Of a stretch of DNA of 64,000 nt, positions 1-64,000 are shown in pieces. Source of the stretch: an uncultured Methanomassiliicoccus sp. (GTDB taxonomy: Archaea > Thermoplasmatota > Thermoplasmata > Methanomassiliicoccales > Methanomassiliicoccaceae); NCBI GenBank assembly GCA_944319735.1, contig CALUEU010000002.1, positions 1 through 64,000 on the forward strand. The letters are read 5' to 3'. A model generated the notes under the pieces. The model was not told where the DNA came from. It saw nothing but the letters and a program-made list of their open reading frames with translations, and did not search any database. Within the stretch, counting starts at the first letter, position 1. Each line of letters opens with the position of its first letter. The translations under genes were made by a program, and so were the position numbers.

Positions 1-248
1 TTAAATGTATGTATTATGATCAATCATCCAGAATAATTACTAATCACAACCTATTACTAACTAGTGCGGAGGTTCCGTTAAAAACAAGCAATTTTTGTCA
101 TTTTTCTTGAGTTTTCAAGTTTCTTTTATTTTTCCCCTATTAAAACTATCGAAAAGCCAGATTTTTATATTGAGTGATTCGAAAAAAGTATTGAAATACC
201 CTTATTAGATACGGTAATCAAGAATAAAAAATGGAGGTAAATCAAAAA
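1..248. other. AT-rich intergenic region at the window edge
   Basis: No coding frame or RNA gene was recognised here. The stretch is AT-rich. A TTTTTATAT segment near 160-170 could serve as a TATA element for the small gene that follows, but the distance to its start codon (about 80 bases) makes this uncertain. Confidence 0.4.
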
Positions 249-557
249 ATGAAAATGTCAAAGAAAAATGATTGCTTGAATGAACTTTTGAAAGAAAAAA
301 CTGCTGCAAAGAATTCTTATTTTGAGTTCATCACTGCTATACTGGCAGTAATTTTGATCTGCATACAGGATGAAATGTTTTCATTTAAACAATCATTTCA
401 AAGGGTATACAAAAGTGGATGGATTTCAGTAAAAATGAAATCATGTACATATCAGAAGATATTGGAATATATTCAGTTTTTGCTCGATAATAGAATATCT
501 GTGTTATCTGGTAAAGATTTAACAAGAGTGCAGGAATGCATTCAGATCAATAAATGA
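249..557 (+). CDS. small hypothetical protein, possibly frameshifted
   Basis: I do not recognise this protein (about 102 residues). The start is set at ATG 249 because GGAGGT lies at 233-238, ten bases upstream; ATG 231 overlaps that ribosome-binding site. It has a Lys-rich N-terminus and a hydrophobic stretch around residues 27-40 that could be a membrane segment. Near the stop the -1 frame stays open for about 24 more codons (roughly 532-618) with Lys/Glu-rich, coding-like composition, so the gene may be a frameshifted remnant of a longer one. There is no operon partner; the next gene converges on it. Confidence 0.4.
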   Translation: MKMSKKNDCLNELLKEKTAAKNSYFEFITAILAVILICIQDEMFSFKQSFQRVYKSGWISVKMKSCTYQKILEYIQFLLDNRISVLSGKDLTRVQECIQINK

Positions 558-676
558 AACGATACTGAAACTGAATAAAATTGAAGAAAAGAAGAAAGAG
601 ATTTTACTGCACATTTGATGTTCGATAAACTAACTTTATGCCAAATAATCACTGCTTTTCATGAAGCATTGAATTT

Positions 677-1168
677 TTATTTAAATGCAGATAAATCCAA
701 AGTTGCAATCTTTCTGTCTTCCCCGAGGAAGTTTAATTTTCTGTGCAACATCAGCGACGGAATGTTCTTCAGACCAATGGATGATTGAACAATCTGTGCA
801 CCCTGCTTTTTAGCTTCCTGGGCCAGTCTTTGCATAAGCAGGTATCCTATACCCATTCTGCGGAACTCTTCATCAACGCAGATGTTTTCAACCCACGCCA
901 CATTCTCAACACTGTCTATCCAGTGCAGCATTTGGCTGAAAATAACCCCTATGACCTGATCTTTTTCTTTAGCTACAAAACACAGACCGGTGTCTCTGTA
1001 ATATCCAAAGGAATTTGGAGCTGAAGCACCGATTGTGTCTCTTGTTTCTTTAGGAATGTCATTATTCCAGTCTAACTCCAATGTCACTTCTGCATATTCG
1101 CGGATGCATGCCAATTCCAACATCCTGACAGAGACGCGGTCATCGTCGCTTAAAGGGACTATTTTCAT
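677..1168 (-). CDS. GNAT-family N-acetyltransferase
   Basis: This 163-residue protein is a single GNAT fold. The acetyl-CoA pyrophosphate-binding motif A is visible as VDEEFRRMGIG at about residues 98-108 (R/QxxGxG type), followed by the helix LLMQRLAQEAKKQG and the C-terminal segment LHRKLNF that is typical of motif B. The substrate cannot be read from sequence. GGAG lies just before ATG 1168, and the start abuts the argS stop at 1169, so it is probably the last gene of the aRF1-argS transcript. A role in acetylating a translation-related substrate would be speculation. Confidence 0.85.
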   Translation of the reverse strand: MKIVPLSDDDRVSVRMLELACIREYAEVTLELDWNNDIPKETRDTIGASAPNSFGYYRDTGLCFVAKEKDQVIGVIFSQMLHWIDSVENVAWVENICVDEEFRRMGIGYLLMQRLAQEAKKQGAQIVQSSIGLKNIPSLMLHRKLNFLGEDRKIATLDLSAFK

Positions 1169-2881
1169 TCACATCTCCTCTGGTGCATTCAAACCCATGA
1201 GATAAAGGGCATTTGATAGGACAACACGCGTACAGTCAACGAGGGCAAGACGTGCATCTTTGTTGTCTCCCTTCAAAACTGGAACGTATGTATAGAATAA
1301 ATTGAAAGATGCTGCCAGCTCGTGTGCGTATAAGGGAATCAAATGAATCCTGGATTTTTCACCTGCTTCTTTGATCACTGAAGGAAACTTAGCAAGTGTT
1401 TTGATCAGCTTGGTCTCATAGATGTCGCTGAGCTCTGAAAAGTCTATGTCTTTGTTGAAGCTGTCAGCCTTTTTGAGAATGCTGCAGGCCCTGGCATGTG
1501 CATATTGAACAAAAGGTGCACTGTTTCCTTCAAAGTTAAGCGCATCTTCCCAGCGGAAAACCAGCGGTTTTTCAGGCTGGACACGGAGCATGTTGTATCT
1601 TACTGCACCCCGACCGATAGCCTTTGCAATTTCATTCATTTTGTCTTCGGAAAGGTCAGATCTGCGCTTTTTCACCTCATCGAAAGCTCTAGATTCTGCT
1701 TCTTCGATGAGATCGTCCAGATTAACTACCTGACCTCTGCGCGTAGACATTTTGCCTTCTGGAAGCGATACAAAAGAGTAGAAGACGCATTCAGGACTTC
1801 TTTCCACCCCTAAAAGATGAAGGGCAATTGCGAGCTGGGCCTGCCCCAGTTTTTGATCTTCTCCTAAAATGTTAACGACCCTGTCAGCTCTGGAGAATTT
1901 GTTGAGATGATATGTCACATCCCTTGTTGTGTAAAGGGTGGTGCCGTCGCCCCTGGTAAAGAAAAATCTTGTTTCTCTGCCGTGAATGCCGAATGATTCC
2001 AGTTCAAGGTAAGAAGCTCCGTTTTCCTCTTTACAGTATTCAGAAGCTTTCAGTTTGCTGACGACTTCGGCAGCAGCACCGTTTTCGATGAATGTGGATT
2101 CCCACATGAAACTGTCAAGAGACACGTTGATAAGAGCTAAACTTTCCAAAATTCCGTCTAACATCATTTTAGCTGTTTTGCGGACTTTTTCAATTGTCTC
2201 TTTGTCTCCGTCTTCGAATTTGCGGAGCATCTGTCCGATCTCTGCGGCAACCTCAGGGTTTTCTTCCATCATCTTATTGGCTTTGCGGTAATATCCAACA
2301 AGACGGTGGTCGATTTTGTCCACCACATCATCTTCAGAACTCTTGTCAAGATGTTCCAAGCCCCAGGTGAGGATAATTACCTGTTTACCGACATCGTTGA
2401 CATAATATTCTGTAAGGATGTCATAGCCGCATGCCCTCAGACATCTGGCTAGCGTATCGCCGATAATCGGATTTCTTGCCCTTCCAATATGAATGGGTCC
2501 TGTCGGATTTACAGATGTGTGTTCCAGCAGGAGTTTTCCTGCCTTCTTTTCTCCTTTTCCATAGTCACTGCCGGTGGAAAAAATCTCTTGGAGTGTGGTA
2601 TTTGCTAACTTTCCGGAATTTATCTGGAAATTAAGGTATCCGTTTTCCGCCCACACTTTTGAAATTAATTCGGAAGTAGAAATTTTCTCTGCGGCTTCAG
2701 AGGCAATGATCATTGGAGATTTTTTAAGTGCTTTGGCAAATGGAAAGCATGGAACTGCGAAGTCGGCTATTTCGGTGGAGGGTACTTCAACATCAAATGA
2801 GGGTTCTGAAACTCCTATTTCAGACAAAGCTTTGGATGAAAGAGTCTTCACTTCATCACGGTATATCTGCAGCGGATCCAA
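1169..2881 (-). CDS. argS: arginyl-tRNA synthetase
   Basis: Class I aminoacyl-tRNA synthetase charging tRNA-Arg with arginine in the cytoplasm. The HIGH signature is HIGR at residues 131-134 inside VNPTGPIHIGRARN, and the KMSK equivalent is EGKMSTRRG around residue 375. The N-terminal 100 residues match the Add-1 tRNA-binding domain and the C-terminus the DALR anticodon-binding domain (YAHARACSILKKA onward). The 570-residue length is normal for the family. It starts 2 bases after the aRF1 stop and ends directly before the acetyltransferase start, so the three genes probably form one transcript. Confidence 0.97.
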   Translation of the reverse strand: MDPLQIYRDEVKTLSSKALSEIGVSEPSFDVEVPSTEIADFAVPCFPFAKALKKSPMIIASEAAEKISTSELISKVWAENGYLNFQINSGKLANTTLQEIFSTGSDYGKGEKKAGKLLLEHTSVNPTGPIHIGRARNPIIGDTLARCLRACGYDILTEYYVNDVGKQVIILTWGLEHLDKSSEDDVVDKIDHRLVGYYRKANKMMEENPEVAAEIGQMLRKFEDGDKETIEKVRKTAKMMLDGILESLALINVSLDSFMWESTFIENGAAAEVVSKLKASEYCKEENGASYLELESFGIHGRETRFFFTRGDGTTLYTTRDVTYHLNKFSRADRVVNILGEDQKLGQAQLAIALHLLGVERSPECVFYSFVSLPEGKMSTRRGQVVNLDDLIEEAESRAFDEVKKRRSDLSEDKMNEIAKAIGRGAVRYNMLRVQPEKPLVFRWEDALNFEGNSAPFVQYAHARACSILKKADSFNKDIDFSELSDIYETKLIKTLAKFPSVIKEAGEKSRIHLIPLYAHELAASFNLFYTYVPVLKGDNKDARLALVDCTRVVLSNALYLMGLNAPEEM

Positions 2882-2883
2882 CT

Positions 2884-4137
2884 TTACATTCCCCCTATGT
2901 TATAACGCAGAATGGCTGCAAGGCCTCCGAACGCTCTAAGAAGAATGTCCCCTTCCTCCGAATCAACTGTCAGAAGCTCCACTTTGGTTCCTACCTGGTC
3001 AGCGTCATCATAAAATGCATCAATGAAATCTTTTGATTCTATGATTTCAGGAGATGAGGGAGATTTGCACTGCGGACACTGTATGTGATCCTCATCAGGC
3101 ACAGTTATCTCCATTTCACCGCAGTTCTGACAGTTTATTTTTACACGTTTGAGTCTTATGCCTTCAGAAATCAGCAGGGTGTCAATAGCACCTAATGCTA
3201 ACGCATGGCGGACCTCGTCTTCACCATAGCAGGATAAACCGCCGTCCGGCTTTCTCAGTTCTCTGAAAAAGCGCTGCATTAATTCTTTCTCGCGATTAAG
3301 ACTCAGATCTGTCAGAATGGTCTTTGCGTTTTCCACAAGTTCCTTCAGCCCGTATTCGTCAGTGTAACTTGTATCTACAGGATCGAGAACTTTCTTTCTC
3401 AGTTCATGGTTGAGATACTCTTCAGTGATGAAGAATTTTTTAGTATCTCCAGGACCGCCGATGAGGACTCCGAGCAAAGAGTCTTGATTCAGGAATGCGT
3501 CGTCTGCAATCTCTGCGACTTTCTTGAAGAATTCATGAGCTGCGATTTCAATCAAACGCTCAAAACGAAGTGCTGACTGACCTCCGCGGCCGTGTTTTGA
3601 CGGTACAAAAGACTGAACATTTTTCAGCACAATGATGCTTGTTCCTTTCAAAAGACCTACTGTAGCTTCGGATCTGTCTATGACTATGAGGCCAAATGTT
3701 TCCTTATCATCAAGCATGCCCCAGAGCTTTTCTGTATAGAACTCTGAATCGCATCGGTACATAAAAGAAGTGATCGGCTCCGGGGGCTCTAACACAAACT
3801 GTACCTGTTTGGTCTGATCTCCGGCTGTCGGAGCTTCCCCGATGAAGAATATGACCCCGTTTGGCGGCGGGGTTTTGAAGTACTTTAATCTGGCCAATAT
3901 GGATTCTATGGCTCCTGACACAGCTTTTTGAGTTCGCTTGCTCTTGATATTTTGAGACTGTGATAACTCTCCTCGGAGGTAGTTTGCTACATCTGATATC
4001 TGCTTGTCAGGAGGTACATAAACAGAAACGAGTTCGGTTCCGCGACCATGAATATCTCTAATCTCTTCTAACGCGCGCTTAAAATCATACCTGCGCTTTT
4101 CCATTTGTCTTTCATAATCGCCCTCGTCAGCAACCAT
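2884..4137 (-). CDS. prf1: peptide chain release factor aRF1
   Basis: Archaeal class I release factor that decodes stop codons and triggers peptidyl-tRNA hydrolysis. Numbered from the upstream ATG at 4197, the stop-codon reading motifs are intact: NIKS at 83-86 and YxCxxxF as YRCDSEF at 147-153. The catalytic GGQ loop is at 205-207 in KHGRGGQSAL. A four-Cys cluster (CQNCG...CPQC) lies near the C-terminus. I place the start at ATG 4137 (417 residues), which fits the usual family length of about 415; ATG 4197 and 4104 are alternatives. There is no visible change in the decoding motifs that would point to restricted stop recognition. Confidence 0.95.
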   Translation of the reverse strand: MVADEGDYERQMEKRRYDFKRALEEIRDIHGRGTELVSVYVPPDKQISDVANYLRGELSQSQNIKSKRTQKAVSGAIESILARLKYFKTPPPNGVIFFIGEAPTAGDQTKQVQFVLEPPEPITSFMYRCDSEFYTEKLWGMLDDKETFGLIVIDRSEATVGLLKGTSIIVLKNVQSFVPSKHGRGGQSALRFERLIEIAAHEFFKKVAEIADDAFLNQDSLLGVLIGGPGDTKKFFITEEYLNHELRKKVLDPVDTSYTDEYGLKELVENAKTILTDLSLNREKELMQRFFRELRKPDGGLSCYGEDEVRHALALGAIDTLLISEGIRLKRVKINCQNCGEMEITVPDEDHIQCPQCKSPSSPEIIESKDFIDAFYDDADQVGTKVELLTVDSEEGDILLRAFGGLAAILRYNIGGM

Positions 4138-4196
4138 CTGATACCACTCTTTTTTTAATGCAAGAAGTGATGCGGTATAAAACTTTGGTGATTTCA

Positions 4197-4880
4197 TTGG
4201 ATAAAGTTGTCATATCGCTAGGGGGATCCATTTTAATCCCGGGGGAAAATGATGGGAAATTCCTTTTTGACATTGCAGAGCTTCTTAAAGAAATGTCAAA
4301 ATCATATCAGTTGTATGTTGTCTGCGGCGGAGGAAAGGTTGCAAGGTACTACATCAACACAGCTAGGGATATGGGCGCAACAGAGTATGATCTAGATACA
4401 TTGGGAATAATGACTACAAGAGTTAATGCTAAAATGTTGCAGCTGGCATTGAAAGATGTATCAAACAATGAAATTCCTGAAACGGTTGAAGAAGCTTCAA
4501 GATTGGGAGTTGAAGGAAAAATCGTGATCATGGGCGGTACAGTACCAGGTCACACAACAGATGGAGTCAGTGCGTCTCTGGCAGAAGCTGTAGGGGCGGC
4601 AAGAGTTGTAAACGCCACGTCTGTAGATGGTGTGTATACTGCAGACCCTAAGAAAGATCCTCAGGCAAAGAAAATATCAAAAATGAGCTTTTCAGAACTG
4701 AATGAGATGTTAAAGGAAGGCCATGATGCCGGTAAATCCGGGGTCTTTGACACCATGGGTGCAGAGATCGTCATGCGCAACCGCTTACCTCTTATGATTG
4801 TATCTGGAAGAGATCTTGAAGAAATGAGAAAGGCCATTTGCGGAAGTTCTGATATTAAAGGAACTATCATCTCTGATTAA
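4197..4880 (+). CDS. pyrH: archaeal UMP kinase
   Basis: Amino acid kinase-family enzyme phosphorylating UMP to UDP in pyrimidine nucleotide synthesis. The N-terminal nucleotide-binding stretch DKVVISLGGSILIPG and the later ATSVDGVYTADPKK segment are characteristic. The start is set at TTG 4197 (227 residues) because the kinase fold begins immediately there; ATG 4158 would add 13 residues not expected in this family. A weak GGTG lies six bases upstream. The gene is divergent from aRF1, and its TAA stop shares a TTAA tetramer with the converging dtdA stop. Confidence 0.93.
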   Translation: MDKVVISLGGSILIPGENDGKFLFDIAELLKEMSKSYQLYVVCGGGKVARYYINTARDMGATEYDLDTLGIMTTRVNAKMLQLALKDVSNNEIPETVEEASRLGVEGKIVIMGGTVPGHTTDGVSASLAEAVGAARVVNATSVDGVYTADPKKDPQAKKISKMSFSELNEMLKEGHDAGKSGVFDTMGAEIVMRNRLPLMIVSGRDLEEMRKAICGSSDIKGTIISD

Positions 4881-5713
4881 TCAATCAGCTCAAGTGATGA
4901 TGAATCGAGGAGTGTGGCTCCGACATCATCTATCACTTTCCTTACAACATCTGCCTGCTCTTTTTTCATTGATTTTCTGTGTACAAAAACAAGATCTGTG
5001 TTGCTGTTTTCCATAGCCTTGATTACCATCGATGAAAGTTTTTCCGCATCGTTGAAGTCAATAGCATAATTAGGAATCATGTGGCCGAAATCAAGCTTTT
5101 TAGAAATGGCAGTTTCTGTGAATCTGGGAGCATAATGTCCCCCGCCGATTCCTACGGCGATGGGATACGATTTATTCTCAGAAGCTGAGAATAACGCCGA
5201 AGCCATTGCCTTTGAGGCATCTGCATTTGTCCATTCTGCTTCAGTACTTCCTATCTCCATGAATAGAGTCGGAGTTTCAAGCAGAGGGCCGTGATGGGTA
5301 ACTTCAAAGACGACATCATAGTCAGGAAGACACTCAGCAGATTTTTTTATGGAGCGCAGAAGAGCACTCATGAGATGAGGAGATGCTGGAGTCAGTTCAT
5401 TGTCTTTCCCGCCTAAATTAGCTTCAGCCCAATTGCCGATTGGGTGCACTGTAAGGGCTTTCTTCTCTGATGCGGATTTATGCTTAGATAAGAATATTAT
5501 ATTATCCGGGATGATTCCTAACTCTTTAACAATCTCTTTGTCAAGGTCGTTGTAATAGACATGGTGCTCTTGAATCGTTATCAAAAGCAGATTATCTTTC
5601 AAGAATGCAGGACTGCCATGGAAATCTGCGTAATCCATCCAGACATCGGATAGAATTGCATTTTTGAGATTCATACTTGCAGAATCTGGAGTGCTGCAGA
5701 CCAATACATTCAT
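4877..5713 (-). CDS. dtdA: D-aminoacyl-tRNA deacylase, DtdA type
   Basis: Hydrolyses D-amino acids mischarged onto tRNA, protecting translation. It belongs to the archaeal/plant GEK1-like family rather than bacterial Dtd. Diagnostic segments are HPIGNW (about residues 85-90), EVTHHGPLLETPTLFMEIGSTEAEW (about 137-160) and GIGGGHYAPRFT (about 188-200). The 278-residue length is normal. Neighbouring aminoacyl-tRNA synthetases and aRF1 fit a translation quality-control role. The stop overlaps the UMP kinase stop by four bases, and the start lies four bases from the divergent TPR regulator. Confidence 0.93.
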   Translation of the reverse strand: MNVLVCSTPDSASMNLKNAILSDVWMDYADFHGSPAFLKDNLLLITIQEHHVYYNDLDKEIVKELGIIPDNIIFLSKHKSASEKKALTVHPIGNWAEANLGGKDNELTPASPHLMSALLRSIKKSAECLPDYDVVFEVTHHGPLLETPTLFMEIGSTEAEWTNADASKAMASALFSASENKSYPIAVGIGGGHYAPRFTETAISKKLDFGHMIPNYAIDFNDAEKLSSMVIKAMENSNTDLVFVHRKSMKKEQADVVRKVIDDVGATLLDSSSLELID

Positions 5714-5716
5714 GCC

Positions 5717-7105
5717 ATGGAGATTTACAAGATAGTATTTTTTATAATCGGCGTTAACGAACCGTTTTTTAATGAAGACTGCAATCAGGAAGCGGAGATA
5801 CAGTTGTCGAGTAGTCTAACGGTTGCAGATAGAATAGTGATTCATCTATCCAATTACACAAAATACCTTGAATCATACGATGTTCCGATAGACATAAGTC
5901 AAGATGGTATAGCTGCAGGTCTAAGGATTTCCAGAGCTCATGCCACGATTGAACTAAAGAAACTAAAAGAAAATGGATATGTGACGGAAAAGCAGTCACA
6001 TATCAAGAAAGGGAAGACTCGGAGGAAAGTGTATTTTCTTTCACCCAAAGGTGAAGAGCGGGTTGCTGAGATACTCAAATATGTAGAAGAAAACGATATT
6101 GATCTCAGCAGATATCAGGATATCAGGAAATGTAAAGGACCAGATTTATGGAACAGCCTGGATGAGAAATTCAAACCGATTATCGCCATGGCTTCAGTAT
6201 TCAGAAAACCATTCAGCAGAGATGTTCTTCCAGATATCAGTGTATCTCTTCTGCCTGTTGATGAAAAAGGAATGGTTGACCTGCCGCAGGAGATCAAGGA
6301 GTATGTGCTCTCTGTAACAGACTCAAACAGAATTGAAGACTATCACAATTTTGCTGCAGACTACTGGCTGCACTGCGATGAGATTAAAGAAGTTCTATAT
6401 CATCTTGTTATGGCCAAGCGATATAATGATGCTGAGATTCTGCTGTACAACCATGCTGCAGAATTGATGCTCTCTCCTGATGATGAACTGTTTGAGACTG
6501 TTTCTAACATCAGAGATATGACGCCGGGATACAGTGACGTTGTCCACTATGTGCAAGCAGAAATGGCAAGAAGGATCGGCCGTGCTGAGTACTGCCTAAT
6601 TCTGACTAAAATGATGGAGGCCTCGAGCATACCTTCTGAAAGGTTCAAAGGTTATTTGATTGAGGGAAAACTCCACATGGATCATGAGGAGTATCATTTA
6701 GCATACAGATCATTCATCAGAGCACGTGGGGTGTTTGATGATCATGTTGATACAAACATTGAATGCTGCATTGCAGAGTCCCTTCTGAAAAATGAAGATA
6801 TCCATGAAGCCCAGGAAATTCTAATGAGGCTCGTATCACAAGGATTCAAAGACTATGATGATGAAGCCAGAGCGTACTATTTGCTGGGAACGATAGCTAT
6901 CAAAACAGGAGATGACGACGAAGCCCTGAGAATGTTTACAATTTCAAGAAGGGCGATGATAAAACGTCAGTCTGAGATTTTAACTACACTGTCAAACGAG
7001 AATTTCTCCGTCGGCATGAGAAGTAAAGCAATAGAGTATGCATTAATGGCAGACGAATGTATGTTAAACCTGCCGGCGGTAGAGCCTTCAAAGGCTAGGA
7101 AATAA
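5717..7105 (+). CDS. winged-helix protein with TPR-like repeats
   Basis: No specific function recognised. Residues about 35-115 form a MarR/wHTH-like DNA-binding domain: a recognition-helix region GIAAGLRISRAHATIELKKL is followed by a wing containing KKGKTRRKVYF. Residues about 210-460 are helical, TPR-like repeats (for example YYLLGTIAIKTGDDDEALRMF). This layout suggests a ligand- or partner-sensing transcription factor. The start is uncertain: the first roughly 30 residues are hydrophobic and atypical, so initiation may lie downstream. The gene is divergent from dtdA with a very short shared promoter region, and convergent with pheS. Confidence 0.75.
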   Translation: MEIYKIVFFIIGVNEPFFNEDCNQEAEIQLSSSLTVADRIVIHLSNYTKYLESYDVPIDISQDGIAAGLRISRAHATIELKKLKENGYVTEKQSHIKKGKTRRKVYFLSPKGEERVAEILKYVEENDIDLSRYQDIRKCKGPDLWNSLDEKFKPIIAMASVFRKPFSRDVLPDISVSLLPVDEKGMVDLPQEIKEYVLSVTDSNRIEDYHNFAADYWLHCDEIKEVLYHLVMAKRYNDAEILLYNHAAELMLSPDDELFETVSNIRDMTPGYSDVVHYVQAEMARRIGRAEYCLILTKMMEASSIPSERFKGYLIEGKLHMDHEEYHLAYRSFIRARGVFDDHVDTNIECCIAESLLKNEDIHEAQEILMRLVSQGFKDYDDEARAYYLLGTIAIKTGDDDEALRMFTISRRAMIKRQSEILTTLSNENFSVGMRSKAIEYALMADECMLNLPAVEPSKARK

Positions 7106-7217
7106 TTTGCAGTGATAAATTGAGATTTTTCCAAAATAGATGAAAAAGAATATCCTCAAGACTAGCTGACGAGCATAAAGAAAACATAGAGATTAAGATT
7201 TTATCAAAAGAAAAATA

Positions 7218-8723
7218 TTAGATGAGAGGATTTTCCCTCAGCATCTCGATGTCGCTGATGTAAAGATCTCTCAGATCTTTTAGATTCCATCTCAACATAG
7301 CTAACCTTTCAAATCCCATACCCCATGCCAAAACAGGGTGTTTTATTCCAAAAGGCTCGGTAACTTCTGGACGGAATACACCGGCTCCGCCGAGTTCCAT
7401 CCATTTTCCCCTGAATTTGACCTCTACTTCTAATGAAGGTTCTACGTAAGGGAAATATCCCGGACGGAATCTTACGTCTTTGAAACCCATGCGGCGGTAG
7501 AATTCTTTGATAATCCCGCACAGCATGTCGAAGTTTGCATCTTTATCCATTATAATTCCTTCGATCTGCGTGAATTCCGGAAGGTGCGTGGCATCGATGG
7601 CTTCTTTTCTGAAAACTTTACTGAGTGAGAAAACTTTTACCGGAGGTTCTGTGTGTTTACTGAGATACTTAATACTGTTTGGAGTAGTATGAGTTCTCAA
7701 AAGCAGCTTTTCTGCTTCCTCCTTTGACCACTTTGTACCCCATCCAGTAGAGCCGGTATTGCCACCGTTCTCATGGATTGCTGCTACTTTTTCAACTACT
7801 GGGTCATCTAAATCAACACGCTGTGGATGTGCCAGATAGAAGGTATCCTGCAGCTCTCTGGCCGGATGGTCCTGCGGTGTGAAAAGAGCGTCCATGTTCC
7901 AGAAGGCAGGCTGCACATACTGTTCATCGATTTCTTTGAATCCCATGCTGGTAAAGATGGTTCTAATCTCATCGGCTATGATGCTTAGAGGATGTTTTTT
8001 ACCGGGATAGATTGCAGGTGCAAATGTCCTGACATCATATTTTCTGATGGCAACATCTTTCCATTTTCCACTCTGGATCAATTCTGGAGTCAGTTGTGCT
8101 ACTTCTTCCTTAACTTCTAATCCGCTGTTCACAACTTCTTTTCCCAGATCAGTCAATGTAAGTATTCTGTCTGTGACTATATGTTCAGATATGAGGTCCT
8201 GCCTGGATTTTAATTGAGCTACAGCTTTTGGATCCAGATCAGACTCGTGTGCCTCGCCGTTTGATAAGATTTTCAAAACCTTTTCATCATCTGTCTCAGT
8301 TTTGGATTTTCCCTCTTCTGTAACAATGATCATTGTTTTGCCAGATGATTTGTCAATGGATGCAAGATTCTTTTTTCTTAACCAGCCGAGAGCGATAGAA
8401 ACTTCAGAGCTGTCAACAGCTTTTGACAGCTCTGCCATCTCTATTTCACCGCCGTGGTTCAAGATATAATCTAGTGCCCTCCTTTCAGGAAGAGGCGTAT
8501 CTAACGGCTTTTTGAGAGAATAACATTTATAAGAGGTCTCAGAAAGAGTGATTAGTCCTTTAGCATTGAGCCAGGAAGCAGCATTCATGACTTCGACCAG
8601 CTGATCAAAAGCACCGGCAGAGAATATTTCTTCAGGAGAAGTCGGTTTATCTTTCGATGCTAGCGCTAGAAGTAGCCTTGATTCATTAGCATTTAGGCCT
8701 TCTAGAATTTCTGAGACATTCAT
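7218..8723 (-). CDS. pheS: phenylalanyl-tRNA synthetase alpha subunit
   Basis: Catalytic class II subunit of the alpha2-beta2 enzyme charging tRNA-Phe. The N-terminal 230 residues are a set of winged-helix-like tRNA-binding modules usual in archaeal PheS. The catalytic core follows with motif 2 FRKEAIDATHLPEFTQIEG (about 372-390) and motif 3 GMGFERLAMLRW near 478. The 501-residue length is normal. The beta subunit pheT is not in the window. The gene lies 31 bases downstream of trpS on the same strand, so the two may be cotranscribed. Confidence 0.96.
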   Translation of the reverse strand: MNVSEILEGLNANESRLLLALASKDKPTSPEEIFSAGAFDQLVEVMNAASWLNAKGLITLSETSYKCYSLKKPLDTPLPERRALDYILNHGGEIEMAELSKAVDSSEVSIALGWLRKKNLASIDKSSGKTMIIVTEEGKSKTETDDEKVLKILSNGEAHESDLDPKAVAQLKSRQDLISEHIVTDRILTLTDLGKEVVNSGLEVKEEVAQLTPELIQSGKWKDVAIRKYDVRTFAPAIYPGKKHPLSIIADEIRTIFTSMGFKEIDEQYVQPAFWNMDALFTPQDHPARELQDTFYLAHPQRVDLDDPVVEKVAAIHENGGNTGSTGWGTKWSKEEAEKLLLRTHTTPNSIKYLSKHTEPPVKVFSLSKVFRKEAIDATHLPEFTQIEGIIMDKDANFDMLCGIIKEFYRRMGFKDVRFRPGYFPYVEPSLEVEVKFRGKWMELGGAGVFRPEVTEPFGIKHPVLAWGMGFERLAMLRWNLKDLRDLYISDIEMLRENPLI

Positions 8724-8754
8724 GAAGAGAGGAAAAACGCATTAGTAATTAAGA

Positions 8755-9873
8755 CTAGTCCTCGCAGAAAAGATAATCCTGCACTTTGTCTCTCGCTTTT
8801 TCCCTTTTTTCCTGATGAACCTCAATGAACTTTACCATAGAGTCTGCCAATGCTTTTTTACATTCTCCGCAGAGGATCTCTCCGTTGCGGCATTTTACCA
8901 TCAGCTCATCTAACTTTTTGTCATCTTCCTCAAAAAGGAAATGCAGATATTTGAACACAGAACAGATTTCGGGTTTACCGCCGTTCTTCCTTTGTTCATC
9001 AACAGTTACTGCACCGCCTGTAAATGCAGACATCACTTTTTTACGGACCTGCTTGGGAGTGTCTGTTGTATATATCGTGCTGTTGGGCTGCGACGAAGAC
9101 ATTTTGTCAGATCCCTGAAGTCCGGGAAACATTTTATTGTGCAGCAGTGCCGGTTTATAGTATCCTAACAGCGGAGCTATGTCTCTGGCAACCCTGAAGT
9201 GAGGATCTTGATCGATTCCGCAGGGAATTAAACAAGGAACATTCTTTCCTTCAATTTCAGAGACCATGAAGGCCGGAGCTGCCTGGATACTCGTGTAAAA
9301 TATACTTCCTATATTAGTGGAATTTTCAAACCCAAACACTGCACGGGCAGTAGAAAAAGTAATTTTCTTTGCAGTTTTCAAAGCAATCGGATAAAGTGTT
9401 TTGATACAGTTTGTATCAATTATGATCTTAGTCAGCGTTGGATCAAATCCTAATGCAATCACATCTAGCATGTTTTCATATGCCATATTTTTTGTATCAT
9501 CCAACGTTAATTTTTCATTAAAAAGAAATTTTTCATCGTCTGTCAGCTGAAAATAAAGCGGCACCTTGAATGTGTCTTGGAGATATTTTGTAAATATCCA
9601 AGGCATTAGATGTCCCATATGGGTGTGTCCTGAAGGCCCCCTTCCCGTATATAGATAAAACTTTTCACCAGCCTCATAGCGATCGAGAATCCAATTCATA
9701 TCTCTATGAGAGTAAACTATTCCACGCCTCAGCAGTGGATGAAGTTCTCCATATTTGGACATACGATCTAGAAGTGCATTGTCAACATGTTTTGTTCCAA
9801 ATCTTTCGATAAGCATGTCGTAGTCTACTTCACCGCTGACTTCCCAAGGGGTGACTTTAAAATCCTCAGCCAT
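8755..9873 (-). CDS. trpS: tryptophanyl-tRNA synthetase
   Basis: Class I synthetase charging tRNA-Trp. The HIGH equivalent is GHTHMGHLMPW (about residues 82-92) and the KMSKS loop is DKMSSS (about 258-263), with TARAVFGF typical of archaeal/eukaryotic TrpS. The 372-residue length is normal. This is the only complete gene in the window ending in TAG (8755-8757); TCT and TAA follow in frame, so readthrough would add only two residues. The C-terminus is already complete at the TAG, and translation probably ends there. Confidence 0.96.
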   Translation of the reverse strand: MAEDFKVTPWEVSGEVDYDMLIERFGTKHVDNALLDRMSKYGELHPLLRRGIVYSHRDMNWILDRYEAGEKFYLYTGRGPSGHTHMGHLMPWIFTKYLQDTFKVPLYFQLTDDEKFLFNEKLTLDDTKNMAYENMLDVIALGFDPTLTKIIIDTNCIKTLYPIALKTAKKITFSTARAVFGFENSTNIGSIFYTSIQAAPAFMVSEIEGKNVPCLIPCGIDQDPHFRVARDIAPLLGYYKPALLHNKMFPGLQGSDKMSSSQPNSTIYTTDTPKQVRKKVMSAFTGGAVTVDEQRKNGGKPEICSVFKYLHFLFEEDDKKLDELMVKCRNGEILCGECKKALADSMVKFIEVHQEKREKARDKVQDYLFCED

Positions 9874-9952
9874 CTTACCAAAGCGAAGAGAGCGCTGGTA
9901 GTGTTTAAATTTTACCTTGGATAGTTCTTTGATTTAGAATACAGAACTTGAC

Positions 9953-10492
9953 TCATACCCAGATGGCATGGCGCCTCTCCAGAGATAGTTCGTTTTGACC
10001 TGTTTTGTCCATTATTCTGGGAATCAGCAGATCAAAGAACAGCAGAGAAGCATCTTCAAAAATTGTTCCAAGGGGGGCATTGCGTTTTTTCTCTTTGTCG
10101 TCTGGTGAGGATATTTGAATAATAAGATTGGAAGCGTGTCCGAGTTTTGAGTTGGGATGAGAGGTTATGGAAATCACTTCTGCTCCTACCCTTCTTACAA
10201 TGTTGGCTGTCTGTACGGCAGACATTGTTTCTCCGGTGTTTGAAACGATTATTACAAGATCGCCGGAGTCAACAATGGGCGTTGTCATCTCTCCAACAAA
10301 GTGAACGTCAAAGCCCAATTGTACTAAACGGACCGCAAATGCCTGAGCAATGAGTCCAGATCTTCCTACACCATAAATAAAAATCTTTCTGGGCGCAATC
10401 AAAGACTCAATCATTAAGTCCACAGATGCTTGATTCACGGTGGAGAGTGCTTTGTCGATTGCGCCAAGAAGGTAATTCAGCGTCTCTTTCAT
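9953..10492 (-). CDS. hxlB: 6-phospho-3-hexuloisomerase
   Basis: SIS-domain isomerase interconverting fructose 6-phosphate and 3-hexulose 6-phosphate. In archaea lacking an oxidative pentose pathway this step feeds ribulose 5-phosphate synthesis. Motifs are IYGVGRSGLIAQAFAVRL (about 34-51), IIVSNTGET (about 80-88) and the C-terminal FEDASLLFFDLL. The length of 179 residues is typical. No hexulose-phosphate synthase partner is nearby; one would be expected elsewhere. It lies eight bases downstream of the endonuclease IV-like gene and is probably cotranscribed with it. Confidence 0.9.
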   Translation of the reverse strand: MKETLNYLLGAIDKALSTVNQASVDLMIESLIAPRKIFIYGVGRSGLIAQAFAVRLVQLGFDVHFVGEMTTPIVDSGDLVIIVSNTGETMSAVQTANIVRRVGAEVISITSHPNSKLGHASNLIIQISSPDDKEKKRNAPLGTIFEDASLLFFDLLIPRIMDKTGQNELSLERRHAIWV

Positions 10493-10500
10493 GAGCTCAC

Positions 10501-11694
10501 TTATTTTTTCTTTTTAGATGCAGGCTTTTTTAATTCTATGTCATCAAGAGTGTTGGTTTCATCGTCCAGATTCTCAATCAAATCATCAGGAAGTGGTGCT
10601 GATTCGGTGAAAGAAGAGGTTCCGTTTATTGAAATATCATATCCTTCATCATCGTAGGACTGCTCTTTTCCACCTTTCTTAACTCTTGATTCTTTAGACA
10701 CTTTCCTTGTGAGCATACGTTCGTAGATCAGTTTCATGTACATCGCATCATGCTCCAGCAGGGGCGATGAAGAAATGATTGTCACGTTGGCAGACTCATC
10801 GGCTAAATACTCAGCCAGCGGTTCAAATTTAAGGTCTCCTCGTTTGATTGGAGTTATCCTTTTCTCATTTCCGCCCTCATGCTCTACACCTGCAAAATGA
10901 GCGTAAATATCATTGCCTGTGTATTGTCTGACTTCATCGATAAGAGCGCCAAAGTCTTCAGGTTCATGCAATATGGGGTTGCGGGCATGCACATGGGCAA
11001 AATTAATCACAGGTATCGTTCCAGGAACGTTGTCACAGACTTCAAATATCTCAGATGTAGAACCAAAGACTTCCTGTCGGCCACTCATCTCTAGGCCGAG
11101 TTTTGGCCGAATACCATTGTCTTCCCACCAGGCCATGATTTCAGTCAGGTTATCAATGATATTTTTCTTGGTTTGCTTTTTAGGATTGTCGTTGTATAAC
11201 CCCATGTGAGTTACAACAATTTTACCGTTCATCTGATCAGTCATCATACCTGCCCATCTTAATGCGTTAAGGCATTTAGCAGTCAGTTCGTCATTAGTTC
11301 CCAGATCCATGTAGTATGGAGTATGCATTGAGAGTTGAACGTCCATTTCTTTACCCATCTCTCCAATTTCGTTAAATTCAGAGTAGGTTTGAGCAAGACC
11401 TGAAGCAAGGGAGATGAGAATATCTGATTCCTTTATCGGTTCTGAAGGGTCTGTTATGCTTATCTCCTTCTTTCCCTTTGTTCTAATTATTTCAACAATT
11501 AAATCTGTCTCTATTTCTAAAGGAGAAAGACCGATCTCATCATCATCTGGAAATCTATCCATTGCGTTAATTCGCAACATTTGAACTTCCATGGCTGTTA
11601 AGCCCAGGCTGTGGACATCTTCAATTCCATCCCTGAGTGTTCTTCCTTTACACGAGAGCGGGATGCCTGCGGGACCAAATCGTATCATGGACAA
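10501..11694 (-). CDS. endonuclease IV-like TIM-barrel protein
   Basis: Xylose isomerase-like TIM barrel related to deoxyribonuclease IV, which cleaves abasic DNA. Metal-ligand-type segments in barrel order are LSMHTPYYMDLG, VVTHMGLYND, LGLEMSGRQ, FAHVHARNP and YAHFAGVEHEGGNEK. The barrel covers about residues 1-300. An extra charged tail of about 75 residues (Asp/Glu-rich, ending KKPASKKKK) is longer than usual for the family and looks disordered. It is probably an AP endonuclease, though a sugar-phosphate isomerase role is not excluded given the hxlB neighbour. Confidence 0.8.
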   Translation of the reverse strand: MSMIRFGPAGIPLSCKGRTLRDGIEDVHSLGLTAMEVQMLRINAMDRFPDDDEIGLSPLEIETDLIVEIIRTKGKKEISITDPSEPIKESDILISLASGLAQTYSEFNEIGEMGKEMDVQLSMHTPYYMDLGTNDELTAKCLNALRWAGMMTDQMNGKIVVTHMGLYNDNPKKQTKKNIIDNLTEIMAWWEDNGIRPKLGLEMSGRQEVFGSTSEIFEVCDNVPGTIPVINFAHVHARNPILHEPEDFGALIDEVRQYTGNDIYAHFAGVEHEGGNEKRITPIKRGDLKFEPLAEYLADESANVTIISSSPLLEHDAMYMKLIYERMLTRKVSKESRVKKGGKEQSYDDEGYDISINGTSSFTESAPLPDDLIENLDDETNTLDDIELKKPASKKKK

Positions 11695-11864
11695 ATCACC
11701 ATCACAATAACTCCAACACTTCCAGAGTGGAGGTTATATCTGATTATATTTATAACTAATGAAGAAGATGGATGATTTATAAATCTTCTTCTATCGATGC
11801 CTCATATTGAGATATCAAAGTCCATTGATCTGATATAAATACGAATATCAGAAAAAGATCATTG

Positions 11865-11878
11865 GAAAGCTTTATCTA
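11865..11878 (+). promoter_or_regulatory. probable BRE/TATA promoter of the eL18 operon
   Basis: The stretch GAAAGCTTTATCTA resembles the archaeal BRE plus TATA consensus (purine-rich AAA followed by TTTAT). It would place the transcript start near 11900, about 20-25 bases before the start codon, leaving room for the GAGGGAG ribosome-binding site at 11912-11918. A second AT-rich candidate, TATAAATA at 11833-11840, is an alternative. Confidence 0.4.
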
Positions 11879-11922
11879 TTGCATCCTGTTTAGAGCTCCC
11901 ACTCAATGTCGAGGGAGTCAGA

Positions 11923-12285
11923 ATGAAAAAGACACAGAAGACAGATCCCAATTTAGTAACCCTCATCGCAGAATTAAAGAGGGAGACACGTGAAGGGGAT
12001 GCGGCCATCTGGCGAGACATTGCTCAAAGACTAGAGAAACCCAGTCGCAACTGGGCTGAAGTTAACTTGAGCAAGCTGGAAAGGAACGCAAACGATGGAG
12101 ATATTATCTTAGTACCTGGAAAGGTGCTAGGTGCTGGAAAAATTAGTAAAAATGTTACTATTGCAGCCTATCGTTTCTCTGCCGCAGCCGCAAAAGCCAT
12201 AGAAGACGCTGGTGGAAAAAAGCTTACAATAGCTGAGCTGATGAAAGAGAACCCCAGTGGAAAAGGCGTAAGGATTATGGGGTGA
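11923..12285 (+). CDS. rpl18e: large-subunit ribosomal protein eL18
   Basis: Archaeal/eukaryotic-specific ribosomal protein of the 50S subunit, 120 residues as usual. The segments WRDIAQRLEKPSRNWAEVNLSKL and VPGKVLGAGKISKNVTIAAYRFS are characteristic. It opens the conserved archaeal operon eL18-uL13-uS9-rpoN; spacing to uL13 is only four bases. GAGGGAG lies just upstream of ATG 11923. Confidence 0.97.
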   Translation: MKKTQKTDPNLVTLIAELKRETREGDAAIWRDIAQRLEKPSRNWAEVNLSKLERNANDGDIILVPGKVLGAGKISKNVTIAAYRFSAAAAKAIEDAGGKKLTIAELMKENPSGKGVRIMG

Positions 12286-12289
12286 TCAT

Positions 12290-12709
12290 ATGGCAATTGT
12301 AATTGATGCAGACAAACACATCTTAGGACGTTTAAGCACAAATATCGCAAAGCGTATCCTTAACGGTGAAGAGGTAATTGTAGTAAATGCCGAGAAAGCA
12401 ATCATTACAGGCGACAGGCAGGTAATATTCAACAAATACCTTGATAAATATCACCGTGGAAAACAGACAAGTGGTCCGTTCTTCCCAAAGAGAGCTGATC
12501 TTATCCTCAAGAAGACAGTTAGGGGAATGATCCCTTTCATGCACCCAAGAGGAAGAGAAGCATACCGCAGAGTAAGGGTATATGTTGGAATTCCTAAAGA
12601 GCTGGAGTCCGCTAAACTTGAAAAGATTGAAAGCGCGATGACACTTTGGACTGACAAATATGTAACCCTTGGTGAAGTTGCAGAACGTCTCGGATCTAGA
12701 GTGAGGTGA
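12290..12709 (+). CDS. rpl13: large-subunit ribosomal protein uL13
   Basis: Ribosomal protein L13 of the archaeal type, 139 residues. IDADKHILGRLSTNIAKRIL at the N-terminus and KTVRGMIPFMHPRGREAYRRVRVY mid-protein are family hallmarks. It is the second gene of the eL18 operon, with four bases between it and uS9, implying translational coupling and shared transcription. Confidence 0.97.
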   Translation: MAIVIDADKHILGRLSTNIAKRILNGEEVIVVNAEKAIITGDRQVIFNKYLDKYHRGKQTSGPFFPKRADLILKKTVRGMIPFMHPRGREAYRRVRVYVGIPKELESAKLEKIESAMTLWTDKYVTLGEVAERLGSRVR

Positions 12710-12713
12710 TTGT

Positions 12714-13115
12714 ATGGCAGACGTAGTAAATACCAGCGGTAAGAGAAAAGAAGCTGTCGCCCGTGCTTCCGTAAAAAGTGGAAGCGGAAAAGTCAGGATT
12801 AACAATGTACCAATTGAGATTTATACACCTGAACTTGCCCGTTTCAAAATGATGGAACCCCTCCTTCTTGCAGGGGACAAAGTTTCAGCTGTAGACATCA
12901 ACGTAAATGTTCAGGGTGGAGGATTTATGGGACAGGCAGAAGCAGTCCGTACATCCATCGCAAAAGGACTTGTTGAATTCCTGCAGGACTCGGAACTAGA
13001 GGCAAGTTTCAAACAATATGACCGCTCTTTGCTTATCAGCGACCCGCGTAGAAAACTTCCAAAGAAACCACAGGGACGCGGTGCTAGAAAGAAGAGACAG
13101 AAGTCATACAGGTGA
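12714..13115 (+). CDS. rps9: small-subunit ribosomal protein uS9
   Basis: Ribosomal protein S9, 133 residues, located in the 30S head near the P-site tRNA. It has the typical start TSGKRKEAVARASVKSGSGKVRIN, the GGGFMGQAEAVRTSIAKGL core and the basic tail ending in KKRQKSYR, whose last residues contact the P-site anticodon loop in the family. It sits between uL13 and rpoN, the standard archaeal order. Confidence 0.97.
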   Translation: MADVVNTSGKRKEAVARASVKSGSGKVRINNVPIEIYTPELARFKMMEPLLLAGDKVSAVDINVNVQGGGFMGQAEAVRTSIAKGLVEFLQDSELEASFKQYDRSLLISDPRRKLPKKPQGRGARKKRQKSYR

Positions 13116-13121
13116 TGCAAC

Positions 13122-13313
13122 ATGATGATCCCAGTAAGGTGCTTTACATGCGGCAAGGTCGTCGGTGGCCTATACGAAACATATGTCAAAAGAGTACAGA
13201 TGGGCGAAAACCCCAAAGATGTCTTAGACGATTTGGGTCTAACCCGCTACTGTTGCCGCAGGATGATCGTCGCTCACGCAGATTTAGTCGACGAAGTTAT
13301 ACCTCTGGGCTAA
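13122..13313 (+). CDS. rpoN: RNA polymerase subunit Rpo10 (RpoN)
   Basis: Small zinc-binding subunit of archaeal RNA polymerase, equivalent to eukaryotic RPB10. It has 63 residues and opens with [20 protein letters not shown]; the second Cys pair is YCCRRM. Together these make the CX2C...CC zinc site. Two Met codons begin the frame (13122 and 13125) and either could initiate. It ends the ribosomal operon and is followed by a pyrimidine-rich stretch (about 13320-13345) that may terminate transcription. Confidence 0.96.
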
Positions 13314-13352
13314 GCTTATAAACCTCTTTCCCTTTCCCCTTTTATATATTAC

Positions 13353-13425
13353 GGGTCCGTGGGGTAGCTTGGTATCCTTCCAGCTTGGGGTGCTGGTGAC
13401 TCCGATTCAAATTCGGACGGACCCA
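13353..13425 (+). tRNA. tRNA-Pro (GGG)
   Basis: Cloverleaf: acceptor GGGTCCG (13353-13359) pairs with CGGACCC (13418-13424), discriminator A at 13425. The anticodon stem is CCAGC/GCTGG with loop TTGGGGT, anticodon GGG at 13387-13389. The T arm is TCCGA/TCGGA with loop TTCAAAT. The CCA end is encoded (13426-13428). The TTTTATATAT just upstream is too close for a normal TATA box, so transcription with rpoN is possible. Confidence 0.95.
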
Positions 13426-13454
13426 CCATTATTCTATAAAATACATTTTAATTG

Positions 13455-13472
13455 ATGATTGCTTACAATCAT
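13455..13472. terminator. hairpin between tRNA-Pro and the ech operon
   Basis: A perfect 7-bp inverted repeat, ATGATTG-CTTA-CAATCAT, lies between the tRNA-Pro 3' end and the converging echF stop, in an AT-rich setting. It may help end one or both converging transcripts. Archaeal termination usually depends on oligo-T tracts, so the role is uncertain. Confidence 0.35.
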
Positions 13473-13525
13473 AAAATATATAAAAAATTGATCTGGATTA
13501 ACTCCAGACCAATAAAAATAAATTT

Positions 13526-13891
13526 TTATGCTTCTGTTTTTTCTTTATCAGGCAATGGAATTTCAAATATGTCTGTAATTTTTTCCACACTCGGGGGAGT
13601 GTATGACGGTGCCATTGCCAGACATTTTTTAGGACAGGCTTCGACACATGATTCGCATTGAATGCATGACATCCTGTTAATGGTCCATGTTTTGCCTTTG
13701 CGGTCTACAACGATTGCATTGGTTGGGCATTTGCGGGCACAGATACCGCACAAGATGCAGTTCTCTTCGATGATGCCTACATGTCCTCTTGTACGCTCAG
13801 TCCACTCACGCGGTACTGCCGGATACATTGCTGTTGCGGGTTTTTTGAAAAGGCTCTTAAGCACAGTTTTAGCCATTTTAAAAGATGCCAA
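13526..13891 (-). CDS. echF: Ech hydrogenase subunit F, 2[4Fe-4S] ferredoxin-like
   Basis: NuoI-like polyferredoxin subunit passing electrons between the ferredoxin pool and the hydrogenase module. It has 121 residues with two complete CX2CX2CX3C clusters: CILCGICARKCP and CIQCESCVEACP. It is the last gene of echABCDEF and starts six bases after echE. A complex-I-like FpoI is the main alternative, but the catalytic Ni ligands in the adjacent echE make Ech the better call. Confidence 0.9.
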   Translation of the reverse strand: MASFKMAKTVLKSLFKKPATAMYPAVPREWTERTRGHVGIIEENCILCGICARKCPTNAIVVDRKGKTWTINRMSCIQCESCVEACPKKCLAMAPSYTPPSVEKITDIFEIPLPDKEKTEA

Positions 13892-13896
13892 TCAAA

Positions 13897-14979
13897 TCAC
13901 CTCTCCGTACAGCTTATGCAGGGATCAATCGTCAGAATCAGCATGGAAACGTCTGTGAGATCGCATCCCTGAAGAGTCTTTACCATTGCAGGAATATTTG
14001 CATTGGTCGGGGTTCTTACACGCATTCTCTGAAGATATTTTGTTCCGTTTCCCTGCACATAGTAAAAGGCTTCTCCCCTGGGCTGTTCCATTCTAGCGAT
14101 GAAATCATTCGAAGGGGGCATTCCTTTAACAGGCACGTCAACAGGACCCTGCGGAAGTTCAAGCATTATTTGTTCAATGAGATCAAAAGACTGATACAGT
14201 TCAAGGATTCTCACTTTGCATCTAGCATAGCAGTCTCCATCTTCCTCAAGAATGGGCTTGAATCCAAGATCTAAGTATTTTCCGATGCCGGTCAGCCTGA
14301 TATCATTATTCACTCCTGAACCGCGTGCTACAGGACCTACAGCACATAAGTCGACAGCTTCAGTTTTTGAAAGTTTTCCTACACCACACAGTCTGTTCTT
14401 TACTGAAGCATCATCCAAGAAAACTTTGGTTAGTGAGTTTACTTCGTTTCTTAGAGACTTTATGGTTTTCAGCACATCGTTTTGCATCTCAGGAGTAATG
14501 TCTTTTCTTAATCCACCGACTTTGCATATTGAAAAGATCACTCTGCCTCCAGTCATCTTCTCGAACAGATCTAGAACTTTTTCACGGAGTCTCCAGCAGT
14601 GCATAAACAAACTTTCAAATCCAAGTCCGTCCGCAAGCAGACCTAACCACAGAAGGTGGCTGTGAATCCTGGAAAGTTCATGAAGTGCAGTTCTCAGATA
14701 GTCTGCACGATCTGGTACATCAACATTCATCAGCCCTTCAACAGCTAATGTATATCCCCAGCCGTGGCCGAAGCTACATATTCCACAGATTCTCTCAATT
14801 ACGTAGAACATTTCATTGTAGTCTTTTGTTTCTGTCAGCTTCTCTAAGCCTCTGTGGACATAACCTATTGAAGGAATTGCTCTGACAACCTTTTCATCCA
14901 TTATTTCAAGATCAAGATGCACCGGTTCAGGAAGAACTGGATGCTGTGGTCCAAAGGGAATAATTGTGCTCTTTCCCAT
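13897..14979 (-). CDS. echE: Ech hydrogenase large subunit E, [NiFe] catalytic
   Basis: Catalytic large subunit binding the [NiFe] centre. Numbered from the GTG at 14988, both ligand motifs are intact: RICGIC with Cys68 and Cys71, and DPCISC with Cys357 and Cys360. The protein ends four residues after the first Cys of that C-terminal motif, so there is no C-terminal peptide for a maturation protease to remove, as I recall for Ech and CooH-type enzymes. ATG 14979 is preferred because AGGTG lies six bases upstream; GTG 14988 is an alternative. The intact Cys pairs separate it from NuoD/FpoD. Confidence 0.93.
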   Translation of the reverse strand: MGKSTIIPFGPQHPVLPEPVHLDLEIMDEKVVRAIPSIGYVHRGLEKLTETKDYNEMFYVIERICGICSFGHGWGYTLAVEGLMNVDVPDRADYLRTALHELSRIHSHLLWLGLLADGLGFESLFMHCWRLREKVLDLFEKMTGGRVIFSICKVGGLRKDITPEMQNDVLKTIKSLRNEVNSLTKVFLDDASVKNRLCGVGKLSKTEAVDLCAVGPVARGSGVNNDIRLTGIGKYLDLGFKPILEEDGDCYARCKVRILELYQSFDLIEQIMLELPQGPVDVPVKGMPPSNDFIARMEQPRGEAFYYVQGNGTKYLQRMRVRTPTNANIPAMVKTLQGCDLTDVSMLILTIDPCISCTER

Positions 14980-14980
14980 C

Positions 14981-15361
14981 TCACGCACCTTCCTTTTCTG
15001 ATTCTGCCTGCTGTTTCCACGGCGTCGGTTTGGACAGCTTGAAAAAGTTACCTTGATAGTCCAATTTGCTGTCGGTGAAGTTTATTCCGAATAAATCATG
15101 AATTTCGTTTTCATAGATGAAGGCAGGCCAGTAGATCCCAGTTATGCTTGGTATGCTGGCATCGTATGAGACTGTTAATCTCAGATTCAGAAGAGATAAG
15201 TCTTTGTCCAGTGAATACAGCAGCTCCATTTCACTTCCTTTAGGAGTTCCGCAGATCTGACCTAGCCTGTATCCTTCAGATTTGAGATTCTGGACTTTTT
15301 CAAGCAGGCCTGAAACATCAATCTGAGTGAAATTTTGAATTGTATACATAGCATCTTTCAT
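14981..15361 (-). CDS. echD: Ech hydrogenase subunit D
   Basis: NuoC-like accessory subunit of the hydrogenase module. The open frame extends upstream to 15553, but those residues overlap echC and have no family character. The start is therefore set at ATG 15361, whose ATGA overlaps the echC TGA, giving 126 residues, close to known EchD lengths. The segment IYWPAFIYENEIHDLFGINFTDSKLDYQGNFF matches the NuoC/EchD core (EREIYDLFGI-like). No cofactor motif is expected or seen. Confidence 0.88.
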   Translation of the reverse strand: MKDAMYTIQNFTQIDVSGLLEKVQNLKSEGYRLGQICGTPKGSEMELLYSLDKDLSLLNLRLTVSYDASIPSITGIYWPAFIYENEIHDLFGINFTDSKLDYQGNFFKLSKPTPWKQQAESEKEGA

Positions 15362-15804
15362 GCTGAGGCCTCCTTTGCAACTTCTGACGCTTTCCTCTTT
15401 TCTTCCAAGATGCTCAATCCCTTTACCACACCGTCGATGATGGCTTCTGGTCTTGCTGCACATCCAGGTACGTAAACATCCACAGGTATCACAGTGTCTA
15501 CTCCTCCCATAACATTGTAGCAGTCTCTGAAGATCCCACCCGAGTTTGCACATATGCCTATGGCAATTACGACTTTTGGATCTGGCATCTGTTCATATAT
15601 TTGTTTTATGACGGCTTTATTCTGCTCATTTACAGATCCAGTTATGAGAAATACATCTGCTTGCTTGGGATCGCCGGTATTGATTATTCCAAATCTTTCT
15701 ACATCATATACCGGAGTTAAACAGGCTAATACCTCTATATCGCATCCGTTACAGCTAGACCCATCATAGTGTATTACCCATGGTGATTTTGATAGATATG
15801 TCAT
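15358..15804 (-). CDS. echC: Ech hydrogenase small subunit C, [4Fe-4S]
   Basis: NuoB-like small subunit carrying the proximal [4Fe-4S] cluster next to the NiFe site. It has 148 residues. The Cys set is visible as SSCNGCDIEV (residues about 17-26), GICANSGG mid-protein and VPGCAARPEAI near residue 115. It starts nine bases after echB and overlaps echD by four bases (ATGA), so the operon is tightly coupled. Confidence 0.92.
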   Translation of the reverse strand: MTYLSKSPWVIHYDGSSCNGCDIEVLACLTPVYDVERFGIINTGDPKQADVFLITGSVNEQNKAVIKQIYEQMPDPKVVIAIGICANSGGIFRDCYNVMGGVDTVIPVDVYVPGCAARPEAIIDGVVKGLSILEEKRKASEVAKEASA

Positions 15805-15813
15805 TTAACTCCC

Positions 15814-16686
15814 TCACAGCAGTATCATTAGTGCACCGACATTGATTACACCTAACATAACAGCCACTACCCACGAGCTTTTCAGTGCAACCTGCCATTT
15901 CATTCTTGCAAAGCAATTGTCTATAACGATCTCTAAGAAGTAAGCTAAGATACATACGATTATTCCAGCGATGTAACCTGCGATTGTTCCATTGCAGAAG
16001 AATAAGAATACGAATCCTAACAGCATGATGTTTTCATACCAATGGGATACTTCTACAGCGGCTAAAGACCGTCCTGAGAATTCTGTTGTTAATCCTCTTA
16101 CTAAATCCTGATGAGCATGATGAGACATGCTGAGATCAAACGGAGATTTCCTGAACTTGATAGTCAGTATGAACAGGAATCCGATGAATATACCGATCAG
16201 GTAAATGAACGGCATCTCACTACTGGTCAGTATTGTATCAACCTGGAAGCTGCCTGATACCAGATAAAATCCTATTGCAGTCAATAGGATCATTGGTTCA
16301 TATGCCATCATCTGATACAGTTCTCTTTCTGCACCGATCTGAGAATATGGTGAGTTTGAAGAGAACGCTGCAATGACTAAGAACACGTTCGCTAGAGTTA
16401 GTGCAAAGATTACCAATAGCAAATCTCCTCCAGAGAAGAAGATACATCCAGTTATGATTACGAACAGCAAAAAGCACATTACGTAGAAGTCCTGGACTTT
16501 GTTTGGGGTAATCTGATCTTTTTCTATGAATTTGCGTACATCATAATATGGCTGTAAGATAGGAGGACCGATCCTGCCCTGCATTCTTGCACTTATCTTC
16601 CTGTCAATACCAGCTAGCAGACAACCTAATATCGGAGCCAGAATAAGATATCCGACTACTAGTATAATCATAGAAATGGTGTTCAT
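15814..16686 (-). CDS. echB: Ech hydrogenase membrane subunit B
   Basis: NuoH-like integral membrane protein linking the soluble hydrogenase arm to the ion-translocating arm. It has 290 residues with about eight hydrophobic segments. The family's cytosolic loops are recognisable: ARMQGRIGPPILQPYYDVRKF near 34-54 and NSPYSQIGAERELYQMMAYEP near 110-130, with charged residues of the quinone-site-equivalent region. Its ATG overlaps the echA stop (ATGA). Confidence 0.92.
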   Translation of the reverse strand: MNTISMIILVVGYLILAPILGCLLAGIDRKISARMQGRIGPPILQPYYDVRKFIEKDQITPNKVQDFYVMCFLLFVIITGCIFFSGGDLLLVIFALTLANVFLVIAAFSSNSPYSQIGAERELYQMMAYEPMILLTAIGFYLVSGSFQVDTILTSSEMPFIYLIGIFIGFLFILTIKFRKSPFDLSMSHHAHQDLVRGLTTEFSGRSLAAVEVSHWYENIMLLGFVFLFFCNGTIAGYIAGIIVCILAYFLEIVIDNCFARMKWQVALKSSWVVAVMLGVINVGALMILL

Positions 16687-18593
16687 GCTACACCCCCTAT
16701 AATCAAAATGATTGCAGCAAGAATCGTTACGATGGTGATTACCAGACCGAATTTGTTCATCTTCTCTTCACCAAACCAGTTTTCCATGTACCAGTTTCTG
16801 AGAGAAATCTGTGTCTCGCAATTCATCGCACCAGTGAAGGAAATATTGTCTCCAGTGTTTACACCACACATGTAATTGGGCACAATCTTCTTCTTTGTCT
16901 TTCCCAGGAATGGAATGGGAAGTAAAAGGATTAATGCCAGCATAGCTAACAGGATGTACATGTTTCCAGAGCCCAGAGCTGCAATGGCTGATCCGCCTGT
17001 AGCAAATGCAGTTCCAAGATATGGGGCCACCATATACTCAGATATCAGCGGGAATGTGAGACATGTCACAATCACTAAGGCTGTAAGTGTCCCTAAAACA
17101 AACCACTCTTCTCTATGGACTGTTTTTTCAACATTTTCTTTACCAGCTACTATGGCAACCAGCTTTCCTAACCACTTAGTCCAATAGAATGCAGTGACTG
17201 CACTTCCAAAGCAGACACAAATTATCAGAATGATGCTTTGAGAGTCGACAAATGCAGTCAGAGCCTGCCATTTTGACACCAGCATACCAAACGGCGCCAG
17301 GAACATTCCGGCAATGCCGATAATCATGAACATTGCCAGTTTTGGCATTTCGCAGAAAAGGCCGTCCATGTCTTCGATATTCCTGCTTCCTATGTGATGC
17401 TCGGCTGTTCCTACACAGAGGAACAGGAGTGATTTTGTAATTGCGTGGAATATCATTAACATTATTCCAGCCCAGACTGCAGCTTCTACACCAACGCCAC
17501 CACATGCTACGATTAATCCTAAGTTAGCAATGGTCGAATATGCAAGCACCCTCTTTGCATTGCTCTGTGAAATAGCTGCCATCGAAGCTAAGAGGAATGT
17601 CACACCACCGACTATAATCACCATTTCTCCGGCAATGTTATCATGCAGAGACGGTGACAGTTTGAGTATCAGGAACACACCGGCTTTTACCATTGTCGAC
17701 GAGTGCAGCAATGCAGAAGTCGGTGTAGGCGCCACCATTGCTCCCAATAACCAGCTGTGGAATGGCATCTGCGCTGCTTTTACAATACCAGCTAACGAAA
17801 GTAAAGCAATCGGCAGAAGCACAGTCATGCTTCCTGTTCCAAGTTCTAAAAGTTTATTGAATTCTAAAATATTATGTTCGGATCCAATAATCACTATTGC
17901 AAATACAAATGCCAGCCCGCCGATTAAATTGAGAACTAACTGCAGAAATGAATTTCTTACCGCTTCATCAGTCCTTGTATATCCAATAAGGAAGAAGGAA
18001 CACAGCGTAGTTATTTCCCAGAAGAAGAACATCCAGACAAGGCTGTTTGATGTTACTATTCCAAACATTGCAGAGAGGAACACGAACATCAGGAAGAAGA
18101 ACCAATATCTCCTATCTGGCTCACCTTCATGATGCTTTTGAAAATCTTTCATATATCCAACTGCATAAACGGTAATCAGGCTTCCAATTACACCGATGAT
18201 CAGAACCATTATGCAAGACAGCGCATCAATGTAAAGGTAGTTTGATATTGAAATATCATGACCTTTCGTGAGTTCAAACCACACCATCAATGGTGTCTGG
18301 ATAAGCGCTAAAATTGAAACGAGATATTTTTTATATTTAATACCTAAATAGAAGATAACAATTCCAAGGCCAATTTCAGTTATCAGCATTAGATAATCAA
18401 CAATTACATTTTCAAAATCAAAGAGTACCGTTCCGCCGTCAATATATTCAATTGCAACATATATTGATGCTATCGCGATGATAGCGGCAGAGACCTTTAC
18501 AATGATGCTTCTGATCTTTTCATTTCTAAAAACTAGCAATATTGCCGCTACTATGAGCGGAAACAGTAATAGGAATAATATATCATACATCAT
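16683..18593 (-). CDS. echA: Ech hydrogenase membrane subunit A, ion-translocating
   Basis: NuoL/MrpA-like antiporter-type subunit, 636 residues with about 14-16 membrane segments, predicted to couple ferredoxin-dependent H2 turnover to H+ or Na+ movement. Conserved stretches include MFFFWEITTLCSFFLIGYTR, MPFHSWLLGAMVAPTPTSALLHSSTMVKAG (residues near 275-305) and the Lys/His-bearing helix IMLMIFHAITKSLLFLCVGT. It is the first gene of the operon; the promoter should lie in the 240-base gap towards 18832. A lateral helix extension as long as in NuoL is not obvious. Confidence 0.92.
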   Translation of the reverse strand: MMYDILFLLLFPLIVAAILLVFRNEKIRSIIVKVSAAIIAIASIYVAIEYIDGGTVLFDFENVIVDYLMLITEIGLGIVIFYLGIKYKKYLVSILALIQTPLMVWFELTKGHDISISNYLYIDALSCIMVLIIGVIGSLITVYAVGYMKDFQKHHEGEPDRRYWFFFLMFVFLSAMFGIVTSNSLVWMFFFWEITTLCSFFLIGYTRTDEAVRNSFLQLVLNLIGGLAFVFAIVIIGSEHNILEFNKLLELGTGSMTVLLPIALLSLAGIVKAAQMPFHSWLLGAMVAPTPTSALLHSSTMVKAGVFLILKLSPSLHDNIAGEMVIIVGGVTFLLASMAAISQSNAKRVLAYSTIANLGLIVACGGVGVEAAVWAGIMLMIFHAITKSLLFLCVGTAEHHIGSRNIEDMDGLFCEMPKLAMFMIIGIAGMFLAPFGMLVSKWQALTAFVDSQSIILIICVCFGSAVTAFYWTKWLGKLVAIVAGKENVEKTVHREEWFVLGTLTALVIVTCLTFPLISEYMVAPYLGTAFATGGSAIAALGSGNMYILLAMLALILLLPIPFLGKTKKKIVPNYMCGVNTGDNISFTGAMNCETQISLRNWYMENWFGEEKMNKFGLVITIVTILAAIILIIGGVA

Positions 18594-18832
18594 CTCAGAT
18601 CCAATTTGGTCGCTTACAAAGCTTTTTGTGAGTACATAAAACTATCCCAAGTGCCAGGTCAACTAGTGTCATGGCTCAAAAGGCATCCAGATAAAACAAA
18701 ATATGTAATATATTTCTGTATAGATTTTATATTTGTATCATATTTAGATAATTTCATTCTAATCAAGTATAATTGACCATAATTAGATTTTAGATAAAGA
18801 ATATAAGTATTAACGATGTTCAGTTAGATGTA

Positions 18833-20035
18833 TTAAACAATGGGCGGCTGTGGGACCCATGGGTGGCCAAACGAAGTTACTAACGCCTTGGGAAATCTTT
18901 TGAAACAAGCAAAGAATAGTTTTGTCCAATCACATTTTCCAAGAACATATTCTATACAGGTTTTTTGTATGAGGTGATCAGAGCTGAATTGTCTAACGAG
19001 TGATGGCACATTGCAGAAGCTAGCGGACAACGCTACCAGTCTGGCTGCAAGATTTGAGGATCTTAAATACGGAAGAACGTCTTTTCCTAGTCTGGATCTA
19101 TATGCATGAGGGATGGAAGAACCATGATTGATGAAGTCTACAGCGGCCATACCCGCATCCAAACCTGAGAAGATTGCATAAGTAAATCCCTCTCCCGAAA
19201 GAGAGCTTGCGAATCCTGCAGCGTCACCAACTGCCATGCATCTTTTTGTACAGAAATTATCACGTACGGCATAGGGAATTGAATGTGCAGCGGCTTCTTC
19301 ATCAGAAATCACATGAAACTGTGAATCGACGTGTTTGTATATTCTGTCCATTGATTGTTTTAGATATTCTGTAGGGTAACCGACTCCTCCAACTCCGATG
19401 TTTACCTGATTATTTTTGGGAAATGCCCAGGCATAAGATGGAAACCGATTTTTTAGTTTTGGTTTTAGTGGGGAACGGCCGATCGTGTATATCACAAAGC
19501 TATTTCCAGAGTCTTTTTCAACATTCAAGTTTTGAGCTATGGCAACAGCTCTGGACTTAGATGAAGGCGCACCAAAAATAGAATTTGCTACCCTGCTTGA
19601 CGCCCCGTCAGCAACAATAAACAATTTGGATGATATTGTTTCGTTTCCATATGTTACGTCTACGCAGTCATCTCTTTCTATTGCCTTTATAACACGGTGG
19701 CCTGTAATTGATTCAACACCTGCATTTATGGCACTGTTGAAGAGAAATGTATCAAAAGATTCCCTTTTAACTGTGACTGCAACACGTTTATCTGATTTTA
19801 TTTCAATGGATTCATCACCCATCACAAATTTAGCACCATAGATCTCCTTTTCAATTAAATCTGTAGAAAAATTAGGTAGTGCAGAATACGCACGCTCTAA
19901 TAAACCGCCAGCGCAGCATTTTTTCCTGGGAAACTCATCCTTGTCAATCATTAGGACGTTTAATCCAGCAGTTGCACATTTATAGGCAGCATTAGAGCCT
20001 GCGGGCCCACAACCAGATATGATTACATCATACAT
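18833..20035 (-). CDS. geranylgeranyl reductase family flavoprotein
   Basis: FAD-dependent reductase of the family that saturates the double bonds of archaeal lipid geranylgeranyl chains. The N-terminal Rossmann motif is ISGCGPAGSNAAYKCATAGLNVL (residues about 6-28), with IDKDEFPRKKCCAGGL next, and the second FAD motif is CMAVGDAAGFASSLSGEGFTYAI (about 265-287). The 400-residue length is normal. The C-terminal 60 residues are Cys/Phe-rich and less conserved. It may act on digeranylgeranylglycerophospholipid, but the substrate is not proven by sequence. Confidence 0.87.
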   Translation of the reverse strand: MYDVIISGCGPAGSNAAYKCATAGLNVLMIDKDEFPRKKCCAGGLLERAYSALPNFSTDLIEKEIYGAKFVMGDESIEIKSDKRVAVTVKRESFDTFLFNSAINAGVESITGHRVIKAIERDDCVDVTYGNETISSKLFIVADGASSRVANSIFGAPSSKSRAVAIAQNLNVEKDSGNSFVIYTIGRSPLKPKLKNRFPSYAWAFPKNNQVNIGVGGVGYPTEYLKQSMDRIYKHVDSQFHVISDEEAAAHSIPYAVRDNFCTKRCMAVGDAAGFASSLSGEGFTYAIFSGLDAGMAAVDFINHGSSIPHAYRSRLGKDVLPYLRSSNLAARLVALSASFCNVPSLVRQFSSDHLIQKTCIEYVLGKCDWTKLFFACFKRFPKALVTSFGHPWVPQPPIV

Positions 20036-20078
20036 GTCAATGTGCTTTCCTGAAGCATTTAAAGTTATTAACTTTATT

Positions 20079-20789
20079 TTATATGCCGCAGGATGATTTA
20101 TTGATGAGATTTGTTTCTGATAAAATTTCCATGGTATGAGATGATTGAAACTTTGGATTCCTCTTGTCCCTTATAAGGGATCTTAAATTTGCGATGGTGT
20201 CGATATCTGGCCATGGTGACAATAGATAGATTTTCATTCCTCCAAGCTTCTCTGCTGTGTCTGCAAAAGCCATGTCTGTTCCCCATGAGATATTGTCAAA
20301 TGCAGACTCCCTAAAAGACTCCTCAGAAAAACCGATTATATTGTATCCACCATCTACCGAAGGTCCTATAACAACTTCACTGTCTTTTAAAGAATATATG
20401 GCTTCCATAATCTCCTCTGCAGGAATGTCTGGAATGTCACTGACTAATACCATGACTTTCTTTTCACCCCTTGAAAAAGCATCTATGAATGTATTTTTAA
20501 ATCGTTCAATGGGTGTATCTCCTCTCTGAGTATACACACTGACATCTCTGTTTAACCATTCGTAAATGTCTGAGTTTTCAGGATATACGGAAATTGCATA
20601 GCGCAGGTCTGATGAGTCTAACGTGTCTAAGATATCCTGTACAAACGCTCTGTATAGCTTAATTGTAAAGTCTCTGCCCAATTCTTCAGCAATCCTGTGC
20701 TTAGTATCATCTGAGTTGTTCACTAGCAGTATTACCTGTACGCTTCTGTAGTCTGTGGTGCCAATTTCAGTCATAGATAAGGTATACAT
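20079..20789 (-). CDS. DUF2064/GT-A-like glycosyltransferase-fold protein
   Basis: Resembles the DUF2064 (TIGR04282-type) nucleotide-diphospho-sugar transferase fold. Signatures are VLVSDIPDIPAEEIMEAIYSL (equivalent to the GxDxP...A..L motif), VVIGPSVDGGYNIIGF and a final DIDTIANL. The usual N-terminal PxxGxxKTRL segment is weak here. The frame is open up to 20867, but the fold begins around residue 40 of that longer version, so ATG 20789 or 20774 is more likely. The substrate is unknown. Confidence 0.75.
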   Translation of the reverse strand: MYTLSMTEIGTTDYRSVQVILLVNNSDDTKHRIAEELGRDFTIKLYRAFVQDILDTLDSSDLRYAISVYPENSDIYEWLNRDVSVYTQRGDTPIERFKNTFIDAFSRGEKKVMVLVSDIPDIPAEEIMEAIYSLKDSEVVIGPSVDGGYNIIGFSEESFRESAFDNISWGTDMAFADTAEKLGGMKIYLLSPWPDIDTIANLRSLIRDKRNPKFQSSHTMEILSETNLINKSSCGI

Positions 20790-20930
20790 TGTGGATACTG
20801 GCTCTTGATATAACTTTCCAATGATGCATGATATCAATTTTGATTTTAAGAACAGAATACACTTCAAGGGGTTCGTATCCTTGAACGAAAGACTCTGTCT
20901 GAGATAATTCAGACCGAAAGAGGGAATATC

Positions 20931-22199
20931 ATGAAAAGTGCAACCGTACTAGCGGTAGCTCTATCTGCAGCTTTGTTGCTTTCAGGTGGAGCACTGGCGA
21001 CAAATGCGTCGGCTGCTGATCACTCTCCCAATGCTGATCATCATTACAGCATGCCGAGAGTTGACGTTTCGGGTCATGAAATCGTCTTCAACGATTCAAC
21101 CAAAGACGACCCCCTGTTCGGCGTTGTAGACCCCACAGTGTTGGCAATGGCGACAGAGAATTACATAAATGGGAATGATAGCTTTGCAGGTCGCAGCTCT
21201 GTGTTTAATTCACCAGACACCGCTCATTCCGTGCCGATAATGCAAAATGAGACTCCAGAAATCTTTTGGAATCAATATTTTGCCCAAATGGCATATTATG
21301 ACGTCAATTTAGTGAGAATAGGAGCTGCTGACATCTGGGGAACAGAAATCCAGCATAAAGCATGGCAGGATCACAATGGTGAATTCGTATCATTATTGAA
21401 AGACATGTGTAAAGCAGCAGAAAACAATGGCGTATACATCTGCCTTGTTCTTGCGGGATCTCAAGAGTATCCGACTTACCAGTTCGGAGGAGAAGGCTCA
21501 GTGTTTGACACCTCGTCTTCTGCATATTCGAATTACATTCAGTACTGTAACAGTATGATGTCGATACTGGAAAATGAGAATGCTATTGCAATGTATGACA
21601 TGTTCAATGAACCAGACCACAATAACTGTAATACAAATTACTGGAATGGAAACAAGCAGGCTTTCTCTGACTGGGCATCTGCAGTTGCTGCAGACACTAA
21701 AGATTCATCGACTCATCCTAGAACACTTGGTGTTGCCGGATATGGGAATCTGTTTAACTCCTGGTCTCAAGAAGACTTTGATCTTTCCACAGGGGACGTG
21801 GGATTTGAGATAGCTCACAGACATTACTATGCATCTGCAGAGGATTCTTCCCTGTTTGAAGAACCGGAAGAATGGGCAGAGAATTCAAACATTCCTCTCT
21901 ACTGGGGAGAGCTGGCGGATAATTCGGTATATCCCCTAACAAGATACTCATTCGCAGAAGAAGAGATTTGGGATGCAGGAGGACAGGCGATAACATCAAT
22001 GGTTCTTACCGGAACTGCCGGATATCCGTACACAGGCGGTACGCTTGAACCGGCATTGTCTAGTTCTGATGCAGTGAATGAAAAAGTTAATCCGGTTATT
22101 TCAGAAAATGCTTCTGAAGATACATCAAACCCCTTCATTCCAATAATTGGATTTATTGGCGCAATATATTTGTTTCTAAGATTTAGAGGAAAACTCTAA
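20931..22199 (+). CDS. secreted GH5-like glycoside hydrolase, membrane-anchored (copy 1)
   Basis: This 422-residue protein has a Sec-type signal peptide (MKSATVLAVALSAALLLSGG, likely cut near ATNASA-A) and a C-terminal membrane helix (PFIPIIGFIGAIYLFLRF) followed by basic residues, so the enzyme should face outward. The TIM-barrel domain resembles clan GH-A/GH5: the acid/base candidate is Glu227 in FNEP and the nucleophile candidate is Glu327 in YWGEL. LVRIGA and IAHRHYYAS also fit this fold. The glycan substrate is unknown. A strong AGAGGG precedes ATG 20931. It is paralogous to the next gene, with patches of near-identical DNA. Confidence 0.8.
   Translation: MKSATVLAVALSAALLLSGGALATNASAADHSPNADHHYSMPRVDVSGHEIVFNDSTKDDPLFGVVDPTVLAMATENYINGNDSFAGRSSVFNSPDTAHSVPIMQNETPEIFWNQYFAQMAYYDVNLVRIGAADIWGTEIQHKAWQDHNGEFVSLLKDMCKAAENNGVYICLVLAGSQEYPTYQFGGEGSVFDTSSSAYSNYIQYCNSMMSILENENAIAMYDMFNEPDHNNCNTNYWNGNKQAFSDWASAVAADTKDSSTHPRTLGVAGYGNLFNSWSQEDFDLSTGDVGFEIAHRHYYASAEDSSLFEEPEEWAENSNIPLYWGELADNSVYPLTRYSFAEEEIWDAGGQAITSMVLTGTAGYPYTGGTLEPALSSSDAVNEKVNPVISENASEDTSNPFIPIIGFIGAIYLFLRFRGKL
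21445..21718 (+). repeat. near-identical tract shared by the GH5-like pair (copy 1)
   Basis: This 274-base stretch matches 22997-23270 with a single mismatch (21512 C versus 23064 A), while sequence on both sides diverges at once, including synonymous sites. It spans the catalytic FNEP codons. A second identical 49-base patch is 21969-22017 versus 23518-23566. The pattern indicates gene conversion or recent recombination between the copies. Confidence 0.9.
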
Positions 22200-22494
22200 A
22201 TTCATATTTTTATTTTAAATAATTTAATGATTAAATAATCAACATCCAAACATGAGTATTCTAAAACAGTCCGTACAACGCTGATTGATGGCATTGTAAG
22301 ATAATATGAGATATATACTGAAATTGTTTGATGATTTTTTTGAATAATTCATAGATGATGATACATTAGCCAGATTGGTATGATTTCCAGACATATGAAT
22401 ATTAGTAATAGATTAAATCATCTATGATATTTAGACGCAAACTATCTTTAATAGTTAGCATTAGTCATGAACGGCTCTAACCAGGAGGGATTAA
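22200..22494. other. AT-rich intergenic region between the GH5-like genes
   Basis: No coding frame was recognised. It contains a 10-bp inverted repeat (22350-22359 and 22417-22426) and ends with the AGGAGGG ribosome-binding site at 22483-22489. The second gene therefore probably has its own promoter. Confidence 0.5.
22350..22426. repeat. 10-bp inverted repeat upstream of GH5-like copy 2
   Basis: CATAGATGAT at 22350-22359 is matched by its exact complement ATCATCTATG at 22417-22426, separated by 57 bases. It could be two half-sites of a looping operator or a weak RNA stem. AT-rich sequence makes chance occurrence possible. Confidence 0.3.
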
Positions 22495-23835
22495 ATAAAA
22501 ATAGCAACCAAGATGGTAGCAATGATAACAGCCCTTGCGCTGCTATTGCCTGGCGTGATTATTGCATCCGAAGCATCTGCAGCTTCGGAAACCTCTGCAT
22601 CAGGAAGAGTCACCGTATCTGGAACAGATATTCTGATTGACGGTGAAGTTCCTGAAGAGAAATTCTTCGGTGTCGTGGATACAACGGCATTACAATTCGC
22701 AATAATGGCGTATGTAAATGGCGATATGAATGTAGCCGGAAAGAACTCAGTATTCAATGGTCCAGACACTTCACCAGATGGAGGTAAAATCTCCCAAAAT
22801 GCGACTGCCAATGATTTTTGGCATCAGTATTTTGCTCTTATGAAGTACTATAACTGCAACCTTGTAAGAATTGGTGCTGGAGATACATGGGGATCTTCAC
22901 TTCAATATGAAGCATGGTTAAACCACCGTGAGGCGTATACCTCTTTACTAAAAACCATGTGTGAAGAGGCCATGGAGCATGGTGTATGGCTGTGCTTTGT
23001 TCTTGCGGGATCTCAAGAGTATCCGACTTACCAGTTCGGAGGAGAAGGCTCAGTGTTTGACACATCGTCTTCTGCATATTCGAATTACATTCAGTACTGT
23101 AACAGTATGATGTCGATACTGGAAAATGAGAATGCTATTGCAATGTATGACATGTTCAATGAACCAGACCACAATAACTGTAATACAAATTACTGGAATG
23201 GAAACAAGCAGGCTTTCTCTGACTGGGCATCTGCAGTTGCTGCAGACACTAAAGATTCATCGACTCATCCGAGGACCATGGGCGTAGCAGGCCTGGGAAA
23301 CCTGTTTGGATGGAGTAAAGAAGATTTCGGGCTGTCTACCGGAAATGTCGGATTCGAAATAGCACACAGACATTACTATGCATCAGCAAAAGACTCGTCG
23401 TTATTCTCACAACCAGAAGAATGGGCTAACTCATATGGGCTGCCTTTACTGTGGGGAGAACTTGCTGATAACTCAGTATATCCGCTCATTCGCCATACAT
23501 TTGGTGAAGAAGCAATCTGGGATGCAGGAGGACAGGCGATAACATCAATGGTTCTTACCGGAACTGATGGATATCCGTACACAGGCGGTACATTACCTGA
23601 TCCAGAAACCCCTGTATTTGGTGGTAACCAAAACAACGATCACAATAACAAAGGAGACGATACAATCAACAATCCAGGAGGAAACAATGCTGATGATTCC
23701 TTAAATGCTGGCCAAGGAAGTATCGACTCTGGTGAAGGAGGAGAAAGCAAAGGATCGTCAGCATCCTTAGCCGCCATTTCTCTTATTGCCGCAATTGTGA
23801 TCGCCATCATGCTGTTTATTGCTCGTAAGCAGTAA
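22495..23835 (+). CDS. secreted GH5-like glycoside hydrolase, membrane-anchored (copy 2), apparent ATA start
   Basis: Paralogue of the preceding gene with the same architecture: signal peptide, GH5-like barrel, an Asn/Asp/Gly-rich linker (about 30 residues, NNDHNNKGDDTINN type) and a C-terminal membrane helix SASLAAISLIAAIVIAIMLFIARK. Counted from ATG 22513, FNEP Glu is residue 217 and WGEL Glu residue 316. The first ATG lies 23 bases from AGGAGGG and would remove the basic n-region of the signal peptide. ATA at 22495 lies five bases from that site, directly after an in-frame TAA, and restores I/MKIATK before the hydrophobic core, matching copy 1. I therefore place the start at ATA; ATG 22513 is the conventional alternative. 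Confidence 0.78.
   Translation: MKIATKMVAMITALALLLPGVIIASEASAASETSASGRVTVSGTDILIDGEVPEEKFFGVVDTTALQFAIMAYVNGDMNVAGKNSVFNGPDTSPDGGKISQNATANDFWHQYFALMKYYNCNLVRIGAGDTWGSSLQYEAWLNHREAYTSLLKTMCEEAMEHGVWLCFVLAGSQEYPTYQFGGEGSVFDTSSSAYSNYIQYCNSMMSILENENAIAMYDMFNEPDHNNCNTNYWNGNKQAFSDWASAVAADTKDSSTHPRTMGVAGLGNLFGWSKEDFGLSTGNVGFEIAHRHYYASAKDSSLFSQPEEWANSYGLPLLWGELADNSVYPLIRHTFGEEAIWDAGGQAITSMVLTGTDGYPYTGGTLPDPETPVFGGNQNNDHNNKGDDTINNPGGNNADDSLNAGQGSIDSGEGGESKGSSASLAAISLIAAIVIAIMLFIARKQ
22997..23270 (+). repeat. near-identical tract shared by the GH5-like pair (copy 2)
   Basis: Partner of the 21445-21718 tract, 273 of 274 bases identical at a constant offset of 1552. The boundaries are sharp: the 5' edge lies within codons for LCFVLAG and the 3' edge within HPRT. 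Confidence 0.9.
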
Positions 23836-23854
23836 ACTAAACCCTTTTTTCATT

Positions 23855-25432
23855 TTATTTTTTCATCATCTTATGAAGTTGCAGTAATGACTTAATCGGT
23901 GAACCGTCTTGCGAGTAAAAGGAATACATGAAATTTTCCAGTGATTCAGATTTTTCTTTAGAGTATGGAAACCACCAGGGATCTTCTGCATATTTTCCTT
24001 TATCAACATGAATATGATGAGGTTCTGTCAATTCTTCAAACCCAAATTTTCCATGAGTTCTGCCAAATCCGCTCTCTCCATTTCCTCCCCAAGGAGTTGC
24101 AGCCAGTCCATATGTATATAACAAATTATTAACCACAACGGTTCCGCTGCTGATTAGTTCTGCAATAACTTTTCCTTTAACTATATTTGATGTCCAAACA
24201 GACCCGGAAAGTGCATATTTACAATCATTGGCTAATTTTATTGCTTCATCTTCAGAGGAAAATTTCATTACTGTCACAATAGGGCCAAAAATTTCATCCT
24301 GCACAGCTGATGAATTTTGTGGAGCGTCTACCAGAATAGTAGGTTCAAAATAATACCCTTTGAGATTTGGATTTTTCTTCCCACCAATGAGTATTCTGGC
24401 TCCTTCCTCTACAGCTTTTTGTACATGCATTTCCATTTCTTGCAATGCTTTCTCATTTATCAGGGAGCCTAATGAGATACTTTGATCTTCCCAGCCCCAT
24501 CCCTGCTTTAATATTAATGTTTTATTTTTAAACATTTCTAAAAATTGATCGAATATTGATTCGTCTACGTAGATTCTTTTTACACAGACACAAGTCTGTC
24601 CTGAATTTACAAAGGATCCCCACACTGCAGCTGAAGAAGCCCGTTCCAGATCTGCATCTTTGAGAATAACCATGGGATCTTTTCCTCCCAGTTCTAAGGT
24701 CACGGGCGTAAGTCTCTGAGACGCTTGAGACATGACTCTGCGTCCCACATCTCCGCTACCTGTGAAAACTATTCTGTCTACATCAGATGTTAAAATTGCA
24801 TCCCCTACGGTTCGACCAGGCCCTACAAGAACCTGAACCAAATTATCTGGAAGGCCACCTTTTTTCATAATTTCAAGCATTTTTAATGCAGTCATGGGAG
24901 TATCTGATGATGGTTTTATTATCACAGCATTACCTGCTGCTACTGCCATAATTGTCTGAGAATAAGGTATTCCAAATGGATAGTTCCAAGGAGAAATTAC
25001 TGCAACTATTCCTACAGGTCTGGGGGCAATATATGAGCTTCTTCCAGCCAGCTTCATTGGGAATTGCATATCTTCCAAATTTATGTTCTCTCTTTTGAAC
25101 AATTCAGACATCTTGCTATTTGCATATTCGCCAGCAGCTAGTGCAGCAAATATGTCTGTAGAAATTGCTTCACTCTTTGGTTTCCCTGTTTCTCCGCAGA
25201 TCGTTCTTGCAATGTCGTCAATATTTGAAATTATTGATTCTTGTATATTATTCATGATTACTGCTTTATCATTGTATGATTTTTTCATCCATTCATACTG
25301 AGCATTTCTAGCATTCTGAAGTGCAAGCGGAACATCATCAGCTGTATTGCATTTGACTTTTCCGAATTCCTCAAGTGTTGCAGGATTTATTTTGACAATG
25401 TATTCTTCACCAGATTCTGTGCTAGACTGCAT
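23855..25432 (-). CDS. aldehyde dehydrogenase family protein
   Basis: NAD(P)-dependent aldehyde dehydrogenase fold. Recognisable parts are the substrate/cofactor segment ISPWNYPFGIPYSQ, VFTGSGDVGRR in the Rossmann region, the general base ELGGKDP and the catalytic Cys in NSGQTCVCVKRIYVD. A C-terminal SGFGRTHGKFGFEELTE is also typical. It most resembles succinate-semialdehyde or similar short-chain enzymes; the substrate is not determinable. ATG 25432 is preferred (525 residues): the frame opens at 25489, but its first 19 residues are hydrophobic and precede the family start. The promoter would contain the GTATACAAC palindrome at 25540-25562. Confidence 0.9.
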   Translation of the reverse strand: MQSSTESGEEYIVKINPATLEEFGKVKCNTADDVPLALQNARNAQYEWMKKSYNDKAVIMNNIQESIISNIDDIARTICGETGKPKSEAISTDIFAALAAGEYANSKMSELFKRENINLEDMQFPMKLAGRSSYIAPRPVGIVAVISPWNYPFGIPYSQTIMAVAAGNAVIIKPSSDTPMTALKMLEIMKKGGLPDNLVQVLVGPGRTVGDAILTSDVDRIVFTGSGDVGRRVMSQASQRLTPVTLELGGKDPMVILKDADLERASSAAVWGSFVNSGQTCVCVKRIYVDESIFDQFLEMFKNKTLILKQGWGWEDQSISLGSLINEKALQEMEMHVQKAVEEGARILIGGKKNPNLKGYYFEPTILVDAPQNSSAVQDEIFGPIVTVMKFSSEDEAIKLANDCKYALSGSVWTSNIVKGKVIAELISSGTVVVNNLLYTYGLAATPWGGNGESGFGRTHGKFGFEELTEPHHIHVDKGKYAEDPWWFPYSKEKSESLENFMYSFYSQDGSPIKSLLQLHKMMKK

Positions 25433-25539
25433 ATCAATGGAATAGTTTTGAAACAATATAATGATAGTTAATCCTGAACCGTAGAACATGTCCAGTTTTA
25501 GAAAATATTATATAGAAGAACTATTGTATATAGTGTATT

Positions 25540-25562
25540 GTATACAACATAAAGTTGTATAC
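25540..25562. promoter_or_regulatory. GTATACAAC/GTTGTATAC inverted repeat, operator-like
   Basis: A perfect 9-bp inverted repeat, GTATACAAC-ATAAA-GTTGTATAC, lies in the shared upstream region of the divergent aldehyde dehydrogenase and cdc48 genes. The same GTTGTATAC half-site followed by TT occurs upstream of the ArsR-type gene (30786-30794). This looks like a dimeric transcription-factor site. Confidence 0.5.
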
Positions 25563-25702
25563 TTTAAGATACAAAAATACAGGAGGTACGTCAGCAACAA
25601 TAACAATGAAGAAAGCCAGATTGAGATAATTCCGGATAAAAAGAATCAAACCGCCGGGTGCTCAGACACGAATTAAGTACTGAACAATTAAGTAAAATAT
25701 AA

Positions 25703-27895
<2,193 letters not shown>

Positions 27896-27899
27896 AAGT

Positions 27900-28406
27900 A
27901 TGGCTAGAAGAGTATCCCCATGGGATGAAATCTTTGGAAGTTTTGACGAAGAATTCGAAGATATGCGCAGACGTATGAACAGCATGTTCTCCAGATATGT
28001 AAAAGAGGACTTTGCAGGAGATGAGCAGCCACTCATATACGGATTCTCAATGAGAGTGGGTCCAGATGGTAAAGCTCAGATACAGGAATTTGGAAACACC
28101 AACTGCAACCAAATTGAAAGCGGCGGAAGAGAACCGTTGACGGACATCGTTGATGAAAAAGACAAAATCAAAGTCATCATCGAGCTGCCAGGAGTAGAGT
28201 TGGAAGACATAGATCTGCATGCAGAAAACAGTATTCTGGACATTTCTGTAGACCGTGAAGACCGCAAATTCGCTAAAAAAGTGCAGTTACCTTCAACAGT
28301 ATCTCCAGATTCTGCTAAGGCCACATATAAAAATGGAGTTTTGACGGTAGTCATGGAAAAAGCTCCCAACAAAGGAACATCAATTAAGATTGAAAAAGAA
28401 GACTAA
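27900..28406 (+). CDS. hsp20: Hsp20/alpha-crystallin family small heat-shock protein
   Basis: Holdase chaperone of 168 residues. The alpha-crystallin domain spans about 75-165: DEKDKIKVIIELPGVELEDIDLHAENSILDISV, then KKVQLPSTVSPDSAKATYKNGVLTVVMEK with the conserved KNGVLTV motif. The N-terminus (MARRVSPWDEIFGSFDEEFEDMRRRMNSMF) is an amphipathic assembly region. It starts four bases after cdc48 with GAGGTG upstream. Confidence 0.95.
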   Translation: MARRVSPWDEIFGSFDEEFEDMRRRMNSMFSRYVKEDFAGDEQPLIYGFSMRVGPDGKAQIQEFGNTNCNQIESGGREPLTDIVDEKDKIKVIIELPGVELEDIDLHAENSILDISVDREDRKFAKKVQLPSTVSPDSAKATYKNGVLTVVMEKAPNKGTSIKIEKED

Positions 28407-28413
28407 ACCCCTT

Positions 28414-28434
28414 TCAACCTTTTTCATTTTTTAG
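28414..28434 (+). terminator. oligo-T terminator after hsp20
   Basis: A pyrimidine-rich run with TTTTTCATTTTTT at about 28420-28432 follows the hsp20 stop within 30 bases. Oligo-T tracts of this kind end archaeal transcripts. There is no hairpin. Confidence 0.5.
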
Positions 28435-28502
28435 AATTTTACAGTATCGAAGATGAAATCTCCAGACCAAGGTATTTCTAGAAGTTCGCATCTGTAGAAC
28501 TG

Positions 28503-29489
28503 ATGACTAGAGAGGAGGCTATTGAATCAGTAAGAGCTATGCTTACACGTGCACAATTCGAAGTGTCAAAGCCTCTTCCTATGAGGGGTACACGGTTCGA
28601 CATTGTCGCAAGAAGAGGAGAAACTCTGATTATTATCAAAGTTCTAAGCAATGTTGATGCATTTTCAAAAGATAATGCCGAAGAATTTCTCTGCATAGGC
28701 CAGGCTTTAGGAGCTTCTCCGATTTTGATAGGAGAACGTTCAGGATCTGGAGAGATAGAATCTGGTATAATTTACTCCAGATTTGGAATTCCCATAATCT
28801 CCGTAGGAACTCTTTCAGACTATATCATTGAAGATGTACCTCCGCTGATATTTGCAGCATCTGGTGGATTCTATGTAAAAATAGACAGCGAACTCATGCA
28901 TAAGATCAGAGAAGAGAGGAATATTTCTCTTGGAACTCTGGCTGAGATTGCAGGGGTGTCACGTCGTACAATCCAGATGTATGAAGGTGGAATGGGGGCG
29001 ATGATTGATGCCGCGCTGAGGCTAGAAGAATATCTGGATCAGCCGATATTGATGCCAATAGATCCATTTGCTCCAGTGCAGAAATCAAAGATATCACAAA
29101 AGAAAGAAATCACAGCTCCTGCCCCGCAGCCTGCAGCTCAGGACATGTTTACCAAGGAAGTATTCAACACACTGTCGACTATGGGATTTTCAGTAACTCC
29201 AGTGACTAGAAGCCCATTTGAGGCTTTGGCTCAAGACAGTCAAATCTTGATACTTACAGCACTTGGCAAAGATGAAAGCAGCATACTTTCTAAAGCGGCT
29301 AGCGTTTCTGACATTTCAAGAGTTACAGGAAGATGCTCCGTAGTCATTATAGAAAGAGGCAGAGGCCGAGAAAGCATCGGTGGTACTCCGTTGATAGACC
29401 GTGAAGAACTCAACAGCATCGATGAAACTTATGTTCTATACGACATTGTAAGCTCAAGGAGCGACAGCAATGAGACAAATAAAGGTTGA
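28503..29489 (+). CDS. putative HTH-type transcriptional regulator (archaeal COG1395-like)
   Basis: This 328-residue protein is typical of a conserved archaeal family. The N-terminal 120 residues resemble a nuclease-like fold without clear catalytic purpose (RGTRFDIVARRGETLIIIKVL). A Cro/C1-type helix-turn-helix follows at about 135-190 (IREERNISLGTLAEIAGVSRRTIQMYE). The C-terminal 120 residues repeat an N-domain-like fold. The target genes are unknown. It overlaps the next gene by 20 bases, so the two are probably co-translated. Confidence 0.85.
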   Translation: MTREEAIESVRAMLTRAQFEVSKPLPMRGTRFDIVARRGETLIIIKVLSNVDAFSKDNAEEFLCIGQALGASPILIGERSGSGEIESGIIYSRFGIPIISVGTLSDYIIEDVPPLIFAASGGFYVKIDSELMHKIREERNISLGTLAEIAGVSRRTIQMYEGGMGAMIDAALRLEEYLDQPILMPIDPFAPVQKSKISQKKEITAPAPQPAAQDMFTKEVFNTLSTMGFSVTPVTRSPFEALAQDSQILILTALGKDESSILSKAASVSDISRVTGRCSVVIIERGRGRESIGGTPLIDREELNSIDETYVLYDIVSSRSDSNETNKG

Positions 29490-30153
29490 AAATTCAATTG
29501 TAACAATATTGCCTGCCGTGAAAGGATTAGTATCTGATTCCGAAAAGGTAGTGAATGCTGTAGAACGTGTATCTCCAGATGTAATTGCAGTTTCTATTTC
29601 CAAAGAAGAATTAGCTGGCTTAAAGGATATGGAGCCCACGGATGAAATAGAATTGAATGATATCGAGATAGTCTATGCTGCCATGCTGGAAGAATTTGGA
29701 GAGGTTGCTACTCCTTCTCCTTACCTAGTATCAGCGCTGAATGTTGCAGTCTCGCATGACATACCGATTCTTCCGATTGACATGAATGATGAAGTTTATA
29801 CTGAATCATATTGCAGAAATGTCAAAACAATGGAGATGCTTAAAGAGTCAAGAAGAGCAAAGGGATTGCTGAGAAAAAGGAGTAAATTTGACTTTTCATC
29901 TCCTGAAGCATTTGCTATATCTTGGGATGCAGTAGTAAATAAAAAAGGCTTCAGAGCGCTTGAAACAGAAAGAGAGTCTCACATGGCATCAGTTATTAAA
30001 GCACTCTGTAGAACATACGACAATATCCTTGCGGTAATTGAAGTAGAACGAGCAGATGCTGTTATTTCCAACTTAAATGAAGATTCTTGTGCTGAATGTC
30101 AGGAACTTTCAGATGTCATTGACATCAATAAAGAAATAAAAGAGACTGTCTGA
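29470..30153 (+). CDS. conserved hypothetical protein, weakly TraB-like
   Basis: I do not firmly recognise this 227-residue protein. The N-terminal layout (strand ILPAVKG, helix SDSEKVVNAVERVSPDVIAVSISKEELAGL, then SALNVAVSHDIPILPID) resembles the start of TraB/PrgY-type proteins, which are also found in archaea, but the matching membrane region is missing. The C-terminus ends with a Cys pair CAECQEL. It overlaps the HTH regulator by 20 bases and has GGAG just upstream of its ATG, so it is likely a functional partner of that regulator. Confidence 0.55.
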   Translation: MRQIKVENSIVTILPAVKGLVSDSEKVVNAVERVSPDVIAVSISKEELAGLKDMEPTDEIELNDIEIVYAAMLEEFGEVATPSPYLVSALNVAVSHDIPILPIDMNDEVYTESYCRNVKTMEMLKESRRAKGLLRKRSKFDFSSPEAFAISWDAVVNKKGFRALETERESHMASVIKALCRTYDNILAVIEVERADAVISNLNEDSCAECQELSDVIDINKEIKETV

Positions 30154-30154
30154 T

Positions 30155-30769
30155 TTACCAATCAGACAACCATTCTCTTATAGAATTCAAAACTATGTCA
30201 TCCCTTACAGAGATCATTTTTGCGATGTCATTCATGCTACATTCTGGATGCAGTATGAACTCGTGAATTATTTTTCTAACCATGTAATCTGGAATTGAAG
30301 AAGTAGTCTCTCTTGCACATTGCAGAAGCCTTTCTTTCTCTGCCAGAAGCTCTTCCCGCCTGGCATTTAATATACTGAGCTCATCTTCGATCTTTTTCAT
30401 ATGTTCTCTCAACTCAGAGACATCCTGTGATTCACCTGCACTAGCCAAATCTTCTTCTGTTTGATCGCCAGAGATCAATTCAGCATTGAATAAATTCGGT
30501 CTTAGATCAACCACTATGCTGAATGTCTGAACAGGGTAGTATTTTCTTCTCTGTGGCCCTTTCAAATCACTTTTTTCTGTATACGATTCCACTAAACCAT
30601 TTTCTTCCAGAACCTTAAGATGTTTCACAACAGCCTGCTGACTGATTCCTAATTCTTTAGATAATTGAAGGGGATAGTGGGGTTCTCTAACTAATGCTTC
30701 CAAGATCTGCCGCCGTGCAGGATTTTCTATAACAGACAATACTGAATCGAGATCTCCCATATCATTCAT
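30155..30769 (-). CDS. ArsR-type winged-helix regulator with coiled coil
   Basis: Residues about 8-75 form an ArsR-like winged helix (ENPARRQILEALV...LSKELGISQQAVVKHLKVLEENGLVES). A long coiled coil (about 115-155, ELREHMKKIEDELSILNARREELLAEKERLL) and a second helical, possibly winged domain at the C-terminus (HPECSMNDIAKMISVRDDIVLNSIREWL) follow. No metal-binding Cys set is evident, so a metal sensor role is unsupported. Its promoter region holds a GTTGTATAC half-site that also forms a palindrome at 25540-25562, which hints at self-regulation and a distant target. Confidence 0.85.
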   Translation of the reverse strand: MNDMGDLDSVLSVIENPARRQILEALVREPHYPLQLSKELGISQQAVVKHLKVLEENGLVESYTEKSDLKGPQRRKYYPVQTFSIVVDLRPNLFNAELISGDQTEEDLASAGESQDVSELREHMKKIEDELSILNARREELLAEKERLLQCARETTSSIPDYMVRKIIHEFILHPECSMNDIAKMISVRDDIVLNSIREWLSDW

Positions 30770-30785
30770 CTCTATGTAACTATGA

Positions 30786-30794
30786 GTTGTATAC
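30786..30794. promoter_or_regulatory. GTTGTATAC half-site upstream of the ArsR-type gene
   Basis: GTTGTATACTT occurs 16 bases before the ArsR-type start codon, and a looser ATTGTATAT lies at about 30817-30825. The identical GTTGTATACTT occurs in the palindrome at 25540-25562. This is consistent with binding by the adjacent regulator. Confidence 0.4.
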
Positions 30795-30886
30795 TTAGTA
30801 TTTATTTATTTCTTATATTGTATATGATCTTGCGTAGACCCAGCGGAAGGAATAGCTACAAATATAGTACGGCTATTTGACAATTA

Positions 30887-31939
30887 ATGCCTGGAGAGCT
30901 TGTAGAAGACAGTGTAATAATTAAGGATTCAGCTGAAGCTAGTACAATCTACAACAAGGGGTGTTATGGATATCCCATATCAGGCGGAGGTCTTGAACTT
31001 GATCTGATGGAAGCCTCATATCTCGTCGAGTCAAACCGATTGGAAGTTGTAAGCAATGGCAGTTCTATAGCATTAGAAGACTTGATCAGAGCTGCATCTT
31101 TGATTCATCGGGACTTTGAGATAGATTATACAGTCTACAGGGATCTAAGACAAAGAGGATACATAGTCAAGTCAGGAGGAGATTTTAATTTCCGTTTATT
31201 TCCAAGAGGCGGGACTCCAAATAATTCACAGACTAAAAGCTGGGTCATGTCTGTAAGTGAACGCGCACTTTTTCAGATCGAGCCTTATGTGGCAAATATC
31301 GAACAAGCAGATCAAACGAGAAAAGAGCTCTTGACAGGTGTTGTTGACGAAGAAGGTGACATCACATACTACCACCCATCAAAGGCTGAACCTAAAGGAA
31401 ATGTAAATGTAAAATGGGAAGGGGAACCAGCTTTAGCATCATTGATGGAAGACCGTGTTCTTGTGTTTGATCAAAAATCTGCAGAAAAACTGCAAGATCA
31501 CGGACATTATGGAAAACAAACCGGAGCTGTGCTTCAATTATCATTGATAGAAGCAGCACATCTAATGGAAAAGGGGTGGCTGGAAGTCATTAGGATTGCT
31601 TCTAACCGGAGGATAAATACAGACCGTTTTAAAAAACGGGCCATCAAGTTCCAACCCGACTTTGACCTTAGATTGGCTGTGTATAATGATCTTCGGTCCA
31701 GATCATTGATTGTAAAAACCGGATTCAAATATGGATCTCATTTCAGAGTGTATGATGATGATCCTGAAAAAACTCATGCTAGGTGGCTGGTTCATTCAAT
31801 ACCGACCGATTATGAAACCATATGGCCGGAAATGTCTAGAGCAGTCAGGCTTGCACATGGCGTGAAAAAAGAAATTTTATTTGCCAGAGTCTCATCTGAA
31901 AAAATAGACTATATAAAATTAATAAGAGTTAGGCCTTAA
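30887..31939 (+). CDS. endA: tRNA-splicing endonuclease, alpha2 type
   Basis: Cuts archaeal pre-tRNA introns at bulge-helix-bulge sites. At 350 residues it is the double-length form that works as a homodimer. The C-terminal unit has the catalytic region YNDLRSRSLIVKTGFKYGSHF, then RVY (Tyr), KTHARWLVH (His) and KKEILFARV (Lys). The N-terminal unit has the same fold (YRDLRQRGYIVKSGGDFNF) but replaces the Tyr and His positions (RLF, NSQTKSW), so it is a structural, inactive copy. It is followed directly by tRNA-Val on the same strand. Confidence 0.92.
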   Translation: MPGELVEDSVIIKDSAEASTIYNKGCYGYPISGGGLELDLMEASYLVESNRLEVVSNGSSIALEDLIRAASLIHRDFEIDYTVYRDLRQRGYIVKSGGDFNFRLFPRGGTPNNSQTKSWVMSVSERALFQIEPYVANIEQADQTRKELLTGVVDEEGDITYYHPSKAEPKGNVNVKWEGEPALASLMEDRVLVFDQKSAEKLQDHGHYGKQTGAVLQLSLIEAAHLMEKGWLEVIRIASNRRINTDRFKKRAIKFQPDFDLRLAVYNDLRSRSLIVKTGFKYGSHFRVYDDDPEKTHARWLVHSIPTDYETIWPEMSRAVRLAHGVKKEILFARVSSEKIDYIKLIRVRP

Positions 31940-31953
31940 ACTCTTCCCAAAGC

Positions 31954-31962
31954 ATATAAATA
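31954..31962 (+). promoter_or_regulatory. TATA box of tRNA-Val
   Basis: ATATAAATA lies 28-36 bases before the first base of tRNA-Val, the usual archaeal TATA spacing. Confidence 0.55.
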
Positions 31963-31989
31963 TCGTCAGATATTGTGGAAATAAAATAA

Positions 31990-32062
31990 GGACTCGTGGT
32001 CTAGTGGTTATGACGTCTCCTTCACACGGAGAAGATCGCCGATTCGAATTCGGCCGAGTCCA
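31990..32062 (+). tRNA. tRNA-Val (CAC)
   Basis: Acceptor GGACTCG (31990-31996) pairs with CGAGTCC (32055-32061), discriminator A at 32062. The anticodon stem is TCTCC/GGAGA with loop TTCACAC, anticodon CAC at 32023-32025. The T loop TTCGAAT is standard. The CCA end is not encoded. No intron. Confidence 0.95.
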
Positions 32063-32073
32063 CTTCATGTTTT

Positions 32074-32787
32074 TTACCATTCTTTGTTGTAATAAGGGCA
32101 CTTTTCTTTAATACATTCCTTATTTCTTTCACTAAAATCACATATCAATTTGTCAGTCTTCTCCATCTGGATATCCAGATTTGAAGATACAAAATCAATA
32201 GCTGCGTTTAGTGCAATGAAAGAGTCCCTTTTGCAGCATCTGGGTCCGCCGAACTTGCCGATTTCAATGAGGCATATGCCGGTAAGAGTGTTTACCAGCC
32301 CCCACTCTTCTTCACTATATGGTGTGGATTTGGAGATTATGCTATAAAACGCCCCGCAGCTTACGGCAGCACCGCATGATCCCAGATATCCACAGGCACC
32401 CGGCGGCACCTGCTTTCCTCTTTTTTCCATCTCTTCCAGACATGAAAATAAATCAACACTGCCTCCAGAATTATTATACGCAGCAAGCAGCGAAGCACCT
32501 ACCAGAATGTGATGCTTAACATCATGCATCCTGACTGCAGGATTTTTCATGATTGCGATTGCAATATCATAGGGATTCTTTGAGTTTGAATTAAGGCAGG
32601 TTGTTTTTATGATATTTATCGCCTGATTGTTGTAGCACTCCTTGCAGACGCTGTGTCCGTTAGCACAGGAGCCTTCGCAGTTAAATTCCATACCGCATAC
32701 TGAGCAGACAGATGTTTCTGGAGTATTCTTGTACAGTATGGGTTCTCCACAGACAAAGCAGGTGTTCAGGCTTAACAGATCGGTCAT
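32074..32787 (-). CDS. Cys-rich DUF5714-type protein
   Basis: The family resembles DUF5714, seen in methanogens and anaerobes, with no established function known to me. The start is ATG 32787, with GGAGG six bases upstream; ATG 32808 is a less likely alternative. The N-terminal 45 residues form a zinc-ribbon-like module (CFVCGEP...CSVCGMEFNCEGSC...CKEC). The central part has PPGACGYLGSCGAAVSCG and GGPRCCKRDS, a Cys/Gly pattern suggestive of metal or cofactor binding. A final CIKEKCPYY adds more Cys. It is single, converging on tRNA-Val. Confidence 0.7.
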   Translation of the reverse strand: MTDLLSLNTCFVCGEPILYKNTPETSVCSVCGMEFNCEGSCANGHSVCKECYNNQAINIIKTTCLNSNSKNPYDIAIAIMKNPAVRMHDVKHHILVGASLLAAYNNSGGSVDLFSCLEEMEKRGKQVPPGACGYLGSCGAAVSCGAFYSIISKSTPYSEEEWGLVNTLTGICLIEIGKFGGPRCCKRDSFIALNAAIDFVSSNLDIQMEKTDKLICDFSERNKECIKEKCPYYNKEW

Positions 32788-33024
32788 ATTATTCCTCCTT
32801 ATTTTCAAATTAATGAAGTTTTCAGCATACAGTCATGAATCATAATCATGCAATGTTGAATAACAAAGATGATATTCTAAATTGAATTAAACTCTTATTA
32901 ATAAACTATATTATTAATTAATAAAGTTATCTGTTAAATTGTAGTATATAAAGTACAAAAACAACGTTAAACGTATATACCCTCAAACCAGTATGAAAAG
33001 TTGTGAGAGAGTGGGAGGAAGTTT

Positions 33025-34026
33025 ATGGGAAACATTATTGAAGTCAGAGATCTGAAAAAGATTTTTGACAAAGATATTCGTGCAGTTGATGGCGTAAGTT
33101 TTGATGTAAAAGAGGGCGAAATTTTTGGTTTTTTAGGTCCAAACGGTGCTGGAAAATCAACAACAATTTCCATGATCACAACTCTTCTGACACATACCAG
33201 CGGACATATTACAATTGACGGAAAAGATGTTGTAAAATCTGCTACTCAAGTGCGGAAAACAATTGGTTTGGTTCCACAAGCTTTGACAGCTGACGATCAG
33301 CTGTCTGGAAGAGAAAATATGCAGCTCCAGGCTGATCTATATGACGTTCCGAAAGACGTCGCAAAAGAGAGAATAGAAGAGCTGCTTTCAATAGTAAAAC
33401 TACAAGAATCAGCAGATAGACGCGTAGATACATACTCTGGTGGCATGAGGAAAAGATTAGAACTGGCAGAAGGTCTAGTACATCATCCAAAAATATTATT
33501 TTTAGATGAGCCCACATTGGGACTTGACATTCAGACCAGAGAGATCATCTGGGAGTATATCACTGACATAAAAAAGCAAAGCGGAATGACTGTATTTCTA
33601 ACCACGCACTATCTAGAAGAAGCAGAATCACTCTGTGACAGAATTGCAATAATAGACAGAGGAAAAATAATAGTCATTGGTACACCTGATGAATTGAAGG
33701 CTTCACTAGGTGGAGATTTGATTGAGATTGAAGTTCATGATTCTCAAGAATGCAAGACGTCGCTTGAATCAATACCTGGAATAGACAATATTGAGTATAA
33801 AGATGGAAAATATATACTCCGAACTCCAAATGGTGATGAAGTTATGGAGTCCGTCTTGAACAAGATAGCTGAGGAAAGATGGAAGATTAAATACATATCA
33901 CTCCAAAAGCCTAGCATGAACCAGGTATTCCTAAAATACACTGGAAAATCACTAAGAGATGATACTACGAAGACGGATAAATTTGCTGCAAGGGCCGCAA
34001 TAGCACAGAATCGCAGAAGGCGATAA
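33025..34026 (+). CDS. ABC exporter ATP-binding protein (DrrA-like)
   Basis: ATPase of an ABC-2 export system. Walker A GPNGAGKST (about 38-46), signature YSGGMRKRLELA (about 139-150), Walker B ILFLDEPTLGLD and the H-loop TTHYLEEAE are intact. The C-terminal 100 residues match the DrrA-type regulatory extension, ending in a basic tail. GGAGG lies six bases before ATG 33025. The permease follows one base after the stop. The cargo is unknown; drug, lipid or glycan export are all possible. Confidence 0.93.
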   Translation: MGNIIEVRDLKKIFDKDIRAVDGVSFDVKEGEIFGFLGPNGAGKSTTISMITTLLTHTSGHITIDGKDVVKSATQVRKTIGLVPQALTADDQLSGRENMQLQADLYDVPKDVAKERIEELLSIVKLQESADRRVDTYSGGMRKRLELAEGLVHHPKILFLDEPTLGLDIQTREIIWEYITDIKKQSGMTVFLTTHYLEEAESLCDRIAIIDRGKIIVIGTPDELKASLGGDLIEIEVHDSQECKTSLESIPGIDNIEYKDGKYILRTPNGDEVMESVLNKIAEERWKIKYISLQKPSMNQVFLKYTGKSLRDDTTKTDKFAARAAIAQNRRRR

Positions 34027-34027
34027 A

Positions 34028-34837
34028 ATGTCTGAGTTGAGAACCTATGCTAGACAGACTTTTGCTCTTACAGGAAGAGAATTAAAACACTGGTATAGAA
34101 GCAAGATGCAGATTTTCATGGCATTGATTCAGCCAATCATCTGGCTGGGACTTTTTGGCTTTGCAATGAATGGTTTTATTAATTCAGCTATGGAGCAAGT
34201 GGGTCAGGAAATTGACTACATGAGCTTTTTGATTATCGGACTCGTAATCATTACCGCTTTAACGACTTCCATGAATGCAGGAATGTCTGTCATATGGGAC
34301 AGGAGATTTGGATTCCTTGAAAAATTGAAAGCGGCTCCTGTACCAAGGGGTGTTATCCCACTTTCTAAAGTTTTATCTACAACGATTAAAGCAATTGTTC
34401 AGTCTTTATTAATCTTGGTTATTGGACTTGCATTCGGATTGAAATTTGTAGCTGGATTCAACGTATTAGATTTTACAATATTGATTCTGATTGTTGCAAT
34501 GGTTGCTCTTACATTCTCTTCAATATTTGTTGCACTTGGACTCGTAATCAAGAATCAAGATGTGCTGATGGGCGTAAACATGCTTCTGAATCTTCCTTTG
34601 ATGTTCGCATCGGGTGTCCTGTTTCCGACAGCTTCATTCCCTGAAGCATTAAAAGTTATAGCAAACGTAAATCCGCTCACATATGCTGCAGATGCTGCTA
34701 GAAGAGTGTCTGTAGGAGATGTGATGATTTCAATACCCAATATAAGCCTGGGAATGGATTTACTGCTGCTATTCATAGTAGCAATAACGATTACAGCACT
34801 GGGCATGTTTTTCGCAAGACGCGGTTTAAGGGCTTAA
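34028..34837 (+). CDS. ABC-2 type exporter permease
   Basis: Integral membrane partner of the preceding ATPase: 269 residues with about six membrane helices and the ABC-2 family segments (LIQPIIWLGLFGFAMNG near the N-terminus; FEKLKAAPVPRG-like FLEKLKAAPVPRG in the coupling loop; PLMFASGVLFPTASFPEALKVIANVNPLTYAADAARR in the C-terminal half). It starts one base after the ATPase stop, so the two are co-expressed. Confidence 0.92.
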   Translation: MSELRTYARQTFALTGRELKHWYRSKMQIFMALIQPIIWLGLFGFAMNGFINSAMEQVGQEIDYMSFLIIGLVIITALTTSMNAGMSVIWDRRFGFLEKLKAAPVPRGVIPLSKVLSTTIKAIVQSLLILVIGLAFGLKFVAGFNVLDFTILILIVAMVALTFSSIFVALGLVIKNQDVLMGVNMLLNLPLMFASGVLFPTASFPEALKVIANVNPLTYAADAARRVSVGDVMISIPNISLGMDLLLLFIVAITITALGMFFARRGLRA

Positions 34838-34929
34838 TCCAATGCCTATTTAAACTGAAACTCTATTTCATTTAAAAACTGGTTTGGTCTTTTACCAAAC
34901 CTACAATCCTACCAATCAGAGATTAGATC

Positions 34930-36786
34930 ATGGAAAGCGAGATTTATCTAGGCCTGCTCGCAATATTCGTCATTGGGATTGGCGCCCAATGGTTAGGAAG
35001 ATTGTTGAGGATTCCCCCGCTTTTAATATTATTACCTGCAGGTCTGATTGCAGGAGGCGTTTTGGGTATAGTAAAACCAGAACAGATCTTTGGAGATCTA
35101 CTGTATCCAGGAGTCACATTTTTAGTTTCTTTATTGCTTTTTCAGAGTGCATTAAAATTACATATTGCAGATCTCCCTTCCGAAAGCCGAAAACCTGTTG
35201 TCAGGCTAACAAGCATAGGACTTTTGATTACAATCTTTGGAACTGCATTGTTGCTGTATTTCCTACTGGATGTAAGTATTGACATGGCTCTTCTTGTGGG
35301 AGCAATTTTAGGAGTTTCAGGCCCTACGGTTATCGGCCCACTGATTAGATCAACTGGATTGAAAAAGAGAGTTGCTAGCGTACTTGAATGGGAAGGTGTC
35401 TTCCTAGACCCAATCGGTGCTACAATAGGCATTGTCATTCTGAATGTTATTCTGTCTGCAGGGCATGCTAGCCCGATTTTGAATCTCGTTGTATGTGCAG
35501 GGTTCGGGATACTTGTTGGCATAATACTCGCTGCCCTGCTTACAATAATACTGTCTAGAAACATGGTTTCCGATACATTGGAAGCTGCAGTATGTTTAAT
35601 GTTCGCGGTTATAGCATTTACATTCTCAGAAGTTGTAGTTCCTGGCTCCGGATTATTTGCATCCACCGTTCTGGGATTCATTTTAGGAAATCAAAAGGCT
35701 GTGTCCATGACCAGCATAAAAGGTTTCGGAATGACCATCGAAGTCCTCATAATTGGAATATTATTCGTTACACTTGGGGCACTGGTACCAATAGACGGAT
35801 TAATTAAGTATATAGTTCCAATTATTATCATATTGGTGTTTGTAGTACTTATCCTTCGCCCACTGGCATCAAGAATTGCATTAGCAGGAACAAAACTTAG
35901 TAAAAAAGAAAAGATGATGATTGCGTTCATGGAACCGAGAGGTATTGTTGCAGCTGCTACGGCCTCTCAATTTTCAGTATCTTTGACACAAGCAGGCATA
36001 GGAAGTGAGTTTTTACTGCCGGTTGTGTTCGGCGTAGTTCTTGGTGCAGGAATAATCTACAGCATAATAGCACTGCCCTTGGCAAGACATCTTGAAGTCA
36101 CAGAGCCTCCAAAACATGGAGTAGGCTTCATCAGCAACAAGATGTGGGCCATAGAGCTTGCAGGAAAACTAAAAGATTTAGGCATTCCGACTTTAGTATT
36201 CGTTACCGATTTTCCAGAACGGATAAATAGTCCACGAAAAGACGTGAAACTTGCCTCAATACATTACAGCATGGATGACATTGATAAGGCAATGGAGGAA
36301 GCTTCACTATCACAACTTATCGTAGTCGCACCGGAAAGCACAGCTGAAAGACTTATAGAGTTTCATGCTTCTGCCAAACTTGGTCGCAGATATGTCATGA
36401 GTCTGCCGCATAACAATGTTGCATATCCTTCGATACTTCATTCTCAGAAAAGAAGCAGAATAGCTTTTTCTCCAAAGCTATCTCAGTATATCATTGAAAG
36501 CGTAATTGAGAGTGGAGGAACGATTGAGATCATGGAAACTCTGGCACCTGGTGATATTGCCTTAGCAATCGTATATGCGAATGGTAATGTAGACATGTCC
36601 CCTGGCGATAAAATTTATTATGCAGACAATTTAAATCCAATTGAAAAAAAGAGACTTGTGAAAAAAGGTTTACCAGTCGTAAGTCCTGGTGATAAAATCA
36701 TTGGAATAAAGAAGCATTATGATTGGACATCAGAGACAAAATTTACAAACGATGTTCCCCAGGATTTATTGGACAATGCGTGTTGA
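34930..36786 (+). CDS. CPA-family cation/proton antiporter with RCK-like tail
   Basis: Monovalent cation/proton antiporter of 618 residues. About 12 membrane segments cover residues 1-395, with the ion-binding region [20 protein letters not shown] and [13 protein letters not shown] at about 135-170. The cytosolic C-terminal 220 residues resemble a TrkA/RCK regulatory module ([38 protein letters not shown]), ending in a TrkA-C-like domain. Na+ versus K+ cannot be read. The gene's last 70 bases overlap the 3' end of cfbB on the other strand. Confidence 0.9.
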
Positions 36787-38069
36787 TGCATATAGGTACC
36801 AATGGTTTTGTTTACGATTTTACCATCAAATCCATTATTAAATCCTGTACCTCTGTGTATTGAATAAGCAAAAGGTCCAGAAGGCATAGGATCCAAATGA
36901 GAATAGTGAAATTCGTGAGATTTTATTTCCTGCCCTGCAAAGAGGAAATTGTCTGGAGTGGCGGTAGCTTTTACGTATGATAATCCCTGTCTTTGCTGTG
37001 TTTGAACAGCCTTTTCTGGGAATATCTTAGCCATTTCATACTCATCCACATTGATTATGGATGAGCATAAAGTCATCATTCCTCCACATTCTCCATAAAT
37101 TAATTTATTATTGTCAGAAAATGTTTTTAATCCTTCAAGGAAGTCTTTATTAGATGATATTTCTGAGGCATATACCTCAGGATAGCCCCCACCAAGATAG
37201 ATACCGTCTACATCAGGGATAGACTCACCTTCAGTAGGTTTGAAATATTTCAAATCTGCACCAGCATAACTGAGTGATTCCAGATTTTCATGGTAATAAA
37301 AAGAGTATGCCTTGTCGAACGGTACTCCGATTTTAATTTTTTTAGAATGTGCAGTCTCAAATGGGCAGTTATCATTAAATTGTATGTCTGAAGCATTTTC
37401 AGCGATTTCTTCAATTTGTGAAAAATCAATGTCAGCGACCATATCGGAAGTTTGCCTCAAGATCTCTGAGTTATCTGATTCAAATGTTGTGACTAAGCCT
37501 AAATGACGTTCTGCCAGTTTTTCAGGAAGTTTTTCTACAGTCCCAATGACAGGAACTGAAGTTAATGTCTCAATGGCCTCTGTAGCTTTTTTTCTATGCC
37601 TGTCGCCGCTTACATTGTTAAGAATCACACCAGCAATATTCACATCTGGATCCAACATTTTGAACCCCAGAACATATGCTGCAGCACTTTTAGCCAAGCT
37701 TCTGGCATTAATCACTAAGATGACTGGAGCATTAAGGAATTTTGCGATTTCGGCAGTACTGCCGTCATCCCCAACAGAAGTTAAACCATCATATAGTCCT
37801 CTGACGCCTTCAATAATGCTGATGTCTGAATCTTTTGAAGCCCATCCGAATAGATTTTTAATTGTATTTTTATCCATAAAGAATGAATCCAGATTTCTAG
37901 ACTGCCTTTTACATGCCAAAGTGTGAAACATTGGATCTATGAAATCCGGACCTACTTTGTACCCCTGTACGCATCGATTCTTAGACAGACGTGACATGAT
38001 GCCTGCAGTAATTGCAGTTTTTCCAACTCCGCTGCCGGTGCCTGCAATGACTACTCTGGGGTAGTTCAA
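36717..38069 (-). CDS. cfbB: Ni-sirohydrochlorin a,c-diamide synthase
   Basis: Second step of coenzyme F430 synthesis: glutamine-dependent amidation of Ni-sirohydrochlorin at the a and c acetate chains. CbiA-like, 450 residues: P-loop [10 protein letters not shown] (9-18), MgATP region [12 protein letters not shown], and a class I glutaminase domain with the nucleophile Cys in YGECGGMM near residue 325. The start is TTG at 38069, overlapping the cfbC stop as TTGA, with GAGGGA four bases upstream. It is the last gene of the cfb operon. Its end overlaps the antiporter gene by 70 bases. Confidence 0.95.
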
Positions 38070-38845
38070 TTAATCCCTCGTAACATACATCTTATCTCAT
38101 CTGGAGTCACAGGAGTAGGAACTGAAGCTGAGTCGTTGGAAAGAATAGCATCCCTGAGATTTCTATACGCATCTGCTTGAGAACTTTGAGGGTCTCCTTC
38201 AATTACAGTCATACCGCGGTTCTCACATTCCCGTACAGAAGGATGTCTAGGTATGTATCCGACTACTTTTGAGTTAATCATTGATGCAAACTTAGAAACT
38301 GTATCTTTCTCATTTTCAGTTTCTCTGGAATTGCAGATTATGCCTCCCAGCTTAACACCAAGATTGGATAAACCTCTAGCAATGTTATTAGCAGCATACA
38401 GTGAAAGGTATTCACCCGATGTTACAATGTAAACTTCATCAGCAAATCCCTCTCTTATCGGAGAGGCAAAGCCGCCGCAGACAACATCGCCAGGAACATC
38501 ATACAACAGAAAATCGTCATCATCTTTTAGATAGTTTTTAGATAATTCCTGCATAGCAACTAATATGCCTCTGCCAGCACATCCTACACCAGCTAACGGT
38601 CCTCCGACTTCCACACAGTGAATTCCTTTGTATCCTTCGAAAACAACCTCATCCAATCCTGACTTTTTCTGTTCAAGAAAGGTGGGAATGCTTTTTCCAC
38701 CCATGAGAGTCATGCTGCCGTCAGATTTGGGATCGCATCCAACATACCAGGCATTCAAACCTAACTCTGCGACAGCTGCACATAAATTCGCTGAAACTGT
38801 GGATTTTCCTATTCCGCCTTTTCCATATACGGCTATCTGTTTCAT
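38066..38845 (-). CDS. cfbC: F430 synthesis reductase component, NifH-like
   Basis: Homodimeric ATP-dependent electron donor to CfbD for the six-electron reduction and ring closure to 15,17(3)-seco-F430-17(3)-acid. It has 259 residues: P-loop [10 protein letters not shown] (7-16), the [4Fe-4S] ligands Cys89 (GCAGRG) and Cys123 ([13 protein letters not shown]), and switch [12 protein letters not shown]. It is followed by cfbB via TTGA and preceded by cfbD via ATGA, so translation is coupled. It is distinguished from nitrogenase NifH by context and the absence of nif genes. Confidence 0.95.
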
Positions 38846-39927
38846 ATGATTCCTCCATCCACGACTTCACGAATTGTGTTTCCGAGTTCTGATGGAATAA
38901 TGGCTTTTGCACCCATTACTGCAGCGTGTGTGTTTATTTCTCCAATGGAATATTCAAAACCTTTGTCGATATAGTTCCTGATTTCACGCGGCTGATCTGT
39001 TACCAGAATGTCATCGGTTTTTAGATTCGGAACTATATGGGGCAGACCGGCAATTATGCGTAGATTAGCATTGGATGACTCCAGCGCCTTTGCACATGCA
39101 TCTCCAAGAACTGGATATTCATCTAATCCACCTGTGATTAAAACATTTGTTATGCCAGAAGAAGCGAGATCATTGGTGATGTCTTGAGCGTACCTTCTTA
39201 TGCGGGGCAGTCCGATGTTTAACGCAAGATTGCCTATATACTCAGAACTGCCACCAACTTTCATCTTTGCATAATCTACAGCTTTGATCAGATCTGCAAA
39301 TCCATAAGCTGTTTCTTTCTTAGCATTTATGGCTACAGCAACTTTTCCTCCACTTCTAAGTGTGTTTACAATCCTGAGGGCTGCTGAAAGTTTAGTAGCA
39401 CCAGGATGAGGCTCGAGATATTCTCTGCTTGTCAGACCTTTTTCCCGTTCAATTAGAGTTGCGCGTTGCAGGATCGCAATCTGTCGGTCTGCTTCCTCTT
39501 TGCTTATTACTCCACCGAGTGAAGCTACCTCAAGCGTCCTTATGGCACCAGATGTGTTTGGGCCTGAACAGCCGTGCACATCAACACACAAGACCTTGGC
39601 TTTCACATCAGCCTTTTTAACAGCTCCGTCCAAATTTTCCCCGATAATCATAGAGGAACATGTTCCTACTACACCGATTAAACCGGGAGCATAGTTGGAG
39701 TCTATGTGCTTTAGAATTCTGATTAATTTTTCCTCTGCACCAAATATCAAATCATTTTCCTGCATACCGGTAGTCATAACTCTGACACCGGCTTCTTCAA
39801 GCCTTCTGGAAGGCATGAAGCCGCATCCTGCGGGTCCATGGATGAGGATTACATCAGCATCCAGATCCCTCAGGGTGTACATCGCAGCTACAATGGGATT
39901 AGGCCTTGGATGGAGGACATCGTTCAG
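38842..39927 (-). CDS. cfbD: F430 synthesis catalytic component, NifD-like, apparent CTG start
   Basis: Catalytic partner of CfbC, binding Ni-sirohydrochlorin a,c-diamide. The frame's first ATG (39882) would begin [10 protein letters not shown], but the open frame continues upstream as [14 protein letters not shown], which I recall as part of the conserved CfbD N-terminus, up to a TAA at 39940-39942. No ATG, GTG or TTG lies in that stretch. CTG 39927 overlaps the cfbE stop as CTGA, six bases after AAGGAGGG, so I take it as the start (361 residues). Cys35, Cys90 and Cys120 (CTG numbering) are candidate cluster ligands. Confidence 0.9.
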
Positions 39928-41213
39928 AGATATCCCTCCTTAGTGAAACACATAAGAACATTGTGTTTTCCACGAACATCTGTAAATCCGTCAATACGCC
40001 TGAATCCAGGAGTTTCAAACCCTGGCATATTCATGATGTACTGCCCGGTTACACATTCATCAGAAGACAGAAGAGTATTTACATCTGCAAGATCCAGTTT
40101 TTCACAGACTTTGGCATTGACGGGATCTAAGGCAACTCCGATGTCTGTCTGAGAGTAATAGTCCTCAAGCGTCTTGAGGTTCCAAGCGATGGATCCGGCG
40201 CTGACACCGGGATTGCGGTCAATTATTCTAAACCAGCCTTTTTCTCTGAGCACCTCTCCTCTGCCAGGAACTCCATTGAAGCTTGATAGTGAAGAGACAG
40301 CCTCATTCATATCAAGACCTAATGCATAAGCACATCCTAGTGCAGTAGAGATGGAAATTGCATAACTGGGAACTAAGTAAGAAGACTGAAGTTTAACCTC
40401 ATATGTACCCTCAGGTGTATCAACAGTAACTGGTACCTGTTTACCAAGAGTCAATTTATCAGGCAGTATGAGCTTAATGTCTCCAGTACCAAAAGTCACG
40501 GATTTTACACCATTTGGAACATATTGAGACCAAATTTCTGACTCATCATATGGATATACAACGGTGTCCTTGGCGGCAGAAATCATCTGCACCTTTCCAT
40601 CAAAAGCTTTCTTTGTACCTGCAGCAATCGGATAATTATTGCCTAATGAAGTTATAGCTGAAACTTTAGACAATCCTGTGCCGCCAATGCTTACTTCAAA
40701 AATTCCAATGTCTACATCCAAATCTAATTTCGAAGCGTCTAAGACTGCAGGAGGCGCAATGCTAACTTTATCCTTCAAGACTACAGTACCTTCAGAACTA
40801 ACTATTCCACGGCCGCGGCTGGTATGCAAAAGTACTTTCATTCCACATGCAACTAGCATATGCGCTAGAACATGACATGCAGATGTCTTTCCCCAGACGC
40901 CGGTTATTTCTACAGTAGGAAAATTAAATGAGGCCAGTTGTCCAACTGCCTCATGAGATGTTAACTGTTTTGAAAGATTTGCTTTTCCTATATATTTCTC
41001 CGGACAATGAATGGGTAAGATGCCAAGATCGAACGATCGCTCTGGAGCTTCGTTCAGAACTTCCACTCCACACATGGCTAGAGAGTCTTTGACATCTTGA
41101 CCAGCAGTGTGATAAACATCCACTGCTGTAACTTTGTATCCCCTTTGTGCATACTCCTTGGCCAGTATCTCACCACCATGTGTGAGATCTAGAACAAGGA
41201 CGTTGCTGCTCAT
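39924..41213 (-). CDS. cfbE: Mur ligase-like seco-F430 cyclase
   Basis: Last step of F430 synthesis: ATP-dependent closure of the carbocyclic F ring from seco-F430 to F430. It has 429 residues of the Mur ligase fold: the ATP-binding loop GVWGKTS (105-111), central domain GIFEVSIGGTG and the C-terminal region with RIIDRNPGVSAGS. Its TGA is overlapped by the CTG of cfbD. It directly follows cfbA (TAA then ATG without a gap). Confidence 0.94.
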   Translation of the reverse strand: MSSNVLVLDLTHGGEILAKEYAQRGYKVTAVDVYHTAGQDVKDSLAMCGVEVLNEAPERSFDLGILPIHCPEKYIGKANLSKQLTSHEAVGQLASFNFPTVEITGVWGKTSACHVLAHMLVACGMKVLLHTSRGRGIVSSEGTVVLKDKVSIAPPAVLDASKLDLDVDIGIFEVSIGGTGLSKVSAITSLGNNYPIAAGTKKAFDGKVQMISAAKDTVVYPYDESEIWSQYVPNGVKSVTFGTGDIKLILPDKLTLGKQVPVTVDTPEGTYEVKLQSSYLVPSYAISISTALGCAYALGLDMNEAVSSLSSFNGVPGRGEVLREKGWFRIIDRNPGVSAGSIAWNLKTLEDYYSQTDIGVALDPVNAKVCEKLDLADVNTLLSSDECVTGQYIMNMPGFETPGFRRIDGFTDVRGKHNVLMCFTKEGYL

Positions 41214-41600
41214 TTACATCCTTTCCTTAACCCTGTCTGCGAGGATCTGAGCTATCCTCTCATCTTCTCCAATAGGATCGCAGTATTTCAGAGTGACCTG
41301 CTTATCGCCAACCATGATCTGTCCTTCTTTAGAACCAATCGGCAGTCCGATGGCATTTGGAATGTCTTCAGTAAGGTGCATACCGTATGCCAGGAAACAT
41401 GGCTGTACAAAGATTGTGTCGACACCCTGAGAAACCAACCATTCTAGGCCTTCATCGATCGTTGGTGCGTTTAACTGCATGTATGCAGCTGTAACTGGTC
41501 CAAGTCCCATGTCTTTCATTTTTTCTGCAGTAAAATCGACTACCTTTTTGTTGTAATCCAATTTACTTCCGTGTCCTATTACAATTACTCCGCTTTTCAT
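41214..41600 (-). CDS. cfbA: sirohydrochlorin nickelochelatase
   Basis: Inserts nickel into sirohydrochlorin, committing the tetrapyrrole to F430; the family also accepts cobalt. It is the short, single-domain CbiX-S form (128 residues, homodimeric). Metal-binding histidines are His10 (IVIGHGSK) and His75 (YGMHLTEDIP). It opens the cfb operon. The leader holds a GAAA-tetraloop hairpin (41624-41639) and a GGGG ribosome-binding site. Confidence 0.95.
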   Translation of the reverse strand: MKSGVIVIGHGSKLDYNKKVVDFTAEKMKDMGLGPVTAAYMQLNAPTIDEGLEWLVSQGVDTIFVQPCFLAYGMHLTEDIPNAIGLPIGSKEGQIMVGDKQVTLKYCDPIGEDERIAQILADRVKERM

Positions 41601-41623
41601 TTAATATATCCCCTTTTTTGTCA

Positions 41624-41639
41624 CATGCCTTTCGGCATG
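41624..41639 (-). promoter_or_regulatory. GAAA-tetraloop hairpin in the cfb leader
   Basis: On the transcript strand this reads CATGCC-GAAA-GGCATG: a perfect 6-bp stem closed by a GNRA-type tetraloop, ending 23 bases before the cfbA start codon and just upstream of its ribosome-binding site. The run after it is A-rich rather than T-rich on the coding strand, so it does not look like a terminator. It could be a regulatory or stabilising leader structure. Confidence 0.45.
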
Positions 41640-41716
41640 GCTGAAATAGATCACGTCTATTAAATCTTTCAGGCTAGATTGCATCCAACTGAAAAGATAT
41701 AAGCCCGTGATTTTAA

Positions 41717-42499
41717 TTAAGAATGCGTGAATGCAGCAGCCAATGATTCCAGCATTGAAGAATAAGTAGCATCTTTTGGTACTATGTCTACCCTTATGCC
41801 TAATGATTCTAAACGCTCTTTTGTCGGATATCCTATCGCAGCCACAGTAGCAGAGTTTATATGATCTATCGCATCATTTGACAAATCACATACTGCCTCG
41901 ATGAATGAGGATGCAGAAAGTGCTGATGTGAATGCGAATGCATCTATCTCCCCTGCTAGCGTCATTTTAGCCAAATTTGTGAGACTTTCGTCCCTTGTCT
42001 TCATTAGGCGGTAGACAGGTATGTCAAACACATTGGCTCCTGAGTCTTTGAGTCCTTGTGAAAGAATTTTGTCGCCATGGTCTGACCTTAAAATGTAAAC
42101 ATTCTTTCCGCTAACTTTTCCAGACAATGATTCCAATATGCCTTTGGATGAATATTCAGATGGAATTTCAGAAACTGAGATGTGAAGTTTAGAAAGTGCA
42201 CCTGCACTTACTGGACCTATGGCAATGACGTTTATTTTAGAAAGAAGTTTTACAAAATCATCAGAAGGCATAATCTCTGATGAAAGTGAGATCATTGCCT
42301 CCGCACCGTTTGTACTAGTTATTATCAAATAGTCAACTGAAGATTTGGATAAATTGTCAATAAATTCATTAAATAACTGAGACTTATTGAATATTATCTC
42401 CACTGGTGATGCACAGACCGGTTTGAAGCCAGCATCTGTAGCCATCTGTTGTGATTCTTCCAGACGGTTTTTAGGGCGCATAACAGCGAGCGTTTTCAT
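41717..42499 (-). CDS. hemD: uroporphyrinogen-III synthase
   Basis: Cyclises hydroxymethylbilane to uroporphyrinogen III with inversion of ring D. It has 260 residues in two-lobed HemD architecture. Recognisable stretches are IITSTNGAEAM (lobe 1), IGPVSAGALSK, and the final AIGYPTKERLESLGIRVD, which is the usual C-terminal binding motif (GxxTxxxLxxxG). The family is poorly conserved, and context strengthens the call: its ATG overlaps the cobA stop (ATGA). It ends the hem sub-operon; cfbA starts 117 bases further. Confidence 0.9.
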   Translation of the reverse strand: MKTLAVMRPKNRLEESQQMATDAGFKPVCASPVEIIFNKSQLFNEFIDNLSKSSVDYLIITSTNGAEAMISLSSEIMPSDDFVKLLSKINVIAIGPVSAGALSKLHISVSEIPSEYSSKGILESLSGKVSGKNVYILRSDHGDKILSQGLKDSGANVFDIPVYRLMKTRDESLTNLAKMTLAGEIDAFAFTSALSASSFIEAVCDLSNDAIDHINSATVAAIGYPTKERLESLGIRVDIVPKDATYSSMLESLAAAFTHS

Positions 42500-43239
42500 C
42501 TCAAATCCTCCAGAATGTCGTGCAGAACTGCTACTTTTCCAACAACAACTACTGCAGGTGCGGTGATGCTGTTGTTTTCGCAGACATCAGCAATTGTGCT
42601 TACGTTGCCCACTACAGAACGCTGTGAAGGGGTTGATGCTGAATGGACTACCGCAACCGGCATTTCTGGATCCATTCCAAAGTCTGCAAGTTTCTGCATA
42701 GTTTCTCTCAGATTGGATACTCCCATCATAATCACCAGCGTTCCTTTGGTTTTAGCCAGCGCTTCCCAGTCTACTGCTTCGGCATTGCCGTCTTTTGAAT
42801 GTCCAGTCACAAAGGTAACATATGATGCATAATCTCTATGAGTAACAGGAATGCCAGCCAATGCCGGACCTGCGATTGCAGAAGTAACTCCTGGAATTAC
42901 CTGAACTTTTACACCTGCATCGATGAGCTCTTGGGCTTCCTCTCCCCCTCTTCCAAACATGAATGGATCTCCGCCTTTCAGCCTGACAACAATTTTATTT
43001 TCTTTAGCTTTTGAAACTAATATCTGATTGATGGAGTTTTGCTCAGCTTTGTGGAAGCCGCCTTTTTTTCCTACATCAATCAATTCTGCTCCGCTTTTTG
43101 TTTCTTTTAACAGATCTGAACCAGCTAATTGATCGTACACTACAACATCAGCATTTCTCAGAAGCTCCAGTCCTTTCACAGTTATTAACTTAGAATCTCC
43201 AGGACCAGCACCAACAAGATAGACTACGCCTTCAGACAT
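42496..43239 (-). CDS. cobA: uroporphyrinogen-III C-methyltransferase (SUMT)
   Basis: SAM-dependent methylation of uroporphyrinogen III at C2 and C7 to precorrin-2, the branch point towards F430, cobamides and siroheme. It has 247 residues: VYLVGAGPGDSKLITVKGLELL at the N-terminus, VVRLKGGDPFMFGRGGEEAQEL (about 83-104) and IPVTHRDYASYVTFVTGHSK are classic SUMT motifs. It is not fused to CysG; the dehydrogenase function sits in the hemA fusion of the same operon. Confidence 0.96.
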   Translation of the reverse strand: MSEGVVYLVGAGPGDSKLITVKGLELLRNADVVVYDQLAGSDLLKETKSGAELIDVGKKGGFHKAEQNSINQILVSKAKENKIVVRLKGGDPFMFGRGGEEAQELIDAGVKVQVIPGVTSAIAGPALAGIPVTHRDYASYVTFVTGHSKDGNAEAVDWEALAKTKGTLVIMMGVSNLRETMQKLADFGMDPEMPVAVVHSASTPSQRSVVGNVSTIADVCENNSITAPAVVVVGKVAVLHDILEDLR

Positions 43240-43241
43240 AT

Positions 43242-44084
43242 TTATTCACCACATATACCGCGGCGCAGTTCAGCCGCTATAGATTTTATATCGCTATCGT
43301 CATTAATTTTCTGATTAACCTTTACGATCTTATCGTCAGAAACGGCAACTGCTGTTACTTTTGAACCGCCGTTTGTTGCATGAATCCCTACAGGTATTGA
43401 ACAGCCAGATCCAAGTTCAGAAAGAATCTTTCTTTCGACATCAACGTCTTTTCTGGTGTTGTCATCATTTAGTTTGGAGAGTATTGGAAGATATGGAGAG
43501 TTCTCTGCACATACGACTGCAATAGCACCTTGTCCTGCAGCTGGAACGAATACATTTGGATCCAGGATGTGATAGTTTTCCTGAAGATTGAGCCTTTCTA
43601 ATCCAGCTCTCGCCAGAATTATTGCATCATAGTCTCCGCTCTTCCATTTCTCCAATCGGGTGTGAACATTGCCTCTCAAATCTTTAATTTCGATATCTGG
43701 ACGAATATTGTGTAATATAGCCGCCCGACGCACACTGGATGTTCCAACTACTGCACCCTGTGGAAGCCTCTCCAAAGGAAATTCAGACAGCAAAACATCT
43801 TCAATGGGTCCGCGGGGAAGAACAGCGGCTAGAATGGTGCCTTCTGCATCTTCAGATGGCATGTCTTTCAAGCTGTTCACTGCAAAATCAATCTCTCCTG
43901 AAACGATCATTGCATCAAGTTCTCTGACAAACGCTCCAAGGCCAAATGACCGCAGAGGCTTATCAGTTATTTTGTCTCCAGAAGTATTGATTTTTTTTAT
44001 TTCGATATCTTCACCATCAAGCAGCGAGACAACGATGTTTGTCTGAGCCATTGCTAGTGAACTGCTGCGTGTTCCAAGTATCAC
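43242..44084 (-). CDS. hemC: porphobilinogen deaminase
   Basis: Joins four porphobilinogens into hydroxymethylbilane. It has 280 residues, a little short for the family. N-terminal LGTRSSSLAMAQTN, then GAFVRELDAMIVSGEIDFAVNSLKDMPS and VGTSSVRRAA are conserved. The Cys holding the dipyrromethane cofactor is in LGSGCSIPVG. The start is GTG 44084, overlapping the hemL stop as GTGA, with GGAGGTG nine bases upstream. Confidence 0.95.
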   Translation of the reverse strand: MILGTRSSSLAMAQTNIVVSLLDGEDIEIKKINTSGDKITDKPLRSFGLGAFVRELDAMIVSGEIDFAVNSLKDMPSEDAEGTILAAVLPRGPIEDVLLSEFPLERLPQGAVVGTSSVRRAAILHNIRPDIEIKDLRGNVHTRLEKWKSGDYDAIILARAGLERLNLQENYHILDPNVFVPAAGQGAIAVVCAENSPYLPILSKLNDDNTRKDVDVERKILSELGSGCSIPVGIHATNGGSKVTAVAVSDDKIVKVNQKINDDSDIKSIAAELRRGICGE

Positions 44085-45358
44085 AATAGCACCTCCGACA
44101 TTACTTTACAAAATGCATCGGCGGTCCTGCTGATATCTGATGCTGTATGCGCCGTTGAAACAAAACTAGTTTCATACTGTGAAGGAGGTACATAGATTCC
44201 TTCATCCAGAAGACCTTGGAAAACTCTCATGAAACCAGCAGAATCGCAGGTTAATGCATCTGCATAGTTTTCAACTGGTTTGGAAGTTAAGAATATTTGA
44301 AACAGTGATCCAATACCCTGAACTCTGTGAGGAATGTTTAGATCATTAGCTACCTTGTCTAATGAATTTCTCATTAACTCCCCTAAAGAATTTAAATCAT
44401 CATAGTTTATTCTTTCTAAGCATTTTATTGCAGCAATTCCTGCACTCATAGACAACGGATTGCCTGCAAAAGTTCCAGCTTGATACACAGGTCCAATGGG
44501 TGAGATTGAAGACATTATTTCTGAAGAGGCTCCGAATACACCAATCGGCAGTCCCCCTCCGATGATTTTTCCTAAAGTTGTAATGTCTGGTTTTACACCG
44601 AAGTATTCTTGTGCTCCCCCCAAAGAAAGCCTGAATCCAGTGATGACTTCATCAAATATCAAAAGAGAATCGTTGCGGGTGGTTATTTCCCGCAATCCTT
44701 TTAAATAATCCTGTTTAGGAATTATTGGACCAGTATTTCCCATGACCGGTTCTGTAATCACTGCCGCAATTTCTCCAGGATTTTGTTTGAATGATTCTTC
44801 AATTGAGTTTAAATCATTAAATGGAACTAAAATAGTATTCTCAGTAGATTCTTCAGGTATGCCTGCAGAGTTGGGGACGCTGTGGGTTAATGCTCCTGAT
44901 CCTGCTTTTACAAGCACAGAATCGTGTGCACCGTGGAATCCACCTTCCATCTTAATTATTTTCTTTTTACCAGTATATCCTCTGGCCAGCCTTATTGCAT
45001 GCATTGTAGCTTCAGTTCCAGTGCTAACCGGCCTCAGCATTTCAATGGAGGAAAAATGACGGCATACTGATTCTGCAAACTCTATTTCCAGTTCAGACGG
45101 AGCTCCGAATAAGGTTCCTCTTGAAAGCTGTTCGGTAACTGCATTTGCAATAGCCTCATTTGAATGTCCCAAGATCAGAGGGCCAAATGCCATGCAATAG
45201 TCAATATACTCATTATCATCGACATCAAAGATCTTGCTGCCTTTTCCAGACTTTATAAATCTCGGATACGGTTTAAAAGCTCTTACTGGAGAGGATACTC
45301 CACCGGGAAGTAAAGCAGAAGATTTCTCATACAGCGATTTAGAGCGTTCAGAGCTCAT
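44081..45358 (-). CDS. hemL: glutamate-1-semialdehyde 2,1-aminomutase
   Basis: PLP enzyme producing 5-aminolevulinate from glutamate-1-semialdehyde. It has 425 residues: LLPGGVSSPVRAFKPYPRFIKSGKGSKIFDVD at the N-terminus, the PLP lysine in TTLGKIIGGGLPIG (about residue 263) and VYQAGTFAGNPLSM. The start overlaps the hemB end by 11 bases. It completes the C5 pathway with HemA. Confidence 0.96.
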   Translation of the reverse strand: MSSERSKSLYEKSSALLPGGVSSPVRAFKPYPRFIKSGKGSKIFDVDDNEYIDYCMAFGPLILGHSNEAIANAVTEQLSRGTLFGAPSELEIEFAESVCRHFSSIEMLRPVSTGTEATMHAIRLARGYTGKKKIIKMEGGFHGAHDSVLVKAGSGALTHSVPNSAGIPEESTENTILVPFNDLNSIEESFKQNPGEIAAVITEPVMGNTGPIIPKQDYLKGLREITTRNDSLLIFDEVITGFRLSLGGAQEYFGVKPDITTLGKIIGGGLPIGVFGASSEIMSSISPIGPVYQAGTFAGNPLSMSAGIAAIKCLERINYDDLNSLGELMRNSLDKVANDLNIPHRVQGIGSLFQIFLTSKPVENYADALTCDSAGFMRVFQGLLDEGIYVPPSQYETSFVSTAHTASDISRTADAFCKVMSEVLL

Positions 45359-46328
45359 TTAACCCCTCCGCTACTTCTTTTGCAAAGTATGTTATGATCA
45401 TGTCTGCTCCTGCCCTCTTAATAGACATTATTGATTCCTGAATTGCCCTGTTACGATCCAGCCATCCATTTTGTGCTGCTGCTACCAGCATGGCATATTC
45501 ACCGCTTACCTGATATGCTGCGATGGGAACGTCATATCTCATCCTTGCTTCCCTGATTACATCCAAATAAGGCATTGCAGGCTTTACCATCAGAATATCA
45601 GCGCCTTCCCTTAGATCAGCTTTCATTTCTCTGAATGCTTCTCTAAGATTGGCTGGATCCATTTGATGAGTACGCCTGTCCCCAAAAGACGGTGTACTTT
45701 CTGCGGCTTCCCTGAATGGTCCATAAAATGCAGATGCATATTTTGCAGAATATGCCATAATCGGCGTATTCGTGTAACCGCCATCATCCAGCGCTTCACG
45801 CATTTTTTCAACCTGGCCATCCATCATTCCAGACGGCGCCACCATGTCAGATCCGGCTTCCGCCTGACTTACAGCGGTTTTTGCATACAAATCAACCGTG
45901 GGATCATTGTCTACAATTTCATTCTCCAGCACACCGCAGTGACCGTGAGTGGTGTATTCGCACAAACAGAGATCAGTAATTACAGTTATGTCTGAGATCT
46001 CTTTTATTGATCTGGTGGCTTTTTGGACAATGCCATTTTCAAGCCATGCTCCACTGCCTTGATCATCTTTATGAGATGGTATTCCAAACAGAAGTATGGC
46101 GTTAATCCCGAGATCTTTTATTGAAGCAGATTCTTCTGCAATCATATCCAGAGGATACGCTATGACTCCCGGCATTGATGCGATTTCTCTAGGTTTAGTT
46201 AGATTCTCATCAACAAAGATTGGATAAATCAAATCGGACAGGCTGTATGACGTTTCACGAACTAATGATCTGATTGTTGGATTAATCCGCAGCCTTCGAA
46301 GACGGTTTTCTGGTAGAATTTTCATCAC
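45348..46328 (-). CDS. hemB: delta-aminolevulinic acid dehydratase
   Basis: Porphobilinogen synthase, condensing two 5-aminolevulinates. It has 326 residues. The zinc-type Cys set is present (LCLCEYTTHGHCG, about 116-128), with substrate lysines in YSAKYASAFYGPFREA (about 195) and MVKPAMPYLD (about 250). Initiation is at GTG 46328 or the following ATG 46325. Its first 47 bases overlap the hemA 3' end; both ends look like natural family termini, so the overlap is genuine. Confidence 0.96.
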   Translation of the reverse strand: MMKILPENRLRRLRINPTIRSLVRETSYSLSDLIYPIFVDENLTKPREIASMPGVIAYPLDMIAEESASIKDLGINAILLFGIPSHKDDQGSGAWLENGIVQKATRSIKEISDITVITDLCLCEYTTHGHCGVLENEIVDNDPTVDLYAKTAVSQAEAGSDMVAPSGMMDGQVEKMREALDDGGYTNTPIMAYSAKYASAFYGPFREAAESTPSFGDRRTHQMDPANLREAFREMKADLREGADILMVKPAMPYLDVIREARMRYDVPIAAYQVSGEYAMLVAAAQNGWLDRNRAIQESIMSIKRAGADMIITYFAKEVAEGLNEL

Positions 46329-48150
46329 CTCTTAAACAAAATATATCGCTGACTATGTCCAGCATTTCAAAATTCCCATTCCTTGAAGCTTCTTTCAGGC
46401 TGCAAGTAATGTCTGCAAGAAATTTATTAGACAATGAATCGCAAAAATCTTCTAGTATTTCATCTGGGTCTTTATTACCAGATCTTAATTTACACTTGGC
46501 TTTTTTAAGTTCCCTGCATTTTAAAGAGTCAAATTTAGTGTATAATTTTCCAAGCAGATCGTCTGCCTTCATTTCACGTATTTTAGAATCTAAAAGAGAG
46601 AGTTCCTCATCAATGATTGTTTCGGCATTTTTTATCTCAGCCCTTCTTTTCAATATATTTTCTTCAGCAAGCTCCCTGAGGCCGTCTATATCATAAAGTT
46701 CCACACCAGGGACATCAGCTGATTCTGGATCCACATTTCTTGGAAAGCTGACGTCTATTACCATCATAGTTCTCTCATTCCTGGATTCCATTGCCTTAAC
46801 AAAATGCTCTTTTTTGAGAACATTATGTGCTGCAGATGTAGCGCATAATACAACATCTGCATCCTTCAGATAGTCTAAAAGATTGTCAAATCTAACGGCT
46901 ATTCCATTCAATGTAAACGCTAATTCCACTGCATTAGAATAAGTACGATTTGAGACAAAAACAGTCTTGGGATTTTTACCAATAAGGTGTTTTGCAATCA
47001 ATGATGCTGTTTCTCCAGCACCTACTATCAGGATTGATTTATCAGAGAGATCTCCAAATTTAACCTCTGCTAATTCAACTGCAGCTGAACCTACTGAAAC
47101 AGATCCCTTGTTGACTTTTGTTTCAGTCCTTACCTTTTTACCAGCAGATATAGCCTGCCTAAAGATGACAGACAATACCGGACCAACTACACCTTGGGAC
47201 TCTGCCAAATCATATGCATTTTTAACCTGTCCAAGAATCTGATCTTCGCCTATAATCATTGATTCCAGACCGCATGAAACTCTGATCAGGTGTTTTATTG
47301 AATCTTTTCCAGTAAGATATTGTACTAGATTATTGCCGGTACCAAATGGAATGTAGGAATTTACAAGGTTTTCCAGAGATTTTCTTGAAGCTTTGGGATC
47401 ATAACTGGAAATATAAGCTTCAATCCTGTTACAAGTCTTGAGAACAACTGCTCCGCTGACGCCGTCTAAATTGCAAACTGCATCCAGAAGAGTTTGTGTA
47501 TCTGTTTTTCCAAGATTATCTATAGTAGACATCTCAGTCTGCTTATGCGTTATATGGGCGCTGATTACAGTCTCAATGCCAAAACTTCCAGCAGACCACG
47601 CTGTAGGGTCTTCAAGAACCTCTCTCAGCATTCTTTCCCTTTCTTTCTGATTGGGAATTGTCTTTTTTAATTCATCCCTAAGCTGCCTCTGGAATTCAAT
47701 CATTTTATCATATTTCTCGTCAAGATACTGGTCCAGCCAGACCTTGAGGTACCTGGACATGGCGGGACTGTTCCCGTAGGTGGAAATAGCTACAGAAAAA
47801 TTATCTCGTTTAACAAGAGATGGTATCAAAAAAGACCCTGGAGAATCTGAACGGTTGTATGGTTTTCCTGCGAGTTCAGATCTTTGGGCTACAAAATCAT
47901 TAACACATGAATCTGCTGCTGCGACCACAAAGTCAGACTTCGCGATCCATTCATCTGCTACATCAAAAATATCTGCGTTAATCAAATTAAATGGGGCATT
48001 CAAAAAATCTTCAATGAATTCTTTACTGACTACTGTCACATCCGCTTCTTCTCCAAAATATAAAGCTTTTCTATATCCTACAGCCCCTCCACCAAAGACT
48101 GTAACTTTCTTAGATTTTAAATCAAGATACAACGGTAGCATGATACACAC
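46282..48150 (-). CDS. hemA: fused precorrin-2 dehydrogenase and glutamyl-tRNA reductase
   Basis: Two enzymes in one chain of 622 residues. Residues 1-185 are a SirC/CysG-N-like precorrin-2 dehydrogenase (VTVFGGGAVGYRKALYF at 16-32; SFLIPSLVKRDNFSVAISTYGNSPAMSRYL at 106-135) making sirohydrochlorin. Residues about 190-610 are glutamyl-tRNA reductase with the thioester Cys240 in KTCNRIEAY, ESMIIGEDQILGQVKNAY and NADPH site ILIVGAGETASLIAKHL. The fusion joins the first step of the pathway to the step just before nickel insertion. The start may be GTG 48150 or ATG 48141. It is the first gene of the operon. Confidence 0.93.
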   Translation of the reverse strand: MCIMLPLYLDLKSKKVTVFGGGAVGYRKALYFGEEADVTVVSKEFIEDFLNAPFNLINADIFDVADEWIAKSDFVVAAADSCVNDFVAQRSELAGKPYNRSDSPGSFLIPSLVKRDNFSVAISTYGNSPAMSRYLKVWLDQYLDEKYDKMIEFQRQLRDELKKTIPNQKERERMLREVLEDPTAWSAGSFGIETVISAHITHKQTEMSTIDNLGKTDTQTLLDAVCNLDGVSGAVVLKTCNRIEAYISSYDPKASRKSLENLVNSYIPFGTGNNLVQYLTGKDSIKHLIRVSCGLESMIIGEDQILGQVKNAYDLAESQGVVGPVLSVIFRQAISAGKKVRTETKVNKGSVSVGSAAVELAEVKFGDLSDKSILIVGAGETASLIAKHLIGKNPKTVFVSNRTYSNAVELAFTLNGIAVRFDNLLDYLKDADVVLCATSAAHNVLKKEHFVKAMESRNERTMMVIDVSFPRNVDPESADVPGVELYDIDGLRELAEENILKRRAEIKNAETIIDEELSLLDSKIREMKADDLLGKLYTKFDSLKCRELKKAKCKLRSGNKDPDEILEDFCDSLSNKFLADITCSLKEASRNGNFEMLDIVSDIFCLRGDENSTRKPSSKAAD

Positions 48151-48351
48151 TTGTGATAATTTACACGGATGTATTATCCTACTCCTATATGAGTCTTAGT
48201 AGTATGATACGAAAAAAGAGAGCGTTGAGTTATCAATCCAGTCATTTAAAAATCACAGCCAGATTGATCGTCATGAGTAAAATAGCGGTTCAAAATAGTC
48301 TGGTAAACTATGGGAAATTTTAACAAAAGCTATATTAAATTTAAAAAATGG

Positions 48352-48435
48352 TGCAAGGGATGGGATTTGAACCCATGAACCGCTAAGGACGGGATCTTAA
48401 GTCCCGCGCCGTTGGCCAAGCTTGACTACCCTTGC
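48352..48435 (-). tRNA. tRNA-Leu (TAA)
   Basis: Read on the minus strand: acceptor GCAAGGG (48435-48429) pairs with CCCTTGC (48359-48353), discriminator A. The anticodon stem is CGGGA/TCCCG with loop CTTAAGA, anticodon TAA (48399-48397). A long variable arm, as expected for class II tRNA-Leu, is present. The T loop is TTCAAAT. The CCA end is encoded at 48351-48349. Confidence 0.94.
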
Positions 48436-48460
48436 TTTTGTCGCCCCATAGTCTGTCGAG

Positions 48461-48470
48461 TATATGATAT
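48461..48470 (-). promoter_or_regulatory. TATA box of tRNA-Leu
   Basis: On the minus strand ATATCATATA lies 26-35 bases before the tRNA-Leu 5' end, standard archaeal spacing. It is only partly TATA-like. Confidence 0.4.
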
Positions 48471-48477
48471 TTATCAA

Positions 48478-50208
48478 TTATAGATCATTGCCAAGATCTG
48501 TTTTATCATTGCGGTTTTTCTGTTTATGTGCCTTTAATGCATTGATTCCATCAATCACAAGTATGATAGAGAATATGATTAAGATTACAATTAAGATAAG
48601 CTGCAAACCCTCTGCAATAAACGTCCCAGTTCCTAAAACAAACAGCTTCATCACATTATTGTAGAATGTTATGCATAATGCCGAGATGGATGCTACCAGC
48701 ATAAAGGCCATGGGGATTATGAACATTTTATTGGATTTTCCTTCGTGCACCATCCAGGCAGCTACTGCCATCAAGGCTAACACAGCTAAAAGTTGATTGG
48801 CTGATCCAAATAGTGGCCAGATATTTTCATATCCTCCGGTTGCAAGAAGTGCGCCGAGTCCGACTGTTATAAGTGTGGAAAAATACGGATTGGTAAGTAG
48901 TTTCCGAACTTTAGAAGGGATGCCGCCATCGGAGAAAAATTCCTGAAACATATACCTTGCAAGTCTTGTGGCAGTATCTAGAGAAGTTAATGCAAATGCA
49001 GATATTGCAAGAATTAAAACGATGTATGCTATGTCATAGTACTGCGGAATCCCCAAAGCAGCAACCATGTTGGCAATACCAGCAGCAAATACCTGTGTAG
49101 GTGTTCCAGAAGGCATAGTGCCCTGCGCAAATAATGTTCCTACAGCGATTAGAGCGATGATCGCCAGAACACATTCGATGAGCATTCCGCCGTATCCAAT
49201 AAGCTTAGCATCCTTTTCACAATCAAGCTGCTTTGATGTTGTTCCTGATCCAACAAGGCTGTGAAATCCAGAAATTGCACCACAGGCTACAGTGATGAAT
49301 AACATTGGAAACAACTGGCTTGTTCCGTTGATTCCGCCGAAGCCGGTATATGCAGGCAGAGTTACCTGCGTACCAGTGAATAATATCCCAATTATCGCAG
49401 CAGCCATCATCCCATACAGTAAAAATGAGTTCAGATAATCTCTAGGCTGTAATAATATCCAGACTGGAGCCACAGAAGCAATAAAGACATATACAAAAAT
49501 AATCACAGTCCATGCCGTACCATCCAGATATAGTGGATAGTACAGTCCGAGTGCAATGCATACTACGATAGCAATGATTCCAAAGATTGTGGTTATCAGA
49601 AGATTTGTCTTATAGCGATAGAGGAATATTCCAAAAATAATTGATACGAGTATGAAAAGCATTGAAGCCATTGCTGTAGATCCATTTGCCGCTACAGTGC
49701 TTGTTATGCCATCAGTGACTGTAAATCCATTAAATGTATCAATTACTATTGAGGCAAAGGCAGCCATTACAAGAAGAAGAGTCAGATACGCAAAAATAAA
49801 AAACAGTTTTTTAGCTCTGGGCCCAATGTGTTCAGAAATCACATATCCAATAGATCGGCCCTTATGACGGATGGATGCCAAGATTGATGAAAAATCTTGA
49901 ACGGCACCGAAGAATATTCCTCCAATGATAATCCACAAGAATACCGGCAACCAACCGAATATTGCAGCTTGAATAGGTCCGTTTATAGGTCCTGCACCAG
50001 CAATTGATGCAAAATGATGCCCTAATAAAACCGGAGCTTTGGATGGTACATAGTCAATTCCATCCTGCTGCGTATGTGCAGGAGTCTCGCGATTGTTATC
50101 AACATCCCATTTTTTAGCTAACCATCCCCCGTAGAAAATATACCCAATGAACAAAACAATGATTCCAGTGATTAGGATATATGCAGAGTTCATGTCAGCT
50201 GCCCTCAC
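48478..50208 (-). CDS. cstA: carbon starvation protein CstA, peptide/pyruvate transporter family
   Basis: Integral membrane transporter of 576 residues with about 15-16 helices. Family hallmarks are the N-terminal DGIDYVPSKAPVLLGHHFASIAGAGPINGPIQAAIFGWLP and the central SGTTSKQLDCEKDAKLIGYGGMLIECVLA. Family members take up peptides or pyruvate under starvation, so here it may supply carbon to a methanogen. Its first 14 bases overlap an unknown upstream gene (50195-50704), which is probably its partner or regulator. No small YbdD-like protein is seen. Confidence 0.94.
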   Translation of the reverse strand: MRAADMNSAYILITGIIVLFIGYIFYGGWLAKKWDVDNNRETPAHTQQDGIDYVPSKAPVLLGHHFASIAGAGPINGPIQAAIFGWLPVFLWIIIGGIFFGAVQDFSSILASIRHKGRSIGYVISEHIGPRAKKLFFIFAYLTLLLVMAAFASIVIDTFNGFTVTDGITSTVAANGSTAMASMLFILVSIIFGIFLYRYKTNLLITTIFGIIAIVVCIALGLYYPLYLDGTAWTVIIFVYVFIASVAPVWILLQPRDYLNSFLLYGMMAAAIIGILFTGTQVTLPAYTGFGGINGTSQLFPMLFITVACGAISGFHSLVGSGTTSKQLDCEKDAKLIGYGGMLIECVLAIIALIAVGTLFAQGTMPSGTPTQVFAAGIANMVAALGIPQYYDIAYIVLILAISAFALTSLDTATRLARYMFQEFFSDGGIPSKVRKLLTNPYFSTLITVGLGALLATGGYENIWPLFGSANQLLAVLALMAVAAWMVHEGKSNKMFIIPMAFMLVASISALCITFYNNVMKLFVLGTGTFIAEGLQLILIVILIIFSIILVIDGINALKAHKQKNRNDKTDLGNDL

Positions 50209-50704
50209 TTAGACATGAATCTAGGAAATCTGTTAATTCTTTCCCAGCTTTATTGGAGATTACTGCAGGAGTATTAATATCTACTACCAATAATCTTAAA
50301 ATAACCCAACCATGAAGAGTTAAAAGGAAGTTTTTAGAAAACTTACAAGATTTGATGTCAGATACAATAGATTGATCAAGTGCATCTGTGAGAATGATTG
50401 TAGTAATGTAAGAACACATATGTTCACTGTGGGGATGTATCTGCATCAAACCACTCTCAATTGACATTTCTTTACATCTTACAAATTCATCAATATTCAA
50501 AAAAGGTGTAGAATATACATAGACATAGTCGTTTGTCTCTACTCCCCACATTTTAACTGACTTCGTCAGAACAAATTTTTCAGTTCTAGAATGAAATTGT
50601 GCTTTCGCCACCAGAGATCCTTGATTTGTGACTTTTTCAATATCAAAATAATTTCTATAAGAATTTAAAACAGCTTCTAGAACAGAATCTCTAGAAAGTG
50701 ACAT
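50195..50704 (-). CDS. hypothetical protein overlapping cstA
   Basis: Not recognised. It has 169 residues and looks cytosolic, with mixed alpha/beta composition and a mid-protein stretch SIESGLMQIHPHSEHMCSYITTIIL containing three His. It has no signal peptide; a hydrophobic run (FLLTLHGWVILRLLVV) near residues 125-140 may be a buried strand-helix rather than a membrane segment. The 14-base overlap with cstA implies translational coupling, so it may control or assist the transporter. Confidence 0.6.
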   Translation of the reverse strand: MSLSRDSVLEAVLNSYRNYFDIEKVTNQGSLVAKAQFHSRTEKFVLTKSVKMWGVETNDYVYVYSTPFLNIDEFVRCKEMSIESGLMQIHPHSEHMCSYITTIILTDALDQSIVSDIKSCKFSKNFLLTLHGWVILRLLVVDINTPAVISNKAGKELTDFLDSCLSEGS

Positions 50705-50766
50705 GAGAGTCCTCCTAGGTCATAATGTCTAAAATAAAAAAGAAGTGATGTCCCAAAGGGACATGT

Positions 50767-51243
50767 TTATTCAACAAATGCTTGATCATAAGCGCCATCG
50801 AGGATATCTTTGCGGATAGCCCTTGGCTCTTTTCCATCAATTGTAACGCCCATAGAATCACAGGTTCCTATAACTTCTAGGGAGCGCATTTTAACGTCTT
50901 TTCCCATAAGAGAGTCGCCCTTCATCTGAGCGATTTTTACAACCTGCTCAATTTTGAGATCCCCGACTTTATCGGCCCTTGTAGATCCAGAACCTTTTTC
51001 AATACCCAGTTCTTTTGTAACCAAAGAAGATGTTGGGGGCGTTCCTACTTTAATTTCAAAGTTTTTATCCTTGTCAATTATGATTTTAACAGGGACTTTC
51101 ATTCCATCGAATGCTTTTGTCTTTTCATTTATTGCTCCAACGATCTGAGGAATGTTAACACCAAGGGGACCAAGTGCTGGACCGAGTGGTTGACCGGGAG
51201 TGGCTTTTCCGCCTTCAACTAATACCTCAACTGTATCTGCCAT
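50767..51243 (-). CDS. rpl11: large-subunit ribosomal protein uL11
   Basis: Stalk-base protein of the 50S GTPase centre. It has 158 residues: VEVLVEGGKATPGQPLGPALGPLGVNIPQIVGAINEKT at the N-terminus and GTCDSMGVTIDGKEPRAI at the C-terminus. It lies in the conserved order SecE-Spt5-uL11, seven bases after Spt5. The L1-L10-L12 part of the usual operon is not next to it; an unrelated gene follows. Confidence 0.97.
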   Translation of the reverse strand: MADTVEVLVEGGKATPGQPLGPALGPLGVNIPQIVGAINEKTKAFDGMKVPVKIIIDKDKNFEIKVGTPPTSSLVTKELGIEKGSGSTRADKVGDLKIEQVVKIAQMKGDSLMGKDVKMRSLEVIGTCDSMGVTIDGKEPRAIRKDILDGAYDQAFVE

Positions 51244-51249
51244 ATTATA

Positions 51250-52122
51250 TCACCTTTCTTTTTCAAGAACTCTTACATGGTCTCCTCTCACAGTAACTGG
51301 GATAGGAACCATTGCTTCGAATAATTCGACTGTAATCTCTTCTTTAGCTTCATCAATCTGTTGAACTCTAGCTTTCTCACCTTTGAACGGACCGGCAACT
51401 AACTCAACAACGTCGCCCTCAACTATTCCAGAAACAAGAGGTTTTGGTGCCAGATAATGATCGATTTCATCAAAACTCATTTCACCTTCAACAAAGCTAT
51501 GGGCTTTCCTAACACCTCTGACAACTTCTCTCATCTTATCGGTGTTCATACCCTCAATTAGAAGATATCCCCTAAGGTTGGTAGGGGCAAGTATTGCAGA
51601 GATATCCGACTTACCAGCCTTAGCACGGCTTGCAATGCCATCTGCAACATCTTTTTCATGACCGATTGAGGTCTTAAGCGCCATGATTGATTGTCTAGCT
51701 TCTGCTACAAAGTGAACTGAAACATATTCACTAGGCAAATCTACAAGACTTGCGTTTACACCAATGGAGATTTTGTCATGCAGAGATGCCCCGACTGGAG
51801 CATAAATGTCCATTTTAATGATTTTTGCACTAGAACCTTCAAGAAAGATGTCAAAATCTGATGAAGACTGGGAACTTTGATTATCATAGAGAGAAGTCCC
51901 TGTTGAATCAAATATTCTCACATTCCATTCTGCAGCGTCATCTGGTATAAGCTCTAAAGATATGCTTAACCTAACTTTTTTCTTAGAAGAATCTGAACCC
52001 TTAATCTGAAAAGATGTGTTTGCTACACCCGATGCGGGTACTTTAAATTCAGTTTCATCAAAAATGAGAGAGAGCATACCGCTACTACTCTCAGAAGCGG
52101 CACCTTGAGGATCTTGATACAT
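51250..52122 (-). CDS. spt5: transcription elongation factor Spt5 with extra N-terminal beta-sandwich domain
   Basis: Archaeal NusG/Spt5, the RNA polymerase processivity factor. Residues about 133-235 are the NGN domain (YVSVHFVAEARQSIMALKTS...GYLLIEGMN) and about 245-285 a KOW domain (GIVEGDVVELVAGPFKGEKA). Archaeal Spt5 is normally about 150 residues; this one has about 290. The extra first 132 residues are strand-rich with a pattern like NEW3/CARDB beta-sandwich repeats (SFQIKGSDSSKKKVRLSISL; MDIYAPVGASLHDKISIGVN). The start is ATG 52122, seven bases after AGGGGT; ATG 52173 would overlap secE. Confidence 0.93.
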   Translation of the reverse strand: MYQDPQGAASESSSGMLSLIFDETEFKVPASGVANTSFQIKGSDSSKKKVRLSISLELIPDDAAEWNVRIFDSTGTSLYDNQSSQSSSDFDIFLEGSSAKIIKMDIYAPVGASLHDKISIGVNASLVDLPSEYVSVHFVAEARQSIMALKTSIGHEKDVADGIASRAKAGKSDISAILAPTNLRGYLLIEGMNTDKMREVVRGVRKAHSFVEGEMSFDEIDHYLAPKPLVSGIVEGDVVELVAGPFKGEKARVQQIDEAKEEITVELFEAMVPIPVTVRGDHVRVLEKER

Positions 52123-52139
52123 TTGTTTTACCCCTAAAT

Positions 52140-52361
52140 TTAGAAGTATCCTGGCAGGTAGTTCATAAGCCAATAAATTACGAATCCAACTCCACCAATA
52201 AGAGCTATCCCTAATGCAGTGATTTTAACAACACCTAAGTATTCGTCATGTGATGGTTTACGAGCCATCTTCAATACTCTGCCATACTTTCCTTTACCGA
52301 TGTTTTTGGCTCGCTCTTCGACGTTCTTTTGAACTTCCCAAGACTTTTCGACTACATTCAT
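52140..52361 (-). CDS. secE: Sec translocase subunit SecE/Sec61-gamma
   Basis: Single-pass membrane subunit of the SecYE translocon. It has 73 residues: an amphipathic N-terminal helix ([21 protein letters not shown]), a basic linker ([17 protein letters not shown]) and a C-terminal membrane helix ([20 protein letters not shown]). Position directly upstream of Spt5 and uL11 is standard in archaea. Confidence 0.94.
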
Positions 52362-52534
52362 TTCGGCACGCTCTCGTTTTTCATTAAACCGTCTTATTAA
52401 GGGTTACAGACGTCTCCGCTTTTTGAATGTTACTACAACAAGCAGAGAAATGAGTATATAGTACCCCTATGAAGGACACTCGAATGTGTCAATCCCTACG
52501 GCTATTTTATTCTTTCCTCTTGAACATACAAATA

Positions 52535-53662
52535 TCAGTCAATGAAATCTATATCTTCTGCAGTTGTTTTAACTCTGCAACTACCGGGACCAAGAATATT
52601 ATTGGACTTTACTCCTGTTATTACCACCATTACTCTGACTGCATCGCCTAGGTCAGGGTCAACTGCAGCTCCCCATATGATACGGGCATTGGGAGAAACA
52701 CGTGATTGAATTACAGACGCTACTCTTTCTGCCTCTGAGATTGACATGTTGTTTCCACCAGTGATGTTTACAAGAACTCCAGTGGCTTCTGAAATATCCA
52801 CATCAATTAATGGAGAGTTGATAGCAGCATCAATAGCTTCTTCAACGCGATTTTTGTCACTGTCGCTTTCTCCCAGTCCAATCATTGCAACTCCTGCACC
52901 TTTCATGATTGTTTTAACATCATTAAAGTCCAGATTCACAAGTCCTGGCTTAGTAATCAATTCTGTTATTCCTTTAATTGCTCTGACAAGTACTTCATCT
53001 GCCACTTTAAAGGCTTCATTAATGGCCAGCCTTGGACAGATTTCTAGAAGTTTGTCGTTGGGAATGACGATTACAGTATCAGCAGATTCCCTTAAGCGCT
53101 CAAGACCCCACTCAGCATTTTCTGCTCTTATGTTTCCTTCAGCTTTAAACGGATATGTTACTACAGCCACAGTCAAAGCACCCATATCTTTAGCAAGTTT
53201 TGCTACATATGGTGCAGATCCTGTTCCAGTACCGCCGCCCATACCTGCAGTTACAAACACAATATCAGAGCGATCTAAAGCTCCACGAAGCTCCAGTTCA
53301 GCTTCTCTAGCAGCGTCTTCTCCAACTCTAGGAAGTGAACCGGCTCCCAATCCTCTGGTTATTCTCCTCCCCAGGAGTAACTTATTCGGAGAATGAATTG
53401 CAAGAAGATGCTGGGCATCAGTATTTGCAGCGTATATTTCAGCTCCGGTGACGCCTACTTCAGAAAGACGGTCGATAGTATTAGTTCCACCGCCACCACA
53501 TCCTATGATTTTTATATTGGTTTTGAGTGATTCTAATATATCCAATAGAAGCTGATCAGCTGCTGAGAATTGTCTGCCCCCAGATGCGCTCTCTGGGATT
53601 TGTGAGGGGTCCGTGGCTTGCATGCTAGCACGGGAAATTGCATCGTTTAGGAATGATTTCAT
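52535..53662 (-). CDS. ftsZ: cell division GTPase FtsZ, first tandem copy
   Basis: Tubulin-like GTPase forming the division ring. Signatures are IIGCGGGGTNTIDRL near the N-terminus, the tubulin loop GMGGGTGTGSAP and the synergy loop NLDFNDVKTIMKGAG. The start is ATG 53662 with AGAGGT six bases upstream (375 residues); the frame opens at 53755 but the extra residues are not family-like. It carries a short N-terminal linker (FLNDAISRASMQ). It shares several identical DNA blocks with the second ftsZ just upstream. Confidence 0.95.
   Translation of the reverse strand: MKSFLNDAISRASMQATDPSQIPESASGGRQFSAADQLLLDILESLKTNIKIIGCGGGGTNTIDRLSEVGVTGAEIYAANTDAQHLLAIHSPNKLLLGRRITRGLGAGSLPRVGEDAAREAELELRGALDRSDIVFVTAGMGGGTGTGSAPYVAKLAKDMGALTVAVVTYPFKAEGNIRAENAEWGLERLRESADTVIVIPNDKLLEICPRLAINEAFKVADEVLVRAIKGITELITKPGLVNLDFNDVKTIMKGAGVAMIGLGESDSDKNRVEEAIDAAINSPLIDVDISEATGVLVNITGGNNMSISEAERVASVIQSRVSPNARIIWGAAVDPDLGDAVRVMVVITGVKSNNILGPGSCRVKTTAEDIDFID
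52656..53263 (-). repeat. identical DNA blocks shared by tandem ftsZ genes
   Basis: Exact matches to the other copy: 52656-52711 = 53951-54006 (56 bases), 52919-52954 = 54217-54252 (36), 53052-53110 = 54350-54408 (59) and 53189-53263 = 54487-54561 (75). Neighbouring sequence diverges at synonymous positions. The blocks coincide with conserved motifs, but identity at third codon positions points to gene conversion. Confidence 0.85.
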
Positions 53663-53832
53663 TGTGATACCTCTGAGACGGTTTGGCTGCAGTCCGTCAT
53701 CGTCTGACAAGAAATTAGGATGAAATCTTGGATTTTTGGTTTGGAATCCAAGCATCCTAAGCCCTGTCGTGTTTTTATGTCATCTGTAATGACATATTTA
53801 GCTATGATGCCATGAGTGCACATTTGAAAGAT

Positions 53833-54978
53833 TTATCTTACAGTTGGTATTCCATCAAGATATTCGTCATCTACTGGTTTTTTATCGAATATCTGTTCAG
53901 ATTTTACACCTGTTATGATCAGCATAACACGCATTTTATTTGAGAGTGATGGGTCAACTGCAGCTCCCCATATGATACGGGCATTGGGAGAAACACGTGA
54001 TTGAATCGTGGATGCGACTTTTTCAGCCTCCATGAGTGTCATATTTGTGCCACCTACCACATTGATTAGTACACCAGTAGCATCGGAGATATCAACTTCA
54101 AGTAATGGTGAATTTAATGCATCTTCAATAGCTTCTGTAGCACGATCATCCGAATCTTCTTCTGATTCGCCGAGACCTATTAGAGCTACACCTGCGCCTT
54201 TCATGATTGTTTTAATATCATTAAAGTCCAGATTCACAAGTCCTGGCTTAGTGATTATCTCTGTGATTCCCTTTATTGCTCTCATTAAAAGTTCATCGGC
54301 AACTTTGAAAGCGAGATTTATTGAAAGATTTGGACAAACTTTTAGAAGCTTGTCGTTGGGAATGACGATTACAGTATCAGCAGATTCCCTTAAGCGCTCA
54401 AGACCCCAGATGGCATTCTCCATCCTCATACGTCCTTCGCCTTCAAACGGCATTGTAGTAACAGCAATAGTAAGCGCGCCCATAGTTTTAGCAAGTTTTG
54501 CTACATATGGTGCAGATCCTGTTCCAGTACCGCCGCCCATACCTGCAGTTACAAACACAATGTGGGCATCCATCAGACTTCTTCTTAATTCATCATCAGC
54601 TTCTGCTGCAGCTTCTTCACCCACTCTTGGCAAGGCACCTGCTCCCAGTCCTCTTGTACACCTACGTCCTAAGAGAATTTTATTAGGGGCATTTATAGCC
54701 AAAAGATGCTGTGCATCGGTATTTGCAGCATACAATTCAGCACCAGTTATTCCTTCTTCAACGATACGTCCAATTGTATTGGTGCCGCCTCCGCCACACC
54801 CTACAATCTTGATATTTGTTTTAAGCTGGTCTAAGAATTTTGATAGTTCGTCGTCTATGGCAGAAGTTTGTGGCTGTGTCTGAGAGTAACTCTGATCCTG
54901 TACAGCATATGCAGGAGGTGCTTGTTGTTGAACAGGCGATGTCCCTCTAGAAAGTGCCTCGTCAATTAATGATCTCAT
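53833..54978 (-). CDS. ftsZ: cell division GTPase FtsZ, second tandem copy
   Basis: Paralogue of the neighbouring ftsZ, about 381 residues, with all GTPase motifs: IVGCGGGGTNTIGRI, GMGGGTGTGSAP and NLDFNDIKTIMKGAG. The N-terminal 45 residues are a Gln/Pro-rich linker (QQQAPPAYAVQDQSYSQTQPQ). ATG 54978 is favoured over 54984 because AAGGG ends six bases upstream. Archaea often carry FtsZ1 and FtsZ2, but here the pair is tandem and partly homogenised. Which one is FtsZ1 cannot be settled by reading alone. Confidence 0.95.
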   Translation of the reverse strand: MRSLIDEALSRGTSPVQQQAPPAYAVQDQSYSQTQPQTSAIDDELSKFLDQLKTNIKIVGCGGGGTNTIGRIVEEGITGAELYAANTDAQHLLAINAPNKILLGRRCTRGLGAGALPRVGEEAAAEADDELRRSLMDAHIVFVTAGMGGGTGTGSAPYVAKLAKTMGALTIAVTTMPFEGEGRMRMENAIWGLERLRESADTVIVIPNDKLLKVCPNLSINLAFKVADELLMRAIKGITEIITKPGLVNLDFNDIKTIMKGAGVALIGLGESEEDSDDRATEAIEDALNSPLLEVDISDATGVLINVVGGTNMTLMEAEKVASTIQSRVSPNARIIWGAAVDPSLSNKMRVMLIITGVKSEQIFDKKPVDDEYLDGIPTVR

Positions 54979-55501
54979 GTGCATCCCTTAGTACTGCAAC
55001 GCAACGGCTATATTAAATAATTACCACTGGTCTGCTGATTGTCTGCCACGATTATCTAAAAATATAAAACTTACATTTCAAACGCTGGCACATATTATTA
55101 CTCATTCAAAAAAATAATTACAACTATTGTGTGCGATAGATAAATACGTATTTTAAGAGCTTTATTCAAAATATTGTCAGACAATTGTCATACAAAAAGT
55201 AAAAACACGTATATTGTGCAAAATAAAATACAAACTCAAATTGTTTAATTAATAGTACTTAAATTTAATTTTTATAAACATAAAACATTAAATTAATTTG
55301 TGGATATCGTAAATATTTGCATATATACGAATGCAAACGTATATTAACTATAGATTAATAGCAAAATTAATCTGTATTTCGAATAAACATAGTGCACAAT
55401 ATTCATAAAATACTGATCATGAATATAATGTGCTGGAATCATATTCTAGCCACTATGACTGTAAAGAAATACTTAATTTGAAAGACGACAAGAGTGAGCG
55501 A
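54979..55501. other. AT-rich intergenic region between ftsZ and thiM
   Basis: About 520 bases without a convincing gene, the largest gap in the window. It contains a perfect 12-bp palindrome AAATACGTATTT (55142-55153), tandem near-palindromic 11-mers (55174-55195), a TTTGCAT/ATGCAAA inverted repeat near 55317-55338, and ATATTCAT/ATGAATAT near 55399-55426. Its low G+C stands out from neighbouring genes. It must hold the divergent promoters of ftsZ and thiM. No TPP riboswitch motif and no recognisable origin boxes were found. Confidence 0.6.
55174..55195. promoter_or_regulatory. tandem TTGTCAxACAA 11-mers, operator-like
   Basis: TTGTCAGACAA (55174-55184) is followed without a gap by TTGTCATACAA (55185-55195). 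They differ at one base, and each is an interrupted palindrome (TTGTC-A-GACAA). Contiguous palindromes spaced one helical turn apart suggest cooperative binding of a dimeric regulator between divergent ftsZ and thiM. Confidence 0.45.
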
Positions 55502-56320
55502 ATGTTTTCAGATATCGTGAAAAATGTAAGGGTAAAATCTCCTCTGATCAATGTGATTACCAACTTTGTTACAGTGAATGACTGCGCCAATATACTGCTA
55601 GCAGCCGGTGCATCACCATGCATGGCATATGATATTCGAGAAGTAGAGGATATTGTTTCAATCTGTCAAGGTCTTGTGATTAATCTTGGATCCATTGAAG
55701 ATGACAGGGCAATGCTTCTTTCAACAAAAAAAGCTAATGAAATTGGAATACCGAGCGTCTTTGACCCTGTAGCTGCTGGTGCAAGCAGACTTCGTAACGA
55801 TCTGTGTGATGAATTTCTGCAAAATGTAAAATTCTCAGTCATTCGAGGGAATATATCTGAAATAAAATCGTTAGCGGTCGGAAGTTCAACTACCAGAGGA
55901 GTAGACGCCAGTGAGGCGGATGAAGTCACCGAAGATAACCTTCCAGAAATTGTAAAAATGGCTAAAACACTGAGTGAAAAAACTGGTTCAGTAATTGCAA
56001 TATCTGGGAAAATAGATGTCGTTGCTGATTTTCAAAAAGCATATGTCATAAAGAACGGACATCCGATGATGGCCATGATTACTGGAAGTGGCTGTATGCT
56101 GACAACGCTCATAGGAGCATACTGCGCTGCAAACCCAGATAAGATTCTTGAATCTGCCGCCGCGGCAGTATGCATGATGGGCATATGTGGGGAATATGCA
56201 TATCAAAAAACCATTGATACAGACACTGGAACATCATCATTTAGAAATTATCTGATAGACTATGTTAGCAAACTGGATGATGAAATGATGAAGGAGAGGA
56301 TGAAAGTTGAAATTTACTAA
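55502..56320 (+). CDS. thiM: hydroxyethylthiazole kinase
   Basis: Phosphorylates 4-methyl-5-(2-hydroxyethyl)thiazole for thiamine salvage. Numbered from ATG 55502 (272 residues): SPLINVITNFVTVNDCANILLAAGASPCMAY, SVFDPVAAGASRLRND and TGSGCMLTTLIGAYCA, which holds the phosphate-binding glycines and catalytic Cys. The frame is open from GTG 55430, but those 24 residues precede the family start. Its last 14 bases overlap thiE, so thiM-thiE-HAD form an operon. Confidence 0.94.
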   Translation: MFSDIVKNVRVKSPLINVITNFVTVNDCANILLAAGASPCMAYDIREVEDIVSICQGLVINLGSIEDDRAMLLSTKKANEIGIPSVFDPVAAGASRLRNDLCDEFLQNVKFSVIRGNISEIKSLAVGSSTTRGVDASEADEVTEDNLPEIVKMAKTLSEKTGSVIAISGKIDVVADFQKAYVIKNGHPMMAMITGSGCMLTTLIGAYCAANPDKILESAAAAVCMMGICGEYAYQKTIDTDTGTSSFRNYLIDYVSKLDDEMMKERMKVEIY

Positions 56321-56942
56321 AGAATTCCTCAGATTATATGCAATCACAGATCGCAAATGGATTGGAAACAGATCTATGTCTGAAGAAGTAGAAAAGGCAT
56401 TGAAAGCTGGTGTTACATGTTTGCAGATCAGAGAGAAAGAGATTGATTATGAAGAATATCTTTCAAAATCAATTGAACTCAGGAAAATCTGTAACAAATA
56501 TAATGTTCCATTCATAGTTGATGATAATGTAGAAATAGCATTAGCCAGCGGTGCTGATGGTGTTCATGTAGGACAAAAAGACATTTTGAATAAAGATGTA
56601 CGGTCCATGATTGGAGATGATATGATTTTAGGCATATCAGCAAATTCTGTAGAACTGGCAATTGCTGCAGAGAAATCAGGAGCCGACTACATTGGAGTTG
56701 GATCCATCCAACTTTCTCCAACGAAGAGCGAGTCAAAGGTGCTTTCTTTGGAGTATGTACAAGAGATATGTAATTCAGTTTCCATCCCTGTTGTAGCAAT
56801 TGGAGGGATCAATGAAGAGAATATACCCAAACTAAAGGGCATCGGTGTTGCAGGTGTTGCTGTCATCTCAGCAATATTTGGAAAAGAAGACGTTGCTGAA
56901 GCGGTGCATGAACTCAAAAAATTAGTTGATGAGAATATATGA
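56307..56942 (+). CDS. thiE: thiamine-phosphate synthase
   Basis: Couples HMP-pyrophosphate with thiazole phosphate to thiamine monophosphate. It has 211 residues in TIM-barrel form: LRLYAITDRKW, VTCLQIREKEID, VPFIVDDNVEIALASGADGVHVGQKD, and SGADYIGVGSIQLSPTKSES. The C-terminal phosphate loop is VAIGGINEENI. It overlaps thiM at its start and the HAD gene at its end (ATGA). Confidence 0.95.
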   Translation: MKFTKEFLRLYAITDRKWIGNRSMSEEVEKALKAGVTCLQIREKEIDYEEYLSKSIELRKICNKYNVPFIVDDNVEIALASGADGVHVGQKDILNKDVRSMIGDDMILGISANSVELAIAAEKSGADYIGVGSIQLSPTKSESKVLSLEYVQEICNSVSIPVVAIGGINEENIPKLKGIGVAGVAVISAIFGKEDVAEAVHELKKLVDENI

Positions 56943-57589
56943 AAAACAGTACTAGCATACCATACAAATTTGCAATTTTTGACATGGATGGTACTATAAT
57001 CGACTCCATGCCTGCATGGAAGAACTTATGGAACGAATACCTGATCTCCAAAGGTATTCAACCTCCTGAAGATCTAGCTGAATCCATATTAAACATGACT
57101 CTCACAGAGTCATCACAATATTTCATAGATAAATTTGGCATAGAGTGCACTAAAGAAGAAGTGAAATCTGATTTCTATAAAATTATGGAAAAAAAGTACT
57201 ATCGTGGATTTTCACCAAAACCTGGCGTAGTTGAATATATAAATGATCTTCATTCACATAACGTTTCAACATGTGTAGTTACTGCCACAGCAGAAAAACT
57301 TGCCAATGCATGTTTGAAACAAAACAAAATGATTGAGTTATTTGATTTTGTAATAAGCTGTGAAAAAGTAGGCAAAAACAAACAATTCCCAGATGCATAT
57401 AATCTAGCATCTTCCTATTTTGGATCCAAACCGTCTGAGACCGTAATTTTTGAAGACGCTCCATATGCTGCAACCACTGCAATAAATGCTGGTTACTATA
57501 CCATTGGAGTATTCGATGAATATTATAAAGATTACATAGAGACTATGAAATCGATATGTAATGAATATATATACACATTCGAAATATAA
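56939..57589 (+). CDS. HAD-family phosphatase in the thiamine operon
   Basis: HAD hydrolase subfamily IA with a helical cap (216 residues). Motif I FDMDGTIIDSMPAW (residues about 14-27) holds both catalytic Asp; motif II is VVTATA, motif III the Lys in CEKVGKNKQFPDAY, and motif IV FEDAPYAATTA. It is translated from ATGA overlapping thiE, so it may dephosphorylate a thiamine intermediate or salvage product, but the substrate is inferred only from position. Confidence 0.88.
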   Translation: MKNSTSIPYKFAIFDMDGTIIDSMPAWKNLWNEYLISKGIQPPEDLAESILNMTLTESSQYFIDKFGIECTKEEVKSDFYKIMEKKYYRGFSPKPGVVEYINDLHSHNVSTCVVTATAEKLANACLKQNKMIELFDFVISCEKVGKNKQFPDAYNLASSYFGSKPSETVIFEDAPYAATTAINAGYYTIGVFDEYYKDYIETMKSICNEYIYTFEI

Positions 57590-57682
57590 TCAAACGATTG
57601 ATTATTCAATAGATTCAAGTATGTAGTATATCCAAGATCGATAAAAATACAATATACACATATAATAAATATAAGATAAAAG

Positions 57683-57756
57683 TGGGCACGACCGGATTTG
57701 AACCGGCGACCATCGGGTTATGAGCCTGACGCTCCACCAGACTAAGCTACGCGCCC
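57683..57756 (-). tRNA. tRNA-Met (CAT)
   Basis: Minus strand: acceptor GGGCGCG (57756-57750) with CGTGCCC (57690-57684), one G-T pair, discriminator A at 57683. The anticodon loop is CTCATAA with CAT (57722-57720). The anticodon stem TCAGG/CCCGA has an A-C mismatch in the middle. The T arm is GCCGG/CCGGT with loop TTCAAAT. The three G-C pairs of an initiator stem are not complete, so it is probably an elongator; tRNA-Ile2 with modified C is another possibility. No CCA is encoded. Confidence 0.85.
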
Positions 57757-57783
57757 TGTTAAGAAAGGTTAAGAGAGCGCCCT

Positions 57784-57791
57784 AATAAATA
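57784..57791 (-). promoter_or_regulatory. TATA box of tRNA-Met
   Basis: On the minus strand GCGAAAAAGTATTTATT reads as BRE plus TATA, with TATTTATT 28-35 bases upstream of the tRNA-Met 5' end. Confidence 0.5.
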
Positions 57792-57806
57792 CTTTTTCGC
57801 TAGGCC

Positions 57807-58508
57807 TCATACATCACCTCTTACTGTAACTGTTTTGATAACTTTCTGCGCAGCATTGGCCAGATCCATGATTATCTCAGAAGGATAGGGCTTCAACTCA
57901 GAAAGTGCAGGATCTAAAGTATAATCTGGTCTAAATTGCTGCAATGCATATTTTTTTGAACCAGATAGTTCCGAGATTATGGAGTAAACATCATCTTTAG
58001 ACAAAAATAGGGGAACAATGGTTGTGCGGAATTCATAATCTATGCCAGATGATTCAATGAGATCTATTGAACGTTTGATATTCTCTAAGTTAACCTCCAC
58101 TCCTGCGGCATCAGAATATTTTGTGTTAAGTGGGGCTTTGATATCCATTGCAATATAATCTATCAAATTTTCAGAGATTAAATGTTCAAGCATATCTGGA
58201 TTTGTTCCATTTGTATCAAGTTTGACCTTTAAACCAAGTCCTTTTATTTTTCTCAGAAGATCCTGCAGATCATCATGGATCGTTGGCTCTCCTCCACTGA
58301 CCACGATGCCATCAAGAAAGTCTTTGTTTTCAGAGATGTATGATTCGATATAGTCAATAGGGATTTCATCGAATGAGTTTGGATTTAAAACGGCATTCTT
58401 ATTATGACAGTATGGGCAGCGAAAATTACATCCTGGAAGATAGATGGAAGCTACAATATGTCCATCCCAGTCTAACAAAGATGTCTCGATGAATCCAATG
58501 ATTTTCAT
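57807..58508 (-). CDS. nrdG: radical SAM activase, NrdG/PFL-activase-like
   Basis: Radical SAM protein of 233 residues related to the activating subunit of anaerobic ribonucleotide reductase (NrdG2 type). The [4Fe-4S] motif CNFRCPYC has Cys27, Cys31 and Cys34; GIVVSGGEPT (SAM-binding GGE) and LDTNGTNP follow. NrdD itself is not in the window, so the target glycyl-radical enzyme is inferred. The start follows a 59-residue zinc-motif protein gene (58513-58692) by four bases. Confidence 0.85.
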   Translation of the reverse strand: MKIIGFIETSLLDWDGHIVASIYLPGCNFRCPYCHNKNAVLNPNSFDEIPIDYIESYISENKDFLDGIVVSGGEPTIHDDLQDLLRKIKGLGLKVKLDTNGTNPDMLEHLISENLIDYIAMDIKAPLNTKYSDAAGVEVNLENIKRSIDLIESSGIDYEFRTTIVPLFLSKDDVYSIISELSGSKKYALQQFRPDYTLDPALSELKPYPSEIIMDLANAAQKVIKTVTVRGDV

Positions 58509-58512
58509 GTAA

Positions 58513-58692
58513 TCACTGTTTGGAGGATTCTTGCTGCATCATCTCTAACTTTTTCTTTTTATGTCCAGCAGGTCCTCCTCTTTCAGTCATTGCTTTCTCC
58601 ATGCATTCATCACTGTCACAAATAAAAGCTGCAAATTGAAAATACTTGGCAGGAGCGCCACAAAACTGGCATTTTTCCTTCTCAATGTCCAT
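58513..58692 (-). CDS. tiny zinc-motif protein upstream of the radical SAM activase
   Basis: A 59-residue protein not previously recognisable to me. It opens MDIEKEKCQFCGAPAKYF and continues FICDSDECMEK: two CX2C/CX4C-type pairs (Cys8, Cys11, Cys25, Cys30) that could bind one zinc or an iron-sulfur cluster. The tail is Lys-rich. The stop is four bases before the activase start, so the pair is almost certainly co-transcribed and perhaps co-translated. No clear ribosome-binding site precedes the ATG, which fits a leaderless transcript. Confidence 0.7.
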   Translation of the reverse strand: MDIEKEKCQFCGAPAKYFQFAAFICDSDECMEKAMTERGGPAGHKKKKLEMMQQESSKQ

Positions 58693-58783
58693 GATCTATT
58701 GATCGCATATAAAGTAGATAATTGATTCCCTTGATTATTCTGATCAGAGGTGGGCATTAATACAGTCGTGCCCACCAACCAGG

Positions 58784-59584
58784 TCAGCATATATCGAGTG
58801 AAAATTGGATAGATCTTACCGAATGTGTGATCCAGCCTAAGGATATGATGTCCGAACATGCATCATACAGCGGCGCAGTCTCCGGAGTTATTGTTCCTGA
58901 AACTTCCACGCATATGGAAGGATTTAGAGATTTAATCAGATTATAACATTTTGCAGCAGTTTCAGGAGACATGTTATCCAACAAAATTATGTCTGCTCCA
59001 GATTTCACTGCAATCTCTGAATCTTCTATGGATTCCACTTCAACCTCTACCTTTTTAGTAAAAGAGTATTTTTTTGCTTTGGTTACAGCTTCAGCTACTC
59101 CCCCGAGAACAGCAATGTGATTGTCTTTTATGAGGATAAGATCGTCCAAACAAAACCTGTGGGGATCTCCTCCACCCAACATAACTGCCTTTTTTTCAAA
59201 TGCTCTGAACCCTGGAGTAGTTTTCCTTGTTGCAGCAACTTTCGCATGCGATAATTTTGATGAGATGTTGTGTGTAACAGTAGCGATTCCAGACATTCTC
59301 ATAAGGAAATTAAGAGCAGTTCTTTCAGCAGAAAGAATAGATTTTAGAGAACCGCTTACTTCAAGAATTGTATCTCCTTTGGAGGCGCTTTCTCCGTCAG
59401 AGATTAAAGCATTTGTTTTGAGATTAAAGTGATGAAAAACAGACTCTGCTTCATATATACCGGCTACTGTGCAAGGCTCATTTGCAATAATCGATGCGGT
59501 TCCTATTAAACCATCATCGATCAGTGCATCAGAGGTTATATCTCCAAAACCAAGGTCTTCCAATATATACGTTTCAATATTCAT
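58784..59584 (-). CDS. nadC: nicotinate-nucleotide pyrophosphorylase (quinolinate phosphoribosyltransferase)
   Basis: De novo NAD synthesis: quinolinate plus PRPP to nicotinate mononucleotide. It has 266 residues: LEDLGFGDITSDALI at the N-terminus, ATRKTTPGFRAFEKKAVMLGGGDPHRFCLDDLILIKDNHI with the substrate-binding Arg/Lys/His, and LLDNMSPETAAKC. The start overlaps the beta-CASP gene stop by one base. nadA and nadB are not nearby. Confidence 0.96.
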   Translation of the reverse strand: MNIETYILEDLGFGDITSDALIDDGLIGTASIIANEPCTVAGIYEAESVFHHFNLKTNALISDGESASKGDTILEVSGSLKSILSAERTALNFLMRMSGIATVTHNISSKLSHAKVAATRKTTPGFRAFEKKAVMLGGGDPHRFCLDDLILIKDNHIAVLGGVAEAVTKAKKYSFTKKVEVEVESIEDSEIAVKSGADIILLDNMSPETAAKCYNLIKSLNPSICVEVSGTITPETAPLYDACSDIISLGWITHSVRSIQFSLDIC

Positions 59585-60834
59585 TAAAGTTCGAACTCCT
59601 CGTTATTCTTCGGGAGAAGTACATTGAAATTGCGGTCCCTCAGCTCTTTAGCAAGTGGTTCACGATCATCAGAGTGCATGATAACCACATTTTCAGGATC
59701 ACAGCCTTCTACAAATTTGATTAGATCATCTTGACCTGCGTGTGCACTGAGATCAAACTTTTTCAGATTACATTTAACTTTGATAACTTGCTCTGCCTGG
59801 TCTCTAGCCAACTTAACTGTCATTGTACGATTATTGAGAAGATTGTATCCATTGGAGTCTTCTACTTGGAAACCAGTTAGGAAAATGGAGCTGTGTGGAT
59901 CATTTTTTACATCATTGATATATGTCTGAACTGGGCCCCCATCCAACATACCACCTGTCGCTACAATAACTTGAGCTTCAGCTCTGGCTGTTTTTCTGTC
60001 CCTGGAATATATGACCTCAGAAAAACGGCGTCTGGCTTCTTTTAGATCGTGCTCTGATCTAACATAACCTGGGAAATTTTTGTAAATTTTAGAGATTGAT
60101 TTTCCCATTCCGTCTACCCACATGTTGTATTTCAAATTCTTAAGAATCATCATTACTTCTTGGGTCCTTCCAACAGCAAAACAGGGAATTATGGCTTTTC
60201 CACCATTCTCTACAGTTTCTTTTACGCTTTCAATGAGTTCTTTCTCAGTCTTTTTTCTGTCTGGATGATTTCTGCCAGAATAAGTGCCTTCAACTATCAG
60301 ATTGTCGCACTTAACTGGTTTAGCTCCTTTAACCAAACGCATGTTACAAGTGTGGATGTCTCCAGTAAATACAGTAGTAGAATCCCCATAGATTTCATAC
60401 ATTGCTGCACCTGGAATATGTCCTGCTGGAAATGGAGAAACTTCTAAAGGACCTATATCCATAACTTCAGTGTAACTCATTGTTGTAAAGTTGTTCATTA
60501 ATTCATCAATGTCATTTTCATTGTAAACTTCTGGATACCCTTCAGCTTGTGCAATTTTTATGGAATCTCGAACTAGAAGCTCCGTAACTTTGACAGTAGG
60601 GGGTGTTGCTATCACTTCGGTCCCATAATTTTTTGCAATCCAAGGAAGCATGCCACAATGATCCAAATGACTGTGAGTTAGAAATACCATGTCTGGTTTC
60701 GGAGCTGGCAATGGATATGTAGGAGGCTTGTCCGCCGCCATGCCATAATCAAACAGGAGATCTACGTTATCTTCATGAAGAAGCATTCCCAACCTTCCTA
60801 CTTCTTCTACGCCTCCAAGAAATTTAAGTTTCAT
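59584..60834 (-). CDS. beta-CASP metallo-beta-lactamase RNase (aCPSF2-like)
   Basis: RNA-processing nuclease of 416 residues with the metal-binding HXHXDH as THSHLDHCG (His54, His56, Asp58, His59), then FPAGHIPGA, VFTGDIH and the beta-CASP block with PCFAVGRTQEVMMIL and LSAHAGQDDL. It lacks N-terminal KH domains, so it is the short aCPSF2 type rather than FttA/aCPSF1. It may act in mRNA 5'- or 3'-end trimming. Its 3' end overlaps the nadC start by one base. Confidence 0.9.
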   Translation of the reverse strand: MKLKFLGGVEEVGRLGMLLHEDNVDLLFDYGMAADKPPTYPLPAPKPDMVFLTHSHLDHCGMLPWIAKNYGTEVIATPPTVKVTELLVRDSIKIAQAEGYPEVYNENDIDELMNNFTTMSYTEVMDIGPLEVSPFPAGHIPGAAMYEIYGDSTTVFTGDIHTCNMRLVKGAKPVKCDNLIVEGTYSGRNHPDRKKTEKELIESVKETVENGGKAIIPCFAVGRTQEVMMILKNLKYNMWVDGMGKSISKIYKNFPGYVRSEHDLKEARRRFSEVIYSRDRKTARAEAQVIVATGGMLDGGPVQTYINDVKNDPHSSIFLTGFQVEDSNGYNLLNNRTMTVKLARDQAEQVIKVKCNLKKFDLSAHAGQDDLIKFVEGCDPENVVIMHSDDREPLAKELRDRNFNVLLPKNNEEFEL

Positions 60835-60867
60835 CTTTTTACCTCTGAATTACAGTGATTTTAGTTA

Positions 60868-61146
60868 GTGATCTTTAAAGTGACGAAGATACAACAATCA
60901 TTATCTCTGCAAACTAATGCAGCTTTAGACAATATTCGCAGTTTATCCTCGAATCTCCCCATAGCAGGAGAAAAGATTCACGATTTATTTTTATCCGGGC
61001 GCATTAACCAATATCAGTATTTTAAGTTGATGTCATATCTAAAAGTGTATATATATGATATGTTAAAGGTAGAAACAAAGAAAGGATTGAGTTTTATACA
61101 TTCAGTAATTTCTGCAGTGAAGCAGGATTTACAAAACAAACTTTAA
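60868..61146 (+). CDS. small hypothetical protein upstream of TFS
   Basis: Unrecognised 92-residue helical protein starting at GTG 60868, or possibly GTG 60880. It is rich in short helices (LSSNLPIAGEKIHDLFLSGRINQYQYFKLMSYLKVYIYDM) with no Cys and no membrane segment. It lies 35 bases upstream of TFS and PCNA on the same strand, so it may be co-transcribed with transcription and replication factors. Confidence 0.5.
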   Translation: MIFKVTKIQQSLSLQTNAALDNIRSLSSNLPIAGEKIHDLFLSGRINQYQYFKLMSYLKVYIYDMLKVETKKGLSFIHSVISAVKQDLQNKL

Positions 61147-61181
61147 TACCTCTCTATATATCACCAACACCAGGCGAGATT

Positions 61182-61493
61182 ATGTTCTGTAGTAAATGCG
61201 GATCTTTGCTCTTCCCTACCCAGGCAATAGATGGATTTGTCACATGCAGATGTGGGAATAAAGAACCTGTACAAGGCGGGGAAAAGGTTACGATACAAAA
61301 GAAAAAAACAGACGTGGAAGACTGCCCAGTAGTCGATTCGATTGAGGGTACCATGCCTAAAACTAATGTTCCATGTCCAAAATGTGGACACAATGAAGCT
61401 TATTGGTATCTTAGACAAACCAGAAAGTCTGATGAGCCTGAAACCACTTTTCTCACATGTTGTAAATGTGGAAATAAGTGGAGACAATACTAA
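61182..61493 (+). CDS. tfs: transcription cleavage factor TFS
   Basis: Archaeal TFIIS-like factor that rescues stalled RNA polymerase by stimulating transcript cleavage. It has 103 residues: an N-terminal zinc ribbon (CSKCGSLLFP...CRCGN) and a C-terminal ribbon (CPKCGHNEAYWYLRQTRKSDEPETTFLTCCKCGNKW) with the acidic Asp-Glu pair that reaches the active site. The acidic pair is intact, so it is the cleaving form. PCNA follows 43 bases later. Confidence 0.95.
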   Translation: MFCSKCGSLLFPTQAIDGFVTCRCGNKEPVQGGEKVTIQKKKTDVEDCPVVDSIEGTMPKTNVPCPKCGHNEAYWYLRQTRKSDEPETTFLTCCKCGNKWRQY

Positions 61494-61536
61494 GAAGATT
61501 TAAAATTGAAATAAAGTTAAGGTATGGAGAGATTCA

Positions 61537-62274
61537 ATGTTTCACGCTAAAATAAAATCTGAAACCCTTAAGGGAATTGTCGATGTTGTATCCACTCTTG
61601 TTGATGAAGCTAAATTCAATATTGATCCAGATGGATTAGAGATCAAAGCAGTAGATCCAGCACATGTAGCAATGGTAGATATGCGAGTCGAAAAGACTGC
61701 CTTTGAAGAATTTAGTGCAGACGATATGGAGCTAGGAATAGACTTAGACAAGATCAAAGAAGTCCTAAAGCTCTCACGCGGTGGGGATATTCTAGAAATA
61801 GACCAAAACGACGAAAAAAACAGATTGATAATTCGCGTTGGAAACATTGTGAGAAAAATGAACCTTGTTGATACAGCTGGAATGAGCGATCCTCGTGTGC
61901 CTAATGTGGCACTGCCTGCAAAGATAAGTCTTGGAGTCGATGAGCTTCAAAGAGGTATAAAAGCGGCAGAATCTGTATCGGATCATATTGCACTTTCAGC
62001 TTCTCCAGATGACTTTGAAATGTACTCTGAAGGAGATACAGATAGTGTAAATCTCAAGTTATCCAAAGATCAGCTCATCTCACTTGAGTGCCAGGAATCT
62101 GTAAAAAGCATGTTCCCTCTTGACTATTTTTCAAACATGGTCAGATCAATACCTAGTGGAACGGCTGCAGACATCAATCTTGGAACAAATTATCCTGTCC
62201 GTTTAGAGTTCGAAATCGCTGAAGGAAACGGAATAGTGAATTATCTGTTGGCACCCAGAATTGAAAATGAATGA
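61537..62274 (+). CDS. pcn: DNA polymerase sliding clamp (PCNA)
   Basis: Homotrimeric ring tethering replicative polymerases to DNA. It has 245 residues in two PCNA domains: FHAKIKSETLKGIVDVVSTLVDEAKFNIDPDGLEIKAVDPAHVAMVDM, the interdomain linker near DTAGMSDPRVPNVALPAKI, and the C-terminal MVRSIPSGTAADINLGTNYPVRLEFEIAEGNGIVNYLLAPR. It sits next to TFS and the split transketolase. Confidence 0.97.
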   Translation: MFHAKIKSETLKGIVDVVSTLVDEAKFNIDPDGLEIKAVDPAHVAMVDMRVEKTAFEEFSADDMELGIDLDKIKEVLKLSRGGDILEIDQNDEKNRLIIRVGNIVRKMNLVDTAGMSDPRVPNVALPAKISLGVDELQRGIKAAESVSDHIALSASPDDFEMYSEGDTDSVNLKLSKDQLISLECQESVKSMFPLDYFSNMVRSIPSGTAADINLGTNYPVRLEFEIAEGNGIVNYLLAPRIENE

Positions 62275-62376
62275 ATATTTAGCGCATTTTCATGAGCATA
62301 TTCAGGAAGTTGCGCCAAAGATTTAATTTACTCACAGGCATTGCCTCTCTAAACTCTCTTCCCATGAGGTGCAATA

Positions 62377-63213
62377 ATGACGCTCTACGACGATCAGACT
62401 ATTCAAGAATTGGAGGCAAAAGCCAAAATTATTAGGTGTCACGCGATCAAAATGATTTATGCAGCTAAGTCAGGACATCCTGGTGGATCTCTTTCTGCAG
62501 CTGATCTGATCACTGCCCTATTTTTTAAAATAATGAAGCATGACTCCAGCAATCCTCACTGGGAAGAAAGAGATAAATTTGTTTTATCTAAAGGACACGC
62601 TGCTCCATCATATTATGCAGCTTTGGCAGAATGCGGTTATTTTCCAACTGACGAATTGCTTACATTAAGAAAAGTTGATTCGAACCTTCAAGGACATCCA
62701 TGCAGACAAAAAACTCGTGGAGTTGAAGTTTCAACAGGATCACTTGGACAAGGACTCAGCATGGCTAACGGACTTGCACTAGCTGCAAAGTTAGACAGAT
62801 CTGGCTCCAGAATATATTGCATATGTGGAGACGGAGAGTTACAGGAAGGACAGAATTGGGAAGCAGCAATGCTGGCAGCTCAATACAAATTGGATAATCT
62901 TACGCTCTTTATCGACCGCAACAAACTCCAGATAGATGGCCCTACTGAGCAGGTTATGTCGCTTGAACCTCTTGTGGACAAGTGGCTAGCTTTCGGATGG
63001 AATCTTATAGAGATCAACGGGCATGACATGAGACAAATTCTAGAAGCCTGCGACAAAGCTAAAGAGACTACAGGAAAACCAACTGTAATCATTGCCAATA
63101 CAATAAAAGGAAAGGGCGTATCATTCATGGAAGGTGCAATCGGATTCCACGGTAAAGCTCCGAACGAAGATGAGTATAAAATTGCCCTCAAAGAACTGGG
63201 GGACTGCGCATGA
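62377..63213 (+). CDS. transketolase N-terminal subunit
   Basis: Thiamine diphosphate-binding half of a split transketolase, 278 residues. Hallmarks: IKMIYAAKSGHPGGSLSAADLITALFF (cofactor His), VLSKGHAAPSYYAAL, STGSLGQGLSMANGLALAAK, and the ThDP motif CGDGELQEGQNWEAAMLAAQYKLDNL. It makes pentose/tetrose phosphates and, with 6-phospho-3-hexuloisomerase in this window, belongs to ribose supply. The ATGA stop overlaps the C-terminal subunit. Confidence 0.95.
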   Translation: MTLYDDQTIQELEAKAKIIRCHAIKMIYAAKSGHPGGSLSAADLITALFFKIMKHDSSNPHWEERDKFVLSKGHAAPSYYAALAECGYFPTDELLTLRKVDSNLQGHPCRQKTRGVEVSTGSLGQGLSMANGLALAAKLDRSGSRIYCICGDGELQEGQNWEAAMLAAQYKLDNLTLFIDRNKLQIDGPTEQVMSLEPLVDKWLAFGWNLIEINGHDMRQILEACDKAKETTGKPTVIIANTIKGKGVSFMEGAIGFHGKAPNEDEYKIALKELGDCA

Positions 63214-64000
63214 AGTGGATGTATACAAGTCAGAGAAAAGAATATGCAAATGCCTTGACTGAAGTAGGAAAAGAAAGAACAGATGTTGTTGTTCTTGATG
63301 CTGATTTATCATCATCCACCAGAACTTCAGAGTTTGCAAAAAGTTTTCCAGAGAGATTCTTTAACTGCGGTATTGCTGAACAGAATATGATCGGCACGGC
63401 AGCCGGTCTAGCCGCTGCTGGGAAAACTGTATTTGCTTCAACTTTCGCAGCATTTGCAACAGGCAGATGCTGGGATCAGATCAGGCAAGCTGTAGCCTAT
63501 TCAAATCTAGATGTAAAGATCGTAGCCACACACGCAGGAATAACTGTAGGACCAGACGGAGCTACACATCAGGCATTAGAAGATATTGCAATAATGAGAG
63601 TGCTGCCTAACATGACAGTTATTGTTCCAGCTGACGGAGCTGAAACATACAAGGCAATAAAAGCAATTGCAAAATACAAAGGACCATGCTATGTAAGACT
63701 GGGAAGATCAGATGTACCACTAGTAACAAGCATGGAAACTCCCTTCGAAGTAGGAAAAGCTTCCCTATTGAAAGAAGGATCAGACATCACGCTTGCAGCA
63801 TGCGGACAGATGGTAGCTGTTTGTTTAGAAGCTGCTGAAGAGCTGGAATCAAAAGGCATATCCGCAGAAGTTCTAAATGTTTCAACTATCAAACCACTGG
63901 ATAAGGAAGCAATAGCAAAGTCTGTCGAAAAAACTGGCTGCATTGTCACTGCCGAAGAACACTCAATAGAAGGAGGATTAGGCAGCGCCGTTTGTGAGTT
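63210..64000 (+). CDS. transketolase C-terminal subunit (partial, runs off window)
   Basis: Pyrimidine-binding and C-terminal half of the split transketolase; the frame is still open at the window end (263 codons seen). The start is ATG 63210, overlapping the upstream TGA as ATGA. Motifs are VVVLDADLSSSTRTSEFA, FFNCGIAEQNMIGTAAGLAAAGKTVFASTFAAF with the catalytic Glu in CGIAEQN, and GITVGPDGATHQALEDIAIMR. The C-terminal domain starts with GSDITLAACGQMVAVCLEAAEEL. Confidence 0.94.
   Translation, partial: MKWMYTSQRKEYANALTEVGKERTDVVVLDADLSSSTRTSEFAKSFPERFFNCGIAEQNMIGTAAGLAAAGKTVFASTFAAFATGRCWDQIRQAVAYSNLDVKIVATHAGITVGPDGATHQALEDIAIMRVLPNMTVIVPADGAETYKAIKAIAKYKGPCYVRLGRSDVPLVTSMETPFEVGKASLLKEGSDITLAACGQMVAVCLEAAEELESKGISAEVLNVSTIKPLDKEAIAKSVEKTGCIVTAEEHSIEGGLGSAVCE

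Follow-up and report, generated by a model that had tools for sequence, protein, structure and literature searches.

What would a methanogen do with exported glycosidases, and why should it keep two of them side by side? Methanogens are usually described as users of small molecules; yet the whole taxonomic family to which this uncultured Methanomassiliicoccus belongs keeps surface enzymes of a polysaccharide-degrading type. The source genome (1.77 Mb in 21 contigs) contains McrA, which bears out the first-pass annotation's view of the organism as a methanogen. The answer that we consider probable is that the two genes encode exported glycosidases of clan GH-A, near the GH5 mannanases and mannosidases, that are inherited within the lineage, act at the cell surface and have been partly homogenized by gene conversion.

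The window, that is, the whole stretch of 64,000 nucleotides analyzed here, contains two tandem open reading frames on the same strand, as the first-pass annotation had described. Gene A (20931..22199, + strand; 422 aa) encodes a predicted exported, membrane-anchored GH5-like glycosidase, and gene B (22513..23835, + strand; 440 aa counted from its ATG) is a second copy, separated from A by 313 bases. In A a signal peptide (residues 1 to about 29, judged by eye) precedes the barrel (about 42-368), a linker, a C-terminal helix (about 402-418) and a basic tail. The Kyte-Doolittle scale (17-residue means) supports the signal peptide and C-terminal membrane helix proposed for both proteins: near the N-terminus of each lies a single strongly hydrophobic segment (A 2.22, B 2.56), and near the C-terminus another (A 2.05, B 3.04) with basic residues after it. 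Where B begins is less clear-cut. The motif GGAGG stands 24 nt before the first ATG and 6 nt upstream of an in-frame ATA (22495); a spacing of 6 is the mode for GGAGG-type motifs in the 64-kb window (14 of the 22 ORFs with the motif; 32 of 54 ORFs are without it), and a start at the ATA would give the signal peptide extra lysines, as in the homologues. The true start of B may be this ATA, or an original ATG may have been lost. A scan for TATA-like patterns found nine sites in the window and none between A and B; bacterial-type promoter and terminator models, which do not apply to archaea, gave chance-level counts.

Neither Pfam nor NCBIfam has a match for A or B at E <= 1, and PF00150 matches nothing in the whole source genome. 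Structure prediction is more informative. The AlphaFold model of A is a (beta/alpha)8 barrel (pTM 0.73) with most core blocks at pLDDT 72-96 and weak stretches at about 81-110, at 331-340 and from residue 360 onward; that of the B domain is again a (beta/alpha)8 barrel (mean pLDDT 81.9, pTM 0.86). The TIM barrel anticipated by the first-pass annotation is the fold that both models adopt. Foldseek gives 429 matches for A and 522 for B at E <= 0.001, with moderate TM-scores (0.38-0.54, on the query, and 0.44-0.61, respectively). In VIA-align the top 16 rows are the same 16 GH5 entries for both models (A, Z 22.6-25.1; B, Z 23.1-25.4), as with 3wfl (A, Z 25.1, rmsd 3.0, 270 aligned; B, Z 25.4, rmsd 3.0, 272 aligned). 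Thirteen of the 16 are titled mannanase or mannosidase, two carry a symbol only (GmMAN19-1 and BlMan5_7), and 8d89, titled "novel GH5 enzyme," is an endo-mannanase by name in the PDB profile search.

Sequence matches to the PDB include the GH5 mannanase 1qno, found with A (E 5.1e-4), with B (E 1e-4) and with the domain profile (E 1.8e-4); E227 of A falls on its residue 169, counted in the sequence alignment. A profile of 18 domains retrieves eight PDB sequences up to E 1, six of them GH5 mannanases, with NEP aligned on NEP. A full-length profile retrieves mainly collagenase PKD domains, although the GH5 enzyme 3ziz also appears (E 0.13), and phmmer with two single homologues found no GH5 chain. 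In alignment A1, which joins A and B with 22 homologues, PF00150 matches three of the 24 members at E <= 0.1. Of eight homologues scanned singly, L011 alone passes the 23.5-bit cut-off (26.4 bits); L009 (22.0) and L010 (18.3) fall below it, and the other five have no such match. (A1 leaves out L006 and L017, which have an in-frame stop, the fragments L029 and L030, the remote or broken L031 and L032, and copies then without a locus; the structure alignments A3 and A4 leave out L036, with one masked codon, and L049, L051 and L052, which are fragments or broken.)

The catalytic apparatus of a clan GH-A enzyme can be read onto these barrels. The FNEP and WGEL motifs of the first-pass annotation are present in both proteins, and their GH5-like placement on strands 4 and 7 is supported. 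In A, the N226-E227-P228 codons (21606..21614, + strand, positions from translation) put the predicted acid/base E227 directly after strand 4 (residues 219-225), while W325-G326-E327 (21903..21911, + strand) puts the predicted nucleophile E327, its role judged from position, within strand 7 (323-328): the Asn-Glu/Glu arrangement of the clan. In the B-domain model NEP lies just after strand 4 and E288, the counterpart of E327, in strand 7. That the two glutamates face each other is what their places after strand 4 and in strand 7 would imply. GH5 enzymes have a conserved Arg on strand 2 and a His-x-Tyr on strand 6. The corresponding R129, H298 and Y300 (A numbering), together with N226, E227, P228 and E327, are invariant throughout A1 (24 of 24). 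The Trp that GH5 enzymes usually have at the end of strand 8, though it is not formally defining, was sought at A 348-372 and seen in 0 of the 18 rows of A3 (in A1 it is absent in 23 of 24), with the equivalent position unsure because pLDDT in the A model is below 50 from residue 360. Activity could be altered as a result.

That no such Trp is seen is one of the points in favor of reading the proteins as carbohydrate-binding adhesins, in which a barrel that has lost or weakened its hydrolysis grips plant, microbial or host glycans. Longer homologues that carry added modules (PKD, He_PIG or Big-type) fit such a role too, as does a remote relative in genome G060 (PF00150 22.6 bits, below cut-off) with added BspA-type leucine-rich repeats; modules of these kinds are frequent in surface proteins. 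A and B themselves, however, have a short linker only and no added modules, and the invariance of R129, N226, E227, H298, Y300 and E327 across 24 members would be unexpected without catalysis. We judge adhesion without catalysis to be rather unlikely, and retain the reading of A and B as enzymes. (In an archaeal contig, L099:2919-6917, BspA-type leucine-rich repeats and a golvesin C-terminal domain are joined to a GH5-like domain.)

Where did such genes come from? Gut bacteria commonly carry GH5 enzymes, and the first-pass annotation raised the possibility of transfer from that source, which would make A and B recent acquisitions for the use of host mucin or plant fiber. The distribution of the family speaks against this. 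A profile search finds it in 17 of the 147 genomes searched from the order, with best E-values down to 2.8e-221 that exclude chance: all 15 of those from the taxonomic family, and two from another family. A sample of the phylum yields matches in 4 of 389 genomes, each of them in the same taxonomic family. Matching stretches, which include fragments and broken copies, number from one to seven per genome; the maximum among the 147 genomes belongs to G006. A scan of named genomes, which required exact matches to two peptide patterns and could therefore miss distant bacterial relatives, matched 66 stretches and confirmed 20, all archaeal. Their records are named Methanomassiliicoccus, Methanomassiliicoccales or Methanomassiliicoccaceae, apart from two "Euryarchaeota," one "Methanomicrobia" and one "Candidatus Thermoplasmatota." Among viral contigs the patterns matched 33 times with no match confirmed, and phage and plasmid searches found no homologue. 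The title of one relative from outside the taxonomic family describes it as a fen isolate; habitat is absent from most records, which therefore speak neither for nor against the use of host mucin. One in-frame stop each interrupts the homologues G060:C36 (TAG), G006:C4 (TAG), G006:C3 (TAA) and G003:C19 (TGA), possibly through decay, sequencing error or, for TAG, pyrrolysine, a reading set aside because TAA and TGA interruptions occur too.

Flanking genes bear on descent as well. An aldehyde dehydrogenase gene beside B (23855..25489, - strand) has relatives near the gene in four other loci (L040, L043, L044 and L045), all of one other genus, which argues for shared descent. Taken with the occurrence in 15 of 15 family genomes, this leaves recent gut-bacterial transfer very improbable, and as far as can be seen the genes have been inherited within the taxonomic family of these methanogens. 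On the other side lies the divergent neighbor (20079..20867, - strand), a gene of DUF2064 / CofC-like fold (DUF2064 E 4.2e-21, with CofC matches) that scores 117.9 bits against TIGR04282, an arsenosugar-type glycosyltransferase model with a cut-off of 134; to call it a glycosyltransferase-fold gene, as was done at first, is fair. None of the 33 neighbor loci compared has a counterpart of it. It is adjoined by a gene of the geranylgeranyl reductase family (18833-20035). Recurrent neighbors elsewhere are a P-type ATPase, alcohol and short-chain dehydrogenases, a Glycos_transf_3 protein, URO-D and PTPS; of ten examples scanned, two have no match and eight have Pfam families, among which are no glycoside hydrolases or sugar transporters. 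The neighbor genes in the loci compared offer no substrate clue.

If A and B are active, are their products eaten? SBP_bac_1 finds no match in the source genome, as against matches in 14 of 14 control genomes, so that sugar import by an ABC system of this type, and hence feeding on the products, is unlikely here. (The same absence would suit adhesins.) Within the taxonomic family 6 of 15 genomes match SBP_bac_1 at E <= 0.001 and three pass the cut-off; these three, together with the sugar transporters that, in the part of PMC4153887 available, are listed with glycosyltransferases among genes gained by the ancestral Methanomassiliicoccales, weaken a non-food reading. The balance still tips slightly toward action on surface glycans, or on those of local biomass, rather than for food. 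STT3 is present in the source genome, which makes N-glycosylation likely. The STT3 match (L101, G000:C2:234302-235456) sits in an open reading frame that spans 2116 codons, which is long for an STT3 oligosaccharyltransferase.

Titles and the starts of abstracts among the literature matches listed hold no description of this enzyme family. The available parts of three articles report other functions without mention of it: GH109 in one strain (PMC10804542), a bile-salt hydrolase in one species (PMC4153887), and glycosyltransferases with CBM44 in Methanocorpusculum (PMC10035134). In the portions available, "glycos" or "CAZy" is absent from PMC7883539 and "glycoside hydrolase" from PMC9723798, and neither names the family.

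Compared over their whole length, A and B agree at 66% of positions in protein and at 68% in DNA, and the median 60-base window holds 38 identities. Tract 1 of A (21445..21718, + strand; 274 nt, residues 172-263), which begins where strand 3 ends, stops just short of strand 5 and includes the acid/base, matches its probable donor in B (22997..23270, + strand) at 273 of 274 positions, the sole mismatch being at 21512. Tract 2 (A 21969..22042; B 23518..23591; both + strand) is 74 nt long with two mismatches (72/74) and covers residues 347-371 of A, in the strand-8 region. This exchange between A and B across part of the active site is a new observation, absent from the first-pass annotation. Trees, computed without the two longest-branch rows, change with the segment used: when tract columns are removed A joins L084a, the C15a copy of genome G003 (support 100/99), and B lies elsewhere, while tract 1 by itself pairs A with B as sisters (100/98), within B's part of the tree. 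In AU tests, whose groups were named only after the trees were seen, A with the G003 copy inside the tract is rejected (p 0.006), A with B outside the tract falls short of 0.05 (p 0.058), and A and B both in A's clade inside the tract gives p 0.087. Identity far above that of the flanks and a tree that differs inside and outside the tract are the marks of gene conversion; the mosaicism of A and B is well supported, and the direction from B to A is likely.

The conversion score of A and B is 268, against a maximum of 51 in 227 inter-genome control pairs (those of 248 under 72% identity). Five of the 28 within-genome pairs tested exceed this control maximum; the others scored are G006 C2b/C3a (209), G006 C2a/C3b (80), G003 C15a/C15b (70) and a G009 pair (63). 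For the two G006 pairs, 73% and 75% alike overall and so above the 72% limit, the comparison is less strict, and the maxima in their own 200 codon shuffles are 50 and 57. (Pairs of G001, G004, G012, G014 and G060 and the C4 copy of G006 were left out.) Could the shared tract be an artefact of assembly or consensus? The genome is in 21 contigs, and a repeat of 274 nt can outrun a short read. A collapse cannot make identical two copies whose median 60-base window is only about 63% alike, however; tract 1 retains one mismatch, and tracts occur in other assemblies too (G006 C2b/C3a 284/299, G003 80/82, G009 63/63). There is thus little chance of an artefact, and we hold to gene conversion. The tracts occupy different parts of the domain, and the similar tracts in relatives suggest that conversion recurs in the family.

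It would appear, then, that A and B are paralogues of long standing in which gene conversion has preserved a partial likeness; the segment of A that lies between the end of strand 3 and the start of strand 5, acid/base included, is probably derived from B. As retaining enzymes of clan GH-A, with GH5 beta-mannanases and mannosidases as their closest counterparts, they would be anchored by the C-terminal helix to the outside of the cell membrane, where E227 as acid/base and E327 as nucleophile may carry out retaining hydrolysis or transglycosylation outside the cell. Cell-surface glycans could in this way be trimmed or re-linked, whether those of the cell's own coat or those of the biomass that it sits upon; a beta-linked, mannose-like glycan is our tentative choice of substrate. 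A more specific proposal, which we think doubtful, is that these proteins form a separate GH-A family or subfamily for editing the methanogens' own surface glycans, in which repeated conversion reshuffles active-site segments and so varies specificity. If active, the enzymes would tie these methanogens physically or chemically to polysaccharides, or else reveal remodeling of a little-known envelope. The conversion tracts are natural active-site chimeras for testing changes of specificity.

How, finally, do A and B compare with known enzymes? We regard them as GH5-like proteins within clan GH-A, with mannan-active GH5 enzymes as their nearest kin; with weak sequence support and the usual strand-8 Trp not seen, they are not formally filed in GH5. 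They represent a divergent, lineage-specific family of GH5-like surface enzymes, whose activity, substrate and role we infer. Other clan GH-A families share the same kind of barrel: GH35 and GH140 reach a Z of about 20 in the VIA lists, below the GH5 mannanases, and GH157 and GH164 appear in the Foldseek lists only. The GH5 exo-mannosidases (Cellvibrio 1uuq/7odj and Rhizomucor 4lyp) come closer, at Z 22.6-24.1 with either model, although their solved chains are longer (409-415 residues). Nearest are the GH5 beta-mannanases of Trichoderma reesei (1qnp), Talaromyces (3wfl) and Podospora (3ziz), which we take to belong to subfamily GH5_7. Unlike these, A and B have a membrane anchor, are not recognized by PF00150, and show a conserved MVxTGTxxYPYxGG-like segment in place of the strand-8-region Trp. 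Identity in the structural alignments is just 14-19%, yet the likeness extends over the barrel of the whole domain (Z 24-25) and includes the shared NEP.
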